From Glycomyces fuscus (GTDB lineage: Bacteria > Actinomycetota > Actinomycetes > Streptosporangiales > Streptosporangiaceae): 64,000 nt of DNA. Under the pieces are notes generated by a model. It made no database searches, was not told where the DNA came from, and worked only from the letters and a program-made list of their open reading frames with translations. The stretch is from the NCBI GenBank assembly GCA_002529455.1, contig NYMS01000007.1, positions 1 to 64,000 on the forward strand, written 5' to 3'. The translations under genes were made by a program, and so were the position numbers. Within the stretch, counting starts at the first letter, position 1, and every line of letters starts with the position of its first letter. Positions 1-64,000 of the stretch are shown here, one piece after another.

Positions 1-46
1 AGGGCGTCCGCCAGTAGGTGGATTCTGCTGGTGTGCGCACACAGAC

Positions 47-105
47 GGGCACGGTACCGCGATCGTGGAGTTGCTTACGCTTCGCGACCGGGAGGTACCG
101 TGCCC
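47..105 (+). promoter_or_regulatory. Inverted repeat spanning the transposase start codon
   Basis: GGGCACGGTACC at 47-58 is perfectly inverted at 94-105. The right arm contains the probable GTG start of the transposase, and the ribosome site GGGAGG lies just before it. A hairpin formed in transcripts entering from outside would hide the start codon, a known way in which insertion sequences limit activation by read-through. The pairing is directly visible; the role is inferred. Confidence 0.5.
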
Positions 106-951
106 GCTATCCCATCCTGCATCATCGAACCCCTGCGCGAGGAGTTCCTCGCCCAACTACCCCCACGTACCAACACCCACCCCCTGGGCTGCCACAACCC
201 CCGCATCCCCGACCACGTGGTCTTCGACAAACTCATCTGGGTCCTGGTCTGCGGCACAAGCTACGAACGCGCGGCCGATGCCACCTGCTCGGCCACCACC
301 CTGCGCCGACGCCGCGACGAGTGGATCACCCACGGCATGGGCCAAGCCCTGCATCACGCGGCCCTGGACGCCTACGACCGCATGGTCGGCCTGGACCTGG
401 AACACCTGCGCGCGGACGGCTGCCAGACCAAAGCCCCCTCAGGCGGTGAGTGCGCGGGCAGGAGCCCCGTGGACCGGGGCAAGCAGGGCCTCAAACGCTC
501 CCAGCTCACCGACGCCTACGGCATCCCGCTCATCACCCACCCGGCGCCGGCCAACATCCGCGACCACACCCTGCTCCCGGCCACCCTGGACGGCTACGAC
601 GACTTGGCCAAGGCGCTGGGCCCGCTGCCCGAGCACCCCGCTTTGAGCCTGGACGCGGGCTATGACTACCGGTGGGTCCACGAGCACCTGGCCGAGCGGG
701 GTATCAGCGCGAGAATCGTCCCGCGCGGTGCCAAGGTCCCGATCCACACAGGCGGACGCTGGGTGGTCGAGCGCACCAACGCGTGGATGAACGACTTCGG
801 CAAGCTGGCCCGGTGCACCGAACGCCGCCGGGCGTGCGTGGAGTTCTACCTCTGCCTGGCCTCAGCGATCATCACCGTTCGCAGTCTGATCCGTCGGGCC
901 TGGTATCTCTACCGGTGGGATACCAGGCCCTCCAGCCCACGCCTGCGATGA
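100..951 (+). CDS. IS5-family DDE transposase
   Basis: Cut-and-paste transposase of the surrounding element. The 283-residue protein from GTG 100 has the expected N-terminal domain (PLGCH...VVFDKLIWVL...CSATTLRRRRDEW) and then the catalytic acidic residues: Asp in RADGCQTKAP, Asp in LSLDAGYDY, and Glu in RWVVERTNAW followed by the usual CTERRR segment. The GTG start is preferred over upstream GTG codons because GGGAGG precedes it and family members start with similar MPAIPSC-like residues. The reading frame is intact, so the element may be active. It ends inside the right terminal repeat. Confidence 0.92.
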   Translation: MPAIPSCIIEPLREEFLAQLPPRTNTHPLGCHNPRIPDHVVFDKLIWVLVCGTSYERAADATCSATTLRRRRDEWITHGMGQALHHAALDAYDRMVGLDLEHLRADGCQTKAPSGGECAGRSPVDRGKQGLKRSQLTDAYGIPLITHPAPANIRDHTLLPATLDGYDDLAKALGPLPEHPALSLDAGYDYRWVHEHLAERGISARIVPRGAKVPIHTGGRWVVERTNAWMNDFGKLARCTERRRACVEFYLCLASAIITVRSLIRRAWYLYRWDTRPSSPRLR

Positions 952-1152
952 CCTACTGGCGGACGCCCTAAGTCCCCGCACGGCCGGACGCCCCCTTTGC
1001 CGCTCATCCCGCCCGGCTGTGCCGGTACCGGGTCCGCGTTCCGAAGGCGCACGAAACGGGTCGACAGGCCTCTGGTTTTGCCCCACAGTCGCCCCACAGG
1101 GGGTAGAGGGGACCTGTCGGCCCGCGCTGTACCGTGCTCGACCTGACGTTTC

Positions 1153-2961
1153 TCACTCCCGCGTCGTTCCCAAGGCCATGTAGTCGTACATGGAGTAGCC
1201 CGAGTGGTAGTACACGTTGGTCAGGTTCGCCGGGCGGTACAGCACCGTCCGCTCGAACACCGCGGGAAGGATCGCCGCCTGCTCCATCGCCCGCCGGTCG
1301 ATCCGCGTGTAGACCGAGGCGCGCTCCTCGGGGTCCTCCAGGGTGACGACCTCGTCGAACCAGGCGTTGATCCGGTCGTCGTCCAGCTCCGAGATGTTGG
1401 CGTTGCCCGCGTCCCGGATGGCGTCGCCGTCCAGGATCTTGCTCATGAACCCGTAGCCGCTCGCCCAGTCCGGGGCCCACCCGTACACGGTCAGGCCCAG
1501 GTCGTTGTCCTCCACGAAGGAGGGGGACCCGGCCTGGGTGTTGGTGTAGGTGTCCGACGGGTACTGCTTGATCCGCGTCTCGATGCCCACACGGGTCAGG
1601 GCCTGCTGGAGCGCCTCGGCGGTGCTCACGTCGGAGGGCCGGTCGGCCCGGACGCCGATGGAGGTGGAGAACCCGTCGGGCTCGCCGCACTCCTCCAGCT
1701 TCCGCCGGGCCGCGTCCAGGTCGCCCTGGCCGTCCGGGGAGGGGTACAGGTCGATGTCCGGGTCGGCGCCCGACAGCGACGCGGGCATGATCTGGGTGGC
1801 GATGTCGCCGCCGCTGTCGCCGCCCCAGGCCCGCTGCAGGGCGTCGCGGTCGGCCGCGTACATGACCGCCTCGCGGCAGGCCAGGTCGTCCAGGGGTTCC
1901 AGGACGGTGCTGACGTTGACGTAGCGCAGGGTGTTGCTCTGCGGGTTGTCGACGCTGTTCCTGCGCTCCTCGTCGGTGAGCAGGGTGCCCCGCATCGCGG
2001 GCCCCACCCCGGCCCCGGCGAGGTCGACGTCCAGGTCGCCGTTGGTCAGGCGCTGGTCGATCTCGTTCTGCTCCACCCCCAGCTGGACCTCGACCCGGTC
2101 CGGCAGCGCCTCGCGGGTCGGATCGGTGGCGGGGTCCCACTGGTCGTTGCGCACCAGGTTCAGGGAGACGCCGGGCCGGTACTCGCCGTCGAACTTGTAG
2201 GGCCCGGAGGAGACGACGCGGCTCTGGTACTGCTCACCGCGGTCGGCCTCGGGCGGCACCGGTGCGGTCTGCGGCTGGATGAGCAGGTACGGGAACTCGG
2301 CGAACGGCTCCTTGAGGTGGAAGACCAGGGTGTGGTCGTCGGGGGTCTCGATCCCGCCGAACCCGGCCAGGGGGTCGCCCTCGTCGGCGTAGGGGCCCTC
2401 GTAGTCCTCGCTGTCGGCCAGCAGGTCCTGGAAGTACTTGGGGCCGTTGGGCAGCGCCTGGTCGCCGAAGTTGCTGCGCGCGACGGCGTACTCGATGTCG
2501 GGCGCGGTGATCTCGGAGCCGTCCTCGTAGCGCAGCCCCTGCTTGATCGGCACCGTCCACTCGGTGAGGTCCTCGTTGGGCTCGGGCATCGCCGCGGCCA
2601 GGTCGGGCTGGAGCTCGGTGCCCTCCTCGCCGGGCGCCCCGACGTAGGTGAGCAGGGTGCGCGCGTAGTAGCGGCTGAAGTTCCAGCTGAACGCGTAGTA
2701 GGTGTTGCCGGGGTCGGGCGAGTCGAAGTCCGAGGAGAGGGCGTAGCGCAGGGTGCCGCCGGCCTGGTCGGAGGGGTTGACCACCTCGGCCTCGCCCTGG
2801 TTGAACTCGGCGTCGACCCGGCCGCCGCCCCCGCCGCCGCCCGCACCGCCGCAGGCGGCCAGCAGCAGTGCCGCGGCCGTGCCCGCGGCCAGGACCGCGG
2901 TCGCCCGGCGGGGTCCGCGGCGCCGGAGGGGCGCCGCGCCTGTGTGATGGTCGGTGGTCAA
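1153..2961 (-). CDS. Peptide/nickel-type ABC transporter substrate-binding lipoprotein
   Basis: Extracytoplasmic solute-binding protein of family 5 (OppA/DppA/NikA type), expected to be lipid-anchored outside the membrane and to deliver oligopeptides or similar ligands to an ABC permease. The 602-residue product begins with a basic segment, a hydrophobic stretch and the lipobox LLAAC, then a Gly-rich linker. The body has family features such as YALSSDFDSPDP, a ligand-pocket region with DHTLVFHLKEPFAEFPYLL, and RGTLLTDEERRN. The start is TTG with AGGAGG five bases upstream. It follows the permease gene 69 bp downstream of that gene's stop, in the same direction. Genes that would normally complete the transporter (second permease, ATPases) are not next to it. 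Confidence 0.9.
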   Translation of the reverse strand: MTTDHHTGAAPLRRRGPRRATAVLAAGTAAALLLAACGGAGGGGGGGRVDAEFNQGEAEVVNPSDQAGGTLRYALSSDFDSPDPGNTYYAFSWNFSRYYARTLLTYVGAPGEEGTELQPDLAAAMPEPNEDLTEWTVPIKQGLRYEDGSEITAPDIEYAVARSNFGDQALPNGPKYFQDLLADSEDYEGPYADEGDPLAGFGGIETPDDHTLVFHLKEPFAEFPYLLIQPQTAPVPPEADRGEQYQSRVVSSGPYKFDGEYRPGVSLNLVRNDQWDPATDPTREALPDRVEVQLGVEQNEIDQRLTNGDLDVDLAGAGVGPAMRGTLLTDEERRNSVDNPQSNTLRYVNVSTVLEPLDDLACREAVMYAADRDALQRAWGGDSGGDIATQIMPASLSGADPDIDLYPSPDGQGDLDAARRKLEECGEPDGFSTSIGVRADRPSDVSTAEALQQALTRVGIETRIKQYPSDTYTNTQAGSPSFVEDNDLGLTVYGWAPDWASGYGFMSKILDGDAIRDAGNANISELDDDRINAWFDEVVTLEDPEERASVYTRIDRRAMEQAAILPAVFERTVLYRPANLTNVYYHSGYSMYDYMALGTTRE

Positions 2962-3030
2962 CCTTGCCTCCTGGTCGGATGGGCTGCTGGGGCCGGTGCC
3001 CGGCCCGGGACACGCGACGGGCCCGGCCCG

Positions 3031-4062
3031 TCAGTCGGAGGAGCGGGGATCGAAGGCGTCGCGCAGCCCGTCGCCGAAGAGGTTGAAGGCCAGGACGGTG
3101 ACGAAGATGGCCAACCCGGGGATCAGCACGAAGTGCGGCGCGATGGTGTAGAAGCGCAGGGCGTTGTCGAGCATGCCGCCCCAGGTGGCCATGGGCGGGT
3201 TGATGCCCACGCCCAGGAAGCTCAGGGCCGCCTCGAACAGGATGTTCGTGGGGATGAGCAGCGTGGAGTAGACCAGGATCGGCGTGACGAGGTTGGGCAG
3301 GATCTCGCGGAAGACGATGTGGGCGCTGCCCGCGCCGAGGCTGCGGGAGGCCTCCACGAACTCGCGTTCCCTGAGGGTCAGGGTCTGCCCGCGCACGATA
3401 CGGCCGATGTAGGGCCAGTTGAAGAACCCGATGATGAAGACCAGCACGCCGATGCGCAGGCCGTTGCCGCTCAGGCCGAAGGAGCCGTCGGGGATGACGC
3501 CGACCAGGGCGATGGCGAAGAGCAGCAGCGGGAAGGCCAGGAAGATGTCCATGGCCCGGCTGATGACCGTGTCGACCCAGCCGCCGAAGTACCCGGCGAC
3601 CATGCCGAGGACGGTGCCGATGACCACGCACACCAGGGTGGCGACCGTGGCGACCAGCAGGGAGGTGCGGGCGCCGTGGACGATGCGGCTGAACAGGTCG
3701 CGCCCGTTGACGGGTTCCACCCCGAGCAGGTGGTCGGCGCTGATCCCGCCCCAGGGGTCGATCCCCAGGGAGGGGTCGGCGGGGTCGCGCAGGACGCCGC
3801 CGGTGAGCGGATCGATCAGGTCCTGGTGGAACTGGTTGGGCGGGTAGCCGAACCACGAGCTGAGCAGGGGCGCGAAGAGCGCGACCAGGATCAGCAGGAG
3901 GACGACCACTCCCCCGGCCATGCCGAGGCGGTCCCTGCGGAAGCGCTGCCAGGCGATCTGGCGCAGGGACCTGTTCGCCGCCCCGCGCTCCCCGGAGGCC
4001 GCCGCCTCGGGGTCGGCGCGCTGGGACGACTCGGGCGCGTCCATCGGCACGGACACGTGCAC
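3031..4062 (-). CDS. ABC transporter permease, DppC/OppC type
   Basis: Inner-membrane subunit of a peptide-type ABC importer. It has an N-terminal cytoplasmic tail, a first membrane segment (GGVVVLLLILVALFAPLL), the periplasmic OppC_N region (GVEPVNGRDLFSRIVHGAR) and about five further helices. The EAA loop that contacts the ATPase is clear: EFVEASRSLGAGSAHIVFREILPN. The family normally works as a heterodimer with a DppB-like permease, which is absent here. Start codon is uncertain between GTG 4062 and ATG 4044. The 155-bp upstream gap contains a less GC-rich patch at 4084-4113 with a TATGC direct repeat and a CTCTG/CAGAG inverted repeat, a plausible promoter or operator. Confidence 0.88.
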   Translation of the reverse strand: MHVSVPMDAPESSQRADPEAAASGERGAANRSLRQIAWQRFRRDRLGMAGGVVVLLLILVALFAPLLSSWFGYPPNQFHQDLIDPLTGGVLRDPADPSLGIDPWGGISADHLLGVEPVNGRDLFSRIVHGARTSLLVATVATLVCVVIGTVLGMVAGYFGGWVDTVISRAMDIFLAFPLLLFAIALVGVIPDGSFGLSGNGLRIGVLVFIIGFFNWPYIGRIVRGQTLTLREREFVEASRSLGAGSAHIVFREILPNLVTPILVYSTLLIPTNILFEAALSFLGVGINPPMATWGGMLDNALRFYTIAPHFVLIPGLAIFVTVLAFNLFGDGLRDAFDPRSSD

Positions 4063-4178
4063 CCCCGCCAGTTGGTGTGACTCTATGCTTATCTCTGGAT
4101 ACGCAGAGTATGCACGAGCCGTGTGAGGGTTTCCAGCCTCCGCGCCGGGCGGCCCGAACGGCGCCGGGCCGCTGGCCC

Positions 4179-4210
4179 GGCCGTTCCCGGACGGCGGCCC
4201 GGGAACGGCC
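4179..4210 (-). terminator. GC-rich hairpin downstream of the ABC-F gene
   Basis: GGCCGTTCCCGG at 4179-4190 pairs perfectly with CCGGGAACGGCC at 4199-4210 around an 8-base loop. It starts 9 bp beyond the ABC-F stop on the minus strand and has no T tract, as is usual for actinomycete terminators. Confidence 0.7.
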
Positions 4211-4218
4211 TGGCGGCC

Positions 4219-5907
4219 TCAGGCGGTGTCCTCCCCGACCACGGCGCCGTCGGCCAGCCTCAGCTCCGACCAGGCCCAGTTGCGGCGCAGCCACCGGTCG
4301 TGCGAGGCCACCACCACCGCGCCGGGGGCGGTGCCCAGCGCCTCCTCCAGTTCCTCGGCCAGCGCCAGGGACAGGTGGTTGGTCGGCTCGTCCAGCAGCA
4401 GCACGTCCGGCGCGTGCCCCACCAGCATCGCCAGCGCCAGGCGGCGCCGCTGCCCCACGCTGAGCCTGCCCACCGGCCGGTCCAGGTCGCGCGGGGCGAC
4501 CAGGCCCAGGTCGGTCAGGCGGGGAGCGCCGGGCAGGGCGCCGTTGAGCCCCTCGTAGAGCTCACGCGGGGTCCGCTCGGGGTCGGGAAAGACCACGTCC
4601 TGCTCCAGCAGGGCGACCGCGGCCCCGCGCCGCCACAGCACCTGGCCCGACGCCGGGCGCAGCCGGTGCCCGAGGGCGTACAGCAGCGTGGACTTGCCCG
4701 CGCCGTTGGGACCGGTGACCAGCAGGCGCCCGTCCGAGGGCACGTCCAGGTGGTCCAGGCGCAACCGGCCCGGCACGACCAGGTCGCGCAGGGTGATCAC
4801 CTGGCCGTCGGCCGTGCCCGGATCGCGGGTCAGCGAGGCGGTGAACTCCAGCGGCCTGGGCGGTTTGCGCACCTGGTCGCGCTCCAGCTCCTCCAACCTG
4901 CCCCGGGCGTTGCGCACCCGGCGCGAGACCTGCTTGTCCACGCGCCCGCCCAGGAAGTCGTAACCCATCTTGTCGTTGTCCCTCGGAGCGCGGTTGTGCG
5001 AGACCTGCCGGGAGGTGGTGCGCACCGCCTCGCGCAGGCCCTTGAGGGTGTCCTGCTCGTCGCGGTAGCGCTGCTCCCATCGTTCGCGCTCCAGCTGCTT
5101 CTCCCGCAGGTAGAAGGAGTAGGCGCCGCCGTAGTAGGTGGGACCGTCCACGGCCGGGTCCAGGTCGAGCAGGCCGGTGCACACCGCGTCCAGGAACACC
5201 CGGTCGTGGCTGGCCAGCACCACCGCTCCGGGCAGTCCCCGCAGGTGTCCCTCCAGGAACTCCAGCGCCTGGTCGTCCAGGTGGTTGGTGGGCTCGTCCA
5301 GCAGCAGGGCGCGCGGGCGGCGGATGAGCAGGGCCGCCAGTCCCAGCCGCCCGCGCTGGCCGCCCGACATCCGCCCCACCGGCCGGTCCGGGCCGAGACC
5401 GTCCAGGCCCAGTCCCGACACCACCAGTTCGGCCCGGCGCTCGGCGTCCCACACCTCCAGCAGTTCGGCCTCGGCCAGCGCCTCGGAGTAGTCCCGCAGG
5501 GCCTGCCCGTCCTCGGGCGAGCCGTCCAGCGCCGCGGCGCTCGCGGTCAGCCGCCGCTCCACCCGCCGGGCCGGTTCGAGGGCCTCGTCGACCACCTGGG
5601 CCAGGGTCGTGTCCGGGGCGTGGGGCAGTTCCTGGTACAGGAACCCGGTGTCCGCGGGGCGCTCCACCCGCCCGGCGTCGGGCTCCTCCCGCCCGGCGAG
5701 CAGCCGCAGGAGGGTGGACTTGCCCGAGCCGTTCTCCCCCACCAGGCCGAGCCGCTGGCCGGGGGCGACGTCGATGTCGACGCCGTCGAACACCACGTGC
5801 GCGCCGTAGGACCTGGCGAGGTCGCGGGCGCGCAGCAGGGGCGGGCCGGCCGGGGCCGTGCGCGGCGCGGCTCCGGAGGCGGCACCGGTCGTGTTGCCGA
5901 GGGTCAT
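4219..5907 (-). CDS. ABC-F family ribosome-protection ATPase
   Basis: Soluble ABC-F protein, 562 residues, with two fused nucleotide-binding domains and no membrane segments. Such proteins act at the ribosomal E site, either in translation or by displacing antibiotics. Domain 1 has Walker A GENGSGKST, signature MSGGQRGRLG and Walker B ALLLDEPTNHLDD; domain 2 has GPNGAGKST, LSVGQRRRLALAML and DVLLLDEPTNHLS. The inter-domain linker is basic and helical (KQLERERWEQRY...NRAPRDNDKMGYDF), resembling actinomycete antibiotic-resistance ABC-F proteins. ATG 5907 is chosen because AAGGGTGG lies about 10 bases upstream; the frame is open further upstream, but that region behaves as an mRNA leader. A 205-base leader with a tiny uORF and a long-range stem suggests drug-inducible attenuation. 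Confidence 0.9.
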   Translation of the reverse strand: MTLGNTTGAASGAAPRTAPAGPPLLRARDLARSYGAHVVFDGVDIDVAPGQRLGLVGENGSGKSTLLRLLAGREEPDAGRVERPADTGFLYQELPHAPDTTLAQVVDEALEPARRVERRLTASAAALDGSPEDGQALRDYSEALAEAELLEVWDAERRAELVVSGLGLDGLGPDRPVGRMSGGQRGRLGLAALLIRRPRALLLDEPTNHLDDQALEFLEGHLRGLPGAVVLASHDRVFLDAVCTGLLDLDPAVDGPTYYGGAYSFYLREKQLERERWEQRYRDEQDTLKGLREAVRTTSRQVSHNRAPRDNDKMGYDFLGGRVDKQVSRRVRNARGRLEELERDQVRKPPRPLEFTASLTRDPGTADGQVITLRDLVVPGRLRLDHLDVPSDGRLLVTGPNGAGKSTLLYALGHRLRPASGQVLWRRGAAVALLEQDVVFPDPERTPRELYEGLNGALPGAPRLTDLGLVAPRDLDRPVGRLSVGQRRRLALAMLVGHAPDVLLLDEPTNHLSLALAEELEEALGTAPGAVVVASHDRWLRRNWAWSELRLADGAVVGEDTA

Positions 5908-5998
5908 GGAGTGGACCACCCTTCGTTTCGGGGTGGGCCTCGATGCGCGGTACCGGCCACCGTGCGCGGCGCGGTCCCGGGACGACCGAGGAGTCGTC

Positions 5999-6102
5999 GA
6001 CATCGAGACCGCACCGGGGATGGAGGTGCACGCCGAGCGGGGATCCGGCTCCAGCCACTGTGGGCGAGCCCCGCGCGCTCGGCGGTCGTCGGTCTCGATG
6101 TC
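5999..6102 (-). promoter_or_regulatory. Long-range stem in the ABC-F mRNA leader (putative attenuator)
   Basis: GACATCGAGACCG at 5999-6011 and CGGTCTCGATGTC at 6090-6102 are perfect 13-bp inverted repeats separated by 78 bases, all inside the untranslated leader of the ABC-F gene. The promoter-proximal arm overlaps the stop codon of the three-codon uORF at 6101-6112. A ribosome held on that uORF would cover this arm and free the distal arm, changing the fold of the leader. Erm and ABC-F resistance genes are known to be controlled this way; applying it here is inference from the geometry. Confidence 0.6.
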
Positions 6103-6112
6103 ACAAACGCAT
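6101..6112 (-). CDS. Three-codon leader peptide MRL (putative stalling uORF)
   Basis: ATG CGT TTG TGA reads Met-Arg-Leu-stop, 9 bases downstream of a good -10 element, so the transcript would begin within a few bases of the ATG and the uORF would be effectively leaderless. Arg-Leu at the start of macrolide-sensing leader peptides such as ErmD's (MRLR within the peptide) is part of a known stalling context, though the second basic residue is absent here. The TGA lies in one arm of the leader stem. It is too short to judge by codon statistics, so the call rests on position, sequence and the adjacent structure. Confidence 0.5.
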   Translation of the reverse strand: MRL

Positions 6113-6121
6113 GTTGCGCCC

Positions 6122-6150
6122 AGGCTAACCGCCGGGGGCGGGGAGGGCAA
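6122..6150 (-). promoter_or_regulatory. Promoter of the ABC-F transcript
   Basis: On the minus strand, TTGCCC (6150-6145) and TAGCCT (6127-6122) are separated by exactly 17 bases, fitting a housekeeping actinomycete promoter with a TAnnnT -10. The run TAATTCC immediately upstream of the -35 is AT-rich compared with its surroundings, a feature of WhiB7-activated resistance promoters. WhiB7 control is only a suggestion. Confidence 0.55.
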
Positions 6151-6324
6151 AGGAATTACGCGGGTGTCCGGCCGCGTGCGCGCGGGCCGGCCGACCGGGG
6201 AGGCCCTCCATCCCTTTCTCCCCGCTGCCCGTCCGGCCGTGTGCGCGGGCCTGCCCCCTCCGGGGCGGGCCGGGCGGCGCCGGGGCGACCGGCGCCCCGC
6301 CCGCGGGAGGGGGCGGGCCGGTGC

Positions 6325-6345
6325 GACCGGCGCGGGCCGCCGGTC
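6325..6345 (-). terminator. Hairpin downstream of pgi
   Basis: GACCGGCG at 6325-6332 pairs with CGCCGGTC at 6338-6345 around a 5-base loop, 12 bp past the pgi stop. A second 8-bp hairpin (GGCGCCGG/CCGGCGCC, 6276-6296) lies just beyond and may back it up. Confidence 0.55.
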
Positions 6346-6357
6346 ACACCGCAGCGG

Positions 6358-8067
6358 TCAGCCCCTGCCGCGCATGGACCGGTAGCGCCGCACCAGGGAG
6401 GAGGTGGAGGCGTCCAGTCCGGACACGTCGGCGCCCTCGGTGAGGGCGGGCTCGACCCGCTTGGCCAACACCTTGCCCAGCTGCACGCCCCACTGGTCGA
6501 AGGAGTTGATGTTCCACACCGCGCCCTGGACGAACACCTTGTGCTCGTAGAGGGCGACCAGCTGCCCGAGCACCGACGGGCTGAGCCGGTCGGCGAGGAT
6601 GGTCGTCGTGGGCCGGTTGCCCTCGAAGGTCCGGTGCGGGACCAGGTCGGCGGACACGCCCTCGGCGGCGACCTCCTCGGCGGTCCGGCCGAAGGCCAGC
6701 GCCTGCCCCTGGGCGAACAGGTTGGCCATGAGCAGGTCGTGCTGGGGCACCAGGTGCCCGGGCAGGTCGGGGGCCGGGTTGGCGAAGCCGATGAGGTCGG
6801 CGGGCACGAACCGGGTGCCCTGGTGCAGCAGCTGGAAGTAGGCGTGCTGGCCGTTGGTGCCCGGGGTCCCCCACACCACCGGGCCGGTCCGCCAGCGGAC
6901 GGGGCGCCCGTCGCGCTGCACCGACTTGCCGTTGGACTCCATGTCGAGCTGCTGGAGGTAGTCGGTGAACCTGGACATGTGGTGGCTGTAGGGCAGCACC
7001 GCGTGGGTCTCGGCGCCGAGGAAGTTGCCGTACCACACGCCGAGCAGGCCCAGCAGGAAGGGCAGGTTGCGCTCGACGGGGGCCGTCGCGAAGTGGGTGT
7101 CCATCAGGTGGAAACCGGCGAGCATCTCCCGGAACCGCTCGGGGCCCACCGCCACCATCAGGGACAGGCCGATGGCGGAGTCGTAGGAGTAGCGCCCGCC
7201 CACCCAGTCCCAGAACTCGAACATGTTCTGGGTGTCGATGCCGAACCTCGCGACCTCCTCGCCGTTGGTGGAGACGGCGACGAAGTGCTTGGCGATGGCG
7301 CCGTCGTCGCCGTCGCCCCCCAGGCCCAGCCCCTCCAGCAGCCAGGAGCGGGCCTCGGTGGCGTTGGTGATGGTCTCGATCGTGGTGAAGGTCTTGGAGG
7401 CGACCACGAACAGCGTCGTGGCCGGGTCGGCGTCCACGAGCGCCTCGTGCAGGTCGGCGCCGTCCACGTTGGAGACGAACCGGAACTCCAGCCCGCGGTC
7501 GGTGTAGGGGCGCAGAGCCTCGTAGGCCATGGCGGGCCCCAGGTCGGAGCCGCCGATGCCGATGTTGACGATCCTGCGCACCGGCCGGCCGGTGTGGCCG
7601 AGCCACTCGCGGGCGCGGACGCGGTCGGCGAACCGCGCCATCCGGTCCAGGACCCGCTGGACCTCGGGGACGACGTCATGCCCGTCGGCGTCGACCACCT
7701 GGCCGCGCGGCGCGCGCAGGGCGGTGTGCAGGACGGCCCGGTCCTCGGTGAGGTTGACGTGCTCGCCGCCCAGCATGGCGTCGCGCAGGTCGGCGACCCG
7801 GGTGGCCCCGGCCAGGTCGGCGAGCAGGCGCAGGGTCTCGTCGGTGACGAGGTTCTTGGAGTAGTCGACGTGCAGGTCCCCGACGTCGAGCGTGTACCGG
7901 TCGGCCCGGCCGGGGTCGTCGGCGAACAGCTCGCGCAGACGGGTGGAGCCCCACCGCTCGTGGTGCTCGCGCAGCGCGGCCCACTCGTCGCGCTGGTCCA
8001 GGGGGGTGCCCGCGTGGGCGCGTTCTCCGGTGTCCTCAGCGCGCGGGAGAGGTGTACTGGCAGACAT
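6358..8067 (-). CDS. pgi: Glucose-6-phosphate isomerase
   Basis: Cytosolic enzyme interconverting glucose-6-phosphate and fructose-6-phosphate in glycolysis and gluconeogenesis. The 569-residue length fits the classical bacterial family. Diagnostic segments are present: [33 protein letters not shown], the family signature in [28 protein letters not shown], and the C-terminal [16 protein letters not shown] with its conserved lysine. ATG 8067 is supported by AGGAG seven bases upstream. One oddity is that [10 protein letters not shown] carries Thr where many homologues (for example rabbit PGI, GEPGTNGQH) have the catalytic Glu. This may be a lineage variant and should be compared with other actinomycetes. 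It stands alone as a transcription unit. Confidence 0.96.
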
Positions 8068-8252
8068 CCGGCGGCTCCTCGTCATTCGGTGCTCTGGCGG
8101 CGCGGCGCGGGCGCTCGGTCCGCGCGCCGCCCGCGGTGTGCGGCTGTGCTTCCGGTCATCAGCCTTCCACAAAAAGCGGGGACCACACGGTTGTCCACAG
8201 GCCCGGTCCCGGACTTTTCCGCGCGGTGCGGCAGCGGCCTCCGGCGCGCCCT

Positions 8253-9122
8253 TCAGCGCAGGCCGCTGCCCTCCTGTTCGCGCTCCCGCCGCAGCCCGGC
8301 CACCTCCGCGCGCAGTGCCCGCAGCTCGGCCAGGATCACGGCCTGTCCCCCGTCGGGGCCGCCGTCGTCCGGGCCCCCGCCCGCGCGGTCCGCGGAGGCG
8401 CCGCCCCGGCCACCGCCGCCGCTGTGCTCGTCGTCCTTCTCCAGGGCCTCCACGGCCACGGCGATGAAGAGGTTGAGCGCCACGAGCGTGGACACCAGCA
8501 CGAAGACCACGAAGAACACCCACGCCATCGGCTTGTGCTCCATCACGTCCTTGGCGATGGTGCCCCAGCCGTCCGCGGTGGCGATCTGGAACAGGGTGAA
8601 CAGCGACGAGGGCAGGTCGTCGAAGTACTGCGGCGAGACGTCGGCGAAGAGCTCGGTGGCCATGACCGCCGACACGTACAGCAGCAGCATCACCAGGAAC
8701 AGGATGGACATCATGCCGGGGAGGGCGCGGAACAGGCCCGTGACGACGTGGCGCAGGGTCGGTATCACCGACAGCAGGCGCAGCACGCGCAGCACACGCA
8801 GGACCCGCAGCACCGAGAAGGGGCCGGAGGCGGGCAGCAGCGCGACCCCGACGATCACCAGGTCGAACCAGCTCCAGGGGTCGCGGAAGAACGCCTGCCG
8901 GTGGGCGTACATCCGCATTCCCAGCTCCAGGACGAACAGGGCCAGGATGGTCAGGTCGACGGCGCGGAGGAGGCGGCCGTAGGAGTCCGTCACCCGGGGT
9001 GAGGTCTCCGCGCCGAGGATGACGGCGTTGACGAGGATGAGGGTGATGACGCAGGCCTGGAACCAGGGGGCGTCGACGATGGCTCGAACGCGCTCGCGCA
9101 CGGCAGAGGGGACTCCGTTCAC
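8253..9122 (-). CDS. Single-domain voltage-gated cation channel (NaChBac-like)
   Basis: Inner-membrane channel subunit of 289 residues with one six-helix domain, expected to work as a tetramer. S1 to S6 can be followed; S4 has arginines every third residue ([14 protein letters not shown]), the classic voltage sensor. The pore loop reads [18 protein letters not shown], so the selectivity filter is TADGW, unlike the TLESW of NaChBac-type sodium channels. After S6 ([14 protein letters not shown]) comes a Gly/Asp-rich linker and a C-terminal coiled coil ([20 protein letters not shown]), which in relatives holds the tetramer together. Start is GTG. Ion selectivity cannot be set from sequence; the Asp-Gly filter hints at calcium or mixed selectivity. 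Confidence 0.88.
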
Positions 9123-9245
9123 ATATCGGACAGCGCCGCAAAAGCCTACCCTGCGTCACCGCGCCCGGTCGCGCGTCCGCCGCGCCCCCGGCCGCCCCTG
9201 GCGCCCTCCGGCCCGAGCGGGCATGATCGAGGTGAGGGACCGAGC

Positions 9246-9590
9246 GTGAGGGGGACGCCGGTGGCAGAGTCAACCGAAGGCTTCGACGAGTTCGACACGC
9301 GATCCTGGGACCCCGGCTACGACGACGACGTGGACGCGGACACGGACGTGGGGGCCGCGGACCAGGACTCCGCGGTGGCCGAGTTCCTGCGGTACTTCCC
9401 GGACGGGCACCGGATCGAGGAGATCGAGGACCACGACGTCCTGGGCATCGACGCGGAGCTGGACCAGGAGCTTCCCGAACAGGCGCCCGAGTCCGGCGGG
9501 GAGCCCCCGCCGGCCGCCCGGCGCACGGACCTGGCGCGGCTGCTGCGGGCCGAGGAGTTCGCCGACAGGATCCGCGACCGCGACCGGTGA
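9246..9590 (+). CDS. Small acidic protein of unknown function
   Basis: A 114-residue protein not recognised as a named family. The N-terminal 50 residues are extremely acidic ([18 protein letters not shown]), followed by a hydrophobic/aromatic patch ([21 protein letters not shown]) and a more basic end ([23 protein letters not shown]). Highly soluble, no signal peptide or membrane segment. GTG 9246 is given, but GTG 9261 (VAEST...) has GAGGGGG at suitable distance and may be the true start. It is divergent from the cation channel and its stop lies 4 bp from the end of the convergent regulator gene. Confidence 0.6.
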
Positions 9591-9593
9591 CGC

Positions 9594-10301
9594 TCAGTCC
9601 GCCAGGTCGGCGCTGAGCCAGCGCTCCACGCGCAGGACGTGCACGGTCGCGGCGGCCCGGGCGGCGTCGGGGTCGCGCGCCACGAGGGCCTCGTGGATGC
9701 GCAGGTGGTCCTCGCCCAGTTTGGCGGTGAGCCCCGCCTCCCGGTGCCCCGCCCAGACACGGGCGTTGAAGGTGCGCGAGGACAGGCCGTCGTTGATCGC
9801 GGCCAGGGTGGCGTTGCCGGTGCTGGCCACGATGGCCTGGTGGAAGCCCAGGTCGGCGGCGACGGTGTCGGCGCAGAAGGTGTCGGCCCCGCCCTCGATC
9901 CGCTCCAGCAGGGCGCCGATGCGGTCGAGGTCCTCGGCGCCGGCGCGCGCGGCGGCCAGCGCGGTGGCGGCGGGTTCGAGCATGCGCCGCACCTGGAGGA
10001 CCTCCAGGAGGGTGTGCCCCTGGGAGACCTCGGCCAGGACGGAGAAGGTCTCCAGCAGGTCGGAGGGGCGCAGCTCGGTGACGTAGACGCCCGCGCCGTG
10101 GCGGGACTCCAGGACGCCGAGCGTGGTCAGGGAGCGGATGGCCTCGCGCATGGAGCTGCGGGACACCCCGAACTGCGCGGACAGGTCGCGTTCGGTGGGC
10201 AGGCGCTCCCCCGGTCCGACCTGTCCGTCGGCGATCATCGCCTTGATCCGGTCGGCGGCGCGCCGGGTGACGGGGGTGCGCCCGCCGTCGGGGTCGCTCA
10301 C
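9594..10301 (-). CDS. FadR-subfamily GntR regulator of the lut operon
   Basis: DNA-binding repressor, 235 residues from GTG 10301 (GGAGAG four bases upstream). The N-terminal winged helix is clear: [57 protein letters not shown]. It is followed by an all-helical FCD ligand domain with the metal-type residues in [14 protein letters not shown] and [14 protein letters not shown]. Its divergent position next to lutABC and a perfect FadR-type palindrome upstream of lutA indicate an LldR/LutR-like role in sensing lactate. The frame stays open up to 10403, but that extension looks like intergenic sequence. Confidence 0.88.
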
Positions 10302-10488
10302 GGGTCTCTCCAGTCTGTCCGGGCTGTCCGAGCCGTCCGTCGGCCCGGCGGAAGCGGGGCCGACGGAGACGCTCGCGTGGCTCGCGCCACAACCGTTCAC
10401 CAAGAGATCATACCAATCTGCCTTTGCCCTGCCCTACTTCTCCCCTTTTCACCCTTCTTCTTGCCCAGGTGCTTCCTGACATGCGAAA

Positions 10489-10501
10489 GTGGTCGGACCA
10501 C
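10489..10501. promoter_or_regulatory. FadR-type operator upstream of lutA
   Basis: GTGGTCGGACCAC is a 6+1+6 palindrome whose core TGGTCGGACCA matches the FadR-subfamily consensus TNGTNNNACNA exactly. It lies 101 bp before the lutA start in the region divergent from the regulator gene, so it is the natural target of that regulator. Confidence 0.75.
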
Positions 10502-10602
10502 CCCAGGCTCGTGGCGAGCAGTTCCGCCATGACAGCGCGCCGCGTGGGCCGACCCGGCGGGTCCGGACGCGCGCGGCGGTCGGCGGGACACGAAGGAGGC
10601 AC

Positions 10603-11343
10603 ATGCGGATCGCGCTGTTCATCACCTGCGTCAACGACACACTCTTCCCCGACACCGGGCGGGCGGTCGTGCGCCTCCTGGAGAGGTTGGGGCACGAGGT
10701 GGTCTTCCCCCAGGGCCAGACCTGCTGCGGGCAGATGCACTACAACACCGGCTACCGGCGCTCGGCGAGCCGCCTGGCCGTGCGCTTCGTGCGCACCTTC
10801 GAGGGCGCCGACGCCGTCGTGGTCCCCTCCGCCTCCTGCGCGGCCATGGTCCGCGACAACTACCCGCGGCTGGGCGCCGAGGGCAGCCGCCTGTCGCGCA
10901 AGGTGGCCGGCCTGGCCCCGCGCGTGTACGACCTCACCGAGTTCCTGGTGGACGTGCTCGGCGTGACGGACGTGGGCGCCTACTACCCGCACAAGGTCAC
11001 CTACCACCCCACCTGCCACGGGCTGCGCATGCTCGGCCTGGGCGACCGCCCCTACCAGCTGCTGCGCGCCGTACGCGGCCTGGAGCTGGTGGAGCTGCCC
11101 GGGGACACCGAGTGCTGCGGGTTCGGCGGCACGTTCGCGGTCAAGAACGGCGACGTCTCCTCGGCCATGGGCGCGGACAAGGCCCGCCACGCCGTGGAGA
11201 CCGGCGCCGAGGTGCTGTGCGCGGTCGACAACTCCTGCCTGATGCACATCGGCGGCACCCTGTCCCGGCAGCGTTCGGGCATGAGGGTGGTGCACCTGGC
11301 CGAGATCCTGGCCAGTACCGAGAAGGAGGACGCTTCCCGATGA
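10603..11343 (+). CDS. lutA: L-lactate utilization protein LutA (CCG-domain subunit)
   Basis: Subunit of the cytoplasmic LutABC complex that oxidises L-lactate to pyruvate. The 246-residue protein carries the two cysteine-rich CCG domains of the GlpC/HdrB type: TCCGQMHYNTGY with later SASC, and YHPTCHGLRMLGLGD with ECCGFGGTFAVKN. These bind Fe-S clusters. ATG 10603 has a strong GAAGGAGG site. Its stop overlaps the lutB start (ATGA), a sign of translational coupling. Confidence 0.95.
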   Translation: MRIALFITCVNDTLFPDTGRAVVRLLERLGHEVVFPQGQTCCGQMHYNTGYRRSASRLAVRFVRTFEGADAVVVPSASCAAMVRDNYPRLGAEGSRLSRKVAGLAPRVYDLTEFLVDVLGVTDVGAYYPHKVTYHPTCHGLRMLGLGDRPYQLLRAVRGLELVELPGDTECCGFGGTFAVKNGDVSSAMGADKARHAVETGAEVLCAVDNSCLMHIGGTLSRQRSGMRVVHLAEILASTEKEDASR

Positions 11344-12767
11344 GCGCGACGTTCCTGGGCATCCCGCCCTTCCCCGAGGCCGCCGCGGACGCGGTCAACG
11401 ACTCCCAGCTGCGGCACAACCTGCGCAGGGCCACCCACACCATCCGCGACAAGCGCGCCGCCGTCGTCGACGAGATGCACGACGACTGGCAGCGCCTGCG
11501 GGCGGAGGGCGCCGCGGTCAAGGAGCACACCCTGCGCCACCTGGACCGCTACCTGGAGCAGCTGGAGGAGTCCGTCCAGCGCGCGGGCGGACAGGTGCAC
11601 TGGGCCTCCGACGCCGCCGAGGCCAACGAGATCGTCACCCGCCTGGTCAGGGCCACCGGCGAGACCGACGTGGTCAAGGTCAAGTCGATGGCCACGCAGG
11701 AGATCGAGCTCAACGACGCCCTCGCCGAGGCCGGGATCACCGCCTACGAGACCGACCTGGCCGAGCTGATCGTGCAGCTGGGCGAGGACCTGCCCTCGCA
11801 CATCCTGGTCCCCGCCATCCACCTGGGACGCGCCCAGATCCGCGAGATCTTCCTGGAGCAGATGGCCGAGTGGGGCGTGCCCGCGCCCCAGGGCCTGACC
11901 GACGACCCCCGGGCGCTGGCCGAGGCGGCCCGCGTGCACCTGCGCGAGCGCTTCCTGCGCACCCGCACGGCCGTCTCGGGAGCCAACTTCGCGGTGGCCG
12001 ACACCGGCACGCTCGTGGTGCTGGAGTCGGAGGGCAACGGACGCATGTGCCTGACCCTGCCCCAGACGCTGATCTCCGTGGTCGGCATCGAGAAGATCGT
12101 GCCGACCTGGTCGGACCTGGAGGTGTTCATGCAGCTGCTGCCGCGCTCCTCCACCGGTGAGCGGATGAACCCCTACACCTCCACCTGGACCGGGGTGACG
12201 CCGGGCGACGGCCCCCAGGAGTTCCACCTGGTGCTGCTGGACAACGGCCGCACCGACGTGCTGGCCGACACCGTGGGCCGCCAGGCGCTGCGCTGCATCC
12301 GCTGCTCGGCGTGCCTGAACACCTGCCCCGTCTACGAGCGCACCGGCGGGCACTCCTACGGTTCGGTCTACCCGGGCCCGATCGGCGCGATCCTCACCCC
12401 GCAGCTGCGCGGGATGTCCTCGCCGGTGGACGAGGCGCTGCCCTACGCGTCCTCGCTGTGCGGGGCCTGCTACGAGGTGTGCCCGGTGGCCATCGACATC
12501 CCCGAGGTACTGGTGCACCTGCGCGAGGAGGTCGCGGAGCGCTCCGGACACGCGGGGGAGAGGGCGCTCATGGCGGGCGCCGAGGCGGTGCTGTCCTCCC
12601 CGCGGGCGCTGGACGCGGTCCAGCGCGCGGCGGGGCTGGGACGCCGCGCGGTCCCGCGCCGCCTGCCGGGGATGGCCGGCGCCTGGACCGACACCCGGGA
12701 CCTGCCCGACATCCCGGCCGAGTCCTTCCGCCAGTGGTGGGACGAGCGCGGAGGGGAGCGCCGATGA
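11340..12767 (+). CDS. lutB: L-lactate utilization iron-sulfur protein LutB
   Basis: Iron-sulfur subunit of the lactate-oxidising complex, 475 residues. An N-terminal LUD/DUF162 domain (KVKSMATQEIELNDAL, SGANFAVADTGTLVVLESEGN) is followed by two ferredoxin motifs, CIRCSACLNTCPVY and CGACYEVCPVAIDIP, each able to hold a 4Fe-4S cluster. Full length for the family. Overlaps lutA and lutC by four bases on either side, so the three genes form one tightly coupled operon. Confidence 0.95.
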   Translation: MSATFLGIPPFPEAAADAVNDSQLRHNLRRATHTIRDKRAAVVDEMHDDWQRLRAEGAAVKEHTLRHLDRYLEQLEESVQRAGGQVHWASDAAEANEIVTRLVRATGETDVVKVKSMATQEIELNDALAEAGITAYETDLAELIVQLGEDLPSHILVPAIHLGRAQIREIFLEQMAEWGVPAPQGLTDDPRALAEAARVHLRERFLRTRTAVSGANFAVADTGTLVVLESEGNGRMCLTLPQTLISVVGIEKIVPTWSDLEVFMQLLPRSSTGERMNPYTSTWTGVTPGDGPQEFHLVLLDNGRTDVLADTVGRQALRCIRCSACLNTCPVYERTGGHSYGSVYPGPIGAILTPQLRGMSSPVDEALPYASSLCGACYEVCPVAIDIPEVLVHLREEVAERSGHAGERALMAGAEAVLSSPRALDAVQRAAGLGRRAVPRRLPGMAGAWTDTRDLPDIPAESFRQWWDERGGERR

Positions 12768-13405
12768 GCAGCCGCGAGCGGATCCTGGCCCGGGTCAGGA
12801 GGGCGCTGGCCGACGTGCCCGCCGACGAGTCGCCGGTGCGGGAGGCGGAGCGCGGCTACGCCGACAGCCACGGTGTGGGACCCTCGCTGGAGGTCCTGGA
12901 GGACCGGCTGCGCGACTACCGCGCGCTGGTGCGCCGGGTGCCCGCCGACCGTGTGGCCGCCGAGGTGGCCGCCGCGCTGGAGCGGCGGCGGGCGGCCCGG
13001 GTCGTGGTTCCGGAGGGGACCCCGGCGGAGTGGTTCGCGGACTCCTCCGCCGAGCTGCTGTCCGACTCCCGTGAGGAGCCGGTGGCGGTCGCCGACCTCA
13101 CCGGTGTGGACGGCGTGGTCACCGGCTGCGCGGTGGCCGTCGCCGAGACCGGCACGATCGTCCTGGACGGCGGGCCCGGCCAGGGGCGCCGGGCCGTCAC
13201 CCTGGTGCCGGACTACCACCTGTGCGTGGTGCGCGCCGACCAGGTCGTGGACGGTGTGCCGCAGGCGGTCCGGCTCCTGGACCCGACGCGCCCGCTCACC
13301 TGGATCAGCGGCCCCTCGGCGACCAGCGACATCGAGCTGAACCGGGTGGAGGGGGTGCACGGCCCGCGCACCCTGGAGGTGCTGCTGGTGGAAACGGCCC
13401 CCTGA
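12764..13405 (+). CDS. lutC: L-lactate utilization protein LutC
   Basis: Third subunit of LutABC, 213 residues, consisting of a LUD domain only. Family features include VTGCAVAVAETGTIVLDGG, TLVPDYHLCVV and the C-terminal SGPSATSDIELNRVEGVHGPR. LUD domains are related to CoA-transferase folds; the exact role of LutC in lactate oxidation is unresolved in the literature. Starts with ATGA overlap after lutB and is followed 21 bp later by a hairpin. Confidence 0.94.
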   Translation: MSSRERILARVRRALADVPADESPVREAERGYADSHGVGPSLEVLEDRLRDYRALVRRVPADRVAAEVAAALERRRAARVVVPEGTPAEWFADSSAELLSDSREEPVAVADLTGVDGVVTGCAVAVAETGTIVLDGGPGQGRRAVTLVPDYHLCVVRADQVVDGVPQAVRLLDPTRPLTWISGPSATSDIELNRVEGVHGPRTLEVLLVETAP

Positions 13406-13426
13406 ACCCGCTGGTGGGGCCCGCGC

Positions 13427-13444
13427 GGTGGTGCTGCCACCACC
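13427..13444 (+). terminator. Hairpin after lutC
   Basis: GGTGGTG and CACCACC pair perfectly around the 4-base loop CTGC, 21 bp after the lutC stop, followed by a C-rich run ending in TTCC. Confidence 0.5.
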
Positions 13445-13557
13445 CCCTTCCTCCGGGACGCCTCCGGGGGAGGGGGGTGGGCGCCCCGGTGGCGCCGACC
13501 GGGTCGCCCTTCCTAGCGTTGGCGGTGACCGCGACGGCACCGAACGACGGGACGCCC

Positions 13558-14778
13558 ATGCCCTCCTCGCCCCACCGACCCCGCACCCCCTCCGCCCGCG
13601 CGCTCCGGGCCGGTGCCGCCCTCGCGGCGGCCGCCGCCCTGGCGCTGCCCGTCCCCCTGGCCGCGGCCGGGCCGGCGTCCGCCGACACCGGGCCTCCCGG
13701 CGCCGGGCCCGCCGACGCCCTCCAGGCCTTCCTGCCCGAGCCCACCGGGGACCACCCGGTGGGGAGGACGACCCTGCACCTGGTGGACGGGGAGCGCGAG
13801 GACGTGTGGGTGGGCGGGCCCCGCGAGCTGATGGTCACCCTGTGGTACCCGGCGCGGGTGGACGCGGGCCGCCCCGCGCCGTACATGACCGAGGCCGAGT
13901 CCGCGGCCATGGTCGCGGGGCTGGGCCTGGACCTGCCCCCCGACCTCCTGCACAGCGGGGTGCGCACCTCCTCCCGGCTGGACGTGCCGCCCGCGCGCAC
14001 CCGCGGCGGGTTCCCGCTGGTGGTCCTGTCCCCCGGCGCGGGGCACAACCGGATCGAACTGTCCTCACTGGCCGAGGAGCTGGCCAGCCACGGCTTCGTG
14101 GTGGCCGGGGCGGACCACGCCCACGAGGCCGCGCCCGTGGAGTTCCCCGACGGGCTGGTCACCGAGTGCACCGGGTGCCAGAGCGGCGAGTGGGCCCTGG
14201 GCGCGGTCAACCGGGCCGCGGACGTCTCCCTCCTCCTGGACCGGCTCACCGGCCCCGACCCCGCGTGGCGGTGGTCGCGGGTGATCGACGCCTCCCGCGT
14301 CGGGATGGCCGGGCACTCCTGGGGCGGCTCGGCCACCGCCGAGACGCTGCGCTCCGAGGAGCGGGTGGACGCCGGGATCAACCTGGACGGCCCCTACCTC
14401 CCGCCGGTGGTGGACGAGGGCCTGGACAAGCCGCTGGCGCTGATCGAGAACGACCAGGGCAACTCCTGGGACGGCGTCGAGCGGATGTGGCCGCGCCTGG
14501 AGGGGTGGCGGCAGTGGATCCGCATGGAGGGTTCGGGGCACTCCAACGGCATCGACCGGGGCGTGCTGGTGGAGCAGCTCGGCCTGACCGGGCTCTTCAC
14601 CCCCGAGCAGTGGCGCGACCTGTACGGCGACGTCCCGGTCGGGCGCGGCCTGGAGCTGGTGCGCGCCTACGGCGTGGCCTTCTTCGACCACCACCTGCGC
14701 GGCGGGGACCAGCCCCTGCTGGAGGACCCCGAGGGCTTCCACCCCGAACTGGTCGTGGTCGACCCCCAGGAGGGGTAG
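13558..14778 (+). CDS. Secreted alpha/beta hydrolase (PAF-acetylhydrolase/lipase-like)
   Basis: Exported serine hydrolase, 406 residues. A long Sec signal (RALRAGAALAAAAALALPVPLAAAGPASA) precedes the mature domain. The catalytic elbow is GHSWGG, the oxyanion region is VVLSPGAGHNR, and an ENDQGNSW segment plus GSGHSN supply plausible acid and histidine residues. The overall pattern (PARVDAGRPAPYMTEAE, LASHGFVVAGADHAHEA) resembles bacterial PAF-acetylhydrolase-like esterases and dienelactone-hydrolase relatives. Substrate is unknown; ester or lipid hydrolysis outside the cell is the safest inference. It is monocistronic and ends before a very strong hairpin. Confidence 0.82.
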   Translation: MPSSPHRPRTPSARALRAGAALAAAAALALPVPLAAAGPASADTGPPGAGPADALQAFLPEPTGDHPVGRTTLHLVDGEREDVWVGGPRELMVTLWYPARVDAGRPAPYMTEAESAAMVAGLGLDLPPDLLHSGVRTSSRLDVPPARTRGGFPLVVLSPGAGHNRIELSSLAEELASHGFVVAGADHAHEAAPVEFPDGLVTECTGCQSGEWALGAVNRAADVSLLLDRLTGPDPAWRWSRVIDASRVGMAGHSWGGSATAETLRSEERVDAGINLDGPYLPPVVDEGLDKPLALIENDQGNSWDGVERMWPRLEGWRQWIRMEGSGHSNGIDRGVLVEQLGLTGLFTPEQWRDLYGDVPVGRGLELVRAYGVAFFDHHLRGGDQPLLEDPEGFHPELVVVDPQEG

Positions 14779-14798
14779 CCGCCGCGGGTCCGGCCTCG

Positions 14799-14832
14799 GG
14801 CATCCGGCCCGCCGCGCGGCGGGCCGGATGCC
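14799..14832 (+). terminator. Perfect 16-bp terminator hairpin
   Basis: GGCATCCGGCCCGCCG at 14799-14814 is inverted without mismatch at 14817-14832, leaving a 2-base centre (effective loop of 4). It lies 20 bp past the hydrolase stop and is one of the most stable hairpins in the window. Confidence 0.75.
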
Positions 14833-14949
14833 GACACGGTCCGGGTTCCGGCGCGGCCGGGAACGCGACGCCCCGCGGGGGCCGCCGCGGCCCCGTGGAC
14901 ACGGGGAGCACCGGGTGTCGGCCCCGGGGGCCGGGGTAGGCGCACCCCC

Positions 14950-16038
14950 ATGGTCTTCGTGTCGATCCTCGGTCTGCTGCTCGCCGTACTCGTCGTCTGT
15001 GACGCCGCCGTCACCGTCCTGCACCCGGACTCGGAGGGGCTGGTGGCCGCGGGCGTGCGCAAGGCGGTGTGGCGCGCGGCGGTGCTGGCGAGCGCGCGCC
15101 TGCCGCGTACCGGGGGGTGGCTGGTCAGCCTGGCCGGGCCCCTGATCCTGGTGGTGACCTTCCTCCTGTGGATCGCGCTGCTCACCCTCGGTCTGGCACT
15201 GGCCGTGTGGCCGATGATGCTGCGGGAGGAGTTCAGCGCCCAGCCCGGCCTGGCCCCCCTCGGCTTCCTCGACGCGCTGTACTTCGCGGGCGGTACCGTC
15301 CCGGTCCTGGGATACGGGGACGTCACTCCGCTGTCCACCCCGGCCCAGCTGGTCTCCCTGTTCGGCGCGGCGGTCGGATTCGCCCTGTTCACGGGCATGG
15401 CCACCTACGCCATCCAGGTCACCAGCGGCGTGTCCAAGCGCAACCAGTTCACGTTGTCGGTCCACGACGAGGCACGCGGCCGGGGCGGGGTCACCGTGTT
15501 CGCCCAGTACCTGGCCCGGGAGGGCGCCGACGAGGCGCGTACGCACTGCCGGAGCTGGACGGAGAGCCTGCGCGAGGTCGCCGAGACGGTGCACCGGTAC
15601 CCGCTGGTGGCGTTCACCTACCGGTCGCGCCACGACGAGTACGACCCCGAACCCGCGCTGCACCATGTCGCCGAGGCGACGGTGGCGGCCCTCGTGGCGA
15701 GCGGACACGACCCCTCGCTCCGCGCGTCGGCCGAGACACTGCGCCTGGCGCTCGAACGCCTCCAGAGGACGATCGCCACCACCTACCTGGGCGCGGACCT
15801 CGCCCGGCGGCTGGAGGACCCCCGGCCGACCGAGCACGACCGGCAGGCGGTGCACACGGTCGAGCGCCTGCTGCGATCCGGCCTTCCCGACCTCGGATCC
15901 GCTACCGGGTCCGACCCGGGCCCCGGGGAGATGCACCGCACGGCGGCTGAGACGGTCTACCGCTGCCGGATCTTCCTCGGCGACCTGCACGAGTGGGCCC
16001 GCACCGAGACCCGCCCCCACGAGTGGGAGGGCCGGTGA
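14950..16038 (+). CDS. Two-helix potassium-channel-like membrane protein
   Basis: A 362-residue membrane protein. An N-terminal hydrophobic helix is followed by two further segments around a pore loop that reads GGTVPVLGYGDVTPLS, recognisably the potassium filter GYGD but with VLGYGD where most channels have TVGYGD. After the inner helix (LFGAAVGFALFTGMATYAIQV) comes a soluble, mostly helical 220-residue domain that is not a TrkA/RCK NAD-binding domain and has no family I recognise (repeated EAR/ETVHRY, ETLRLALERLQR). Potassium flux is the likely role, with the C-terminal part as sensor or tether. It converges on the P450 gene. Confidence 0.78.
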   Translation: MVFVSILGLLLAVLVVCDAAVTVLHPDSEGLVAAGVRKAVWRAAVLASARLPRTGGWLVSLAGPLILVVTFLLWIALLTLGLALAVWPMMLREEFSAQPGLAPLGFLDALYFAGGTVPVLGYGDVTPLSTPAQLVSLFGAAVGFALFTGMATYAIQVTSGVSKRNQFTLSVHDEARGRGGVTVFAQYLAREGADEARTHCRSWTESLREVAETVHRYPLVAFTYRSRHDEYDPEPALHHVAEATVAALVASGHDPSLRASAETLRLALERLQRTIATTYLGADLARRLEDPRPTEHDRQAVHTVERLLRSGLPDLGSATGSDPGPGEMHRTAAETVYRCRIFLGDLHEWARTETRPHEWEGR

Positions 16039-16063
16039 GCCGGAGCCGCCGGCCCCCGGCCGT

Positions 16064-17572
16064 TCAGTCCCGCGTCCGCCAGGCGGCCAGCAGCCGCTCC
16101 AGGGCGTCGGGCTCGACGCGCTCGCGCGCGAACGGGGCCTGGTAACGGGCCCCGGCGCTCCGGGGAGCCCGGCGGGGGCGGGACGCGGAAGCGGGCGCGG
16201 GCCGCCCCTCCCGCGCCTCCGGCACACCTTCCCGCGCGAGGGGCGCCTGGTAGCGCGCGCCGCGCGGCGCGGGTCCGCGCCTCCCGCGCGGGCGGTGCGG
16301 AACCGGCGCCGGGGCGCGCTCCCGCACCGGCTCGGCGGGCTCGGCGCGCTCCCCCGTGGCGGTGAACCGCACCGGCAGCTCCTCCAGGCCGTGCACGGCG
16401 GGGGACGCGCGCCAGCGCAGTTCCCCGGGCTCGACGGCCAGGGCCATGCCGCGCAGCCGGTCCAGGGCGGTGTCGATGGCGGTGCGCGCCAGTTCGCGGG
16501 TGAGGCCGGCGGCGGGGCAGCGGTGCGCGCCCGCGCCCCACGCCAGGTGGGAGCGGTCGCCCGCCCGGGCCATCGCGTCGTCGCCGCGGGCCACGGACGG
16601 ATCGGTGTGCGCGGAGGCGAACCCGAACAGCAGCGGCTCGCCCCTGCGGACGCGGGCCCCGGAGAAGCGCAGGTCGGCCACCGGGTAGCGCCCGGCGAGC
16701 ATCCGGATCGGGGAGTCGGTCCACATCACGTAGTCGACGAAGTCCTCGGGGGTGAGGGTGCCGCCCAGGTAGGCGGTCCACACGCCCGGGTCCTCCAGCA
16801 GCCGGAGCAGGGCGTTGCCGATGAGGTGGGTGGTGGGCTCGTGCCCCGCCTCCCACAGCAGCGTCAGCGCCCCGACCGCCTCCTCGTCGGTGAGCGCGGA
16901 GGGGTGGGCGAGCAGCCAACTGGCCACGTCCTCCCCGGGGTCGGCGCGCTTGCGGGCGACCAGGCCCGCGAAGTAGGAGCGGACCGCGGGGGCGGCGGGG
17001 CCGGCCCGGTCGGGTTCGCCGCCCCACAGCCGCAGGGCCAGGTCGGCCAGCAGACGGCCGTAGTCGTCGGGCAGGCCGAAGAGCTCGTTGAGGACCAGGG
17101 CGGGCAACGGGGCGGCGAACCCGCCGATGAGGTCGGCGGCGCCGTCGGCCGCGACCCGGCCGAGCAGGTGCGCGGCGGCGCGTTCGACGACGGGGACCAG
17201 CCGGGGCGTGCCCACCCTGGCCAGGGTGTCGACGACGGCCGCGCGCAGCCGCCGGTGCTCCTCCCCGTCGCGGGCCAGGGCCGCGCTGGGGGCGGGCGGG
17301 GCTCCACCGGCGCCCCACGGGCGCGGGTCGGCGGAGAAGAGGGTCTGGTCGCGCAGCGCCTGGAGGTTCTCCTTGTAGCCGAGCAGGAGCCATCCGGGCA
17401 CGCCCGGGCCGACCTCGACCGGGACCAGGCCGCCGTGGCGGTCGCGCAGCGCGCCCCAGGACGTGTCGGCACCGGAGCGCCCGTGCGGGGGGAGGGCGAC
17501 CGGGCAGCGCGGTCCTCCCTCCCCCGCGGGCGGGGGGTCGTCTCGGCCGTCGGCCCCGGTTCCCTGACGCAT
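16064..17572 (-). CDS. Cytochrome P450, CYP157-like, lacking the EXXR motif
   Basis: Soluble bacterial P450 of 502 residues. The I-helix is LLWEAGHEPTTHLIGNALL and the heme loop is WGAGAHRCPAAGLTREL with the cysteine ligand. In the K-helix, where nearly all P450s have EXXR, this protein reads VDYVMWTDSPIR; alignment on the DSPI segment puts Tyr and Trp at the Glu and Arg positions. Streptomyces CYP157 enzymes are known to lack EXXR in the same way (EQSLW in CYP157C1). The C-terminus extends about 100 residues beyond the P450 fold and is rich in Pro/Arg/Ala, with two copies of GARYQAPxARE (near residues 438 and 474). ATG 17572 has GAGGAG upstream. No conservon genes are adjacent. Confidence 0.87.
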   Translation of the reverse strand: MRQGTGADGRDDPPPAGEGGPRCPVALPPHGRSGADTSWGALRDRHGGLVPVEVGPGVPGWLLLGYKENLQALRDQTLFSADPRPWGAGGAPPAPSAALARDGEEHRRLRAAVVDTLARVGTPRLVPVVERAAAHLLGRVAADGAADLIGGFAAPLPALVLNELFGLPDDYGRLLADLALRLWGGEPDRAGPAAPAVRSYFAGLVARKRADPGEDVASWLLAHPSALTDEEAVGALTLLWEAGHEPTTHLIGNALLRLLEDPGVWTAYLGGTLTPEDFVDYVMWTDSPIRMLAGRYPVADLRFSGARVRRGEPLLFGFASAHTDPSVARGDDAMARAGDRSHLAWGAGAHRCPAAGLTRELARTAIDTALDRLRGMALAVEPGELRWRASPAVHGLEELPVRFTATGERAEPAEPVRERAPAPVPHRPRGRRGPAPRGARYQAPLAREGVPEAREGRPAPASASRPRRAPRSAGARYQAPFARERVEPDALERLLAAWRTRD

Positions 17573-17891
17573 GGAGACTCCTCAGTGGCTGCGGATGCGA
17601 GGCGACGGTACGCGCCCCGTGTTTCCGCCGTGCTTCGGACGGGAAAGATCCGCCTTTCCGGTCGGGGCACCCGGTGCCAAGGAGGGTCAGAACGGAACCA
17701 CCCGTCACGGCGCCCGGAGGGGCCGGTGCCGCCGCACCGGTGCCGTTCGCGCCCCTTTCCGCCCGGCCCTCCGACGCCCGGCCGGGGGTGTCCCCCGTCA
17801 CCGCCCTCCGGGCCTCGCGCCCGCCCGCCGCGGACACGCCGGTCGGTAGGATGGCCTGCTGGTCTCACACCACCGCCGAACGGAGTGCCAC
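17573..17891. other. Divergent intergenic region between P450 and DUF2786 genes
   Basis: These 319 bp hold the start regions of two divergent genes. The clearest element is an inverted repeat GGAAAG-N6-CTTTCC at 17642-17659, a plausible operator. No convincing ORF or -35/-10 pair was found. Confidence 0.4.
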
Positions 17892-19214
17892 GTGGGGAAG
17901 AAGGGTCGCGGCCGACAGCGCGGCGACGGTCGCCGGACGGCCGGGCGGGCCGCCGAGCCCTGGGCCGGCCCCGCGCCCGGGGACTCCCCCGGCCGGGTGG
18001 TCTCGGAGGCGGTCGACGCGCTGGTGCTCGGCCGGGAGGGCGGCGGCGTGGACCTGGCCGCGGCGCGGCTGGCCGACGCCGAGGACCCGGCGTGGGCCGA
18101 GGCGGCGGACCGCGCCGTCCGCGACGCCCTGCTGGCGGGGACGGCCTCGGCGTGGGCGCGCGGGTGGCAGCCCGCCGAGACGGTCCGCCAGGCGGGCCGC
18201 GTGCTGGACCCGGTGGCGGCGGCGTTGTGCGCCGACGCGGCGGCGGCCGACCTCGACCGCCACTCCCCCGCCGCGGTGGACCCCCGCTGGGCCGCGCAGG
18301 TGCGCGAGCTGGGGGCCTCCCCGTCCTGGGGCGGGGCCGGGGACTACCTGGCGCACGCGTGTGCCGAGCACGGACTGCTGCGCTTCGAGGCGGTGGAGAC
18401 GGTGCTGCGGCTGCTGGCCGCGCTGCGCGTACTGCCGCCGGTGCACCGCCTGTGCCCTCCGCCGGGGGAGTTCCGGCCGCGGCCGGAGGGGGCCGGGCGG
18501 ACCGCGGAGCCCGTGGACCAGGGCAAGCTGGCCCGCGTGCGCGCGCTGCTGGCCAAGGCCGAGTCCACGGAGTTCCCCAGTGAGGCGGAGGCGCTGAGCG
18601 CCCGCGCGCAGGAGCTGATGGCCCGGCACAGCATCGACCGCGCCCTGCTGGCCGAGGAGCCCGGGCGGGCCTCGGAGGCGGCCTCGGGGCGGCGGCTGCC
18701 GGTGGACGCCCCCTACGACGAGCACAAGGCGGTGCTGCTGCACGAGGTCGCCGAGGCCAACCACTGCCGGGCCGTGTGGGACCGGGAACTGGGGCTGTGC
18801 ACGGTGATGGGCTTTCCGGGGGACGTGGAGGCGGTGGACCTGATGTTCACCTCGCTCCTGGTGCAGGCCGAGACGGCGATGCGCGCCAGCGGTTCGGTGC
18901 GCGACAGGTCCGGCAGGGCGGCGGGGAAGGCCTTCCGCGCCTCGTTCATGTCCGCGTTCGCGGTGCGGGTGGGCGAGCGCCTGGTGGAGTCGGCGCGCGC
19001 CGCCGAGGAGGCAGCCGCGGCCGAGACCGGGACGGACCTGGTGCCGGTGTTCGCCGCGCGCGAGCGCGAGGTGGAGGCGGCCGTGGCCGAGGCCTTCGGG
19101 GAGCTGACCTACTCCCGGGTACGTGGGCCCGCCAGCGAGGACGGCTGGTACGAGGGCCTGGCGGCGGCCGACGCCGCGTCCCTGGGCGCCCACCGCCGCG
19201 TCGCGGACCGCTGA
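17892..19214 (+). CDS. DUF2786 domain protein
   Basis: A 440-residue protein of unknown function. It starts with a very basic tail (GKKGRGRQRGDGRR) suited to nucleic acid binding. The DUF2786 domain lies at about residues 205-245 (KLARVRALLAKAESTEFPSEAEALSARAQELMARHSID). A C-terminal region follows with conserved-looking HKAVLLHEVAEANHCRAVW and SGRAAGKAFRASFMSAFAVRVGERL. GTG 17892 is the start. It is followed 143 bp later, in the same direction, by RNA ligase and HD-kinase genes, so a role in RNA metabolism is a reasonable guess. The gap contains the 14-bp palindrome GGACCGGCCGGTCC, so a separate promoter is possible. Confidence 0.8.
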   Translation: MGKKGRGRQRGDGRRTAGRAAEPWAGPAPGDSPGRVVSEAVDALVLGREGGGVDLAAARLADAEDPAWAEAADRAVRDALLAGTASAWARGWQPAETVRQAGRVLDPVAAALCADAAAADLDRHSPAAVDPRWAAQVRELGASPSWGGAGDYLAHACAEHGLLRFEAVETVLRLLAALRVLPPVHRLCPPPGEFRPRPEGAGRTAEPVDQGKLARVRALLAKAESTEFPSEAEALSARAQELMARHSIDRALLAEEPGRASEAASGRRLPVDAPYDEHKAVLLHEVAEANHCRAVWDRELGLCTVMGFPGDVEAVDLMFTSLLVQAETAMRASGSVRDRSGRAAGKAFRASFMSAFAVRVGERLVESARAAEEAAAAETGTDLVPVFAAREREVEAAVAEAFGELTYSRVRGPASEDGWYEGLAAADAASLGAHRRVADR

Positions 19215-19357
19215 GGCGGCGGGAGGTCCGCGCCGCCGGACGGCCGGGGCGAAGGACCGGCCGGTCCTCCCGGGTGGCCGGACGGTTGACCCGGCCGGGC
19301 GGCCGAGGCGGGAAAACCGGTGGCCGCGCGGCCGGACGAACCGGTACAACCGTGGCC

Positions 19358-20143
19358 ATGCGCAAGTACCCGCGGACCCGGCACATCCGGGGCTCCCGCC
19401 TCCAGAGGGGCGACCACGACCTGGCCGACGTGCCCTTCTCCGCGCTGGCCGGACGGCACCTGGTGGTGGAGGAGAAGCTCGACGGCGCCAACGCCGGGAT
19501 CAGCTTCGGCCCCGGCGGCGAGCTGCGCCTGCAGAGCCGGGGCCACTACCTCACGGGCGGTCCCCGCGAGCGGCACTTCGCCCCCTTCAAGGCCTGGGCG
19601 GCGACCGTGGCGCCGCTGCTGCGGCCGCGCCTGGGCGGGCGGTACGTGCTGTACGGGGAGTGGCTGCACGCCAAGCACACCGTGTTCTACGACGCGCTGC
19701 CGCACCTGTTCTGCGAGTTCGACGTCCTGGACACCCGCGAGGACGTGTTCCTGTCCACGCCGCGGCGCCGGGAGCTGCTGGAGGGCGCCCCGGTGGTGCC
19801 GGTGCCCGTGCTCCACACCGGCCCGCTGGAGCGGCTGGAGGACTTGACCCGCCTGGTGGGCCCCTCCACCTGCCGCACCCCCGGCTGGCGCGGGGCCCTG
19901 GCGGAGGCGGCGGGGGCCGCGGGCGCCGACCCCGACCGGGCCCTGGCCGAGAGCGACGGCTCCGACCTCATGGAGGGGCTCTACGTCAAGGTCGAGGAGG
20001 GCGGCCGCACCGTGGACCGGTACAAGTGGGTGCGGCCGGGGTTCACCTCCGCCGTCCTGGACTCGGGCACGCACTGGCTGGACCGGCCGCTGATCGCGAA
20101 CGGGCTGGCCGATCCGGAGGTGCTCTATGCGGGTGTTCGCTGA
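19358..20143 (+). CDS. RNA ligase family protein (Rnl2-type nucleotidyltransferase)
   Basis: ATP-dependent polynucleotide ligase, 261 residues, predicted to seal 3'-OH/5'-phosphate breaks in RNA. All core nucleotidyltransferase motifs are present in order: motif I EEKLDGAN (adenylated Lys40), Ia SRG (Arg59), III YGEWLHAKH (Glu99), IIIa FCEFDVLD, IV MEGLYVKVE (Glu204-Lys209) and V RYKWVRP (Lys221). There is no OB-fold-sized C-terminal domain, so it is a minimal ligase. ATG 19358 is the first in-frame start beyond the intergenic region. The next gene starts inside it (17-bp overlap) and encodes end-healing domains, making a healing-and-sealing pair. Confidence 0.88.
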   Translation: MRKYPRTRHIRGSRLQRGDHDLADVPFSALAGRHLVVEEKLDGANAGISFGPGGELRLQSRGHYLTGGPRERHFAPFKAWAATVAPLLRPRLGGRYVLYGEWLHAKHTVFYDALPHLFCEFDVLDTREDVFLSTPRRRELLEGAPVVPVPVLHTGPLERLEDLTRLVGPSTCRTPGWRGALAEAAGAAGADPDRALAESDGSDLMEGLYVKVEEGGRTVDRYKWVRPGFTSAVLDSGTHWLDRPLIANGLADPEVLYAGVR

Positions 20144-21281
20144 ACTGTGCCCGGCGCCGCCGCGCTGGGACCTGGACTGGGCGCTGGTGCGGGAGGCCCT
20201 GCCGTGGGTGCGCGACCTGGCCGGGGTGGAGCAGGACCCGGTGCACCACGCCGAGGGGGACGTGGAGACGCACACCCGGATGGCGTGCGAGGCGCTGGCC
20301 GGCCTGCCCGCGTGGCGGTCCCGTCCGGCCGGGGAGCGGGTGCGGCTGTTCGCCGCGGTGCTGCTGCACGACGTCGCCAAACCGCTGTGCACCCGCCGGG
20401 AGGAGGACGGCCGGGTCACCGCGCACGGCCACTCGCGGCGCGGCGACCTCCTGGCGCGGCGGCTGCTGTGGGAGGCCGCGGCGGAACCCGGGGCCTCGGC
20501 CCCGCCGCTGGAGGCGGTGGAGTGGCGCGAGCACGTGGCGGCCCTGGTGCGCCACCACCAGGTGCCGTTCTGGGCACTGGAGCGGCCGGACCTGCGCCGC
20601 ATCGCGTTCCGGGTGAGCCTGGTGGCGCGCAACGACGACCTGGTGCTGCTGGCCACCGCCGACATCCTGGGCCGCCGCTGCGGTGACACCGCGGAGGTCC
20701 TGGAGAACATCGGCCTGTACGACGAGTACTGCCGGGAGCAGCGCTGCCTGGACCGCCCTCGCGCGTTCCCCTCCGACCACGCCCGGTTCTGGTTCTTCCG
20801 CAAGCCCGACCGCGACCCGGACTACGCCGCCCACGACGACACCCGGATGACGGTGACCGTCATGTCGGGGCTGCCGGGCTCGGGCAAGGACACCTGGATC
20901 GCGCGCGAGCGGCCGGGTGTGCCGGTGGTGAGCCTGGACGCGCTGCGCGCCGAGCTGGGCGTGCGCCCGACCGCCGACCAGCGGCCGGTGGCGGCGGCCG
21001 CCCACGGGCGCGCCCGGGAGCACCTGCGCGCGGGGCGGTCGTTCGTGTGGAACGCCACCAACGTCTCGCGGTCGCTGCGCGACCAGTGCGTGGACCTGGC
21101 GGCAGCCTACCGGGCGCGCGTGGAGATCGTCTCCGTCGAGGCCCCGCCCCGGGTGCTGCGCGCCCGCCTGGACCGCAGGAGGGCGCCGGTCCCGGCCGCC
21201 GCCGTGGAGCGCCTGGTGCGGCGCTGGGAGTGCCCGGACCCGACCGAGGCGCACCGGCTCGTCCGGTGGGCCGGCGCCTGA
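20127..21281 (+). CDS. HD phosphohydrolase-polynucleotide kinase fusion (HD-Pnk-like)
   Basis: Predicted RNA end-healing enzyme, 384 residues. The N-terminal HD domain has HHAEGDVETHTR (about 40-51), HD at 81-82 in LLHDVAKP, and HGHSRRGD and RHHQ as further metal-binding candidates. The C-terminal domain is a P-loop kinase with GLPGSGKDTW at about 248, VVSLDALR, FVWNATNVSRSLR and an arginine lid (RARLDRRRAPVP). The architecture matches HD-Pnk enzymes, in which HD removes 2',3'-phosphate ends and the kinase phosphorylates 5'-OH ends. It overlaps the RNA ligase gene by 17 bp, so the two are translated together. The operon ends at the hairpin at 21340. Confidence 0.87.
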   Translation: MRVFAELCPAPPRWDLDWALVREALPWVRDLAGVEQDPVHHAEGDVETHTRMACEALAGLPAWRSRPAGERVRLFAAVLLHDVAKPLCTRREEDGRVTAHGHSRRGDLLARRLLWEAAAEPGASAPPLEAVEWREHVAALVRHHQVPFWALERPDLRRIAFRVSLVARNDDLVLLATADILGRRCGDTAEVLENIGLYDEYCREQRCLDRPRAFPSDHARFWFFRKPDRDPDYAAHDDTRMTVTVMSGLPGSGKDTWIARERPGVPVVSLDALRAELGVRPTADQRPVAAAAHGRAREHLRAGRSFVWNATNVSRSLRDQCVDLAAAYRARVEIVSVEAPPRVLRARLDRRRAPVPAAAVERLVRRWECPDPTEAHRLVRWAGA

Positions 21282-21339
21282 CCCCGCGGCGGACCGGCGC
21301 TTCGGCACGCGGGGGCGGCCCCTCCCCCCGCTTCGAGCG

Positions 21340-21360
21340 GCTCCCGGCCGGGCCGGGAGC
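21340..21360 (+). terminator. Terminator of the RNA-repair operon
   Basis: GCTCCCGGCC and GGCCGGGAGC pair over 10 bp around a single G (effective loop about 5), 58 bp after the HD-kinase stop, and are followed by GATTTCGGCGTTTT, one of the few T-rich tails in the window. Confidence 0.65.
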
Positions 21361-21441
21361 GATTTCGGCGTTTTCCCGCGCGGGCCCGTGCGCCGCGGTT
21401 AGCCTGATGCCGTTTCAGCGACTCGCGGCACCTTGGGTGAT

Positions 21442-23010
21442 ATGGCAATGACCGAGCGCATCTACTCCGCCGTGCACGCGTGCCTGGACTGGGCCGCAAC
21501 GGTCGAACCGCGGCCCGTCCTGGACACCGACAGCCTGCTCTTCCTGCTGAACGCCCACCTGGACGCCGGAGCCCCCGACCCCGGGGACTGGTGCACCGCG
21601 GACGTCCACGACATCGCCCGCACCGTCCGCGACTGGGACCGGGTGCCCGACGACCTCAGGGACACCTGGCTGACCTGGTGCGACTTCCTGGTCGACCAGG
21701 GGCGGCTGCTGTCCGCGGAGAGCCCGCGCCGCCTGCGCGCCGCCATCGCCACGGTCGACCTCGCCCCCGGCGGGCCGCCACCGCGCGGGGACCGGGCCGA
21801 GGGGGCCGTCCTGCCGCTCCTGGACCGGCTCGGCGTCGGCGCGGACGGCGGGCCCGAGGCGCTGCCGACGGTGGTCCCGGCGGATCCCGCCGACCTGGAC
21901 GCCGCGGCGCTCCGGTGCCGTCCCCTGTCCGACGCCGCCCGGCTGGCGGCGTGGGTGGGCGCGGGCAGGCCCCTGTGCGCCGACGAGGAGGACGCCTTCA
22001 CCGCGGACGACACCGCCGGGGCGGCCGCCGCCCTGGGGGTCGCGCCCGGGAGGGTGCCCGCGCTGTTCGCGGTGGCCAGGGACGCGGGCCTGCTGCGCAC
22101 CACCTACACCCGGGTGCTGCCCGGCCGGGCGGCGCGGGCCTGGCTGGACCGTGTGCCGGGGACGGCCGCCGACGCCTGGGCCGACGCACTGCTGACCATG
22201 ACCGACCTGCGCGGGGTCACGGCGTTCCTGCTGCTCACCGACCTGTTCGTGCACGGGGACGCGCGCACGCCCGCCCAGTCGGCGGCGGTGTACGGACCCG
22301 GGATCGCCCCGGCCGGCGAGAGCCCCGGGGAGCACGTCCGCCAGGTGCTGGAGGCCCTGGAGGGCCTCGGCGCGGTCCGCGGGGTCGGCGGCGGCCGGTT
22401 CCGCGTCACCGCGCTCGGCGACCACTTCATGGTGCGCCAGCTGCGCCAGTCGGGGGCCGACGTCGCGGTGGCCCCTCCCCTGCGCGGGATGGACGCCGAG
22501 CGGGTGCTCGCGCTGGTGGAGCGGGGCCGCCCGGTGGACACCGAGGGCCTGCTGGAGCGGTGGGTGGCCGCCCGCGACACCGCGAGCGCGGTGTGCGCCC
22601 TGCTGGAGGCCTGCGACGCCCCCGCCGCCTGGCGCCCGCGGGAGCGGGTGGCCCGGGTGCTCGCCGCCCTGGACGAGGACCTGGGACCGGTCCTGGGGCT
22701 GTACGTGCACCACCCCGTCCTGGGCGGGTGGGCCCGGCGGCTGCGCGGCGGGACCGCCGGGACGCCCACGTCGCACCAGGAGGTCTGGGCGGTGCTGGAC
22801 GACTACGCGATCCTGCTGGAGGAGGGCAGGCCCCTCCCCCTCCGGGACCGGGACAGGTACGCCGGGTGCGCGGAGCGGTTCGCCCGCGCCGTGTGGCTGA
22901 CGGGCCACCCGGCCGCGGACGCCGTGCTGGACCTGCTCGCGGAGGGGGCGCTGGGCGCGCCCCTGGCCGAGGCCGCGCTCCGGGTGCGCCCCGCTCCCGT
23001 CACCCCCTGA
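21442..23010 (+). CDS. Large protein of unknown function
   Basis: A roughly 520-residue soluble protein that I do not recognise. It begins with an aromatic/acidic region (MTERIYSAVHACLDWAATVEPRPVLDTDSLLFLLNAHLDAG), contains several Ala/Leu-rich helical stretches and one segment that looks like a winged helix (ALEGLGAVRGVGGGRFRVTALGDHFMVRQL). No signal peptide or membrane helix. Coding is supported by consistent third-position GC bias along the whole frame. Start is uncertain among TTG 21433, ATG 21442 and ATG 21448, none with a clear ribosome site. It stands as a single gene after the RNA-repair operon terminator and converges on a GNAT gene. Confidence 0.65.
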   Translation: MAMTERIYSAVHACLDWAATVEPRPVLDTDSLLFLLNAHLDAGAPDPGDWCTADVHDIARTVRDWDRVPDDLRDTWLTWCDFLVDQGRLLSAESPRRLRAAIATVDLAPGGPPPRGDRAEGAVLPLLDRLGVGADGGPEALPTVVPADPADLDAAALRCRPLSDAARLAAWVGAGRPLCADEEDAFTADDTAGAAAALGVAPGRVPALFAVARDAGLLRTTYTRVLPGRAARAWLDRVPGTAADAWADALLTMTDLRGVTAFLLLTDLFVHGDARTPAQSAAVYGPGIAPAGESPGEHVRQVLEALEGLGAVRGVGGGRFRVTALGDHFMVRQLRQSGADVAVAPPLRGMDAERVLALVERGRPVDTEGLLERWVAARDTASAVCALLEACDAPAAWRPRERVARVLAALDEDLGPVLGLYVHHPVLGGWARRLRGGTAGTPTSHQEVWAVLDDYAILLEEGRPLPLRDRDRYAGCAERFARAVWLTGHPAADAVLDLLAEGALGAPLAEAALRVRPAPVTP

Positions 23011-23059
23011 GCGGTGCCGCTCCCCCCGGCGCGGGACGGGGGGACACGCGTGCGCGGGC

Positions 23060-23554
23060 TCAGCCCTTGACGACCAGTTGGTAGGCGAGCATCTCGACGC
23101 CGGGCGCCGGGGACCAGTCGCGCTCGGGCACCCGTTGGAAACCCCGGGCGCGGTAGACGTACTGGGCCGAGACCATCTCGGGCAGCGTGGACAGCAGCAG
23201 CCGGGAGACCCCCTCCTCGCGGGCGCGGTCGACGAGCGCGTTCACCAGGTCGCGCCCCACACCGCGCCCCCGCGCCTCGGGGGCGACGGCGAAGGCCCGG
23301 ATCTCGGCCTCGTCGGCGTTGCGGGCGATCTCGCTCTCCGGTGACCAGGGCTCCAACATGACCGTCCCCAGGAGCCGGTCCTCGTCGGCGGCGACCAGGA
23401 TCTCACCGCGGCCGTCCGCCCCCAGGAGCCGGAGCGTCTCGACGTAGGCCGGGTTCACGTCCAGGAGGCCGTCGGCCGTGTAGGCCGTCACGCGCAGCTC
23501 ACTGACGGCGTTCATCTCATCGGGAAGTACTCGACGCACGATCATGGACGTCAT
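23060..23554 (-). CDS. GNAT family N-acetyltransferase
   Basis: Cytosolic acetyltransferase of 164 residues using acetyl-CoA. The core motif is clear: EIRAFAVAPEARGRGVGRDLVNALVDRAREEGVSRLLLST, with the RGRGVG pyrophosphate-binding loop, followed by the family ending AQYVYRARGFQRVPERDW. Substrate cannot be predicted. The start may be ATG 23554 or ATG 23545; no ribosome site decides it. Confidence 0.88.
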   Translation of the reverse strand: MTSMIVRRVLPDEMNAVSELRVTAYTADGLLDVNPAYVETLRLLGADGRGEILVAADEDRLLGTVMLEPWSPESEIARNADEAEIRAFAVAPEARGRGVGRDLVNALVDRAREEGVSRLLLSTLPEMVSAQYVYRARGFQRVPERDWSPAPGVEMLAYQLVVKG

Positions 23555-23645
23555 TCAACATGATGGGAGGGGCCCCCGCCGTTGATCGCCGCACCACCCG
23601 GAGCGTCGAAAACGTCACCGTGAGTGACTCTTTACGGAGGTTTAT

Positions 23646-23675
23646 CCCCCGCTCCGCGAGGCGGCGGAGCGGGGG
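23646..23675 (-). terminator. Terminator downstream of the lipoprotein gene
   Basis: CCCCCGCTCCGC and GCGGAGCGGGGG form a perfect 12-bp stem with a 6-base loop, 19 bp past the lipoprotein stop. On the minus strand it is followed by GGATAAACC, a mildly AT-rich tail. Confidence 0.7.
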
Positions 23676-23694
23676 CGTCGGCGTGTCGGGCGCC

Positions 23695-24531
23695 TCAGGT
23701 GTCCTGGACCGCTCCGCAGTCCCGAGTGCCGTCGTCGCCCTCCAGGTCGTAGGGGTCCTGGGGAACGCCCTTGGGCCGCTCGCCCTCGGGGAACTCGTCG
23801 GGGAAGGCGGGGGTGAAGGTGGGCTGCTCCAGGCAGTGCGCCGGGGCCACGGAGCGCCACCACCCCGGCCACGCCTCCAGGGTGCCCCCACCCAGGTCGT
23901 AGAAGGCGACCTCTCCGTGGTGCGAGGTGACCAGGCGCATCGACACCGGGTCACCGGGCCGCGCGATCGGGTACACGATCGTGTACTCGGTGCGCACCGC
24001 CAGGTAGTCCCAGCCCTGCTCGTCGCGGGCCTCCTCGGCCCGCATCCAGCCGTCGACCTTCACCACGTCGCCGATGGGCTCGGCCGTTCCGGGCGAGAGG
24101 TTGAAGGGGACGTGGCGTGTGTCGCGCTCGGGGTCCTCGTGGTCGAGGCCGTCCAGGTACCACTCCAGCGCCTGTCCCGAGAGCAGCGAGTTGAACTCGC
24201 TGTTGTCCTCGTCGAAGACGGCGTCCTCGTTGAGGTAGACGGCCTCCAGGAGGTCGCGGGCGGTGGCGTAGGCGTGTGCCACCTGCTCCTCGCCGAAGGA
24301 TCCGACGGGCTCGGCCTCGGGGGTCTCGAAGCCCTCTCCGTAGTCCTCGGCGGGACTCCCCGCGAAGGGGGCGTCCCGGTCGACCTGGTCGTAGTCCGGG
24401 ACCTGGACCGGGTTCTGGGCGACGGCGTCCTCGGCGAGCCGGTGCAGGCCCTCCTGGAGGGGGACGCACCCGCTGAGGGCGAGCGCGAGGAGGGGTGCCG
24501 CCCAAAAGGCGGCGTGGGTACGCGGTGACAC
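23695..24531 (-). CDS. Putative lipoprotein of unknown function
   Basis: A 278-residue exported protein. A short basic N-terminus, hydrophobic core and the lipobox LALSGC indicate lipid attachment at Cys22. The mature part is acidic and compact, with DVVKVDGWMRAEEARDEQGWDYLAVRTEYTIVYP and a Trp/Tyr-rich region that looks like a beta-sheet fold similar to NTF2-like secreted actinobacterial proteins; the family is not certain. GTG 24531 has AAAGGA five to eight bases upstream. It is divergent from the next gene across 172 bp that include a somewhat AT-rich stretch (tttgttctctatggtcgata). Confidence 0.75.
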   Translation of the reverse strand: MSPRTHAAFWAAPLLALALSGCVPLQEGLHRLAEDAVAQNPVQVPDYDQVDRDAPFAGSPAEDYGEGFETPEAEPVGSFGEEQVAHAYATARDLLEAVYLNEDAVFDEDNSEFNSLLSGQALEWYLDGLDHEDPERDTRHVPFNLSPGTAEPIGDVVKVDGWMRAEEARDEQGWDYLAVRTEYTIVYPIARPGDPVSMRLVTSHHGEVAFYDLGGGTLEAWPGWWRSVAPAHCLEQPTFTPAFPDEFPEGERPKGVPQDPYDLEGDDGTRDCGAVQDT

Positions 24532-24703
24532 GGGGGATTCCTTTGTTCTCTATGGTCGATAGGCGAACTTCGTTCGGCCCGAGAAGGTGTACCACCCGCG
24601 TCGGACACCCCCGCACGGCGCCTCCCGCCTCCGGCGCGGTTGTCCACAGGCCTCCGGCGAAGGGGCCCGGATCGTGCCACCCTTCTTTCGAGGGGAGGCG
24701 CGC

Positions 24704-26599
24704 ATGCCCGACCACGCCACCGGGGACCCCGCACCCGTACCGACCGTCCGCGTCTTCAGCGGCTCCGCGGCGCTGGCCGAAGGAGGCTGTCCGGCGCACC
24801 GCCGGATCAGCTCCGACCTGTCCCGCGGCGGGGGCGCCCGCGGCGCGGATCCACCGCCGCGCGACGCACCGGGGGCGGTCCTGGACGCCGTCCTGGACCT
24901 GGTCGAACACGCGGGCATGGCGCTGGAGGAGGCCTGCGCGCACCTGCACGCGCGGGGAGGGCCCGGCCGCGTCCCCCCGGGCGCGCGGGTCGCGCCGCCG
25001 CACGCGGGGCTGATGGCCTGGGTCCGGCACGCCGCGCGGTGCTACCTGGAGGCCCTGGCCCGGGACGGCGGGCGCGGCGGCGTCCGCCGCGCGCCGGTGT
25101 TCGACTTCTGGGTGCGCCAGTACCTGCCCGTCCCCGGCTCCCGCAACTCCCGGCCCTACGAGGTGTGCGCCCGGGGCCGCAGGTACGCCTACACGGAGGG
25201 CGCGGACCGCGTACGGGAACTGCGCATCCCCGTCACGGGCGCGGCCGGGGACCGGACCCGCCCCCGGGCCGAGGTGGCGGTGGCCGCCTACGTGCTCGCC
25301 ACCGGGACGGCGGTGGACCGCGACGCCTGCGCGGCCCGGCCCGGCCGGTACCGGGGAGGCGCCCCCTACCCGATGCGCGGGCACCGCGGCGCCGACACCC
25401 GGCCGCCGGACCGGGTGCGCGTGGTGGAGACCTCGTGTCTGGACTCCTCCAGCGCCGTCCTCTACGACGGCTCCGCCGCCGAGGCCGGGGAGGCCTTCGC
25501 CTCGGCGGGCCGCGAGGGGCTGCGCTCGGCCCTGGCGGGCGGGGCCCGCTCCCCCGGCCGGGACTGCCTGTCCTGTGCGGAGCGCCGCGGCTGCGGTCGG
25601 CTGCCGCGCGCGCCGGGGCTGCTCGGCCTGCACGGCGGGCCGTGGCCCCGGCGGTCCTGGTCGGTCCCGGCGGGGCTGCGCCACCGGGGCTGCCCCGCAC
25701 GGGCGCACTTCCACTCCCTGGGCCTGCCCGCGGACCCCGGCGCCGAACCGGCGCCGCTGCGGCGCGACCGCGCCGTGCGCGCCTGGCTGGAGCGGTCGCA
25801 CAGGCGCCTGCCCCGGCGGCCCTGCACGGCCGGGGACCTGCCCGGGGACCGCTCGTCCTGGTCCGCCGGAGGGCACCGGCTGGAGGGTGAACAGGCCCGC
25901 CGGGGAGCCGCCATGATCGCCGCGCACGCCGGGGTCTGCCCGCTGCGCGGGCTGGCCTCGGGCAGCCACGTGCGGGTGGGCCACACCCTGGCCGCCGACG
26001 ACACGCGGGCCGACGTCCTGGTCCTGGCCAGGGCCGAGGTGCTCCACCACCGGGGCCGGTCCTGGATCTACCGCGCCGTCACCACGGCCGACGGCGCGCC
26101 CCGGCCTGGCGGGGAGCCGCCCTCCCCGAACGGGGACGCGCCCTCCCCGGGCGACGACGCGCCCTCCCTGAGCGGGGGTACGCCCGCCTCGGCCGGGGGC
26201 TCCGCGCTCTCCGGGGACGAGGAGGCGCTGCTGGCCGCGGAGCCCCGGCTGGCCCTGGCGGTGGGGCTCTTCGCCTGCGGCGCCCTGGCGCCGGGGCCGG
26301 ACTCGGCCGTGGAGCTGGAGGTCCTCAGCCCCCGGGGCGCGTTCGTGCGGTCGCTGGACCCGGGGTCGGCACGGGTCCGGGCCGGGGCCAGGCGGGTGGT
26401 GCACGGCCTCGCCGGACCCTGGCACGGCGACCCCTCCCACCCGCCGAACCCGGGTGAGGCCTGCCGGGACTGCCCCTACCGGCGCTGGTGCCCGGCCGCG
26501 GACTCCCCCGACGCCCTCCACGGCGCCGGTACGCCCGGCGCGGGCGTGCGGGAAGGAGGGGAGGGCGTGCTCGGCGCGCGCGTCCGGGGCGGTCCCTAG
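24704..26599 (+). CDS. Cys-rich protein resembling a degenerate PD-(D/E)XK nuclease
   Basis: A 631-residue protein from ATG 24704 (AGGGGAGG upstream). It carries two cysteine clusters, CLSCAERRGC near the middle and CRDCPYRRWCPA near the end; the latter resembles the C-terminal Fe-S cluster of Cas4/AddB/RecB-like nucleases, together with an upstream Cys in AHAGVCPLRG. The segment between them (DTRADVLVLARAEVLHHRGRSWIYRAVTTA) sits where such nucleases have their D...(D/E)xK active site, but the acidic-Lys pair appears replaced by IYRAV. A Pro/Gly/Ser-rich insert follows. The N-terminal half (FWVRQYLPVPGSRNSRPYEVCARGRR) is not recognised. The function is unknown; an inactive or altered nuclease fold is an inference. 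Confidence 0.6.
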   Translation: MPDHATGDPAPVPTVRVFSGSAALAEGGCPAHRRISSDLSRGGGARGADPPPRDAPGAVLDAVLDLVEHAGMALEEACAHLHARGGPGRVPPGARVAPPHAGLMAWVRHAARCYLEALARDGGRGGVRRAPVFDFWVRQYLPVPGSRNSRPYEVCARGRRYAYTEGADRVRELRIPVTGAAGDRTRPRAEVAVAAYVLATGTAVDRDACAARPGRYRGGAPYPMRGHRGADTRPPDRVRVVETSCLDSSSAVLYDGSAAEAGEAFASAGREGLRSALAGGARSPGRDCLSCAERRGCGRLPRAPGLLGLHGGPWPRRSWSVPAGLRHRGCPARAHFHSLGLPADPGAEPAPLRRDRAVRAWLERSHRRLPRRPCTAGDLPGDRSSWSAGGHRLEGEQARRGAAMIAAHAGVCPLRGLASGSHVRVGHTLAADDTRADVLVLARAEVLHHRGRSWIYRAVTTADGAPRPGGEPPSPNGDAPSPGDDAPSLSGGTPASAGGSALSGDEEALLAAEPRLALAVGLFACGALAPGPDSAVELEVLSPRGAFVRSLDPGSARVRAGARRVVHGLAGPWHGDPSHPPNPGEACRDCPYRRWCPAADSPDALHGAGTPGAGVREGGEGVLGARVRGGP

Positions 26600-26838
26600 G
26601 GAGTGTTCCGCGGAGGCCTTCGGACCAGCGAACGGCCGTCCGGGCCATCCCCCGCACGACGGTTCGCGCGGGTCGGCCCGGGCGGCTCTTCAGGCGAAAC
26701 CGGCGCGGCGGGAGGCGGTCCGGTGGTCGCGAGCCCGACATGGTCCAGGGAACACGGCGTGGCGGTCGGGTACCGGTCCGGGCCGGATGGCACGGCTGGC
26801 CCCGGGCGCGTTCCACCGCCGGACTACCGTGGCTGCAC

Positions 26839-27756
26839 ATGACCCCTACCGAGATCGAGATCACGGCGGAGCTGGTCCGGGACCTGCTGCGTGACCAGCA
26901 CCCCGACCTGGCCGACCACCCGCTGGAACTGGGCGCGCGTGGTTGGGACAACCAGGTGTGGCGGCTCGGCGACGACCTCGCCGTCCGGCTGCCCTGGGCG
27001 ACGCGGTCCGCGGACGCGCTGCTGCGCAAGGAGCACGCCTGGCTGCCGGCCCTCGCCCCGCGCCTTCCGCTGCCGGTCCCCGTCCCGCAGCGCCTCGGCG
27101 AGCCCTGCGAGCGGTTCCCGCGGCCCTGGATCGTCACCACCTGGGTGCCGGGCGAGCCCGCCGACCGCGCCCCCGCCACGCGCGCCGCGGAGGCGGCCGA
27201 CACCCTGGCCGCCTTCCTGACGGCTCTTCACCGGCCCGCTCCCGCCGGAGCGCCCGCCGGCCGTGACCGCGGAGGGCCGCTGGCCGACCATGCCGAGGGG
27301 GTCACCGGAATGCTCGCCTCGGCCGCCGGGCTGGGGCTGGTCCCCGACCCGGACGCCGTCCGCGCGGTCTGGGAGGATGCCGCCGCGGCGCCCGACTGGG
27401 CGGGCCCGGCACTGTGGCTCCACGGCGACCTGCATCCGGCCAACGTCCTCACCGCGGACGGCACCTTCTGCGGTGTGGTCGACTTCGGCGACCTCTGCGC
27501 GGGCGATCCCGCCTGCGACCTCGCCGCCGCGTGGATCCTGCTGCCGGACGGCGCCGCGGACCGCTTCCACGACGCGTACGAGCCGGCCCCGGACGCGGCG
27601 ACCGTGCGCCGCGCCCGCGGCTGGGCGGTGCACAAGGCCCTCGCCTGCCTCCTCGTCGGGGACGCCGGCGTCCACGGCCGCCCCGGCGGCAAGCCCACCT
27701 GGGGCCCGCCCGCCCGCGCCGCGCTGCGACGCCTCGTCGCGACGGCCCCCCGCTGA
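26839..27756 (+). CDS. Aminoglycoside phosphotransferase (APH)-family kinase
   Basis: A 305-residue APH/choline-kinase-fold phosphotransferase. Catalytic elements are visible: WLHGDLHPANVL (Brenner motif), VVDFGDLCAGDPACDLAAAW (metal-binding Asp), N-terminal ARGWDNQVWRLGDDLAVRLP as nucleotide loop and Lys/Arg site, and IVTTWVPGEPAD as hinge. Many chromosomal members phosphorylate metabolites rather than antibiotics, so resistance should not be assumed. ATG 26839 is chosen because the sequence before it lacks homology-like content. It stands alone and ends 50 bp before a hairpin. Confidence 0.87.
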   Translation: MTPTEIEITAELVRDLLRDQHPDLADHPLELGARGWDNQVWRLGDDLAVRLPWATRSADALLRKEHAWLPALAPRLPLPVPVPQRLGEPCERFPRPWIVTTWVPGEPADRAPATRAAEAADTLAAFLTALHRPAPAGAPAGRDRGGPLADHAEGVTGMLASAAGLGLVPDPDAVRAVWEDAAAAPDWAGPALWLHGDLHPANVLTADGTFCGVVDFGDLCAGDPACDLAAAWILLPDGAADRFHDAYEPAPDAATVRRARGWAVHKALACLLVGDAGVHGRPGGKPTWGPPARAALRRLVATAPR

Positions 27757-27806
27757 CACGGGCGGCCCGGGAGACGGGCGCGGGCGTGCGGAGTCCGCCC
27801 ACGCCC

Positions 27807-27825
27807 CGGGCGGCCCGGCCGCCCG
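27807..27825. terminator. Hairpin between APH-type and CoA-transferase genes
   Basis: CGGGCGG and CCGCCCG pair around a 5-base loop 50 bp after the APH-family stop. It lies between convergent genes and could serve either. The remainder of this 244-bp gap contains only imperfect GC-rich repeats. Confidence 0.45.
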
Positions 27826-28000
27826 GCCTCCGAGGTGGCGCCGCCCGGGCCTGGCGGGTCCGGGCGAGGACAGGTCCCTCCCGGGGCCGTCGGTGTCGGT
27901 GGGAATCGGTGGGAAGCGCTGCGCCCTGCCGCCCCCGGCGTCCTCCGGTGGTGTCCCGGCGGCCTTCCGCCCGGGGACGGCCGCGCGGCCGTCGTGGCGG

Positions 28001-29212
28001 TCAGCGCACGGGCCGTCCCGCCGGTCGCGCCTCGACCTCGTCGAGCCAGGCCCGCACCGCGTCGTTGTGCTCGCCCAGGGCGGGCGGCGGCAGGTGGCCC
28101 GCCCCCGGGTCCTCCGGCTCCCCGTCCGCGGGGTCGAAGCGCAGCGCGGACCCCGGCAGCTCGATCGGGCCGAGCACCGGATGCTCCACCTTCACCAGCA
28201 GCCCCTGGGAGCGCGTCTGCTCCCACTCGTAGACCTGGTCGACGGTGCGCACCGCACCGCAGGGCACCCCCGCCTCACCGATCCGGCGCAGCCACTCGTC
28301 GCGCGTCCCCGTGCCCAGCACCGCCTCCACCTCGGCGATCAGCTCCTCGCGGTGCTCCACCCGGGAGGCGTTGTCGACGAACCTGGGGTCGCGGGGGTCC
28401 AGGCCCAGCAGCCCGGCGAAGCGCTCCCACTGCGCCTCGCCGCCCACCGCCACCTGGAGCACGCCGTCCATGCAGGCGAAGGCGCCGTAGGGGGCGATGG
28501 AGGGGTGCTGGTTGCCCAGGGCGGTGGGAACCTCGCGCCCGACCGTCCACCGGGTCCCCTGGAAGGCGTGCACGCCCACGATCGAGGACAGCAGCGATGT
28601 GCGCACCACCCGCCCGCGCCCGGTGCGCTCCCGCTCCAGGAGCGCGGCGAGCACGCCCTGGGCGCCGTTCATCCCCGCCAGCAGGTCACCGATGGCCACG
28701 CCCGTCTTGGTCGGCTCCTTGGGCGAGGGGCCGGTCAGGCTCATCAGACCGGCCTCGCCCTGGGCTATCTGGTCGTAGCCCGCCCGCCCGCCCTCGGGTC
28801 CGTCGTGCCCGAACCCGCTGATGGAGCAGACCACCAGGCGGGGGTTGAGCTCCTCCAGGCGGCTGACGGGGAACCCGAGCCGGTCCAGGACGCCGGGGCG
28901 GAAGTTCTCCACCAGGACGTCGGCGGCGCGCACGAGCCGGGTCAGCTGCGCGGCGCCGTCGTCGGACTTCAGGTCCAGCTCGATGGACTCCTTGTTGCGG
29001 TTGCAGGACAGGAAGTAGGTGCTGACGCGCTCCTCCCGCGGCCCGACGAACGGCGGGCCCCACCCGCGCGTCTCGTCCCCCCTGCCGGGCTGCTCGACCT
29101 TGACCACCCGCGCGCCGAGGTCTCCCAGCAGCATGGCCGCGTGCGGTCCGGCCAGCGCCCGTGACAGGTCGATGACCACGATCCCCTTGAGCGGCCCTTG
29201 CGTGCGGTCCAC
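28001..29212 (-). CDS. Class III CoA-transferase (CaiB/BaiF family)
   Basis: Cytosolic enzyme moving CoA between carboxylic acids, 403 residues, full length. It shows DLSRALAGPHAAMLLGDLGARVVKVEQP, the region RAGYDQIAQGEAGLMSLTG with the Asp expected to form the acyl anhydride, and the C-terminal GEHNDAVRAWL. GTG 29212 is placed by AGGAGG eight bases upstream. It lies 59 bp downstream of the fused carboxyltransferase gene, in the same operon, controlled by the FadR-type operator. In this context it probably loads the imported dicarboxylate with CoA; the substrate is inferred from neighbours. Confidence 0.9.
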   Translation of the reverse strand: MDRTQGPLKGIVVIDLSRALAGPHAAMLLGDLGARVVKVEQPGRGDETRGWGPPFVGPREERVSTYFLSCNRNKESIELDLKSDDGAAQLTRLVRAADVLVENFRPGVLDRLGFPVSRLEELNPRLVVCSISGFGHDGPEGGRAGYDQIAQGEAGLMSLTGPSPKEPTKTGVAIGDLLAGMNGAQGVLAALLERERTGRGRVVRTSLLSSIVGVHAFQGTRWTVGREVPTALGNQHPSIAPYGAFACMDGVLQVAVGGEAQWERFAGLLGLDPRDPRFVDNASRVEHREELIAEVEAVLGTGTRDEWLRRIGEAGVPCGAVRTVDQVYEWEQTRSQGLLVKVEHPVLGPIELPGSALRFDPADGEPEDPGAGHLPPPALGEHNDAVRAWLDEVEARPAGRPVR

Positions 29213-29271
29213 GTTCCCTACCTCCTGGTGCTCGGTACTGATCCGGTGTCCGTGGTCTGGGTGGTGCGGGC

Positions 29272-30771
29272 TCAGCCCGCGGCGTACAGGCGCCGGTAGC
29301 GCGCGGCGCGTCCGGCGGGCGGGGCGGCGGCCCCGCGCGGCTCCACCGCGGCGAGTTCGCGGGCGATCGCCTCCCCCATCCGCACGCAGAACGCGCCGTC
29401 CTCGTCGGCCGCGTCGCCGAACTCGGGGACCACCCGGTCCACGAGTCCGCGGGCGCACAGGTCGGTGGAGCCGATGCCCTGGGCCTCGGCCAGCTCCCCG
29501 GCGCGCCCGGGGGTGCGGTGGACGATCGCGCTGGCCCCCTCCGGGGGCAGGGGGGCGAGCCAGGCGTGCTGGGCGCACAGGACGCGGTCGGCGGGAAGGA
29601 GCGCGATCGCTCCCCCGCCGGCGCCCTCCCCCAGCAGGACCGAGACCGTGGGGGCGGCCAGGGAGGTCATCTCGGCCAGGCAGCGGGCGATCTGGCCCGC
29701 CGTCCCCCGCTCCTCGGCCTCCGCCGAGAGCGCCGCGCCGGGGGTGTCGATGACGGTGACCAGCGGCAGCCCCAGTTCGGCCGCCAGGCGCATGCCCCGG
29801 CGGGCCTCGCGCAGCGCGTCCGGCCCCATCGGGTGTTCGGCGCTCTGGCGGGAGCGGTCCTGGCCGACCAGGACGCAGGGCCTGCCGCCGAACCGGGCCA
29901 GCGCGGTGACCAGGGCCGGGGAGGCCTCGCCCTCGCCGCTGCCGCGAAGGCGCACGACGTGGTCGGCCGCGTGCCGGAGCAGTTCGCGCACGCCCGGCCG
30001 CTCCTTGCGGCGGGAGCGGGTCACCGAGTCCCAGACGGGGGTGCGGGGGGCGGGTTCGGCGGGCGGCGGGGGCGGGGGCGGGGCCGCGTCGTCCGGGCGG
30101 GCGAGCAGGACGTCGAGGGCGAGCCCGGCGGCGTCCCTGACCTGCCCGGGGGCCAGGACGGCGTCGACGAGGCCGTGCCGCCGGAGGTTCTCCGCGCGCT
30201 GGACGCCCTCGGGGAAGGGCGCGCCGTGCAGCGCCTCGTAGACGCGGGGGCCCAGGAAGCCGATGAGCGCTCCGGGTTCGGCGGCGGTGAGGTGGCCGAG
30301 CGACCCCCACGAGGCCAGGACGCCTCCGGTGGTGGGGTGGCGCAGGTAGACGAGGTAGGGCAGTCCGGCGGCCTTGTGCGCGGTGACGGCTGCGGTGATC
30401 GCCGCCATGGCCGCGAAGGCGGGGGTGCCCTCCTGCATGCGGGTGCCGCCCGAGGCCGGGGCGGCCAGCAGGGGGAGCCGCTCGGCGGTGGCGCGTTCGA
30501 CGGCGGAGACGATGCGCGCGGCGGCGGCGAGTCCGACGGATCCGGCGAGGAAGCCGAACTCGCTGGCCACCACGGCGACGCGGTGACCGTGCAGCCGCCC
30601 CTCCCCGGTCAGGACCGCCTCGTCGCACCCGGTGGCGGCCCGCGCCCGGGCGAGCGCGTCGGCGTAGGCGGGGTCGGGGCCCACGTCCAGGGGTTCCTCG
30701 TCCCAGGAGACGTGGGAACCCGCGTCGAGCGTGCGGTCCACAAGCTCCCGGGCGGTGTCGTGGGTCTCCAC
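29272..30771 (-). CDS. Fused carboxyltransferase beta-alpha protein (AccD-AccA type)
   Basis: Single 499-residue protein joining two crotonase-fold carboxyltransferase domains. The N-terminal half is beta-like (SGGTRMQEGTPAFAAMAAIT, HPTTGGVLASWGSLGHLTAAEPGALIGFLGPRV) but lacks the Cys4 zinc finger of AccD. After a Pro-rich linker the second half is alpha-like (VIDTPGAALSAEAEERGTAGQIA, LLGEGAGGGAIALL, PPEGASAIVHR). No biotin carboxylase or BCCP gene is nearby, so it may act as a biotin-independent decarboxylase like the MdcD-MdcE pair of malonate decarboxylase. GTG 30771 has GGAGG five bases upstream; an upstream TTG would place the ribosome site inside the gene. Confidence 0.85.
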   Translation of the reverse strand: METHDTARELVDRTLDAGSHVSWDEEPLDVGPDPAYADALARARAATGCDEAVLTGEGRLHGHRVAVVASEFGFLAGSVGLAAAARIVSAVERATAERLPLLAAPASGGTRMQEGTPAFAAMAAITAAVTAHKAAGLPYLVYLRHPTTGGVLASWGSLGHLTAAEPGALIGFLGPRVYEALHGAPFPEGVQRAENLRRHGLVDAVLAPGQVRDAAGLALDVLLARPDDAAPPPPPPPAEPAPRTPVWDSVTRSRRKERPGVRELLRHAADHVVRLRGSGEGEASPALVTALARFGGRPCVLVGQDRSRQSAEHPMGPDALREARRGMRLAAELGLPLVTVIDTPGAALSAEAEERGTAGQIARCLAEMTSLAAPTVSVLLGEGAGGGAIALLPADRVLCAQHAWLAPLPPEGASAIVHRTPGRAGELAEAQGIGSTDLCARGLVDRVVPEFGDAADEDGAFCVRMGEAIARELAAVEPRGAAAPPAGRAARYRRLYAAG

Positions 30772-30790
30772 AGCGACCTCCAAGTGGTTC

Positions 30791-30819
30791 AGTGGCTAGG
30801 CCACTAGGCCTCACGTCAG
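30791..30819 (-). promoter_or_regulatory. Promoter and operator of the carboxyltransferase operon
   Basis: AGTGGC-TAG-GCCACT at 30791-30805 is a perfect 6+3+6 palindrome. On the minus strand a -35-like CTGACG (30819-30814) lies so that the -10 position falls within the palindrome. The 17 bases TGGCTAGGCCACTAGGC (30793-30809) recur in inverted orientation before the MatC-type carrier gene. The site lies between divergent promoters and may also control the FadR-type regulator itself. Confidence 0.75.
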
Positions 30820-30968
30820 GGTGGCACGAACACACGCGGTTTGTGAAGACCCCGCCACGGCCGATCGCGGGGGCGCCCCTCGCGCCGGTCCCGGAAGCCC
30901 GTCGGTCGGATGCTCTAGCCTGGAAGTCCCCCACCGCAGTCAGATCCGAGGATCAGGAGCCAGCGAGC

Positions 30969-31673
30969 GTGCCTACCAAGCCCCGACCCCGGCCTCCGGC
31001 GCGCCCGCGCCTGTACGAGCAGCTCGTGGAGCGCCTCGTGGAACACATGCGGGACGCCGGCCTGGGCGTGGGCGACCGGCTCCCGCCCGAGCGCGAGCTG
31101 GCCGTCGCGCTGGAGGTCAGCCGGGCCTCGGTGAGCCAGGCGCTGGTGGCGCTGGAGGTCCAGGGGGTCATCGAGGTCCGCCACGGGGACGGCGCCATCA
31201 TCCGCCAGACCGTCTCCGAACAGGGGGTTCTCGCCCTCCTGCGCGACCGGGCCAACCGGCGCGCGGAGATCATCGAGGCCCGCCAGGCGCTGGAGGTCAA
31301 GCTGACGGAGCTGGCCGCCGCGCGCCGCACCCCCGAGGACCTGGCCGCGATCGACGCCGCCCTGGAGCTCATGCGCCAGGAGGTCGCCAACGGCGACCGC
31401 GGGGTCACCGGCGACGAGCGCTTCCACGCGGCGATCACCACCGCCGCGCGCTCGCGCCTGCTGGCGCGGATGATGAACGAGATCGCCCCGATGATCCGCG
31501 AGACCCGCCTGGAGTCGCTGTCGCAGCCGGACCGTCCCCGGGCCTCACTCGACGGACACGAGCGCATCGCCGCGGCCATCCGCTCGGGCGACCCCAAGGC
31601 CGCCGCCGACGCGATGCGCGACCACCTCCTGCTGGTCTCCGCCGTCAACGGGGACGCCCCGATCACCCCCTGA
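30969..31673 (+). CDS. FadR-subfamily GntR regulator of the dicarboxylate module
   Basis: Transcription factor of 234 residues from GTG 30969 (CAGGAGCC upstream). The winged helix reads LVERLVEHMRDAGLGVGDRLPPERELAVALEVSRASVSQALVALEVQGVIEVRHGDGAII, followed by an FCD domain with DERFHAAITTAAR and DGHERIAAAIRSGD carrying the metal/ligand residues. Rhizobial MatR, which controls malonate use, is of this subfamily. It is divergent from the carboxyltransferase operon and convergent with the MatC-type carrier, and two matching palindromes mark its likely targets. Its presumed inducer is the transported acid or its CoA ester. Confidence 0.88.
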   Translation: MPTKPRPRPPARPRLYEQLVERLVEHMRDAGLGVGDRLPPERELAVALEVSRASVSQALVALEVQGVIEVRHGDGAIIRQTVSEQGVLALLRDRANRRAEIIEARQALEVKLTELAAARRTPEDLAAIDAALELMRQEVANGDRGVTGDERFHAAITTAARSRLLARMMNEIAPMIRETRLESLSQPDRPRASLDGHERIAAAIRSGDPKAAADAMRDHLLLVSAVNGDAPITP

Positions 31674-31687
31674 ACCAGCTCAGTGGT

Positions 31688-31706
31688 TCACAGGCCAGTC
31701 CTGTGA
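31688..31706. terminator. Hairpin just after the FadR-type gene
   Basis: TCACAGG and CCTGTGA form a 7-bp stem with a 5-base loop, 14 bp after the regulator stop. Without a T tract; it may be a weak terminator or mRNA stabiliser. Confidence 0.4.
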
Positions 31707-31755
31707 GACAGGTCCGCCCCGGCCGGGGTGGGCCCGCGGCGGGGCGCTACGCACG

Positions 31756-31781
31756 GAGGGGCCCGGAGGACCGGGCCCCTC
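31756..31781. terminator. Bidirectional terminator between regulator and carrier
   Basis: GAGGGGCCCGG and CCGGGCCCCTC pair perfectly over 11 bp with a 4-base AGGA loop in the middle of the gap between two convergent genes. Confidence 0.75.
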
Positions 31782-31823
31782 ACGTCCCCGGGGACCCGGT
31801 ACGGGCCCCGCAAACCACTTTCG

Positions 31824-33179
31824 TCACAGAAGTCCCGGCACCACCAGCACTCCCCAGGCGACCAGTGGCCCCACCAGGACCACGATGCCGCTGTAGAGGA
31901 GGATCTGGCGGTAGAAGCGGGCCGGGTCCACCCCGTTGGCGTTGGCCAGCACCAGTGCGCCGTTGGTCGAGAACGGGCTGACGTCGACGATGGTGGAGGA
32001 CACGGCCAGGGCCACGATCACGCCGGTCGCGCTGATGTCGCCCATGAGCAGGAACGGGATGGCCAGCGGGATGGTCGCGCCCAGGATCGCGGTCGAGGAG
32101 GCGAAGGCCGAGACGACGGCGCCGATGTAGCACAGCAGCAGCGCCACCAGGAGCGGGGCGCCCAGACCGGCCGCCGCGCCGCCGACGTACTCGATGGTCC
32201 CCGCCGTCTCCATGACGCCGACGAAGGTGAGCATGCCGGTGATCAGCAGGACCGTGGACCAGCTGATCTGGGAGAGCACGTCCTTCTGCGACTGCGGCGA
32301 GACCAGCGCCAGCGCCACGCTGACGGTCAGGGCGACGAAGCCGACGTCGAGGCCCACGCCCAGGGCCAGCACGCCCAGCGCGACGATGCCCGCGAGGGTG
32401 GCGATCTGCTCGAACCGGACCGGCGTGCGCTCGGGGGCGGCGCCGCCCCCGCCCGCCCCGGTCCCGGCGGAGGCGTCGGCGGGGCCGCCGGTGGCCAGCG
32501 CGACCGACCCGCTCCCCGACCCGCCGGAGGTGCGGGCGGCCTCCGCGGCGGCCTCGGCCTCGTGCGCCCGCACGCCGAAGAGCCGGTTGCCGCCGAGGGA
32601 GACGAACAGGACCACCGCGATGCACAGGTTGAAGACGAGGTTGCCGAGGAAGAGCGTCAGGGGGGACACGGACAGGCCGCTGTCGGAGACGATCCCGTTC
32701 ACCGTCGCCCCGTAGACGCTGACCGGGGAGAATCCGCCGCCCTGGGCCCCGTGGATCACCATCATGCCCATCAGCAGCGGGTTGATCCGGTACCGGGCGG
32801 CGAACCCCAGCGCGATCGGCGCGACGATCGCCACGGCCGCCGGACTGAGCGCGCCCACACCCGTGATCACCGCGGTGATGCCGAACATGATCCACGGGAT
32901 GGCGGCCACCCGGCCGCCGACCATGCGGGTGGCGCCGCGGACGAGCAGGTCGATCGTCCCGTTGTTCTTCGCGATGGCGAAGAGGTAGGTGACGCCCACC
33001 AGGGTGAGGAACAGGTCGGCGGGGAACCCGCCGAGGATCGCGTCGGCGTCCATCCCCAGGACCAGGATCCCGACCATGAAGGCCGCGACGAAGGCCAGGG
33101 CGCCGATGTTGATCGGCAGGACGGTGGCGATGACGAACATCGCCAGGAGGACGAGGATGGTGAGAAGCTGAGGGGTCAT
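31824..33179 (-). CDS. MatC-type dicarboxylate (malonate-like) carrier
   Basis: Secondary membrane transporter of 451 residues in the SLC13/ion-transporter superfamily with a MatC N-terminal region (LPINIGALAFVAAFMVG, GGFPADLFLTLVGVTYLFAIAKNNGTIDLLVRGA). About eleven membrane helices in two halves are separated by a hydrophilic Gly/Ser/Ala-rich loop. Substrate-site-like motifs are GALSPAAVAIVAPIALGFAARY, HGAQGGGFSPVSVYG and SSTAILGATIPLAIP. MatC proteins import malonate in Rhizobium; here the exact acid is inferred. The gene is convergent with its presumed regulator and has its own promoter containing the shared operator. Confidence 0.87.
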   Translation of the reverse strand: MTPQLLTILVLLAMFVIATVLPINIGALAFVAAFMVGILVLGMDADAILGGFPADLFLTLVGVTYLFAIAKNNGTIDLLVRGATRMVGGRVAAIPWIMFGITAVITGVGALSPAAVAIVAPIALGFAARYRINPLLMGMMVIHGAQGGGFSPVSVYGATVNGIVSDSGLSVSPLTLFLGNLVFNLCIAVVLFVSLGGNRLFGVRAHEAEAAAEAARTSGGSGSGSVALATGGPADASAGTGAGGGGAAPERTPVRFEQIATLAGIVALGVLALGVGLDVGFVALTVSVALALVSPQSQKDVLSQISWSTVLLITGMLTFVGVMETAGTIEYVGGAAAGLGAPLLVALLLCYIGAVVSAFASSTAILGATIPLAIPFLLMGDISATGVIVALAVSSTIVDVSPFSTNGALVLANANGVDPARFYRQILLYSGIVVLVGPLVAWGVLVVPGLL

Positions 33180-33225
33180 GGCATACCGATCAGAGGGGCG
33201 GTGGAGGCTGTGATCTGGCTCATAA

Positions 33226-33266
33226 GCCTAGTGGCCTAGCCAATAGGCCTTTGAGCCTCATGTCAA
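33226..33266 (-). promoter_or_regulatory. Promoter and operator of the MatC-type carrier
   Basis: On the minus strand a perfect TTGACA (33266-33261) is followed at -10 distance by the operator: the 17-mer of the carboxyltransferase promoter, inverted at 33226-33242, giving AGTGGC-CTA-GCCAAT at 33230-33244. Bound repressor would cover the -10. TGAC(A/G)TGAGGC at the -35 is also shared with the carboxyltransferase promoter, so the two promoters are built alike. Confidence 0.75.
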
Positions 33267-33315
33267 GTCCTCCGGCCGCCGTCCCCGGGCCCCGGCTCCG
33301 CGGCGGCCCTTCCCC

Positions 33316-33912
33316 TCAGGCCGGCACGTTCCACGAGGTGAGCACGGGACGGTCGTGCTCGCGGCCCAGCGTGCTCACCGTGGCCGTCTCCAGCCGGAAC
33401 AGCGCCCCCGCGGCCGGCGGCAGACCCAGCCAGCGCGCGGTGAGCACCCGCAGGACGTGGCTGTGCGCCACCAGCACCACGTCGCCCCCTCCCCCGCCGT
33501 CGAGCAGGGGTGCCAGCCGCTCCAGGACCCGGTCGACGCGTTCCCCGACCGCCTCCACGCTCTCCCCGGGATGCCCGGGGCCGCCCGGCACGATCCCGTC
33601 CCGCCACAGGTTCCAGCCGGGGCGCCCGGTCTGGATGTCGGCGGTGGTGATCCCCTCGTAGCCGCCGTAGTCCCACTCGACCAGGTCGGGGTCGGTCTCA
33701 CCCGCGCGCAGCCCGGCCAGCTCGGCGGTGTGTACGGCCCGCCGCAGCGGGCTGGTCACCACCCGCCCGACGTCGCGCGCGGCCAGCAGCGGGCGCAGCG
33801 CGCCGGCCTGGCGCTCCCCCTCCTCGGTCAGGGGGATGTCGGTGAGCCCGGTGTGGCGCCGCGTGCGGCTCCACTCGGTCTGCCCGTGTCTGATCAGCAC
33901 CATGTCGCCCAT
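33316..33912 (-). CDS. Histidine phosphatase family protein (phosphoglycerate-mutase-like)
   Basis: Cytosolic phosphatase of 198 residues. The catalytic signature is MVLIRHGQTEWSRTRRHTGLTDIPL with the phospho-accepting His, followed by TSPLRRAVHTAE, the acid residue region DLVEWDYGGYEG and the second histidine in VVLVAHSHVLRVL. Such small proteins act as sugar-phosphate or broad-specificity phosphatases in actinomycetes. ATG 33912 gives the normal family N-terminus; the upstream extension in the same frame is not conserved-looking. It is divergent from an unknown gene. Confidence 0.9.
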   Translation of the reverse strand: MGDMVLIRHGQTEWSRTRRHTGLTDIPLTEEGERQAGALRPLLAARDVGRVVTSPLRRAVHTAELAGLRAGETDPDLVEWDYGGYEGITTADIQTGRPGWNLWRDGIVPGGPGHPGESVEAVGERVDRVLERLAPLLDGGGGGDVVLVAHSHVLRVLTARWLGLPPAAGALFRLETATVSTLGREHDRPVLTSWNVPA

Positions 33913-34049
33913 GGCCCTGTTCCTGCCCCGGGAAGGGTCGGCGGACTCCTCCGCCCCGGCCGCGATCGGCGGCACGGCGTGCCGGAGGTCCGGGGGCGAA
34001 TCCGGCGGACGCCGGACACCGGGGAGCTTTCGTCGCTACGCTCCTGACC

Positions 34050-35252
34050 ATGACGCAGCACACCGCCACCAGTGACGCGCGGGACCCCCTTCCCGACGAG
34101 ATCCCCCAGCCCCGCTTCCACCGGCCCAACGAGGACCTGGCCGCGGCCATGGGGTGCGCGCGCTGCAAGGAGCAGGGCGTCAGCGTCCCGCCGGGCGGCG
34201 CGCCCGAGCGGTTGACCAACGCGGAGGCGAAGAGGGCCAAGAGGGCGAGGAAGCGCGCCCGGGAGGAGGCCAGGGCCAGGCCCCAGGAGAAGATCCCGGC
34301 CGACCGCAGGCGCGTGCCGCGGATGGGCCCCCACCACGCGGACTTCTTCCGCGAGCTGTGGGAGCGCGTGGCCTCGGAGGGGGCGGGTTCGACCCCCGAC
34401 AGCCGCCTGCTCGCCCTCACCTTCACCCTGCGGGGGGCGCTGAAGGGCTGGGCGAACTTCACCGGCCAGGACCTGCGCGTCCTGCGTCTGGAGGACGCCC
34501 ACGCCGCCCTGGGCGACCTGACCTCCTCGGGGTGGCTGGGCACGGAACCGGAGACGGTGATCGAGTCCGACGCCGCGAACCCGGCCCGGTGCGGCCTGCC
34601 GAGCCTGGACGGCAACACGTGGAAGATCGGCAACGGCGTCCGGTCGCGGGCCTCGGGCTGGTTCTCACGCACCCTCGCCCACAAGAAGCTGCGCAAGAAG
34701 CCCAACCGGCTCCGCCTCGTGGCGGCCTACCTCGCCCTGTGGGCCGGGCCCGACGGCCGGATCCGCGTCCCGGCCGCGGACGTGGTGGCGGCCTGCGCCC
34801 TGACCGGCACCGACGAGCTGGCGGAGCTGCTCACGTGGCTGGCGGAGATCTCCTGGGTCGAGGGCCTGGGCGTCGAGGGCGCCGCCGTGGCGGCATCCCT
34901 CACCGAGGTCACCCTGCCGCTGGCCTACGAACCCCTCCCGGAGCCGACGCCGCCGGGCACCGCACCGGCGACCACGCCGCTGGACGTGCCCGTCGCCGAC
35001 CGCGCCCGCGACCTGGTCTCGGGCCGCGGGGAGCGGGTGGCCCGCTGGGTGGGCGCCTACCGGGGCGAACACGGGCACGGCCCCAGCTGGTCGGCGGTCT
35101 CCGAGGCCTTCGGGTGGCCGCCGCGCCAGGCGCCCGACCACGACGTCACCCACGAGGTGTTCCGCCTGCTGGCCGAGGAGGGCTGGCTGACCGGTTTCGG
35201 CGTGCCCTTCGGGCTGCGCCCGGGTCCGGGCGGCCCCGCCGCGACGCGCTGA
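34050..35252 (+). CDS. Hypothetical protein with basic helix and winged-helix-like end
   Basis: A 400-residue protein not assigned to a family. The N-terminal part has a CARC pair and a strongly basic helix (NAEAKRAKRARKRAREEARAR), followed by repeated helical segments (RLLALTFTLRGALKGWANF, LRLEDAHAALGDLTSSGWLG; LRLVAAYLALWAG...ADVVAACALTGTDELAELLTWLAEI). Each looks like a winged-helix or replication-initiator-type subdomain. The last 80 residues (YRGEHGHGPSWSAVSEAFGWP...EVFRLLAEEGWLTGFG) form another helix-turn-helix-like unit. Nucleic acid binding is plausible; nothing points to a pathway. Confidence 0.6.
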   Translation: MTQHTATSDARDPLPDEIPQPRFHRPNEDLAAAMGCARCKEQGVSVPPGGAPERLTNAEAKRAKRARKRAREEARARPQEKIPADRRRVPRMGPHHADFFRELWERVASEGAGSTPDSRLLALTFTLRGALKGWANFTGQDLRVLRLEDAHAALGDLTSSGWLGTEPETVIESDAANPARCGLPSLDGNTWKIGNGVRSRASGWFSRTLAHKKLRKKPNRLRLVAAYLALWAGPDGRIRVPAADVVAACALTGTDELAELLTWLAEISWVEGLGVEGAAVAASLTEVTLPLAYEPLPEPTPPGTAPATTPLDVPVADRARDLVSGRGERVARWVGAYRGEHGHGPSWSAVSEAFGWPPRQAPDHDVTHEVFRLLAEEGWLTGFGVPFGLRPGPGGPAATR

Positions 35253-35291
35253 CCCGGCGCGCGGTGCGGGGCGCCGTGCGCCGCCCCGCCC

Positions 35292-35930
35292 CTAGCCCGC
35301 GGCGTCGGGCAGGTGCTCGGGGCAGTCCCCGCCCGGTTCGGCGAGCAGTTCGAAGTGCCACATCTCGTTGGCGTAGACCTGGCACAGCCCGTAGGCCGCG
35401 CCGCGGCGGACGACCCAGTCGGCGGCGTCGGTCGGACCGATGTCGACCGCCTCCCCGGTCACGTGCCTGGACTCCTCCGGGGTGCTGACCAGCCGCCTGG
35501 CCTCCTCACGGGACCCGTGCTCGCGGACGGCCTCGTCGAGCAGGTGCCGCTGGTACGCCTCGCTGCGCCAGCCCGACGTGACGTGGAGCACGATCCCCTC
35601 CTCCAGGGCGTCCCGGGTCGCCTCCTGCACGGCCTCCAGCAGCTCGCCGTCCAGGCGGGCGATCGAGGGGTACCGGGTGTCGAAGGCGGTGACCGACAGG
35701 TCGTCCGGAAGGGCACCGTCCTCAGCGGTGAAGGCCGCCTCCGCCTCCCCCCGCTCCTCCGCCGACGTGACCACCGACCAGGCCATCAGCGCGACGGCCA
35801 CCGCGACGCACAGCGCCGCGACCAGCCAGTACCAGGACCACCACCGGCGACCGGCGAGTCCGCCGAGGCGCCCGTCCTCCTTCCCGACAGGAGGGCACTC
35901 CACCGTTTCCCACTTCGACACTCCGCTCAT
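35292..35930 (-). CDS. Membrane-anchored D,D-carboxypeptidase, M15B/VanY-like
   Basis: Cell-wall peptidase of 212 residues that would trim the terminal D-Ala from peptidoglycan stems. A short cytoplasmic tail and one membrane segment (WSWYWLVAALCVAVAVALMAW) anchor the catalytic domain outside. The zinc site is visible: SRHVTGEAVDIGP (His and Asp) and NEMWHFELL (His with catalytic Glu context), preceded by VTSGWRSEAYQRHLLDEA. ATG 35930 is favoured over the upstream frame extension. It is divergent from a two-component system across a repeat-rich control region, suggesting regulation by cell-wall stress as for vanY. Confidence 0.88.
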   Translation of the reverse strand: MSGVSKWETVECPPVGKEDGRLGGLAGRRWWSWYWLVAALCVAVAVALMAWSVVTSAEERGEAEAAFTAEDGALPDDLSVTAFDTRYPSIARLDGELLEAVQEATRDALEEGIVLHVTSGWRSEAYQRHLLDEAVREHGSREEARRLVSTPEESRHVTGEAVDIGPTDAADWVVRRGAAYGLCQVYANEMWHFELLAEPGGDCPEHLPDAAG

Positions 35931-36009
35931 CCTTCGTCTCTCGGGCACCGTCTGTTCGATGCGCGGGGTCCTCTCGGTACCGTCCAGCGAAGTACGAGCG
36001 GTGTTGCAC

Positions 36010-36053
36010 GGGCGTATCGGTTTTTCGATACGCCCGCGATACGTACCATCGCG
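36010..36053. promoter_or_regulatory. CGATACG repeat array, probable response-regulator site
   Basis: GGGCGTATCG and CGATACGCCC form a perfect 10-bp inverted repeat with a GTTTTT centre (36010-36035). A further copy of CGATACG begins at 36037, exactly 11 bp after the start of the one at 36026. OmpR-family regulators bind tandem half-sites about one helical turn apart. An overlapping CGCGAT-N7-ATCGCG palindrome (36035-36053) extends the array. Confidence 0.65.
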
Positions 36054-36169
36054 TTCACTGGGGTCCGGCGACGGGTCCCGTCCGGCGGGGCGAGCCGACC
36101 CCCGGGTCCGTACCGTGGGAGGACCGGGGACCGGAGCGGTGCCGTACCAGGTGACAGGGGGGACAGCGG

Positions 36170-36844
36170 ATGCGTGTGCTGATCGTCGAGGACGAGCCCT
36201 ACCTCGCTGAGGCCGTGCAGGCGGGGCTGCGTCTGGAGGCGATCGCCTCCGACATCGCGGGGGACGGCGACGCGGCCCTGGAGCGGCTGGGGGTGAACGA
36301 CTACGACGTGGTCGTCCTCGACCGCGACATCCCCGGCACGCACGGCGACGACGTGTGCCGGGCGATCGTCGAGCGGCGGCTCGGATGCCGCGTGCTCATG
36401 CTCACGGCCGCGAGCCGCCTCCAGGAGAAGGTCGCCGGGTTCGGGCTGGGCGCGGACGACTACCTGACCAAGCCCTTCGACCTCGCCGAGCTCGTGGTGC
36501 GCCTGCGCTCCCTGGCCCGCCGCCCGAGCCGGGGCGCGCCCCCGGTCCTGGAGTACGCGGGCATCCGTCTCGACCCCTTCCGGCGCGAGGTCCACCGCGC
36601 GGGCGCCCACGTCCACCTGACCCGCAAGCAGTTCGCCGTCCTGGAGGTGCTCATGGCGGCCGGGGGCGGGGTCGTCAGCGCGGAGACGCTGCTGGAGCGG
36701 GCGTGGGACGAGAACGCCGACCCCTTCACCAACGCCGTGCGCATCACCATCTCCACCCTGCGCAAGCGGCTCGGGGAGCCGTCGGCCATACGCACGGTGC
36801 CCGGGGTCGGCTACCGCCTCGAAGAGACCGGCCGGGACCGGTGA
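36170..36844 (+). CDS. OmpR/PhoB-family response regulator
   Basis: Two-component regulator of 224 residues. The receiver domain has acidic residues in VEDEP, the phosphorylated Asp in VVVLDRDIPG (about residue 50), Thr in MLTAAS and Lys in LTKPFD. The C-terminal winged helix (HVHLTRKQFAVLEVLMAAGGGVVSAETLLERAWDE...NAVRITISTLRKRLGEPSAIRTVPGVGYRL) is of the OmpR/PhoB class. Its stop overlaps the kinase start by four bases. The upstream repeat array is its likely binding site, giving control of the divergent carboxypeptidase and of itself. Confidence 0.93.
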   Translation: MRVLIVEDEPYLAEAVQAGLRLEAIASDIAGDGDAALERLGVNDYDVVVLDRDIPGTHGDDVCRAIVERRLGCRVLMLTAASRLQEKVAGFGLGADDYLTKPFDLAELVVRLRSLARRPSRGAPPVLEYAGIRLDPFRREVHRAGAHVHLTRKQFAVLEVLMAAGGGVVSAETLLERAWDENADPFTNAVRITISTLRKRLGEPSAIRTVPGVGYRLEETGRDR

Positions 36845-38004
36845 ACGGCCGGGCCGCGGTCCGCGGTACGGCGGCGCCGTCCGGGCACGCACCGGGCCTG
36901 GCCTGGCGCCCGCGGCGGCTGACGGCGCGGATGCGGCTGGCGCTGAGCTACGCGCTCTTCCTCAACGTCGCCGGGGCGGCCACGCTGTCGGTCGTCTACC
37001 TGGGGATGCGCTACATCCCCAGCTACCCGCTGTCGACGTCGGACCCGTCGGTGACCTACGTCGCCTCCCGCGGGGAGATCCTGGAGTCCCTGTTGCGGGC
37101 CTCGGGCGTCGCGCTCCTCCTCCTGGCGGTCGTCGGCCTGTGGGGAGGCTGGGTGATCGCGGGCCGGGTGCTGCGGCCGCTGCAGGAGATCACCCTGGCC
37201 GCCCGGCGGGCCGCCGACGGCTCCCTGGACCACCGGATCGGGCTCCGCGGCCGACGGGACGAGTTCACGGACCTGTCCGACACCTTCGACCACATGCTCG
37301 ACCGCCTCCAGCACTCCTTCGAGGTCCAGCAGCGCTTCGCCGCCAACGCCTCCCACGAACTGCGCACCCCGCTGGCCATCACCCGGACCATGCTGGACGT
37401 GGCCAGGGCCGACCCCCACGGCCAGGACCACCCCCGCCTCATCGCCCGCCTGCACGAGACCAACCAGCGCGGCATCGAGATCGTCGACGCCATGCTGCAG
37501 CTCTCCTCGCTCGGGCACACCCCGCTCGGCAGGGACCCGGTCGACCTGGCGGACACGGTCCGCGAGGCCGTCGCGACCACCCGGAAGGAGGCCGAGGACC
37601 TCGGCGTCACGGTCTCGGTCCGCAGCACCCCGTCGCCGGTGACCGGCGACGGGGTGCTGCTGCGCCAGCTCGTGGTCAACCTCCTCCACAACGCCCTGCG
37701 GCACAACCTGCCCACGGGCGGAACCGCGGCCCTGGCCGCCGCGCCCGACCCCCGGGACCGCGACCGCGTACTGCTGACCGTCAGCAACACCGGGCCGCAC
37801 CTGGACGGGCCGGTGCACGACCTCACCGAGCCCTTCCTGCGCGGCGGCGGCCGGGTGGCCTCCGGCGGGTCCGCGCGGACCGGCCACGGCCTGGGGCTGC
37901 CCATCGTCGCGCGCATCGCCGAGGCCCACGGGGGCGGGCTGCGCCTGGCGCCCAACCCCGGCGGAGGGCTCACCGCGCGGGTGTCCCTCCCCGCGCGCCG
38001 CTGA
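36841..38004 (+). CDS. Sensor histidine kinase
   Basis: Membrane sensor of 387 residues, partner of the preceding regulator. Two membrane helices flank a short extracytoplasmic loop of about 35 residues (YIPSYPLSTSDPSVTYVASRGEI), too small for a large ligand domain. Then HAMP (RVLRPLQEITLAARRAADGSL), the H box FAANASHELRTPLAITRTMLD, N box VNLLHNALRHN, and G boxes in SNTGPHL and GHGLGLPIVARIAEAHGG. GTG 36841 overlaps the regulator stop (GTGA). Short-loop sensors of this type often detect membrane or cell-wall state, in line with the carboxypeptidase next door. Confidence 0.92.
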   Translation: MNGRAAVRGTAAPSGHAPGLAWRPRRLTARMRLALSYALFLNVAGAATLSVVYLGMRYIPSYPLSTSDPSVTYVASRGEILESLLRASGVALLLLAVVGLWGGWVIAGRVLRPLQEITLAARRAADGSLDHRIGLRGRRDEFTDLSDTFDHMLDRLQHSFEVQQRFAANASHELRTPLAITRTMLDVARADPHGQDHPRLIARLHETNQRGIEIVDAMLQLSSLGHTPLGRDPVDLADTVREAVATTRKEAEDLGVTVSVRSTPSPVTGDGVLLRQLVVNLLHNALRHNLPTGGTAALAAAPDPRDRDRVLLTVSNTGPHLDGPVHDLTEPFLRGGGRVASGGSARTGHGLGLPIVARIAEAHGGGLRLAPNPGGGLTARVSLPARR

Positions 38005-38016
38005 CCGGCCCGGACT

Positions 38017-38056
38017 CCGCCCCGGCACCGGCTCCGGGGGTCCGGCGCCGGGGCGG
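38017..38056. terminator. Bidirectional hairpin between the kinase and jetC
   Basis: CCGCCCCGGC and GCCGGGGCGG pair over 10 bp around a 20-base loop that is itself GC-rich. It fills the 57-bp gap between the convergent genes. Confidence 0.55.
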
Positions 38057-38061
38057 CCCGC

Positions 38062-41000
38062 TCACCCGTCGGCGTCCTCCAGCAGGGTTCCGGCCGAGGA
38101 CAGCGGGGCGAACCGGCTGGGGGTGATGCCCAGCAGTTCGGCGGCCAGTTCCTCGTTGCCGGAGAACCCGGCGTCGGCGTCGACCGTCTGGGTGCCGTCC
38201 CAGAGCATGAGCATCGCCGAGACGGTGTGCGCGCCCTTGTCGTGGTGCATGTCGTAGTGGGCGGCCATGGGCACGCTGTCGTAGTGCACCCACAGGTCGT
38301 GCCCGGTCATGAACATGTCGAGGTCGAAGGTGACCGTCAGCCCCATGAGCTCGGGCTTGTAGCGGTCGTCGATCCCGGCGAAGGCCTCGTCCAAAGCCAC
38401 CATCCGCGGGCAGGTGGGAGCGGCGGAGGTGTACAGCGCGTTGGCCGCGGCGAACAGCGGCAGGTGGATCGCGGCGGACTTCTCACCGCCCGACATCTGC
38501 TCGTGCTTGTTCTTGGTGAGCTTGACCTCCTCCTGGCCCGGCACGGCCAGGCGCAGCTCGAACCGGTACCAGGTGCGGTAGTCCAGTACCGCCGACAGGA
38601 CCTGTTTGTAGGTGGCGCGCGGGTGGGCGGCGTGGTGCTCGCGGATCATCTCCCGCAGGACCTCGCGCAGCTGGGTCAGCCCCGAGGGGCCCAGCCCGTC
38701 GGTGTCACGCCTGACCAGGCGGGCGGCGGTGGCCTGGTGCTCGGTGACGCGGTCCGACCGGCTCCAGCGGATGCCGATCCGGGTGCCCGAGGACATGGGC
38801 CGCGAACGGGTGTCACCGTCCATACTGGCGACCAGGTCGCGGGCCACGCGCACCCGTTCGTGGATCTGCTGGGCGATCCCGGTGAGCAGCTCGTCCTCCA
38901 GCACCCCGCGCTCCTCCTCGCGCAGCAGCGCTCCCTGCTCGCGGACGCGTTCGGCGATGACGCGGGCGAAGGCGGAGACGGGGTTGCGGCCGGTCTCGTC
39001 GTTGACGAACACGGTGATGACACCGCTGGCCCCGAGGTCGTGGTCGACCCGGTAGCCCTCGGCGTCACCACCCAGGGTGTCCTGGAAGACGCGCAGGGCC
39101 TGGGAGATCCTCGTGGAGACGGACTTGAGGTCGCCGTCGGTGACCGGTGCCCCGGCGCCGACGGCGGCGGTGAACGCGTCGAGCAGCTCCGCGGCGTGTC
39201 CGGGCAGGACGGCGCGCACGGCGGCCTCCGGGTCTTCCGAGGCCGAGGCCAGGATCTGCTCGGCGGCCTCGCCGGGGGCGGGCCAGGAGCCCCGGTCCGG
39301 CCAGGCGTGCGCGGTGTCCACGCCCAGGGTGGCGCGCAGGTCGGGGTGGGTGAGGGCGGCGAAGGCGTCGGCCTGCTCGAACAGGGCGGCGAGGGAGTCG
39401 GTGAGGGCCCGCTGTCCGCCCTCCAGCTTCTCGTCGGCCCGGATCATGGCCTCGTGTGCGGCCGCGGCCTCCCTCTGGGCGCGCTGGTGTTCCTCGCGTG
39501 CCCGGTGCAGCCCCTCCTTGACCTGTTCCAGCTCGGCCATGAGCTCGCGGACCGGGGCGTCGATGCCCTCCTGCTTGGCGGTCAGCTCCGCCACGGCGCG
39601 CTCGTGCTCGCGCGTGCGCTCCTCGTGGCGCCCGCGGTCCTCCTCCAGCCGTCCGCGCAGCCGGGCGAGGGTCTCCCCGCGGCTGTCCAGGTCGGCGGTG
39701 TGCCGGTCGACCTCGGCGCGGGCGGCGTGCAGCAGGCGCGCGGTCTCCAGGAAGTCGTCCACGGCCCGGGCGACGGCGTCCACCGCCTCGGGCTGGGCGG
39801 GCATGGCGCGTTCGGCGGCCACGGCGCGCACCTGGTGGCGGTGCGCGTCGACCTCGGCGACCGCGGCGTCCAGGTCGCGGCGGCGCTCCTCGCTCTCGGC
39901 CCGCGCCGAGGCCAGGAGGGCGGAGCGCTGGTCGACCCGGCGCACGGCCAGGTCGATCGGGGTGGTCTCGGGCAGGGCGGTGCGGGCCCGGGTGAAGGCC
40001 TTGAGCAGTTCGCCCGCCCGGTCGAGCTGCTCACCGACCTGCGCGCGCCGCTCGGTGAGCTCGGCGAGGCGCGCGTCGCACTCGGCCAGGCGCTCCCGGC
40101 GGCGGTGGGCGCGGTTGGTGGCGCCGATGAACTCGGGGGCGGCCTTGGGGCTGGTACCCACGAGCAGGCCCTGGGAGAAGCGCGCACCGGCGCCGACGGT
40201 GGCCGGACCCCCGGAGCCGTCCGGTCCCACCGGGGCGCCGGGAGCGGCCAGGCGTACCGACGCGAGGACGCGGGCGATGACCGGCTCGGGAACCCGGTCC
40301 TGCTGTTCGGGCACCAGCACGTCGGCCAGGGTGGGCCCCTCGGGCGCGGCGTCACCGGAGGGCAGCAGGTAGGCGTCGGCCTCGCCCGCGTCGAGCGCGG
40401 CGCGGGTGGCGTCGGTGTCGGGGTGCACCCAGGCGGTGAGCAGGCCCGCGCCGTGCAGGGCCCCCTCGATCGCGGCGGCCTCGTCGTCGCCGACCGCGTC
40501 GGCGAAGCGGACCAGCTGCCACAGCGGGGCCCCCGGACGCCCCTCGCGAAGGGCCGGGCGCAGGGCGTCGGCGGGCGGGGCGTCGTCGCGTTCGGCGGCG
40601 ATCTCCCCTCGCTCGCGGGTGAGGCGGCCGATCTCGGCGCCGAGCCGGTCCCGGTCGGTCTCCAGGGTGCGTGCGTGCGCGGCGGCGTCCAGGCGCTGTT
40701 GATCGGTGTGCTCGCCGTAGACCTCCGCCAGCGTGGGGGTGCCGGGGCTGCCGACTCCCTCCAGGGCCTCGGCCAGGGCCGCGACGCAGGCGGCGTCGGT
40801 GACCGGGGCGGGGCCCTCGGCCCAGTGCCCGGCCCAGGCGGTGAGGGCGTCGGCGGCGGTGCCCCGGGCGGCGGCCAGTTCCTCGGCCGCCCGGTCGCAC
40901 TCCGCCTCGCTGAGCCGGAGCCTGTCCTCGGCCTGGGCCCCGGCACGTTCGGCGGCCCCGCGCGCGGACTCGGCCCGGGCGAGTCCGGCGAGGCGCTCGC

Positions 41001-42300
41001 GGACCGCGGCCACGTCGGCCCGGCGGGCGGTCGCGCGCGCCCGGGCGGTGTCGGTCAGGTCCTCGCCGGTGTCGGCGGGCCCCTCCCCGTCGTGGTCGAG
41101 TCCGGCCTGGCCGGCGGTCTCGGCCAGCTCCGCGGCCAGTTCCCGGGTGCGCGCCCGCCCGTGTTCGAGGTCGGCGGCGACCCGGTCGGCCTCCCGCTGC
41201 AGGGCGGCGACCTCCCCGGCCTGGTCGTCCAGCCTGGCCTGCTGCTCGGCCAGGGCGCGGGCGGTCTCGGCGCTGTGCGCGCGCTCGATCTCCAGGGCGG
41301 CGTGGCTGCGGAAGGCCTCGTGCGCCTCCAGTCCGTCCTTGCGCGCGGCGAGCCGACGGATCTCGGCTTCGTGCTCCTCGGCCCGGCCGGTGGCGGCCGC
41401 GTGCGTGAGCGTGGCCCGCTCGCGGGTGTCGCGGGCCTCGGCGATGGCGCGGGCCTGCTCCGCGGTCTGCCCGGTGGCGGTGCGCACGCGGGCGAGGCGG
41501 TGGCGGGCGTGCGCGGTGAGGTAGGCGGCGTACTCCCCGACGAAGGCCGTGGTCGCGGCGTGCGCCGTGGTGGCCTGGTCGAAGCGGCGCTGGACGGCGG
41601 CCAGGTTGGTGAAGTCGCGGGCGGCCTGGTCGACGAGCTCCTCGTCCAGGGGGCTCAGTCCGCTGGTGAGGGTCTCGGAGACCTTCTCGGGGTCCAGGTC
41701 CTTGGCCAGCAGGGGGCGGCGCAGTGCCAGGAGCAGGTCGAGCAGCTGGACGTAGCGCTCGCCCAGGCCGAACAGGCGGGCGTCCACGGCGCGGCGGTAC
41801 TCGGCGGCGGTGGAGCGGAAGGAGGCCTCGCCGAGCACCCCCTTGAGCTGCCTCTCGGTGAGCGGGCGCCCGTCGGAGGCGAGCAGGCCGAAGTCCACGC
41901 CCAGGCGCTGGTCGGTGACGAAGAAGGAGGGGGTCACGCCGTCGCGGTGGCGGTGCGCGCGCAGGCCGATGACCAGGGTGACCGTCTCGGTCCCCTCCTC
42001 CTCCGGACGGGTCCGGGCGAACTCCATCCACACGTACCCGTACTCGGAGTCCTGGCCGCGGTAGAGCAGGTTGGACTTCATCGTGCGGTTCTGGCCGCTG
42101 AAGGGGTCCAGGCGTCGGGCGTCGGTGTACCCGTCCAGGATGAAGGGGAAGAGCACCTCCAGCGCCTTGGTCTTGCCCGAGCCGTTGTGTCCGCGCAGGA
42201 CGAGGCGCCCGTCGGCGAACACGAACTCCTCGTCGACGTAGTCCCAGACGTTGATCACGCCGGCGCGGCTGGGCCGGAATCGGTCGCTCCTGGGGGACAT
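38062..42300 (-). CDS. jetC: Wadjet-like SMC ATPase JetC (TIGR02680 family)
   Basis: MukB-like SMC motor of 1412 residues. Walker A is GHNGSGKT at 37-44 after an N-terminal segment typical of the family (VINVWDYVDEEFVFADGRLVLRG). Long Ala/Arg/Glu-rich coiled coils fill the middle, with a hinge-like break around residues 600-720. The C-terminal head has TKNKHEQMSGGEKSAAIHLP as signature (about 1267) and RMVALDEAFAGIDDRYK as Walker B, so both half-sites are intact. Wadjet complexes recognise and constrain small circular DNA, which JetD then cleaves. The start ATG shares one base with the jetB stop (TGATG). The expected jetD gene is not downstream; a convergent kinase gene is. Confidence 0.9.
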   Translation of the reverse strand: MSPRSDRFRPSRAGVINVWDYVDEEFVFADGRLVLRGHNGSGKTKALEVLFPFILDGYTDARRLDPFSGQNRTMKSNLLYRGQDSEYGYVWMEFARTRPEEEGTETVTLVIGLRAHRHRDGVTPSFFVTDQRLGVDFGLLASDGRPLTERQLKGVLGEASFRSTAAEYRRAVDARLFGLGERYVQLLDLLLALRRPLLAKDLDPEKVSETLTSGLSPLDEELVDQAARDFTNLAAVQRRFDQATTAHAATTAFVGEYAAYLTAHARHRLARVRTATGQTAEQARAIAEARDTRERATLTHAAATGRAEEHEAEIRRLAARKDGLEAHEAFRSHAALEIERAHSAETARALAEQQARLDDQAGEVAALQREADRVAADLEHGRARTRELAAELAETAGQAGLDHDGEGPADTGEDLTDTARARATARRADVAAVRERLAGLARAESARGAAERAGAQAEDRLRLSEAECDRAAEELAAARGTAADALTAWAGHWAEGPAPVTDAACVAALAEALEGVGSPGTPTLAEVYGEHTDQQRLDAAAHARTLETDRDRLGAEIGRLTRERGEIAAERDDAPPADALRPALREGRPGAPLWQLVRFADAVGDDEAAAIEGALHGAGLLTAWVHPDTDATRAALDAGEADAYLLPSGDAAPEGPTLADVLVPEQQDRVPEPVIARVLASVRLAAPGAPVGPDGSGGPATVGAGARFSQGLLVGTSPKAAPEFIGATNRAHRRRERLAECDARLAELTERRAQVGEQLDRAGELLKAFTRARTALPETTPIDLAVRRVDQRSALLASARAESEERRRDLDAAVAEVDAHRHQVRAVAAERAMPAQPEAVDAVARAVDDFLETARLLHAARAEVDRHTADLDSRGETLARLRGRLEEDRGRHEERTREHERAVAELTAKQEGIDAPVRELMAELEQVKEGLHRAREEHQRAQREAAAAHEAMIRADEKLEGGQRALTDSLAALFEQADAFAALTHPDLRATLGVDTAHAWPDRGSWPAPGEAAEQILASASEDPEAAVRAVLPGHAAELLDAFTAAVGAGAPVTDGDLKSVSTRISQALRVFQDTLGGDAEGYRVDHDLGASGVITVFVNDETGRNPVSAFARVIAERVREQGALLREEERGVLEDELLTGIAQQIHERVRVARDLVASMDGDTRSRPMSSGTRIGIRWSRSDRVTEHQATAARLVRRDTDGLGPSGLTQLREVLREMIREHHAAHPRATYKQVLSAVLDYRTWYRFELRLAVPGQEEVKLTKNKHEQMSGGEKSAAIHLPLFAAANALYTSAAPTCPRMVALDEAFAGIDDRYKPELMGLTVTFDLDMFMTGHDLWVHYDSVPMAAHYDMHHDKGAHTVSAMLMLWDGTQTVDADAGFSGNEELAAELLGITPSRFAPLSSAGTLLEDADG

Positions 42301-43829
42301 CAGTTTCCTTCCGCGAAGGTGGGGGCGGCTGCGGGGGTCGTGCCGGGCGGGGCGTCGTCCGAGGCGCCGGAGGCTGCTGGGGCGTCCCCGCCGCCGGGGG
42401 CCCCGGCGGCGGGTCCGGCGGGCGCGTCGGGCTCCCCGCCTCCGGCCGGGGCCCGCTTCCCCGGCGCGGGGTCGGTCAGCCCCAGGGGCAGCTGGCCCCC
42501 GTCGGCGCGCTCGGGCAGCGCGCCCTGGATGTTGCGGTAGCGGGAGGCGGCGGGCAGGACCAGGGCGCCTCCGGGGACCGGCCGGACGAGGGAGAGCTCG
42601 GCGAGCAGGGTCAGGGCGGCGTCCAGCAGGCCGTAGGGGTCCTGCTGCCAGGCGCCGCCGAAGGAGGAGGCGCCGAACTCGGCGAAGAGCTCGTGGATCA
42701 TGGTCTCCCACCGGCCGCGCTCGACCAGGGGGACCTCCAGCCGCGCGGCGGCCTCCTCCTGCTCCCCGGAGTGCTCCACGGTCCAGGCCAGGTCGGCCAC
42801 CACTCCGTCGCGGGGCAGGCCGGCGTCCACGAGGCGGACGAGTTCTGCCTGGTCGTCGGCGTGCGGGGGCACGGGCAGCCGGACCAGCGCGGCCAGGGAG
42901 GTCTCCAGCAGGTCGGCCACCTTGGCCAGCAGCAGCCCGGCGGTGCGGTTGACCGCCCCGCCCCTGCCGGGGAAGGGCCGGTCGGTGAAGGTGCCCGCCG
43001 GGTCGGCCAGCAGGACGCCCTCGGCGCGGCGCTCGACGCTGAGCCCGGTGGCGCGGGCCAGGTCCTCGGCCACGCCACGGCCGCGCAGGACAGCGGCCAC
43101 GGCCGGTTCGACGTCGGCGTAGTACACGACCGGCCGCTCCACCAGGAGCCGCCGCGCCCGCCGGGCCGCCTGCTCGCGCGGCGAGGCCTCGGTGAGCGGG
43201 TCGGCGAGCAGGCCGGCGGCGCTGCCCAGGTGCTGGACCGGGCGCGCCGGGCGGAACAGCAGCTCGCACACCTCGTGGTCGATGTCGAACAAGGCGTCGC
43301 CCTGTTCGCCGCCCGCCGCCCACGCCTCCAGGGACCCGTCGGACAGGTGGAGCGCCCCGCGGTCCACCAGCCAGTGGGCGACGTCGACCAGCGCGGCCTT
43401 GTGGGTGCCGTCGGTGGGGTCGTAGCCCAGCCCGCCGACGGCGTTGGCCGCGGGGGTGAACCGGCTGACCAGGTCGGCGAGGCTGATCTCGATCTGGGAG
43501 CGCTGGAAGGCGGCCAGCACCAGGCACAGGTAGGCGAGTCTGCGCCGGTCGAAGGGCTTGCCCCGGCGCGAGAAGGTCTGGCGCTGGGTGGGGTCCAGGG
43601 CGTCGAGCTCGCGGACCAGGCGCACGTGGTCGGTGGTGGCGACCAGGGTGTAGCCGAAGAGCCGCTCCAGGTCGCAGGCCAGCTCGTCGGCCCAGCGCAG
43701 CACCTGGTCCAGGACGCCGGGGCGCGGGCGCGCCGCGGTGATGAGGTCGCAGGTCAGGACTCGGCGCATGGCCTGCTGGTAGGAGCCCAGGTCGGCGAGG
43801 GCGACCGTGCGGGCGAAGAGTCGGGGCAT
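42300..43829 (-). CDS. jetB: Wadjet-like subunit JetB (DUF2398/TIGR02678, MukE-like)
   Basis: Kite-type (MukE-like) partner of the SMC complex, 509 residues. Family-typical stretches are ALADLGSYQQAMRRVLTCDLI, FGYTLVATTDHVRLVRELDALDPTQRQTFSRRGKPFDRRRLAYLCLVLAAFQRSQIEISLADL, RPVVYYADVEPA and VAEDLARATGLSVERRAEGVLLADP. The C-terminal 90 residues are low-complexity Ala/Pro/Gly and probably disordered. It overlaps jetA and jetC by one base at both ends (TGATG), showing strict translational coupling. Assignment is from recall of the family. Confidence 0.87.
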   Translation of the reverse strand: MPRLFARTVALADLGSYQQAMRRVLTCDLITAARPRPGVLDQVLRWADELACDLERLFGYTLVATTDHVRLVRELDALDPTQRQTFSRRGKPFDRRRLAYLCLVLAAFQRSQIEISLADLVSRFTPAANAVGGLGYDPTDGTHKAALVDVAHWLVDRGALHLSDGSLEAWAAGGEQGDALFDIDHEVCELLFRPARPVQHLGSAAGLLADPLTEASPREQAARRARRLLVERPVVYYADVEPAVAAVLRGRGVAEDLARATGLSVERRAEGVLLADPAGTFTDRPFPGRGGAVNRTAGLLLAKVADLLETSLAALVRLPVPPHADDQAELVRLVDAGLPRDGVVADLAWTVEHSGEQEEAAARLEVPLVERGRWETMIHELFAEFGASSFGGAWQQDPYGLLDAALTLLAELSLVRPVPGGALVLPAASRYRNIQGALPERADGGQLPLGLTDPAPGKRAPAGGGEPDAPAGPAAGAPGGGDAPAASGASDDAPPGTTPAAAPTFAEGN

Positions 43830-45358
43830 CACACGTTCTTCGTTCGGGGCCGGTGGCCGGTGGCCTCCAGGCGCAGGCCCGGCAGGTGGAGCCGGCCCTG
43901 GCTGGTGTGGACGGTGCTGCCCGCCGGGTCGGGGACCAGGCGGACCATGGTGCCGTCGCCCTCCCCGGTGGCCGAGGACAGGCGTCCGGCGACGACGCTG
44001 CGCGACTCCAGGGCGCGGGTGACCAGGCGCAGCAGGACGCGGGTGTCGGTCTCGTCCAGGACCCGGCCGTGGGCGCCCAGGTCGACGAGGCGGGCGGCGG
44101 CCTCGCGTTCGGCGGCCCTGCCGGCGGCCTGCTGTCCGCGCAGGCGCGCCTGGGCGCCGGGGTTGCGCCGTACCGGCTTGGGCACGCCCGCGTTGGGTGC
44201 GGTGCCGCTGCGGAACAGGGTGACCGACACCTCCACTCCGGGGGCGTCCCACCAGGTCATGTTGGGCGGGATCTGTTCCTCGTCGTCGTGGGCCGCGCCC
44301 AGGTGGCGCGCGGAGCGGACGTTGAAGGCGGCGCCCATCAGGGCGTGCGCGGCACCGTCGTCGGGGGTGTTGAACACCCACTCGGCGAGGTGGCGCAGCT
44401 GGGTGGAGCGGTTGACCCCGCCGCGCTGGGCCTCGGTGATCTGGCGCAGCAGGGCGATCACGCCCGACACGGCCGACCGGGTGGCCGAGTGGAGTTCGGC
44501 GGCCCGCGCGGGGATGGCGTCGTCGGAGGCGAACCAGGCGCGCAGGGCCCGCCAGCGGCGCCGCCAGTCGGCCAGGCGCTCGTCGCGCTCCATGAACAGC
44601 CGCTCGTCGGAGTCGGCGGCGCGGGAGAGCAGGGTGGCCAGCCCGGTCTCCTCCACCTCGCGCACGGCGCGGTCCAGGCGGGGCAGGTAGCGGTCGAGCT
44701 CGGCCATGAAGTCGGACATGTGCACCAGCAGGGCGTTCTTGTACCGCAGGAAGATGTCCGGGGAGGTGTCGGTGGAGCGCAGGATCTCACCCAGGGTGAC
44801 GTGGAACTGGGCGGAGCGGCGCCCCATGTCCTCCATGACCGAGTCCAGGCGCGAGAGCCTGCGGTAGACCTGCTCCGCCCGGCCGGTGCGGTTGGCCTCG
44901 GCCAGTGCGCGCAGGTCCTCCAGGACCTCGGAGAAGACCAGCCGGGACAGGTTGACGTCCTCGATGCGGGCGCCCAGCAGGTTCTCGGCCGCCTGGTAGG
45001 CCCGGTAGCCGAGTTCGCTGAACTGGTAGACCGACTGGCGGTTGCGGTAGCGCGCCAGGTTCCCGGCGCGCGAGGCGTCGTCGAAGCGGTGCACGACGCG
45101 GTCGGCGTGCAGCTCGTCCAGGCGGTCGCGCAGGCTCCGGTCGGGGGCGGGCGCCCCCTCGTGGGACCGGGCGAGTTCGCGCAGGGCCTCGGCGACGTCG
45201 TCGGGGGCCACCTGGACCTGGTGGACCTCGCGCAGGCGGTCCATGGCCCGCAGGATCCACAGGTAGGTGACGTGGTCGTCGCGCCGGGTGAAGTTGAACA
45301 GACGGAACCGGTCGCTGACCGCGAGCGGGTCCATGTCGAGGACTCTGCGTTCGACCAC
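43829..45358 (-). CDS. jetA: Wadjet-like subunit JetA (DUF2397/TIGR02677, MukF-like kleisin)
   Basis: Kleisin-type subunit of 509 residues, first gene of the operon. The N-terminal winged helix (DRFRLFNFTRRDDHVTYLWILRAMDRLREVHQVQV) and the helical middle (ENLLGARIEDVNLSRLVFSEVLEDLRAL...DSVMEDMGRRSAQFHVTLGEILRSTDTSPDIFLRYKNALL) fit the family. GTG 45358 has AAGGGGCGG upstream; ATG 45334 is an alternative. The 246-bp upstream gap holds the operon promoter region on this strand and the terminator of the gene beyond. Confidence 0.87.
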   Translation of the reverse strand: MVERRVLDMDPLAVSDRFRLFNFTRRDDHVTYLWILRAMDRLREVHQVQVAPDDVAEALRELARSHEGAPAPDRSLRDRLDELHADRVVHRFDDASRAGNLARYRNRQSVYQFSELGYRAYQAAENLLGARIEDVNLSRLVFSEVLEDLRALAEANRTGRAEQVYRRLSRLDSVMEDMGRRSAQFHVTLGEILRSTDTSPDIFLRYKNALLVHMSDFMAELDRYLPRLDRAVREVEETGLATLLSRAADSDERLFMERDERLADWRRRWRALRAWFASDDAIPARAAELHSATRSAVSGVIALLRQITEAQRGGVNRSTQLRHLAEWVFNTPDDGAAHALMGAAFNVRSARHLGAAHDDEEQIPPNMTWWDAPGVEVSVTLFRSGTAPNAGVPKPVRRNPGAQARLRGQQAAGRAAEREAAARLVDLGAHGRVLDETDTRVLLRLVTRALESRSVVAGRLSSATGEGDGTMVRLVPDPAGSTVHTSQGRLHLPGLRLEATGHRPRTKNV

Positions 45359-45535
45359 GGGCCGCCCCTTCTGTGGGTGTGCGCTGGAGGGGCGGACCTC
45401 GGCCCGGTCGCGCCCACCCCACTAACGCTAGGTGACCGAAGGGACGGTACACCCGTTTTCCACAGACCCTGTTCCGGGGAGGCCCCCGGCGACCCGGCGC
45501 AGGCCGCCTCCGGTGCCCGGGCCGGACCGGACGGT

Positions 45536-45594
45536 GCGCTCCCGGCCCCGCCGTCGGGGACGCCCCGCGGCCGCCCCGCCGGGGCCGGGAGCGC
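45536..45594 (-). terminator. Long terminator hairpin after gltS
   Basis: GCGCTCCCGGCCCCG at 45536-45550 is perfectly inverted at 45580-45594. The 29-base loop contains its own CGGGG-ACG-CCCCG hairpin. It begins 11 bp beyond the gltS stop and insulates jetA from gltS read-through. Confidence 0.7.
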
Positions 45595-45604
45595 GCCCGC
45601 CGGG

Positions 45605-47080
45605 TCAGGCGACCGGCTCGGCCTCCCGCTCGGGCGCGGCGGCCTTGCGGGACCGGCGCCGCAGCACGAACAGGCCCGTGGCGAGGCTGCCCGCCAGGAC
45701 CGCGGCCATGATCGCCAGGAAGCCCACCGCCCCCACCTGCGGGCTGATGATCAGCGGGATGGCGGCCGCGGTGACCAGGCCGCCTCCGAAGAAGGGCTCG
45801 AAGATCAGCTGCTTGTAGCCGAACGCCGGATAGGCGGGCGACTTCATCTCCGGGTCGACGACGCGCATCAGCACCAGGCCCGTGGCGGTGACGCCGAGCG
45901 ACTGGCCGAACTCGCCGATGCCCCGTTCGAACCAGTGGTTGGGCATCATCCGCGGCGCCAGGAACAGGAAGCCGCACAGCGACCACAGGACGCCCGCCAC
46001 CGCGAGGATCGCGAAGGCGGCGAGGTTGTCGGCGATGGCCTGGAGCGACAGGGTGGCCATCGCGGCGATGATGAGCACGTCCAGCGACAGTCCCTGGACC
46101 CGCTCGACGGTCCTGGAGTCCACCACGTCGCCCCGGTCGAACCGGTCGATGAACACCTGGAGGACGATGCCGCCGATCATGGCCAGCGGGAACAGCGGCA
46201 CGTAGGCCATGATCTCGATGGTGTCGGCCCACAGCGCCCGCTCCAGCCACTGCAGGCCCATGAGGATGAGCTGGCCGATGAGCACGGCGAGGGCGACCAG
46301 GCCGAAGTGGAGCGTCAGCGGGTCCATGGACGAGGGGTGGACGGTCATGGTCGCGCCCGAGGGGCGCTTGCCCCGCTCGACCAGCCCGGCCTGCTCGGTG
46401 TCGCTGCCCCGGGCGTCGCCGCTGATCACGTTGGACTTGCCGCGGCGCACGCCCCAGTTGATCAGGACGATGCCGGCGATGATCCCGGACAGCAGTCCGA
46501 CGGTGGCCATGCCCAGGGCCAGGTCCTGGCCCTCGGCCCAGCCCGCCTGCTCGAAGGTGTCGCCCAGGCCCGCCGCGGTGCCGTGCCCGCCCAGGAAGCC
46601 GATCTCGATCAGGGCCCCGGAGATGACCGGCACGCCGAGCAGGGGTGTGAGCACCAGCAGGGCGAGCACCAGGCCGATCACGTACTGGCCGCTGGCCATG
46701 GTGACGCCGAAGGCGAGGTTGGGGCCCGCCAGGGAGGCGGCCTCGCGGAGGCGGGGCAGGGGCTTGCCGAGGAAGAGGCTGGCGAAGACCACCGAGATCA
46801 GCAGGCCGGGCAGGGCGGACCAGACCGACATCACGTCGGCGCCGAAGAGCCCTCCCTCGGCCGCGCGCTCGGCGAAGGCCCCGCCGACGCCGCGGTCGGC
46901 CAGCCACCCCATGAGGCGTCCGAACACGTCGGGGCCCAGGAGCAGCGCGACACCGCCGCCGATGATCGAGCCGGGCAGGTAGAGCCTCTGCGTCAGCCTC
47001 CACTTGACCCGTACCAGCTTCGCTACCAGCAGCAGCACTCCCAGCAGCAGGAGTGCGAGGCCGACGGTCCCAGGGGTCAT
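45605..47080 (-). CDS. gltS: Sodium/glutamate symporter
   Basis: Inner-membrane Na+-coupled glutamate carrier of the ESS family, 491 residues, somewhat longer than E. coli GltS because of a hydrophilic central loop (SNVISGDARGSDTEQAGLVERGKRPSG) and C-terminal tail. About ten to twelve helices in two inverted halves. Family features include LYLPGSIIGGGVALLLG, LIEIGFLGGHGTAAGLGDTF and EFGQSLGVTATGLVLMRVVDPE. ATG 47080 start. Single-gene unit. Regulation is not evident except for the inverted repeats upstream. Confidence 0.9.
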   Translation of the reverse strand: MTPGTVGLALLLLGVLLLVAKLVRVKWRLTQRLYLPGSIIGGGVALLLGPDVFGRLMGWLADRGVGGAFAERAAEGGLFGADVMSVWSALPGLLISVVFASLFLGKPLPRLREAASLAGPNLAFGVTMASGQYVIGLVLALLVLTPLLGVPVISGALIEIGFLGGHGTAAGLGDTFEQAGWAEGQDLALGMATVGLLSGIIAGIVLINWGVRRGKSNVISGDARGSDTEQAGLVERGKRPSGATMTVHPSSMDPLTLHFGLVALAVLIGQLILMGLQWLERALWADTIEIMAYVPLFPLAMIGGIVLQVFIDRFDRGDVVDSRTVERVQGLSLDVLIIAAMATLSLQAIADNLAAFAILAVAGVLWSLCGFLFLAPRMMPNHWFERGIGEFGQSLGVTATGLVLMRVVDPEMKSPAYPAFGYKQLIFEPFFGGGLVTAAAIPLIISPQVGAVGFLAIMAAVLAGSLATGLFVLRRRSRKAAAPEREAEPVA

Positions 47081-47595
47081 CCTCCACCTCTCGTGTCTCG
47101 GTTCCGCGAGGGCGTGCGCACCCGGACGTGAGGGGTCGGGCGGCGCGCCTCGGCTCGGTGCCGTGGTGGGGAGGCAGGGGGGAAGGACACCACGGCCGCG
47201 GGTGACCGTGGCGTCACGATCACCTGCGGCATCCTACACACGCCGTAGTGGTGCCGGACACGGACGCAGCGTGACGGACGCGGGCGGAGTGCGCGGATCC
47301 GGTCACGCTGCGCGAACCGTGACGCCCGCGGCCGCCGGCGCCCTCGTCCGCGGTGATGACCGGAACACGGCTCCAGGGACGGTTTCGGGGCGCCCGCCGG
47401 AGCGGGACGCGCGTCTCGGAGGGGCCGCGGGGCCTACCGGAGCCGGAGCCCCCGGCCGTCCACCCCCGGGGATGGGAAGTGTCACGCCGGGCCGGAGGGT
47501 GCCCCCTCCTCCCCTATCTTTCCATTGACAAGTTCGTTCCACAGGAGCAATATTTCCGGTGGAAAGATTCCAGGCAACGGACCGGGAGAACCCCC
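47081..47595. other. Intergenic control region between gltS and the DoxX-like gene
   Basis: No ORF here looks coding. The region holds an 11-bp inverted repeat CGCAGCGTGAC (47265-47275) and GTCACGCTGCG (47302-47312), further GTGAC/GTCAC and CGTGACG elements (47202-47217, about 47318), and near the end a framed promoter for the DoxX-like gene. The GTGAC-type sites lie on the gltS side and may be its operators. Confidence 0.5.
47516..47568 (+). promoter_or_regulatory. Promoter framed by a 9-bp inverted repeat
   Basis: TTGACA (47525-47530) and CAATAT (47548-47553) are 17 bp apart, a near-consensus promoter in an unusually AT-rich patch. ATCTTTCCA ends directly before the -35 (47516-47524) and its inverse TGGAAAGAT starts at the expected transcription start (47560-47568). 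A dimeric regulator bound to the two arms would bracket the polymerase site. Confidence 0.65.
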
Positions 47596-48099
47596 TTGGA
47601 GCCCCTCATCGCCCTCGTCGGCGTCACCGCCGTACTGCTCGCCCTCGGCGCCGCGGGCCTGCGTCCGCTGCGCTCCTGGCCGCTCGCCCTGCGGGGCGGG
47701 ATCGCCGCCATGTTCACCCTGACCGGCGTGGTCCACTTCGTGGGCATGCGCGAGGAGCTGATCGCGATGGTCCCGCCCGCGCTGCCCGCTCCGGCCCTGC
47801 TGGTCACCGTCACCGGCGTCCTCGAACTGGCCGGGGCGGCGGGGATCCTGTGGGCGCGCACCTCGCCCTGGGCCGCGGCCGGGCTCAGCGCCCTGCTGGT
47901 GGTCATGTTCCCGGCCAACGTCCACGCGATCACGGCCGGGACGGTCTCCGGGATGACCGAGAGCCTGCCCCTGCGCACCGCCATGCAGGCGGTGTTCCTG
48001 GCCGCGACGCTCGCCGTGCTGGTCCACCACCTGCGCGAGCGGCGGCGCCCGGCGCCGGACTCCCCCGAGCGGGCGTCCGGCGCCGGCACCGCCGTGTGA
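47596..48099 (+). CDS. DoxX-like four-helix membrane protein
   Basis: A 167-residue membrane protein with four to five helices (LIALVGVTAVLLALGAAGL, GGIAAMFTLTGVVHFVGM, LLVTVTGVLELAGAAGILW, AGLSALLVVMFPANVHAIT, AVFLAATLAVLV). The pattern TGVVHFVG...TGVLELAGAAGI...FPANVHA is characteristic of the DoxX/DoxD-related family, whose biochemical role is unclear but is often tied to redox stress. TTG 47596 is used because GGGAGAA lies at normal distance and the promoter ends just upstream; no ATG is available near the N-terminus. Confidence 0.78.
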   Translation: MEPLIALVGVTAVLLALGAAGLRPLRSWPLALRGGIAAMFTLTGVVHFVGMREELIAMVPPALPAPALLVTVTGVLELAGAAGILWARTSPWAAAGLSALLVVMFPANVHAITAGTVSGMTESLPLRTAMQAVFLAATLAVLVHHLRERRRPAPDSPERASGAGTAV

Positions 48100-48205
48100 G
48101 CCGCCGGGCGGCGGCGCGGCGCGGGCCCCCGGGCTGACGCGAGGGCCCGCACGCGTGCCTGTGTAGGGTGGCCGCGGACCGGAGCCGACACGGGAGGACG
48201 GTGGG

Positions 48206-49021
48206 ATGGGCCTGTTCGCCATCAGCGACCTGCACGTGAGGCACGGTGACAACCGCGCCTTCACCGAGGGCCTGCGGCCGGAGTCCGACGACGACTGGCT
48301 CCTGGTGGCCGGAGACGTCGCCGAGACCCGCGACGACGTCCTGTGGGCGATGGAGCTGCTGGCCGACCGGTTCGCCACCGTGGTCTGGGTGCCCGGCAAC
48401 CACGACCTGTGGACCACGCCCGCCGACCCCGTCCAGCTGCGCGGGGAGGAGCGCTACCGGCACCTGGTCGGGGCCCTGCGCGGCCTGGGCGTGCACACCC
48501 CCGAGGACCCCTACCCGGTGTGGCCGGGCCCCGACGGCCCGGTCGCCGTGGCCCCCCTGTTCGTCCTGTACGACCACACCTTCCGGCCCGGGGGAACGCG
48601 CACCAAGGAGGAGGCCCTGGCGGTCGCGCACGAGGCGGGCGTGGTGTGCACCGACGAGTACCTGCTGCACCCCGACCCCCACCCCGGGCGCGACGCCTGG
48701 TGCCGCGCCCGTCTGGAGTACACCCGCGCGAGGCTGGACGCGTTGGACCCGGGGCTGCCCACCGTGCTGGTCAACCACTTCCCGCTCGTGCGCGAGCCCA
48801 CCCGGATCCTGCGCCACCCCGAGTTCGCCCAGTGGTGCGGGACCGAGGCCACCGCGGACTGGCACGTGCGCTACCGGGCGCGCGCGGTGGTCTACGGGCA
48901 CCTGCACATCCCGCGCACGATCGTGGTCGACGGCGTACCCCACGTGGAGGTCTCGCTCGGCTACCCCCGGGAGTGGGGCGCCCGTCCGCACCCGCCCGAG
49001 GGGCCGCGCCGCATCCTGTAG
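48206..49021 (+). CDS. Calcineurin-like metallophosphoesterase
   Basis: Cytosolic phosphoesterase of 271 residues. All metal-binding motifs are in place: FAISDLHVRHGD, LVAGDVAE, VPGNHDLW, VLVNHFPL and VVYGHLHIPR. Similar proteins hydrolyse phosphodiesters or phosphomonoesters; the substrate here cannot be assigned. ATG 48206 follows GGAGGACGGTGG. Convergent with idi, with only 19 bp between. Confidence 0.9.
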   Translation: MGLFAISDLHVRHGDNRAFTEGLRPESDDDWLLVAGDVAETRDDVLWAMELLADRFATVVWVPGNHDLWTTPADPVQLRGEERYRHLVGALRGLGVHTPEDPYPVWPGPDGPVAVAPLFVLYDHTFRPGGTRTKEEALAVAHEAGVVCTDEYLLHPDPHPGRDAWCRARLEYTRARLDALDPGLPTVLVNHFPLVREPTRILRHPEFAQWCGTEATADWHVRYRARAVVYGHLHIPRTIVVDGVPHVEVSLGYPREWGARPHPPEGPRRIL

Positions 49022-49040
49022 GCCGTCGGCGGGGCGGGGG

Positions 49041-49637
49041 CTACCAGCCCGCGCCGGGGGCCAGCTCGCGCACCGCGGGCAGCGCGGCGTCGAACACGGT
49101 CGGGAACCACGCCGAGAGCGGGTGCTCCCCGCGCAGACCCGCCAGCCCGTCCGGGTCGACGAACGCGGTCTCGGCGATCTCCGCGGGATCGGGGCGCAGA
49201 CCGTCGCGCACCAGGCCCACGAAGAGGTGGTTGTACTCCTGCTCCACCAGCCCGGAGACCGGGTCGGGGTGGTTGTAGCGCACGGTTCCGGCCTCCCGCA
49301 TCAGCGCGGGGGCCACCCCCAGCTCCTCGCCGGTGCGCCGGGCGGCGGCCGCGAAGGGGGGCTCGCCGGGCCAGGGGTGGCCGCAGCAGGTGTTGGACCA
49401 CACGCCGGGCGAGTGGTACTTGCCCGGGGCGCGGCGCTGGAGCAGCAGGCGGCCCCGCTCGTCCAGGAGGAAGACCGAGAAGGCCCGGTGCAGCCTTCCG
49501 GGGGCCAGGTGCGCGGAGAGCTTCTCCGCGGTGCCGATGGTCACCCCGTCCTCGTCGACCAGTTCGAGCATGACCGGCCGCGCGGCGCGGTCGTCCGTGG
49601 CGGCGGAGCGGTGGTCGGTGTCCGGGCTGGTGGTCAT
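49041..49637 (-). CDS. idi: Isopentenyl-diphosphate isomerase, type I
   Basis: Nudix-fold enzyme of 198 residues converting IPP to DMAPP, the starter for isoprenoids. Catalytic Cys is in WSNTCCGHPWPGE and the acid/metal residues in VEQEYNHLFVG; the Nudix-like segment AAARRTGEELGV is present, as is the N-terminal HRAFSVFLLDERGRLLLQRR. It is the last gene of the 2-methylisoborneol operon, 77 bp after the GPP methyltransferase. This placement would raise DMAPP, and hence geranyl diphosphate, when the odorant is made. Confidence 0.94.
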   Translation of the reverse strand: MTTSPDTDHRSAATDDRAARPVMLELVDEDGVTIGTAEKLSAHLAPGRLHRAFSVFLLDERGRLLLQRRAPGKYHSPGVWSNTCCGHPWPGEPPFAAAARRTGEELGVAPALMREAGTVRYNHPDPVSGLVEQEYNHLFVGLVRDGLRPDPAEIAETAFVDPDGLAGLRGEHPLSAWFPTVFDAALPAVRELAPGAGW

Positions 49638-49714
49638 GGGTTTCCTTCGTGTTCGACGGCGGGTGGGTGCTCCGCGGGGCGGCGCGGCCGGGGCCCGCGC
49701 CGCCCCGGCGGGGT

Positions 49715-50575
49715 TCAGACGCGGTCGGCCGCGATGAGCAGGTAGTGGAAGCTGTTCTCCTTGTAGGCGGTGAGGAAGGGCTCCTCGATGCCGGTGGCCA
49801 CGGAGGACTTCGCGCGCAGCTCCCAGTAGGGGATCGTGGCCGCGGTGAGGTCCACGACCTCGATCGGGACGAGGCCGTTGGCGGCCATGGCCCGGAAGTA
49901 CTCGCTGCGGGGGTGGATGTTGCAGGTGTAGTGCTCGTCGATGCGGCTGACCGCCTTGGACCGGCCGCCGGTCACGTCGTTGTAGCAGCCGGTGATGGTG
50001 ACGTAGCGGCCACCGTACTCCAGCAGGCGGGCGTGCTCGCGGAAGAGCTCGAACAGGTCCACGTACATGGTGGACTCGTTGTTCCAGCTGGCGCGCAGGG
50101 AGCCCGTCTCGAAGCCGGTGTCGAGCATGTTGCGGAAGTGGAAGCGCACCCGGTCGGCCACGCCCCGCTCCTCGGCCTGGCCGTTGGCGAAGGCGACCTG
50201 CTGCTCGGAGATGCTGATCCCGTCCACGTGGCAGCCGAAGCGCTGGTGGGCCATGAAGCTGGTGCCGCCGCGCCCGGAGCCGGTGTCCATGATCCGGTCG
50301 TCGGGCCCGACCGCGCCCAGGTGGTCCAGGAGCAGGTGGGCCTGCGCGGTCTCCAGGCGGTGCATCTCCTGGATGATGCGCTCGTCGCGGGTCTCCTCGG
50401 GGCCCTCCAGCACGGACCGGTCGTAGTCGCCGATCCCGTAGTGGTGGTGGTAGAGGCCGTCGACCTCGCCGAGGCGGATGTTGACGGGGTCCTTCTCGGC
50501 GTTCCAGTACGCCGCCACGGACTTCTGGTAGGCGGTGCGCAGGACGTCCGCCGGGCGGGCGATGGTCTCGGTCAT
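49715..50575 (-). CDS. Geranyl diphosphate 2-C-methyltransferase
   Basis: SAM-dependent methyltransferase of 286 residues that makes 2-methyl-GPP, the C11 precursor of 2-methylisoborneol. The SAM site is DTGSGRGGTSFMAHQRFGCHVDGISISEQQV. The family-specific N-terminus (YQKSVAAYWNAEKDPVNIRLGEVDGLYHHHYGIGDYD) and GGRYVTITGCYNDVTG are characteristic. Identification is strengthened by the adjacent MIB synthase and encapsulin genes. 105 bp separates it from the synthase gene. Confidence 0.95.
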   Translation of the reverse strand: MTETIARPADVLRTAYQKSVAAYWNAEKDPVNIRLGEVDGLYHHHYGIGDYDRSVLEGPEETRDERIIQEMHRLETAQAHLLLDHLGAVGPDDRIMDTGSGRGGTSFMAHQRFGCHVDGISISEQQVAFANGQAEERGVADRVRFHFRNMLDTGFETGSLRASWNNESTMYVDLFELFREHARLLEYGGRYVTITGCYNDVTGGRSKAVSRIDEHYTCNIHPRSEYFRAMAANGLVPIEVVDLTAATIPYWELRAKSSVATGIEEPFLTAYKENSFHYLLIAADRV

Positions 50576-50680
50576 CGTGAGGGCTCCTTGTCGTGGTGTG
50601 TCGGTCGGGGCCGGACCGCGACGGGTCAGGGGTGCGGACCGGTCCGGGGAGGGGCGGGACGCGCAGGGGGCGCGGCCCGC

Positions 50681-52003
50681 TCAGTCGGTGCCCGTGCCGT
50701 GGTAGCGGGGGCTGCGGGCGTGCCATTCGCGGCTGCCGCCGAGCCAGGCCCACAGGCCCCACAGGAAGCGGCGCAGCTCGGGCGAGCCCGCGAGGGCCAG
50801 GGCGGCGGCCTCGGCCTCGAAGGCGTGCATCAGCTCGTCGTGGACGTCGACGGTGCGCCGGACGGCCTCACCCAGCGAGCATCCGTCCTCGGTGGCGATC
50901 AGCCGGGGCAGGCTGAGGTCGGTGACGTCCTCCTTGCCCATGGAGTACAGGTCGTTCACGATCACGCTCGCGCTGCCCGCCAGGGTGAACACGCGGCGCA
51001 CGCTCGGCTGGGAGAACTCCTCGTGCGACAGCTCGTACCCGGCGACCGCGTCGATGAGCGCCATGCACGGCACGAAGCTGTTCTCGTGCCGGTGCATGAG
51101 GAACTCCCAGACCGGCGGCCGGTGGCCGGTGGCCAGCCAGACGCCCTCCTGGTTGTAGGCCACGAACATGATCGCCAGCTCGTGGCGGAGCCTGCGCACC
51201 TGTGACGCCGTGGCGTAGGCGCCGAGCCGGTTCAGGCTGGAGCGCAGGGCGACCATCACCGGGTCCGCGCGCACGACCTCCTCCAGCTGCGGCGCGTAGC
51301 GCAGCGGCAGGTGCGCCTGGTCGATGACCGAGTGGGCGATCGCCAGGCGCCGGCCGAGCAGCTCCGGGTGCGCCTCCTCCGCCTCGCCGTCGACGTAGTG
51401 GTCGTCCACGGACCACTCGGCCAGGGCGCACCTGGCCGCGGCCAGCAGCCGGTCGGGGTCGTCGGTCTCGGGGTGGGCGAGCATGATGAGGCGCCCGAAC
51501 CCGGCCGCGCGCACCTTGTCGAGCTGGCCGGGGTAGACCCCCACCTCCTCGGCCCACTCGACCAGGCGGTCGTCGACCTCGTCGCCCAGGGCGGGGTCGT
51601 CGCGGACGGCGGGCGGGCAGTACAGCGCCGGAACCGGCTCCCCGTCGGGCTCGGGCCCCGCGGACGCGGGAACCCCGGGCTCCGGGGCCTCCTTCGCGGT
51701 CGGCGAGGGCTCCCGGACGCGCGCTCCCCCGGGGTGGCCGGGGACGCGGAGCCCGGTGCGCGCGGCGGGGGAGCCGGGGCTCTGGTCGGCGACGTGCGAC
51801 TCGGGCAGCCGGAGCCGGAGCGCGGACGTCCCGATCCCCGCCGGGCCCACGGGCAGCCGGGGCGCGGGCGGCGCCTGGCGCGCGGGCGCGGGTACCAGCA
51901 GGTCCGGTCTCCCGGGGCGCCGCGGGTCGCGGAGCAGGTCGTCCACCAGGGCCGCCACCTCCGGGGAGGCGGTGGAGGCGGACATCCTGGGCAGCGGTGG
52001 CAC
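50681..52003 (-). CDS. 2-methylisoborneol synthase
   Basis: Class I terpene cyclase, 440 residues, turning 2-methyl-GPP into the earthy odorant 2-methylisoborneol. The catalytic half carries the Asp-rich motif SVDDHYVDGE and the NSE motif VNDLYSMGKED, plus HRHENSFVPCMALID. The first about 120 residues are Pro/Ala/Gly-rich and predicted disordered, containing GPAGIGTSALRL; in homologous systems such extensions load the enzyme into the encapsulin shell. GTG 52003 is preferred for its GAAGGGGG ribosome site and because it gives the usual family length; ATG 51985 is the alternative. It lies 35 bp after the shell gene. Confidence 0.94.
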   Translation of the reverse strand: MPPLPRMSASTASPEVAALVDDLLRDPRRPGRPDLLVPAPARQAPPAPRLPVGPAGIGTSALRLRLPESHVADQSPGSPAARTGLRVPGHPGGARVREPSPTAKEAPEPGVPASAGPEPDGEPVPALYCPPAVRDDPALGDEVDDRLVEWAEEVGVYPGQLDKVRAAGFGRLIMLAHPETDDPDRLLAAARCALAEWSVDDHYVDGEAEEAHPELLGRRLAIAHSVIDQAHLPLRYAPQLEEVVRADPVMVALRSSLNRLGAYATASQVRRLRHELAIMFVAYNQEGVWLATGHRPPVWEFLMHRHENSFVPCMALIDAVAGYELSHEEFSQPSVRRVFTLAGSASVIVNDLYSMGKEDVTDLSLPRLIATEDGCSLGEAVRRTVDVHDELMHAFEAEAAALALAGSPELRRFLWGLWAWLGGSREWHARSPRYHGTGTD

Positions 52004-52038
52004 CGTCTCAGGCCCCCTTCCCTGATCGTGTCGGGTGC

Positions 52039-53442
<1,404 letters not shown>

Positions 53443-54396
53443 GCGCCGTGTCTCTCCTCAATCGTGGTCGCGTTCGCGTCCCACGGGACCGGCGGAGCGG
53501 CCCCGCGGGACGCGAGCGGGAGGGGAAGGGGTTACGCGTCATCGGATACGTGGGGTGACCAGGGCTGTTGACGCACAGGCCAGCGCTTCGTAAACCGCTG
53601 ATCACCCTAGGAGCGACCATTCGGATTTCGCAAGGAAACCGGAGTTTTTCTCGGCGGAACCGGAGAAAACCCTGTCCCATATCCCCGCCGTTTCCCCGAA
53701 TCCGGGGACGGACGCCCACCAACAGGGCGAACCGCACCACCGCCACAAGCCCACGAACAGCTCATACACTCGCAAAAGCTTCCGTGTTCCGCACACCTCG
53801 ACACGAACAGAGCCACGAACAGGGACCACCAATTCATGACATTTCGTGATGTGAATTCTCCAGAAGGAAAGACACGGGAGGGCATTTTCCCGGTCGCCGG
53901 GGAAAGGAATTACGGCCATCCGATGACGGGCCCGCGCCACGGCCCCGAGCGCGCGGAGCCGCCCTGTCCGGACCCGTGCCCACGACCCCGGCCCCTACCC
54001 GAACGGCCGACGCCGTACAAGGGCCGTCCGTCGTGTCCGCGCCTCCTCCCGGACACGCGGCGCGGCCGGGGGAAGGGAGCGGCAGGTGGGAGAACGGCCC
54101 CGGGGGCGGCCCTGTCCGGAAGCGGTCACCGGGATTTCGGCGCGACGGGGGCGGGGTATCTCCCCCCGTGCTCGAAGGAGCGGGAGGGGCCGGCGGCGAA
54201 GGGAATCCCCCCGTCCGGCCGCCACGGCCTCCCCCGCGACGGCCCCCTCCCCCGACGGCCGCCTCCGGCGCAGCGCCCCGGACCCGGCGCACGGGCACAG
54301 GAGCGCTCCCCCCGACCCCCACGAGACGACACCCCCCCACAGCGAACGCGAAGGCCCTCCCCGAGAACTCCAGCGGAGGCCAGGAGAGGAAACACC
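53443..54396. other. Long divergent region, partly low in GC, before the bacteriocin gene
   Basis: This 954-bp gap has no convincing gene. About 53600-53900 is far less GC-rich than the rest of the window. It contains three direct copies of CACGAACAG (53752, 53802, 53814), an AATTCA/TGAATT inverted repeat near 53832-53858 and a + strand promoter-like pair TTGACG-17-TAAACC (53568-53596). The rightmost 450 bp are GC-rich with out-of-frame short ORFs only. The region must hold the encapsulin-operon promoter leftward and the bacteriocin promoter rightward. Confidence 0.5.
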
Positions 54397-54693
54397 ATGC
54401 CCCACACCCTGAAGCGGGCCGCGGCGACCCTGGCGATCGCCGCCGGGCTCACCGCCGGGACGGCGGGCGTCGCCGCGGCCGCCGTCAGCTACGTCGGCGG
54501 CGGAACGTGGTACCACGGGCTCACCTCCTCGGTCGTGTACTCCGACTACTTCCACGGGACGCGCTGCCACGGCTCCACGGCGGTCGGCAGGTACACCGTC
54601 ACCTCCGCGGCGTACCTGCCGGGGTACACCTCCCGGGCGTCGGCTCCGCGCGCCCTCTCCAACAACGAGTCCTACTGGAGGCACTGCGGATAG
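54397..54693 (+). CDS. Lactococcin 972-family bacteriocin precursor
   Basis: Secreted 98-residue peptide precursor. A Sec signal (RAAATLAIAAGLTAGTAGVAAAA) is followed by a mature part of about 66 residues beginning VSYVGGGTWYHG, with VVYSDYFHGTRCHGSTAVG and the terminal NNESYWRHC. The GGGTWYHG start, tyrosines, HGSTA and terminal SYW are family hallmarks. Lactococcin 972 blocks septum formation by binding lipid II in sensitive bacteria; that activity is only presumed here. Two cysteines (in HGTRCHG and near the C-terminus) are unusual for the lactococcal prototype and could form a disulfide. ATG 54397 has GGAGAGGA upstream. Confidence 0.88.
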   Translation: MPHTLKRAAATLAIAAGLTAGTAGVAAAAVSYVGGGTWYHGLTSSVVYSDYFHGTRCHGSTAVGRYTVTSAAYLPGYTSRASAPRALSNNESYWRHCG

Positions 54694-54705
54694 CAGGCCG
54701 CGACG

Positions 54706-54735
54706 GACCCGCTGGCGTCCCCCCGCCAGCGGGTC
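54706..54735 (+). terminator. Intercistronic hairpin after the bacteriocin gene
   Basis: GACCCGCTGGCG and CGCCAGCGGGTC form a perfect 12-bp stem with a 6-base loop, 12 bp after the bacteriocin stop and 32 bp before the next start. It may end most transcripts or protect the bacteriocin message, giving more peptide than transporter. Confidence 0.65.
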
Positions 54736-54767
54736 GCCGCCGTGCCCGCGACCGCGCCGAAAAGACC

Positions 54768-56837
54768 ATGCCCAACCGGACCATCGCCTTCGCCCACACC
54801 GCCTTCCTGCTGCTCGCCGCGCTCATCGCCGCGCTGCTGCTCGCCACCTGGGAGCTGACGCTCCCCACCGCGCAGCACTCGGCGGTGGTGTGGATCGTCG
54901 AGGACGACGGCACCTCCGACGGCGAACGGGTCGCGCGGACCGTCGAACGCGTCGCCGCGGAGCAGGGCATCGCCATCGGCTTCACCGCCCCGGACGTGCG
55001 CGCCCCCGAGTCGCTGTCGCACCTGTACCTGGCCGTCGGGGACCCCGACTCCCGGTACGCCGACTGGCTCACCGAGGGGTACCCGTCCTTCAACCCCGCC
55101 ACGGAGCTGCGCGTCCACCCCGTGGACGCGCTCGCCGACCGCAGTCCGCGCGGCTACTACCTGGTCTTCGGCCCGCCCGAGAACGCGCGGGTGCTCACCG
55201 ACGCGCTCGCCGGGCACGGCCTGCGCCCGGACGCGGGCGGCAGCCAGGCGCGGCTGTGGCACTCCTTCCTCGGCGGCCCGCTGTTCAACGTCCTGGCCCT
55301 GGCGCTGCTGGTGGGGGTCACCGCGACCAGCGCGGGGGTGCTGCTCGGTTCCCGGGACTACGCCGTCCAGCGGCTGCTGGGGCGCTCCTACGGTCGCATC
55401 CTCCTGCGCGACCTGGGCCAGGTCGCGCGGCTGTGGGGCGCGGCCCTGCCCGCCGTCGCCCTGGTCACCCTGGTCTGCCTCGGCCTCTACAACGGCTGGA
55501 ACCAGCTCGGCTTCTTCTCCCTCGTCGCCCTGGTGCTCGCGGGGGTCCTCGCCGCCGCCGCCGTGGCCGCGCACGCCGCGGTGCTCGGGCTGGTGCACGC
55601 CACCGCGATCCTGCCCGCGCTCAAGGGCCGCGTCCCCGTCCGCACCGCCCAGGTCGGCGCCTACCTGGTGCGCGTGCCCGTCCTGCTCCTGGTGCTCACC
55701 GTCCTGGGGTCGGTCGTCCACCTGGCGCAGACCACGCGGGAGCAGCACGCCTCGCTGGAGGCCTTCGCCCAGACCGGGCGGACCTCGCACATCGCCCTCA
55801 ACGGCAGCGTCGGCCTGGAGGACCCCCGGACCGCCGACGCCCTCCTCGGCCCCTGGCTGCGCCGGGCCGACCGGGAGGGCCGACTCGTCGTCGCCGACCA
55901 GCACGCGCCCGAGTCCGTCGTGCCGGCCGGGTCCGCGAGGCCCGGCTTCGACGTGCTCGTGGTCAACGACACCTACCTCGCGGAGCAGGAGATCGTGTCC
56001 CCCTCGGGCGAGCGCCACGGTCCCGCCCCCGCCGGGGACCGGGTCCGGGTCCTGCTCCCCGAGTCGCACGCCTCCCACCGAGGGGACATCGAGCGGGCGA
56101 TGCCGGACTGGCTCCGCCTCCAGAACGGCGGCGGGGAGTCCGGGACACCCGTGGAGGTCCTGCCCACGGCCGACGGCCAGACGGTGTTCACCTACGGGTC
56201 CAGAAACCCCCTCCGCCAGCGGGAGACCCCCTTCCTGCGCGACCCGGTGGTCATCGCCCTGCCCAACGGCGCCGTGCTCTCCGACAGCGCCTACGTCGCC
56301 TACATGACCCACGAGGCCCTGCTCTTCCCCGACCCGGGCGTGGTGGAGCGGGCCCGGGAGGCCGACCCGCGCATGGCCGAGTACGTCAACGCGGTCCAGC
56401 CGATCCTCGACAAGGCGGCCGGCGCCTACGCCGCCGACCTGAACCTGCTCCGCATCGAGGCGTTCAACCTGGCCGCCGGGACGGCCCTGCTGCTGCTGGC
56501 CGGCATCGCCTCCTGCGTGGTCCACGTGCGCTCCCAGGCCCAGACCGTCTTCGCCCGGCACATCAGCGGGTGGGGCCTCCTCGCCACGCACCGGCGCTTC
56601 CTGGCCGTCGAGGCGGGGATCTCGCTGGGCTTCGCGGGCTGGGCCGCGTGGGACTCCCTCACCACGCTGCGTGCGCTGCGCGACCCCGGCAGGGCGCTGC
56701 CGCCCGAACTGGTGCCGACCACCGGCCTCGAACCCCTCTACGCCGTGGCCATCGCGGCGGCCGGGCTCGCCCTGACGCTGGGCGCGCTCGCCTTCTTCCA
56801 CCGCCGTATCGTCCGCGAGGGCTCCTCGCAGGCCTGA
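54768..56837 (+). CDS. Bacteriocin-associated integral membrane protein (lactococcin 972 partner)
   Basis: A 689-residue membrane protein. One N-terminal helix, a large extracytoplasmic domain (about 35-170), three or four helices (residues 175-320: FNVLALALLVGVTATSAGVLLG, LWGAALPAVALVTLVCLGLY, FSLVALVLAGVLAAAAVAAHA, VPVLLLVLTVLGSVVHL), a second extracytoplasmic domain and three C-terminal helices. The layout matches the 7-TM protein that always accompanies lactococcin 972 genes together with an ABC ATPase. The pair is thought to give immunity or export. It resembles a FtsX/MacB-type permease with two extracellular domains. Confidence 0.85.
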   Translation: MPNRTIAFAHTAFLLLAALIAALLLATWELTLPTAQHSAVVWIVEDDGTSDGERVARTVERVAAEQGIAIGFTAPDVRAPESLSHLYLAVGDPDSRYADWLTEGYPSFNPATELRVHPVDALADRSPRGYYLVFGPPENARVLTDALAGHGLRPDAGGSQARLWHSFLGGPLFNVLALALLVGVTATSAGVLLGSRDYAVQRLLGRSYGRILLRDLGQVARLWGAALPAVALVTLVCLGLYNGWNQLGFFSLVALVLAGVLAAAAVAAHAAVLGLVHATAILPALKGRVPVRTAQVGAYLVRVPVLLLVLTVLGSVVHLAQTTREQHASLEAFAQTGRTSHIALNGSVGLEDPRTADALLGPWLRRADREGRLVVADQHAPESVVPAGSARPGFDVLVVNDTYLAEQEIVSPSGERHGPAPAGDRVRVLLPESHASHRGDIERAMPDWLRLQNGGGESGTPVEVLPTADGQTVFTYGSRNPLRQRETPFLRDPVVIALPNGAVLSDSAYVAYMTHEALLFPDPGVVERAREADPRMAEYVNAVQPILDKAAGAYAADLNLLRIEAFNLAAGTALLLLAGIASCVVHVRSQAQTVFARHISGWGLLATHRRFLAVEAGISLGFAGWAAWDSLTTLRALRDPGRALPPELVPTTGLEPLYAVAIAAAGLALTLGALAFFHRRIVREGSSQA

Positions 56838-56854
56838 GACACCCGGGAGGCGCC

Positions 56855-57502
56855 ATGATCACCGTCGAGAAGCTCACCAAGTCCTTCGGGACGCGCGTCC
56901 TGTGGCGGGACCTGGACCTGACCGTGGAGGCCGGGCGGATGCTGGCCCTGGTCGGCGCCAGCGGATCGGGCAAGACCACCCTGCTCAACTGCATGGGCCT
57001 GCTGGAGAGGCCCAGCGCGGGCCGGATCCTCTTCGAGGGCACCGACGTCACCCGCCTGGGCCCGGGCGGGCAGCGGCGCTTCCGCGGCGACAGGCTCGGC
57101 TACCTGTTCCAGAACTACGCCCTGATCGAGAACGCCACCGTCAGGGCCAACCTCGACGTGGTCGGGCGGTACGGCTCCAGGTCCCTGCACGCCGGGGCCC
57201 TGGAGAGGGTCGGCCTGGCGGGGCGGGAGCGGGAGAGGGTGCACCACCTGTCCGGCGGCGAGCAGCAGCGCGTCGCCCTGGCCCGCCTGCTGGTCAAGCA
57301 GCCCTCCCTGGTGCTGGCCGACGAGCCCACCGGCGCGCTGGACCACGACAACGGCGCGATGGTCGTGGAGGTGCTGCGCCGGCTGAGCCGGGAGGGCTGC
57401 GCGGTGGTGGTCGCCACGCACGACGACGCCGTCCGGGACGCGTGCGACGACGTCTTCGACGTGGGCGCGCGGCGGGAGGCGGACACGGCCGGCGGCCGGT
57501 AG
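56855..57502 (+). CDS. ABC transporter ATPase of the bacteriocin locus
   Basis: A 215-residue ATPase of the MacB/LolD type. Walker [14 protein letters not shown]-loop [13 protein letters not shown], signature [17 protein letters not shown], Walker [13 protein letters not shown] and H-loop VVATHDD are all intact. It is 17 bp after the membrane protein, with GGGAGG before ATG 56855, and will form the transporter with it. In lactococcin 972 loci this pair is associated with self-protection. Confidence 0.92.
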
Positions 57503-57628
57503 CGGCGGGGAGCCCCCGGGGTCGGCGGCCGGAGGGCGGGGCCGAACGGCGCACCGTCGTCCGAAGCGGGCGCCGACGGGACGACCGCGGGCACGGGCGC
57601 CCGTGGGAGGGGCGTTAGGGTGCCGTCC

Positions 57629-58426
57629 ATGTCCTACGACCCCACCTCCTCCCCCGAACCGACCGCCGCGCCCCGGGAGGGGACCGCGGCCGGCCGCGCC
57701 GTCCTGGTGACCGGCGCCGCCCGGGGCATCGGCCGAGCCGTCGCCACCGCCTTCGCGGAGCGGGGCGACCGGGTCGCCGTGCACTACGCGACCCGCCGCG
57801 CCGAGGCCGAGGCGACCCTGGAAGGCCTTCCCGGAGAGGGCCACCTCCTCCTCCGAGCCGACATCGCCGACCCCGACGCGGCCGCGGACCTGGTCGAGCG
57901 GGCGACCACCCGCCTGGGCGGGCTCGACGTCCTGGTCAACAACGCCGCGGTCAACACCGCCCACCCCCTGGCCACGACCTCCTACGAGCGGTGGCGGGAG
58001 GCCTGGCGGGCCACCATGGACGTGAACGTGCTCGGCGCCGCCAACACCAGCTACCTGGCCGCCCGGCACATGATCGACCACGGGGTGCGCGGCCACATCG
58101 TCAACGTCGGATCGCGGGGCGCCTACCGGGGCGAGCCCGACCACCCGGCCTACGGCGCGAGCAAGGCCGCCCTGCACTCCCTGGGCCAGTCCCTGGCCGT
58201 CGCCCTGGCCCCGCACGGCATCACCGTCGCCTCCGTGGCGCCCGGGTTCGTGGACACCGAGCGCGTGGCCGAACGCCTCACCGACCGGGTCCGCGCCGAC
58301 AGCCCCTTCGGCCGCGTGGCCGCCCCCGAGGAGGTCGCCGCCGCCGTGCGCTACCTCGCCTCGCCCGAGGCCGTGTGGTCCTCGGGCGCCGTCCTGGACG
58401 TCAACGGCGCCTCGTACCTGCGCTGA
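57629..58426 (+). CDS. Short-chain dehydrogenase/reductase
   Basis: NAD(P)-dependent oxidoreductase of the classical SDR family, 265 residues. Cofactor motif [14 protein letters not shown], catalytic Ser in VGSRGAYRG and YGASK, and the C-terminal [14 protein letters not shown] are present. ATG 57629 is preferred over GTG 57620. FabG-like in pattern but with no fatty-acid genes nearby; the substrate is unknown. Convergent with the DUF5685 gene. Confidence 0.92.
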
Positions 58427-58517
58427 CCGGCGCGGCCGGGGGCGTGCCGAGCCCGCGGGGAGGCCGACGCGCGCCCTGCCGGGGCCGTCCTCCCTCCGCC
58501 CGTCGCGCTCCCCGGAG

Positions 58518-59750
58518 TCAGCCGCAGCGGCAGCAGTCGCAACAGTTGCAGCACTCGCAGGCGTCGCACCAGGAGTTCCTCGGTTTGCCCGACCACGGCC
58601 CGGGGTGGGGGTCTCGGCAGCAGAACTGGCAGGTGCAGCACATGAACAGCGCCGCCGCGCACCCCGCCAGGACGCCCCGCCGCTCGGGCGGGTGCCGGAG
58701 TTCGGGGGTGTCGCACGAACAGGAACCGCAGCAGCCGTCCTTGTCCCCGCCCCCGCCGTGACCGGGGCCGTCCCCGCCGGGACCGCCCCCGTGGTGGGCG
58801 TCGTGGGCCCCGCTCCCGTCCCCTCGCCACTGGTGGGGCGGCTGCTGCTGGTGGTGGTGGGGGTGGTGGTTCTGGTACTGCCCCTGGTGCGGGTACCCGC
58901 CGTGGGCGAAGACCCGGTCGACGGCCCGGTGCAGCTCCCCCACCAGGAGCGCGCGGACCAGGCGGTCGTCGGCGAACTCGGCCTCCTCCAGCGCCAGCCG
59001 GACGCCCAGGACCGCGTCGTCGCACAGCTCGCGGGCCCGGCCGAGCCCGGTGCCGGTGGCCGTGAGCGGGTTCCAGGCGTCCCTGGCCCGGTCCTCCTCG
59101 CGGTCCTCCACCGCGTCCAGCAGGTGGGCGATCCGGCCGAACAGGCGCCCCGCCTCGCGCAGGGGTCCGGCGTTGCCGGGCCGCCCCGCCAGGACCGCGG
59201 TGTGCGCGAACGCCTCCCCGGTGGCCTCCTCGGTCGGCCGGGTCACCTCCAGGACGTCGGTACCCGGCCCCGCCGAGAGCTCGGCCTCCCTCTGCCGCTC
59301 GACCACCGCGACCAGCCCGGCTCCGTCGAACCCGAGCCCGGCACCGGCCTCACGCGCGTCTCGCCGCCAGCGCTCGGCCACCCGCCCGGCGAGGGCGCGC
59401 ACGCCGCGGCGGGCGTAGGGGCCGTCGCCGTCCTCGATGTGGTCGGCGATCTTGGCCGAGGCCAGCATCAGCGACACCGCCGCCGCCAGGCGGGCACCGG
59501 AGCCGTCGGCGACGTCGGCCCCGCGCATGCCGCGCAGGGGGCAGCGGCCCGCCCGGCGCGTGCCCGCGCACTCCTCGGACTGCGCCGCCGTCAGGACCGA
59601 CACCACCAGACCGTCGTAGTTGGTGGCGATCCGGGACGCCTGGCCGTGGTCGTCGCGCAGTGCCAGGCACAGCCCGCACATGTGCGACATCCACTCCTCG
59701 GCCAGTCCGTCGGACAGCGTGTGCCGACAGGGACGCAGGATTCCGAACAC
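58518..59750 (-). CDS. DUF5685 protein with His- and Cys-rich tail
   Basis: A 410-residue protein. The N-terminal 280 residues fit DUF5685 (FGILRPCRHTLSDGLAEEWMSHMCGLCLALRDDHG) and are all-helical with two Asp-rich helices, KIADHIEDGDG and RIAHLLDAVEDREEDRARDAWNPL, reminiscent of squalene/phytoene-synthase-like active sites. The tail is extraordinary: His clusters (NHHPHHHQQQPPHQ, AHDAHHGG) and then 19 cysteines in about 70 residues, many as CC pairs (DGCCGSCSCD, MCCTCQFCC, CDACECCNCCDCCRCG). GTG 59750 gives the usual family start and has GAGGTG upstream. Metal binding is likely for the tail; the enzymatic role is unproven. Confidence 0.82.
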   Translation of the reverse strand: MFGILRPCRHTLSDGLAEEWMSHMCGLCLALRDDHGQASRIATNYDGLVVSVLTAAQSEECAGTRRAGRCPLRGMRGADVADGSGARLAAAVSLMLASAKIADHIEDGDGPYARRGVRALAGRVAERWRRDAREAGAGLGFDGAGLVAVVERQREAELSAGPGTDVLEVTRPTEEATGEAFAHTAVLAGRPGNAGPLREAGRLFGRIAHLLDAVEDREEDRARDAWNPLTATGTGLGRARELCDDAVLGVRLALEEAEFADDRLVRALLVGELHRAVDRVFAHGGYPHQGQYQNHHPHHHQQQPPHQWRGDGSGAHDAHHGGGPGGDGPGHGGGGDKDGCCGSCSCDTPELRHPPERRGVLAGCAAALFMCCTCQFCCRDPHPGPWSGKPRNSWCDACECCNCCDCCRCG

Positions 59751-60067
59751 GGGCTGACACCTCATCTTCCGACGCCGCGGCAGCGGCGGGCTGTGCTGGA
59801 CACGGGGGTTCGATGCCCGCGCCGCGCGGGAGGTTCCGGCCGCGCGAACGCCTTCCGCGCGGCTTCGCGGACACGGTCGCGTCCACGCGTCCGGGCCCGG
59901 CCTCCGAGGCGCCCGACGGCGGATCCGGGGGCGATCCGAGAGGAACCGGCGGCACTGTCTCCCACATCGGCCACAAGTGGAGGGCGGCGTCCGTTTACGG
60001 CGTAGCGTGCACGAGAAGGACCCCGCACGGATCCGACGTGCGGCGGCTGACGGAGGGGACCACAACG
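59751..60067. other. Divergent intergenic region, DUF5685 and oxidoreductase genes
   Basis: These 317 bp separate two divergent genes. GTTTACGGCGTAGCGTGC near 59993-60010 is the only promoter-like patch seen (rightward); no strong repeat or ORF stands out. Confidence 0.35.
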
Positions 60068-61045
60068 GTGAGCCAGATGCGCGCGGCCCTGTACGACCGG
60101 TACGGCGGCCCGGAGGTGCTGTACGAGGGCACGGTCGCCAAGCCCCGCACCGGCCCGGGGGAGGTGCTGGTGCGCGTCCACGCCGCCAGCGTGAACGGCG
60201 GCGAACTGCTGGGCCGTGCGGGCGGGTTGCGCCTGGTGACCGGGCTGGTCGCAAGGGGTTTCCCCAAGCGGACCGGGATCGACTTCGCGGGCGAGGTCGT
60301 CGAGGTGGGGCCGGACGCCTCCGGGTTCGCGCCGGGGGACCGGGTGTGGGGCGGGCTGCCCCGGAGGTTCGGCAGCGCGGCCGAGTACGTGGCCGTCTCG
60401 CCCCGGCAGCTGTCCCGCGCACCGGCGGGGACCGACCTGGTCCAGGCCGCGGCCCTGCCCGGCGTGGGCACGACGGCCCTCACCGCGCTGCGGGACAAGG
60501 CCCGCCTCGCCCCGGGCGAGCGGCTGCTGGTGCGGGGCGCGAGCGGCGGGGTGGGCAGCGTCGCCGTCCAGCTCGGCCGGGCCTACGGAGCCCACGTCAC
60601 CGCGCTGGCCGGGGCCGGGAACCTCGACTTCGTGCGGGAGCTGGGCGCCGACGAGGCCTTCGACTACGCCGGCACCGGCCCCGGCGACCTGCCGCCGTTC
60701 GACGTCGTCCTGGACACGGTGGGAACCGGGATGGGCGCCTACCGCAGGCGGCTGACCGGAAACGGGCGCATGGTGACCATCACCTTCGACAGCGAGCGCA
60801 TGCTCGCCTCGCTCTCCTACGTCGCCGCCTCGGCCGTCTTCGGTCCGCGCCGTGTCCGCGCGTTCAGCGGCGACCCCGGGCGCGAGCTCTTCGCCGAACT
60901 GGCCCGCCTGACCGAGTCCGGGGCGGTCCGCCCCGTCGTGGACAGGGTCCTTCCCCTGGCCGAGATCGCCGAGGCCCACCGGGCGCTGGAGGCCGGAGGG
61001 ATCCGGGGCAAGGTGGTGGTGCGCGTGGTCGGGCCGCAGGCCTGA
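60068..61045 (+). CDS. Quinone-oxidoreductase-like medium-chain dehydrogenase
   Basis: Zinc-free MDR-family NADPH oxidoreductase of 325 residues. N-terminal GroES-like domain (PGEVLVRVHAASVNGGELLGR, GIDFAGEVVEVGPDASGFAPGDRVWG) and Rossmann domain with GASGGVGSVAVQLGRAYGAHVTALAG. Structural-zinc cysteines are absent. Similar enzymes reduce quinones or enones. GTG 60068 has GGAGGGG ten bases upstream; ATG 60077 is the alternative. Confidence 0.9.
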   Translation: MSQMRAALYDRYGGPEVLYEGTVAKPRTGPGEVLVRVHAASVNGGELLGRAGGLRLVTGLVARGFPKRTGIDFAGEVVEVGPDASGFAPGDRVWGGLPRRFGSAAEYVAVSPRQLSRAPAGTDLVQAAALPGVGTTALTALRDKARLAPGERLLVRGASGGVGSVAVQLGRAYGAHVTALAGAGNLDFVRELGADEAFDYAGTGPGDLPPFDVVLDTVGTGMGAYRRRLTGNGRMVTITFDSERMLASLSYVAASAVFGPRRVRAFSGDPGRELFAELARLTESGAVRPVVDRVLPLAEIAEAHRALEAGGIRGKVVVRVVGPQA

Positions 61046-61066
61046 GGCGGTCGGGCCCGCCCGGTC

Positions 61067-61099
61067 CGCCCTCCCGGCGGCCCCGTCTCCGGGAGGGCG
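61067..61099. terminator. Bidirectional terminator
   Basis: CGCCCTCCCGG and CCGGGAGGGCG pair over 11 bp around an 11-base loop, midway between the convergent oxidoreductase and SUKH genes. Confidence 0.7.
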
Positions 61100-61132
61100 C
61101 CCGCCCCGCGTGCCGGCGCCCCCGCCCCCTCG

Positions 61133-61822
61133 TCAGCGCCAGGCCGCCGCGGCGCGGGAGGCCTCCTCCAGCCACCCCAGGTACCAGTCCGTGAAGGTCA
61201 GGGGCGCACCGTCCGCGCCGGTGAGCGGTTGGAGGTCCTGGTCGTCGACGCGGGCGTCGTTCCACATGCGCCCGGCCTCGGGGCCGGACACGACCAGCCA
61301 CTGCCGCAGCGCGCAGCCCAGGTGGCACAGGCACAGCGCCCCGACCGTACGGCCCTCGTCCCACAGCAGGTCCGCCATGCGCGCGTCCCAGGCCTCGTAG
61401 GCCCGGTCGAACTCCTCGGCGTCCCCGAAGTCCTCCTCCACCGGCTCCCGGGCCCGCAGCTCCGCCAGGGTCCGCGGGTCGGGCCCGCTGGCCGGGAACG
61501 GCTCCGCGAGCCGTGCCAGGGCGGCCAGGCCCGCTCCGTCGCCGTGCCACCGCCACCGGCCGTCCGCCCCCCTGACCACGGGGAAGAGGCCGTAAGCGGG
61601 TCCGGCGCCGCCCGCGCCCACCCTGAGCAGGAACTCCCGGTACCCCGTCGGCAGACGCGCCCCCAGCCGCCCCTCCAGCTCGGCCAGTTCCTCGGGCGTC
61701 AGCGGGTCCAGCAGCCCGAAACCGTGGGAGCCGGCTCCGAACACCTCCTCGGCGCCGGGCGCCCGCGCCAGTTCCCGCACCCGCTCGCGGACCCCCGCCC
61801 ACACATCCGTACCCGTGTCCAT
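61133..61822 (-). CDS. SMI1/KNR4 (SUKH) family protein
   Basis: A 229-residue soluble protein with the SUKH fold pattern: GFGLLDPLTPEELAELEGRLGARLPTGYREFLLRVGAGGAGPAYGLFPV, then a Trp/Gly-rich middle and TDWYLGWLEEA at the end. SUKH proteins are often immunity factors for polymorphic toxins, but no toxin gene is adjacent, so here it may be an orphan immunity or a housekeeping member. ATG 61822. Confidence 0.83.
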   Translation of the reverse strand: MDTGTDVWAGVRERVRELARAPGAEEVFGAGSHGFGLLDPLTPEELAELEGRLGARLPTGYREFLLRVGAGGAGPAYGLFPVVRGADGRWRWHGDGAGLAALARLAEPFPASGPDPRTLAELRAREPVEEDFGDAEEFDRAYEAWDARMADLLWDEGRTVGALCLCHLGCALRQWLVVSGPEAGRMWNDARVDDQDLQPLTGADGAPLTFTDWYLGWLEEASRAAAAWR

Positions 61823-61970
61823 GGCGGCATCGTAGGAAGTACCGGGGACAGTGCGGCGTTGGCGGAACGGGAGGCCGCCGGGGAGGCGCTATCGTCCGGT
61901 GGGGCTGGAATCGTCCCGGCACGAGGCAGGAGCCCTGCCGCGCGGCCGTACACAGTGAGGAAGAACCGGC

Positions 61971-63188
61971 TTGCACACGAGCACCACACCACCCGGGTCC
62001 GCGCGCCCCGACCGCGGCAGCGGCATGCCGCGCTGGCTCCCCCGGGCCATGCTGCTGGCCCTGTGGATGGTCACGGCGTTCGGACTGGCCCTGTGGCTGT
62101 TCATCCGGCTGCAGAGCCTCATCATGCTGCTGCTGATCTCGCTGTTCCTCGCGCTGGCGCTGGAGCCCGCGGTCAACTGGCTCCACCGGCGCCGCTGGCC
62201 GCGCGGGCCCGCGACCGGAGCGGTGATGTTCCTGGTGGCGGCCCTGACCGTGGTGTTCCTCAGCCTGCTCGGGTCGATGCTGTTCAGCCAGGTCGTGGCC
62301 TTCGTCTCCGAGGTGCCCACGATGGTCCGCGCCGCGCTGGACTGGGTCAACACCACGTTCGACACCTCCTACTCCCCCACCACCCTGCTCAACGAGCTCT
62401 CCAGCGCCAGCGGGCTGGTCGAGCAGTACGCCTCCGGTATCGCCAACAACGTCTGGGGCGCCGGGACGACCGTCCTGGCGCTGCTGTTCAACGCGCTGAC
62501 GATCGCGCTCTTCACCTTCTACCTGTGCGCCGACGGCCCGCGCTTCCGCCGCGTGATCTGCTCGGTCCTGCCGCCGCGCACCCAGCGCGAGGTGCTGCGG
62601 GCCTGGGAGATCGCGGTCAGCAAGACGGGCGGCTACCTCTACTCCCGCGCGCTGCTGGCCCTGGTCTGCGCGGGCGCGCACTACGTGGTGCTGGTCGTGC
62701 TGGACGTCCCCTTCGCGTTCGCCCTGGCGCTGTGGATAGGCGTGCTGTCGCAGTTCATCCCCACCGTCGGCACCTACGTCGGCGGCGCCGTCCCCGTGCT
62801 CGTGGCACTGCTGGAGGGCCCCTGGCCCGCCGTGTGGGTGCTGGTGTTCGTCATCGTCTACCAGCAGTTCGAGAACTACCTGCTCCAGCCCCGCATCACC
62901 GCCAGGACCCTGGACATGCACCCCGCGGTGGCGTTCGGCTCGGTCCTGGCGGGCGTGGCCATCCTGGGGGCGCCCGGCGCGCTGCTCGCGCTGCCGATGG
63001 GCGCGAGCCTGCAGGCGTTCCTGGGGACCTACATCCGGCGCTACGAGGTCGCCGAGCACCCCCTGCTCTCCGAGGCCGAGGAGGGCGGGAAACCGGTCCC
63101 GGACGAGGACGGGAACGGGGACGACGACGGGGGCGGGGACGGCCTCCCTCCCGGCGCGCGGGGGCGGGACGAACGTCGGGAGGCATGA
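61971..63188 (+). CDS. AI-2E family transporter
   Basis: Membrane protein of 405 residues with about eight helices, of the AI-2E/PerM/TqsA family. Typical stretches are LLLISLFLALALEPAVNWLHRRRWPRGPATGAVMF and the C-terminal core VGTYVGGAVPVLVALLEGPWPAVWVLVFVIVYQQFENYLLQPRITARTLDMHPAVAFGSVLAG. The acidic Gly/Asp-rich tail is disordered. Substrates in this family vary (autoinducer-2 export, Na+/H+ exchange), so no specific cargo is claimed. Start TTG 61971 after GAGGAAGA. Confidence 0.88.
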   Translation: MHTSTTPPGSARPDRGSGMPRWLPRAMLLALWMVTAFGLALWLFIRLQSLIMLLLISLFLALALEPAVNWLHRRRWPRGPATGAVMFLVAALTVVFLSLLGSMLFSQVVAFVSEVPTMVRAALDWVNTTFDTSYSPTTLLNELSSASGLVEQYASGIANNVWGAGTTVLALLFNALTIALFTFYLCADGPRFRRVICSVLPPRTQREVLRAWEIAVSKTGGYLYSRALLALVCAGAHYVVLVVLDVPFAFALALWIGVLSQFIPTVGTYVGGAVPVLVALLEGPWPAVWVLVFVIVYQQFENYLLQPRITARTLDMHPAVAFGSVLAGVAILGAPGALLALPMGASLQAFLGTYIRRYEVAEHPLLSEAEEGGKPVPDEDGNGDDDGGGDGLPPGARGRDERREA

Positions 63189-63295
63189 CCGCGCGGCCCC
63201 GGGACGGCGGGGCCGACGCGGGGCCACGAGGCGCGGTCCCGCGGGGAAGCGGCGGCGGGGCCGACACGACCGCCCCGGTCCGGGCCACCTGACAA

Positions 63296-63322
63296 GGTGA
63301 CGAACACGTCCGTTCCGTCACC
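63296..63322. promoter_or_regulatory. Inverted repeat upstream of the RsbQ-like gene
   Basis: GGTGACG and CGTCACC are inverted repeats separated by 13 bases, 66 bp before the downstream start. A possible operator or the terminator of the gene before. Confidence 0.4.
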
Positions 63323-63387
63323 AGAAGTGACCCATGGGATCAAGTACCGTTTTGAGGCGAGCCGGCATGAGGGAAAGAGCGATCGAC

Positions 63388-64000
63388 ATGGACATCCTGC
63401 GCAGGAACAACGTCACGGTCACCGGGGCGGCCGACGGGCCGACCGTCGTGCTGGCCCACGGGTTCGGCTGCGACCAGAACATGTGGCGCCTGGTCGTCCC
63501 CGCCCTGGCCGACCGGTACCGGGTGGTGCTGTTCGACTACGTCGGTGCCGGAGGGTCGGACCCGTCCGCCTGGAGCGAGGAGAGGTACTCCTCCCTGGAG
63601 GGCTACGCCCAGGACGTGGTGGACGTCTGCCGGGAGCTGGACCTGGAGCGGGCGGTGTTCGTGGGGCACTCGGTCAGCGCCATGGTCGGCGTCATGGCCG
63701 CGCGGGCGGTGCCCGAGCGGATCCGGGCGCTGGTGATGGTGACCCCCTCCCCCTGCTACATCGACGACGAGGGCTACCGCGGCGGCTTCACCGCGGCCGA
63801 CATCGACGAACTGCTGGCCTCGCTGGAGTCGAACTACCTGGGCTGGTCCTCGGCGATGGCACCGGTGATCATGGGCAACCCCGAGCGGCCCGAGCTGGGA
63901 GAGGAGCTGACCAACAGCTTCTGCGCCACCGACCCCGACATCGCCCGGGTCTTCGCCCGCACCACCTTCCTGTCCGACAGCCGCGAGGACCTGAAGGAGG
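63388..64000 (+). CDS. Alpha/beta hydrolase, RsbQ-like (partial, runs off the window)
   Basis: The first 204 residues of a cytosolic alpha/beta hydrolase. MDILRRNNVTVTG, LAHGFGCDQNMWRLVVPALADRYRVVLFDYVGAGGSD and the nucleophile elbow FVGHSVSAMVG match RsbQ, which hydrolyses a signal to activate the RsbP phosphatase in Bacillus stress signalling, and plant DAD2/KAI2 receptors. ATG 63388 gives the RsbQ-like start; ATG 63367 in frame is an alternative. The histidine and acid of the triad, and any RsbP-like partner, lie beyond the right end. Confidence 0.87.
   Translation, partial: MDILRRNNVTVTGAADGPTVVLAHGFGCDQNMWRLVVPALADRYRVVLFDYVGAGGSDPSAWSEERYSSLEGYAQDVVDVCRELDLERAVFVGHSVSAMVGVMAARAVPERIRALVMVTPSPCYIDDEGYRGGFTAADIDELLASLESNYLGWSSAMAPVIMGNPERPELGEELTNSFCATDPDIARVFARTTFLSDSREDLKE

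Follow-up and report, generated by a model that had tools for sequence, protein, structure and literature searches.

The ermC-type translational attenuator sets helices 1:2 and 3:4 against helix 2:3 and keeps a Shine-Dalgarno sequence hidden, and in this it resembles the leader described here. Its peptide, ErmCL, differs from our upstream open reading frame (uORF) in being longer, led by a Shine-Dalgarno sequence, and furnished with a macrolide arrest sequence. Closer in size are the three-codon uORFs MR[I/M] and MK[L/Q] of CplR and VmlR2, which are linked to pleuromutilins, lincosamides, and streptogramins A in the available parts of the report on them (PMC10201436); for CplR, the same parts describe a stalled ribosome that refolds the leader, exposing the ribosome site. 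The CplR leader of Clostridioides resembles ours in that the ABC-F gene is preceded by a uORF of three codons whose second residue is Arg; it is unlike ours in its 212-nt 5' region and in its terminator followed by U residues, it belongs to a different phylum, and the available parts of the report mention neither a leaderless start nor a WblC box for it (PMC10201436). MsrDL (MYLIFM), before msrD, is likewise a short uORF on which a drug stalls the ribosome ahead of an ABC-F gene, but it has six codons and its own ribosome binding site and is described, in the sections at hand, as working by transcription attenuation in response to macrolides (PMC10314930). Among actinomycetes, excerpts on Are5sc (MLV/MRS) and TiaA (MVGDDDISG) of Streptomyces describe ABC-F genes with uORF leaders; their 5' UTRs of 232 and 194 bp and their uORFs with ribosome binding sites set them apart (PMC12421871). 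The mycobacterial polycysteine uORF attenuators (Canestrari et al. 2020) share with our locus a leaderless short-ORF sensor in an actinomycete, but, so far as the accessible text of two later papers goes, they sense cysteine supply through Cys codons and control different genes (PMC9031893, PMC13236596). Three-codon uORFs before ABC-F genes, and leaderless attenuator uORFs for cysteine in mycobacteria, are thus known already.

The window analyzed here is a 64,000-nucleotide stretch of a Glycomyces fuscus contig (NYMS01000007.1, positions 1 to 64,000) from a 6.56-Mb genome. It contains an ABC-F gene (4219..5907, read on the minus strand from 5907 to 4219, 562 aa), downstream of a promoter, a uORF, and a helix; all leader elements lie on the minus strand. 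A WblC/WhiB7-like box, GTAATT (6154..6159), agrees with GAAAWY at 5 of 6 positions and stands 3 bp upstream of the -35 element TTGCCC (6145..6150), whose TTGC is kept in most of the aligned rows. A 17-bp spacer leads to the -10 element TAGCCT (6122..6127), and 9 nt further on comes ATG CGT TTG TGA (Met-Arg-Leu-stop, 6101..6112), for which a 5' leader of 2-3 nt is predicted. This promoter and uORF had been pointed out in an earlier note on the same DNA, and both are present as described, at 6150-6101 on the minus strand. The note had also reported that the uORF stop overlaps a perfect 13-bp inverted repeat, which we confirmed: arm 1, GACATCGAGACCG (6090..6102), starts within the stop codon, sharing the GA of the TGA, and is complementary throughout to arm 2, CGGTCTCGATGTC (5999..6011), 78 nt away. 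The sequence ATGCGTTTGTGA has a single occurrence in the 6.56-Mb genome.

Between arms 1 and 2 lies an internal hairpin, CGCCGAGCG / CGCTCGGCG (6031..6085), at the same position as a hairpin that covaries in other families. The 13-bp helix alone stops short of the ABC-F ribosome site, and a third arm is needed to reach it. Arm 3, CATCGAGGCC (5936..5945), is a second near-copy of arm 1 and competes for arm 2, and the overlapping GGCCCACCC (5931..5939) is complementary, with one mismatch, to arm 4, AAGGGTGGTCC (5913..5923), the putative Shine-Dalgarno region of the ABC-F gene, where several other genera have GGAGGTGG instead. At -107.2 kcal/mol (z, -3.27), the predicted fold of the 208-nt leader was not equaled in stability by any of 200 shuffles. 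A search of Rfam with positions 5850-6250 of the window and eight related loci gave no match at E values up to 1.

The 562-aa product is a predicted antibiotic-protection protein. It matches the ribosome-protecting ABC-F proteins, its nearest solved relatives by sequence being EttA and other ABC-F proteins. Its best NCBIfam match, to the TlrC/CarA/OleB/SrmB family, scored 427 bits against a cut-off of 800, and no named ABC-F type among the 25 NCBIfam families listed reached its cut-off. The window protein may belong to the ARE5 clade (TiaA, LmrC, and Are5sc); it is 60% identical to a protein (L139) that carries a TiaA-type uORF, MAGDDDISG after a purine-rich stretch, which corresponds to the TiaA design in the published excerpts (cf. 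PMC12421871).

An ABC-F match at an E value of 1e-60 was found in 38 of the 40 genomes that made up our sample of the genus, and 22 orthologues, the window's own counted, were identified at 72-100% identity (one, L103, aligned over residues 17-407 only). In 21 of the 22, ATG-NNN-NNN-TGACA stands at the same place after the -10 element; the uORF has the form ATG-(CGY/CTG)-NNN-TGA, and the arm behind it is identical or almost so. The sole orthologue without the leader is L095, whose upstream region looks unrelated. The in-frame stops reported for some orthologues apparently lie upstream of the start codon. A search of the same 40 genomes with RTGCKNNNNTGACATCGAGACC, one mismatch allowed, found 23 places, of which 21 are ABC-F leaders and two (in G011 and G035) have no start codon; the pattern misses the variant leader L102. 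One of the 21 precedes a truncated ABC-F match in G030 (L258, G030:C1:4281200-4284200), where the leader is intact and the match spans only query residues 14-184. Beyond the genus, we read 15 leaders of proteins 62-68% identical to the window protein in other genera of the family (L112-L126), and 14 have the same design. Eleven of these 14 start with GTG, two have two-codon uORFs (GTG AAG TAA in L115 and GTG AAG TGA in L125), and L124 encodes MKS-stop in a shorter leader. At 57-61% identity (L127-L146), the promoter-plus-short-uORF scan found the design in 0 of 20.

The 21 genus leaders and the 14 from other genera form a family set of 35. Start codons, for which the search pattern admitted only ATG or GTG, are ATG in 24 and GTG in 11, and the stop is TGA in 34 and TAA in one. 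Codon 2 is CGT in 18, CGC in 13, AAG in two, and CTG in two, so that Arg (31 leaders) or Lys (2 leaders) is kept at the amino-acid level while the third base varies. Codon 3 drifts, encoding Asn in 16, His in 5, Lys in 3, Ser in 3, Met in 2, Ile in 2, Tyr in 1, and Leu in 1, and being absent in 2. The earlier note had proposed searching orthologous leaders for a conserved MRL-stop and compensatory changes in the arms: a uORF at the same place and compensatory arm changes are there, and MRL as a conserved sensor peptide had to be given up, codon 2 being Arg in 31 of the 35 family leaders but codon 3 being Leu in only 1 of them.

The distance from the -10 element to the start codon (with the -10/-35 taken as the best-scoring pair 6-11 nt upstream) is 7 nt for all 11 GTG starts and 8-10 nt for all 24 ATG starts, so every one of the 35 leaders has its ATG or GTG 7-10 nt after the -10. 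According to excerpts of two published studies, transcripts from WblC promoters in Streptomyces coelicolor mostly begin 7 or 8 bp after the -10 (PMC7157823), and leaderless translation in mycobacteria needs ATG or GTG at the 5' end (PMC4633059). Transferred to the present spacings, these start points would make GTG either the very first codon of the transcript or a codon displaced from its 5' end by one base, and ATG would lie 1-4 nt inside. The uORF is therefore likely to be leaderless, with no more than about three nucleotides ahead of its start codon, and the earlier description of it as three codons long and apparently leaderless is probably right.

The WblC consensus, as given in the available text, is GAAAWY, 3 bp, TKGMNN, 16-19 bp, TANNNT (PMC7157823), and the window promoter, GTAATT-CCT-TTGCCC-17-TAGCCT, fits it with one mismatch in the box. 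A WblC-like box matching at 5 or more of 6 positions was present at the exact 3-bp spacing in 25 of the 35 family leaders; sliding the box by one position to either side left 12 and 10, by two positions 1 and 0, and by three positions 0 and 1. Eight WhiB-family matches were found in the window's genome, and one of them (L266) has a C-terminal AT-hook, which we take to mark it as WblC/WhiB7-like. The promoter elements suggest that the ABC-F leader may be regulated by WblC.

We scanned 109 ABC-F upstream regions for a -35 element T[TG]G, 16-19 bp, a -10 element TANNNT or CA[TC]CAT, 7-11 nt, and an ATG- or GTG-started frame of no more than six codons before its stop. The arrangement was present in 51, of which 41 also had an 8-bp arm at the stop; neither the reverse strand (0 of 109) nor any of 10 dinucleotide-shuffled sets (0 of 109 each) gave a positive. 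The CA[TC]CAT alternative was added after one group had been seen (L184-L186, L188-L190, and L194-L196, 9 of the 51), 42 positives remaining without it, and the upstream window was lengthened by hand for L185 and L186. A second pattern, combining an A-rich box, the -35, the -10, and a leaderless three-codon uORF, used neither stem nor protein information; it occurred at 12 places in the 40 genus genomes, all 12 at this ABC-F leader (one before the truncated copy in G030), although it was drawn from these leaders and misses the window's own box.

Covariation was examined for both helices in the 35 family leaders. Because arms 1, 2, and 3 were picked as best complements, the pairing counts are favored, and the control, in which arms were re-dealt among leaders, leaves relatedness in. 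On this footing, 361 of the 385 cells of helix 1:2 are paired, whereas re-dealing gave a mean of 351.0 and a maximum of 358 (0 of 2,000 rounds reaching 361). Four leaders have G-C in place of A-U at pair 2, and at pair 11 G-C gives way to A-U; the earlier proposal that the uORF stop lies in the switch helix is supported across the family, with compensatory changes. Helix 2:3 is paired in 335 of 385 cells (re-dealt mean, 324.9; maximum, 333; 0 of 2,000 reaching 335), with exchanges at pairs 4, 9, and 10. Leader by leader, arm 2 as best partner of arm 1 was equaled in 0 of 200 shuffles in 28 of the 35 leaders; the test failed in L102, L113, and L115 (26, 141, and 177 of 200). Arm 3, sought over the whole downstream stretch, was equaled by 1-33 of 200 shuffles in the window's genus (7 or fewer in 18 of 21). 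Taking all 35 leaders, 21 stood at 8 or fewer (18 of 21 in the genus and 3 of 14 in other genera) and the other 14 at 19 or more, with 29 or more in 11 of the 14 from other genera.

The same exchange was followed by folding, with arm 3 confined to the 60 nt before the Shine-Dalgarno sequence and arm 2 anchored by hand for L113 and L115. Free leaders of the genus formed helix 1:2 at a probability above 0.5 in 19 of 21 and helix 2:3 in none. With nt 1-22 held by a ribosome, helix 2:3 exceeded 0.5 in 12 of 21 and failed to form in the other 9. In the window, covering nt 1-22 took helix 1:2 from 1.0 to 0 and helix 2:3 from 0 to 0.98, and local pairing of the Shine-Dalgarno region fell from 0.60 to 0.33. 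Mean local Shine-Dalgarno pairing over the genus leaders fell from 0.70 to 0.39 with the ribosome, compared with 0.70 when another 22-nt block was held. The 14 leaders from other genera gave helix 1:2 in 11 when free, with helix 2:3 already present in 3; with the ribosome, helix 2:3 formed in 6 and local pairing went from 0.75 to 0.57 (control, 0.69). The net unpaired probability of the Shine-Dalgarno region hardly moved on covering nt 1-22, from a mean of 0.20 to 0.23 over the 35 leaders and from 0.30 to 0.27 in the window, because the region finds other partners; a rise above 0.1 was seen in 9 of 35 leaders with the ribosome and in 1 of 35 in the control. Pairing of the Shine-Dalgarno region with its own 45 nt upstream was in modest excess, 0.79 versus 0.67 in shuffles. 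We conclude that mutually exclusive helices 1:2 and 2:3 are supported both by covariation and by folding (the latter for 12 of the 21 genus leaders, with the window among those that switch), and that release of the ABC-F ribosome site by the switch is only partly supported by the folding model.

The design is met again in other families of the class, where visual inspection supplied the leaders that the scan had missed. The uORF is MKL-stop in L002 (Catellatospora, 61% identity), MKL or MEL in L162-L166, MRI in L172, L173, and L180, MLI in L178, MRN in L179 and L148, MRL in L191, MK in L171, VES in L147, and MWI in L175; it has five codons in L174, L176, L181, and L182 and is ATG-TGA or GTG-ATC-TGA in L183-L190 and L193-L196. 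Arg or Lys follows Met in 11 of the 33 leaders outside the family set, so this feature is not general, and codon 3 is Leu in 7 of 33, one of them the MRL of L191. The last group, twelve leaders of one genus (g97, family f21), carries ATGTGATCTGA, or ATGTGATCCGA in L186; the ATG-TGA start-stop is kept in 12 of 12 and GTG-ATC-TGA in 11 of 12. In the single-protein contig search, whose patterns included DEPTNHLD, common to ABC-F proteins, L002 was the only close relative among the 80 loci listed, of at least 80.

These relatives give a clearer view of the mechanism. In many of their short leaders the direct partner of arm 1 is the start region of the ABC-F gene, and the probable start codon is often part of the helix. 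Across 21 hand-anchored leaders, 179 of 189 cells are paired (re-dealt mean, 137.5; maximum, 163; 0 of 2,000 reaching the count), with pair 6 being C-G in 10 and G-C in 11 and further exchanges at pairs 3, 5, 7, and 8. This table left out L002, L163, L173, L186, and L193 (insertion, deletion, or poor complement), and no arm pairing with the start region was seen in L171, L174-L176, L181, L182, or L191. The folding test covered 25 leaders, with the five missing from the table included and L147 left out. The mean unpaired probability of the start region was 0.09 when free, 0.49 with nt 1-16 covered, 0.58 with nt 1-22 covered, and 0.08 in the control; a rise above 0.2 occurred in 19, 21, and 0 of 25 under the last three conditions, respectively.

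Covariation was also seen, in 32 leaders, for a hairpin that lies between the arms and consists of GCCCGC...GCGGGC and an inner helix of 4 bp: 96.1% of its cells are paired and the covariation score is 0.292, each reached by 0 of 500 shuffles, and six pairs are changed on both sides (2 of 500 shuffles). The number of pair types was not above that in shuffles (11 versus 11.2); versions slid along the alignment were 22.7-50.2% paired. A covariance model of it, R1, was built from 32 of 42 segments, dropping L115, L116, L119, L126, and L002 and the near-duplicates L166, L185, L189, L194, and L196. R1 found 34 places in 296 genomes of the class, and 33 precede an ABC-F gene (32 by coordinates and one, in G382, by reading frame), though many of these genomes had also supplied the model. 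The remaining R1 match, L249 (G058:C28:151527-151582), appears by eye to lie just 3' of an ABC-F frame and is possibly a leftover leader. The inter-arm hairpin of the window's own genus differs from the R1 hairpin of other families; R1 recovers the leaders of L090 (E value, 0.018) and L083 (E value, 0.78) only weakly, and those of L085, L102, and the window escape it.

Other ABC-F genes of the genus also have leaders. A second ABC-F gene in the window's genome, outside the window (43% identity; L247, L272), is preceded by a uORF, MRLYFL-stop (G000:C13:105367-105411, minus strand), that by its position 7 nt after TATCGT would be leaderless. The promoter together with ATGAGGCTG occurs at 11 places in the 40 genus genomes, 10 of them before an ABC-F gene from the genus match set, and the readings are MRLIFL, MRLTFL, MRLYFL, MRLYIFL, MRLFIFL, MRLYFFL, MRLYHFL, MRLYHSL, MRLYIHL, MRLHIHL, or MRL. 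It is this uORF, not the window's, that resembles MsrDL (MYLIFM) as quoted in the available text (PMC10314930), and by that analogy the true sensor of macrolides in the genus may be this one. A 48% identical ABC-F paralogue in the genus (L104:1413-1500) has ATG GCT TCT TGA, and its arm GAGTGCTC pairs with GAGCACTC just before a GTG; judged from its letters, this leader appears to follow the same design as the window's in a different sequence.

The leader parts, whose conservation and complementarity the comparisons demonstrate, would act together as follows. We consider it probable that the ABC-F gene is under drug-inducible, ribosome-mediated attenuation by a conserved leaderless Met-Arg-X-stop uORF whose stop overlaps helix arm 1. 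The promoter with its WblC-like box would raise transcription under translation stress, and ribosomes would begin at the 5'-terminal AUG without a Shine-Dalgarno sequence. Without drug, the three codons would be finished and the ribosome would leave, so that arm 1 can pair with arm 2; the ABC-F Shine-Dalgarno region (arm 4) would then be held by the flank of arm 3, giving low expression. Held at codon 1 or 2, a ribosome shields some 16-19 nt on its downstream side, and hence a portion of arm 1, whose first base is nt 11. Drugs that block early elongation or the peptidyl transferase would thus leave a stalled ribosome covering arm 1; arm 2 would pair with arm 3, the 3:4 hairpin would be weakened, and the ABC-F gene would be translated. 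By resemblance to the known systems, Met-Arg/Lys-X-stop seems to fit the pleuromutilin, lincosamide, and streptogramin A group better than macrolides.

The controlled step would be translation rather than transcription. The same sensor could instead work by transcription attenuation, with helix 1:2 as a terminator that a ribosome stalled on the uORF prevents, and TTTTTT directly after the 1:2 helix in L112 and L114 could make it an intrinsic terminator there. Of the 35 leaders, however, only those 2, and not the window, have TTTT in the 10 nt that follow arm 2, and the pairing of arm 1 with the start region itself in other families points to translation; we regard a transcriptional mechanism as rather unlikely.

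A different account, in which promoter and RNA structure alone are conserved, the three codons are untranslated, and induction comes from WblC alone, would explain the frequent WblC-like box at the right spacing and the arms being more constant than codon 3. It leaves aside that the start, the codon 2 amino acid, the stop, and the reading frame are all preserved although codon 3 varies, that the choice of GTG or ATG is tied to the -10 spacing, and that the same arrangement recurs with different arms in other families, and we think it improbable. The Arg-Leu of the window uORF had also been likened in the earlier note to macrolide-sensing leader peptides. Met-Arg-Leu does stand literally in this uORF, and again in L191 of another family, and MRLR is present in MefAL and ErmDL according to the available part of one report (PMC10314930). 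The near-absence of Leu at codon 3 from the family (1 of 35) argues against the motif being the sensor, however, as does the second basic residue required by the +x+ motif, which a peptide of these three residues lacks; a macrolide-specific sensor of the ErmDL/MefAL kind is accordingly the least credible of the readings considered, and we give it hardly any chance. Attenuation of ABC-F translation through a leaderless uORF remains our preferred reading.

The literature searched, in which subscription journals and preprints were thinly covered, contained no description of a leaderless uORF combined with an ABC-F gene, of uORFs of one or two codons, of the spacing rule, or of the start-region arms. 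The tool uORF4u, according to the accessible text, requires a Shine-Dalgarno sequence no more than 20 nt away and, unless set otherwise, a minimum of three codons (PMC10219788), settings under which a class of leaderless minimal uORFs is likely to be missed. In the ABC-F attenuators of the papers compared, each uORF has a ribosome binding site of its own; in the present case the uORF appears to be two or three codons at a leaderless 5' end. More broadly, there is an even prospect that these leaders belong to one RNA device found across the class Actinomycetes, in which a WblC-type promoter delivers the first codon as a drug sensor, mostly one to three codons end inside an arm that locks the ABC-F start site, and a conserved hairpin lies between. 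Since at most a few peptide bonds, and perhaps none, are made, such a sensor would read initiation and the first elongation step, not the nascent peptide. Leaderless initiation and drug stalling at the first codon are open to direct tests through the start-stop versions and the link between GTG or ATG and spacing. If the proposal is true, control of a resistance gene in these bacteria depends on leaderless initiation and takes two stress inputs, WblC and a stalled ribosome.
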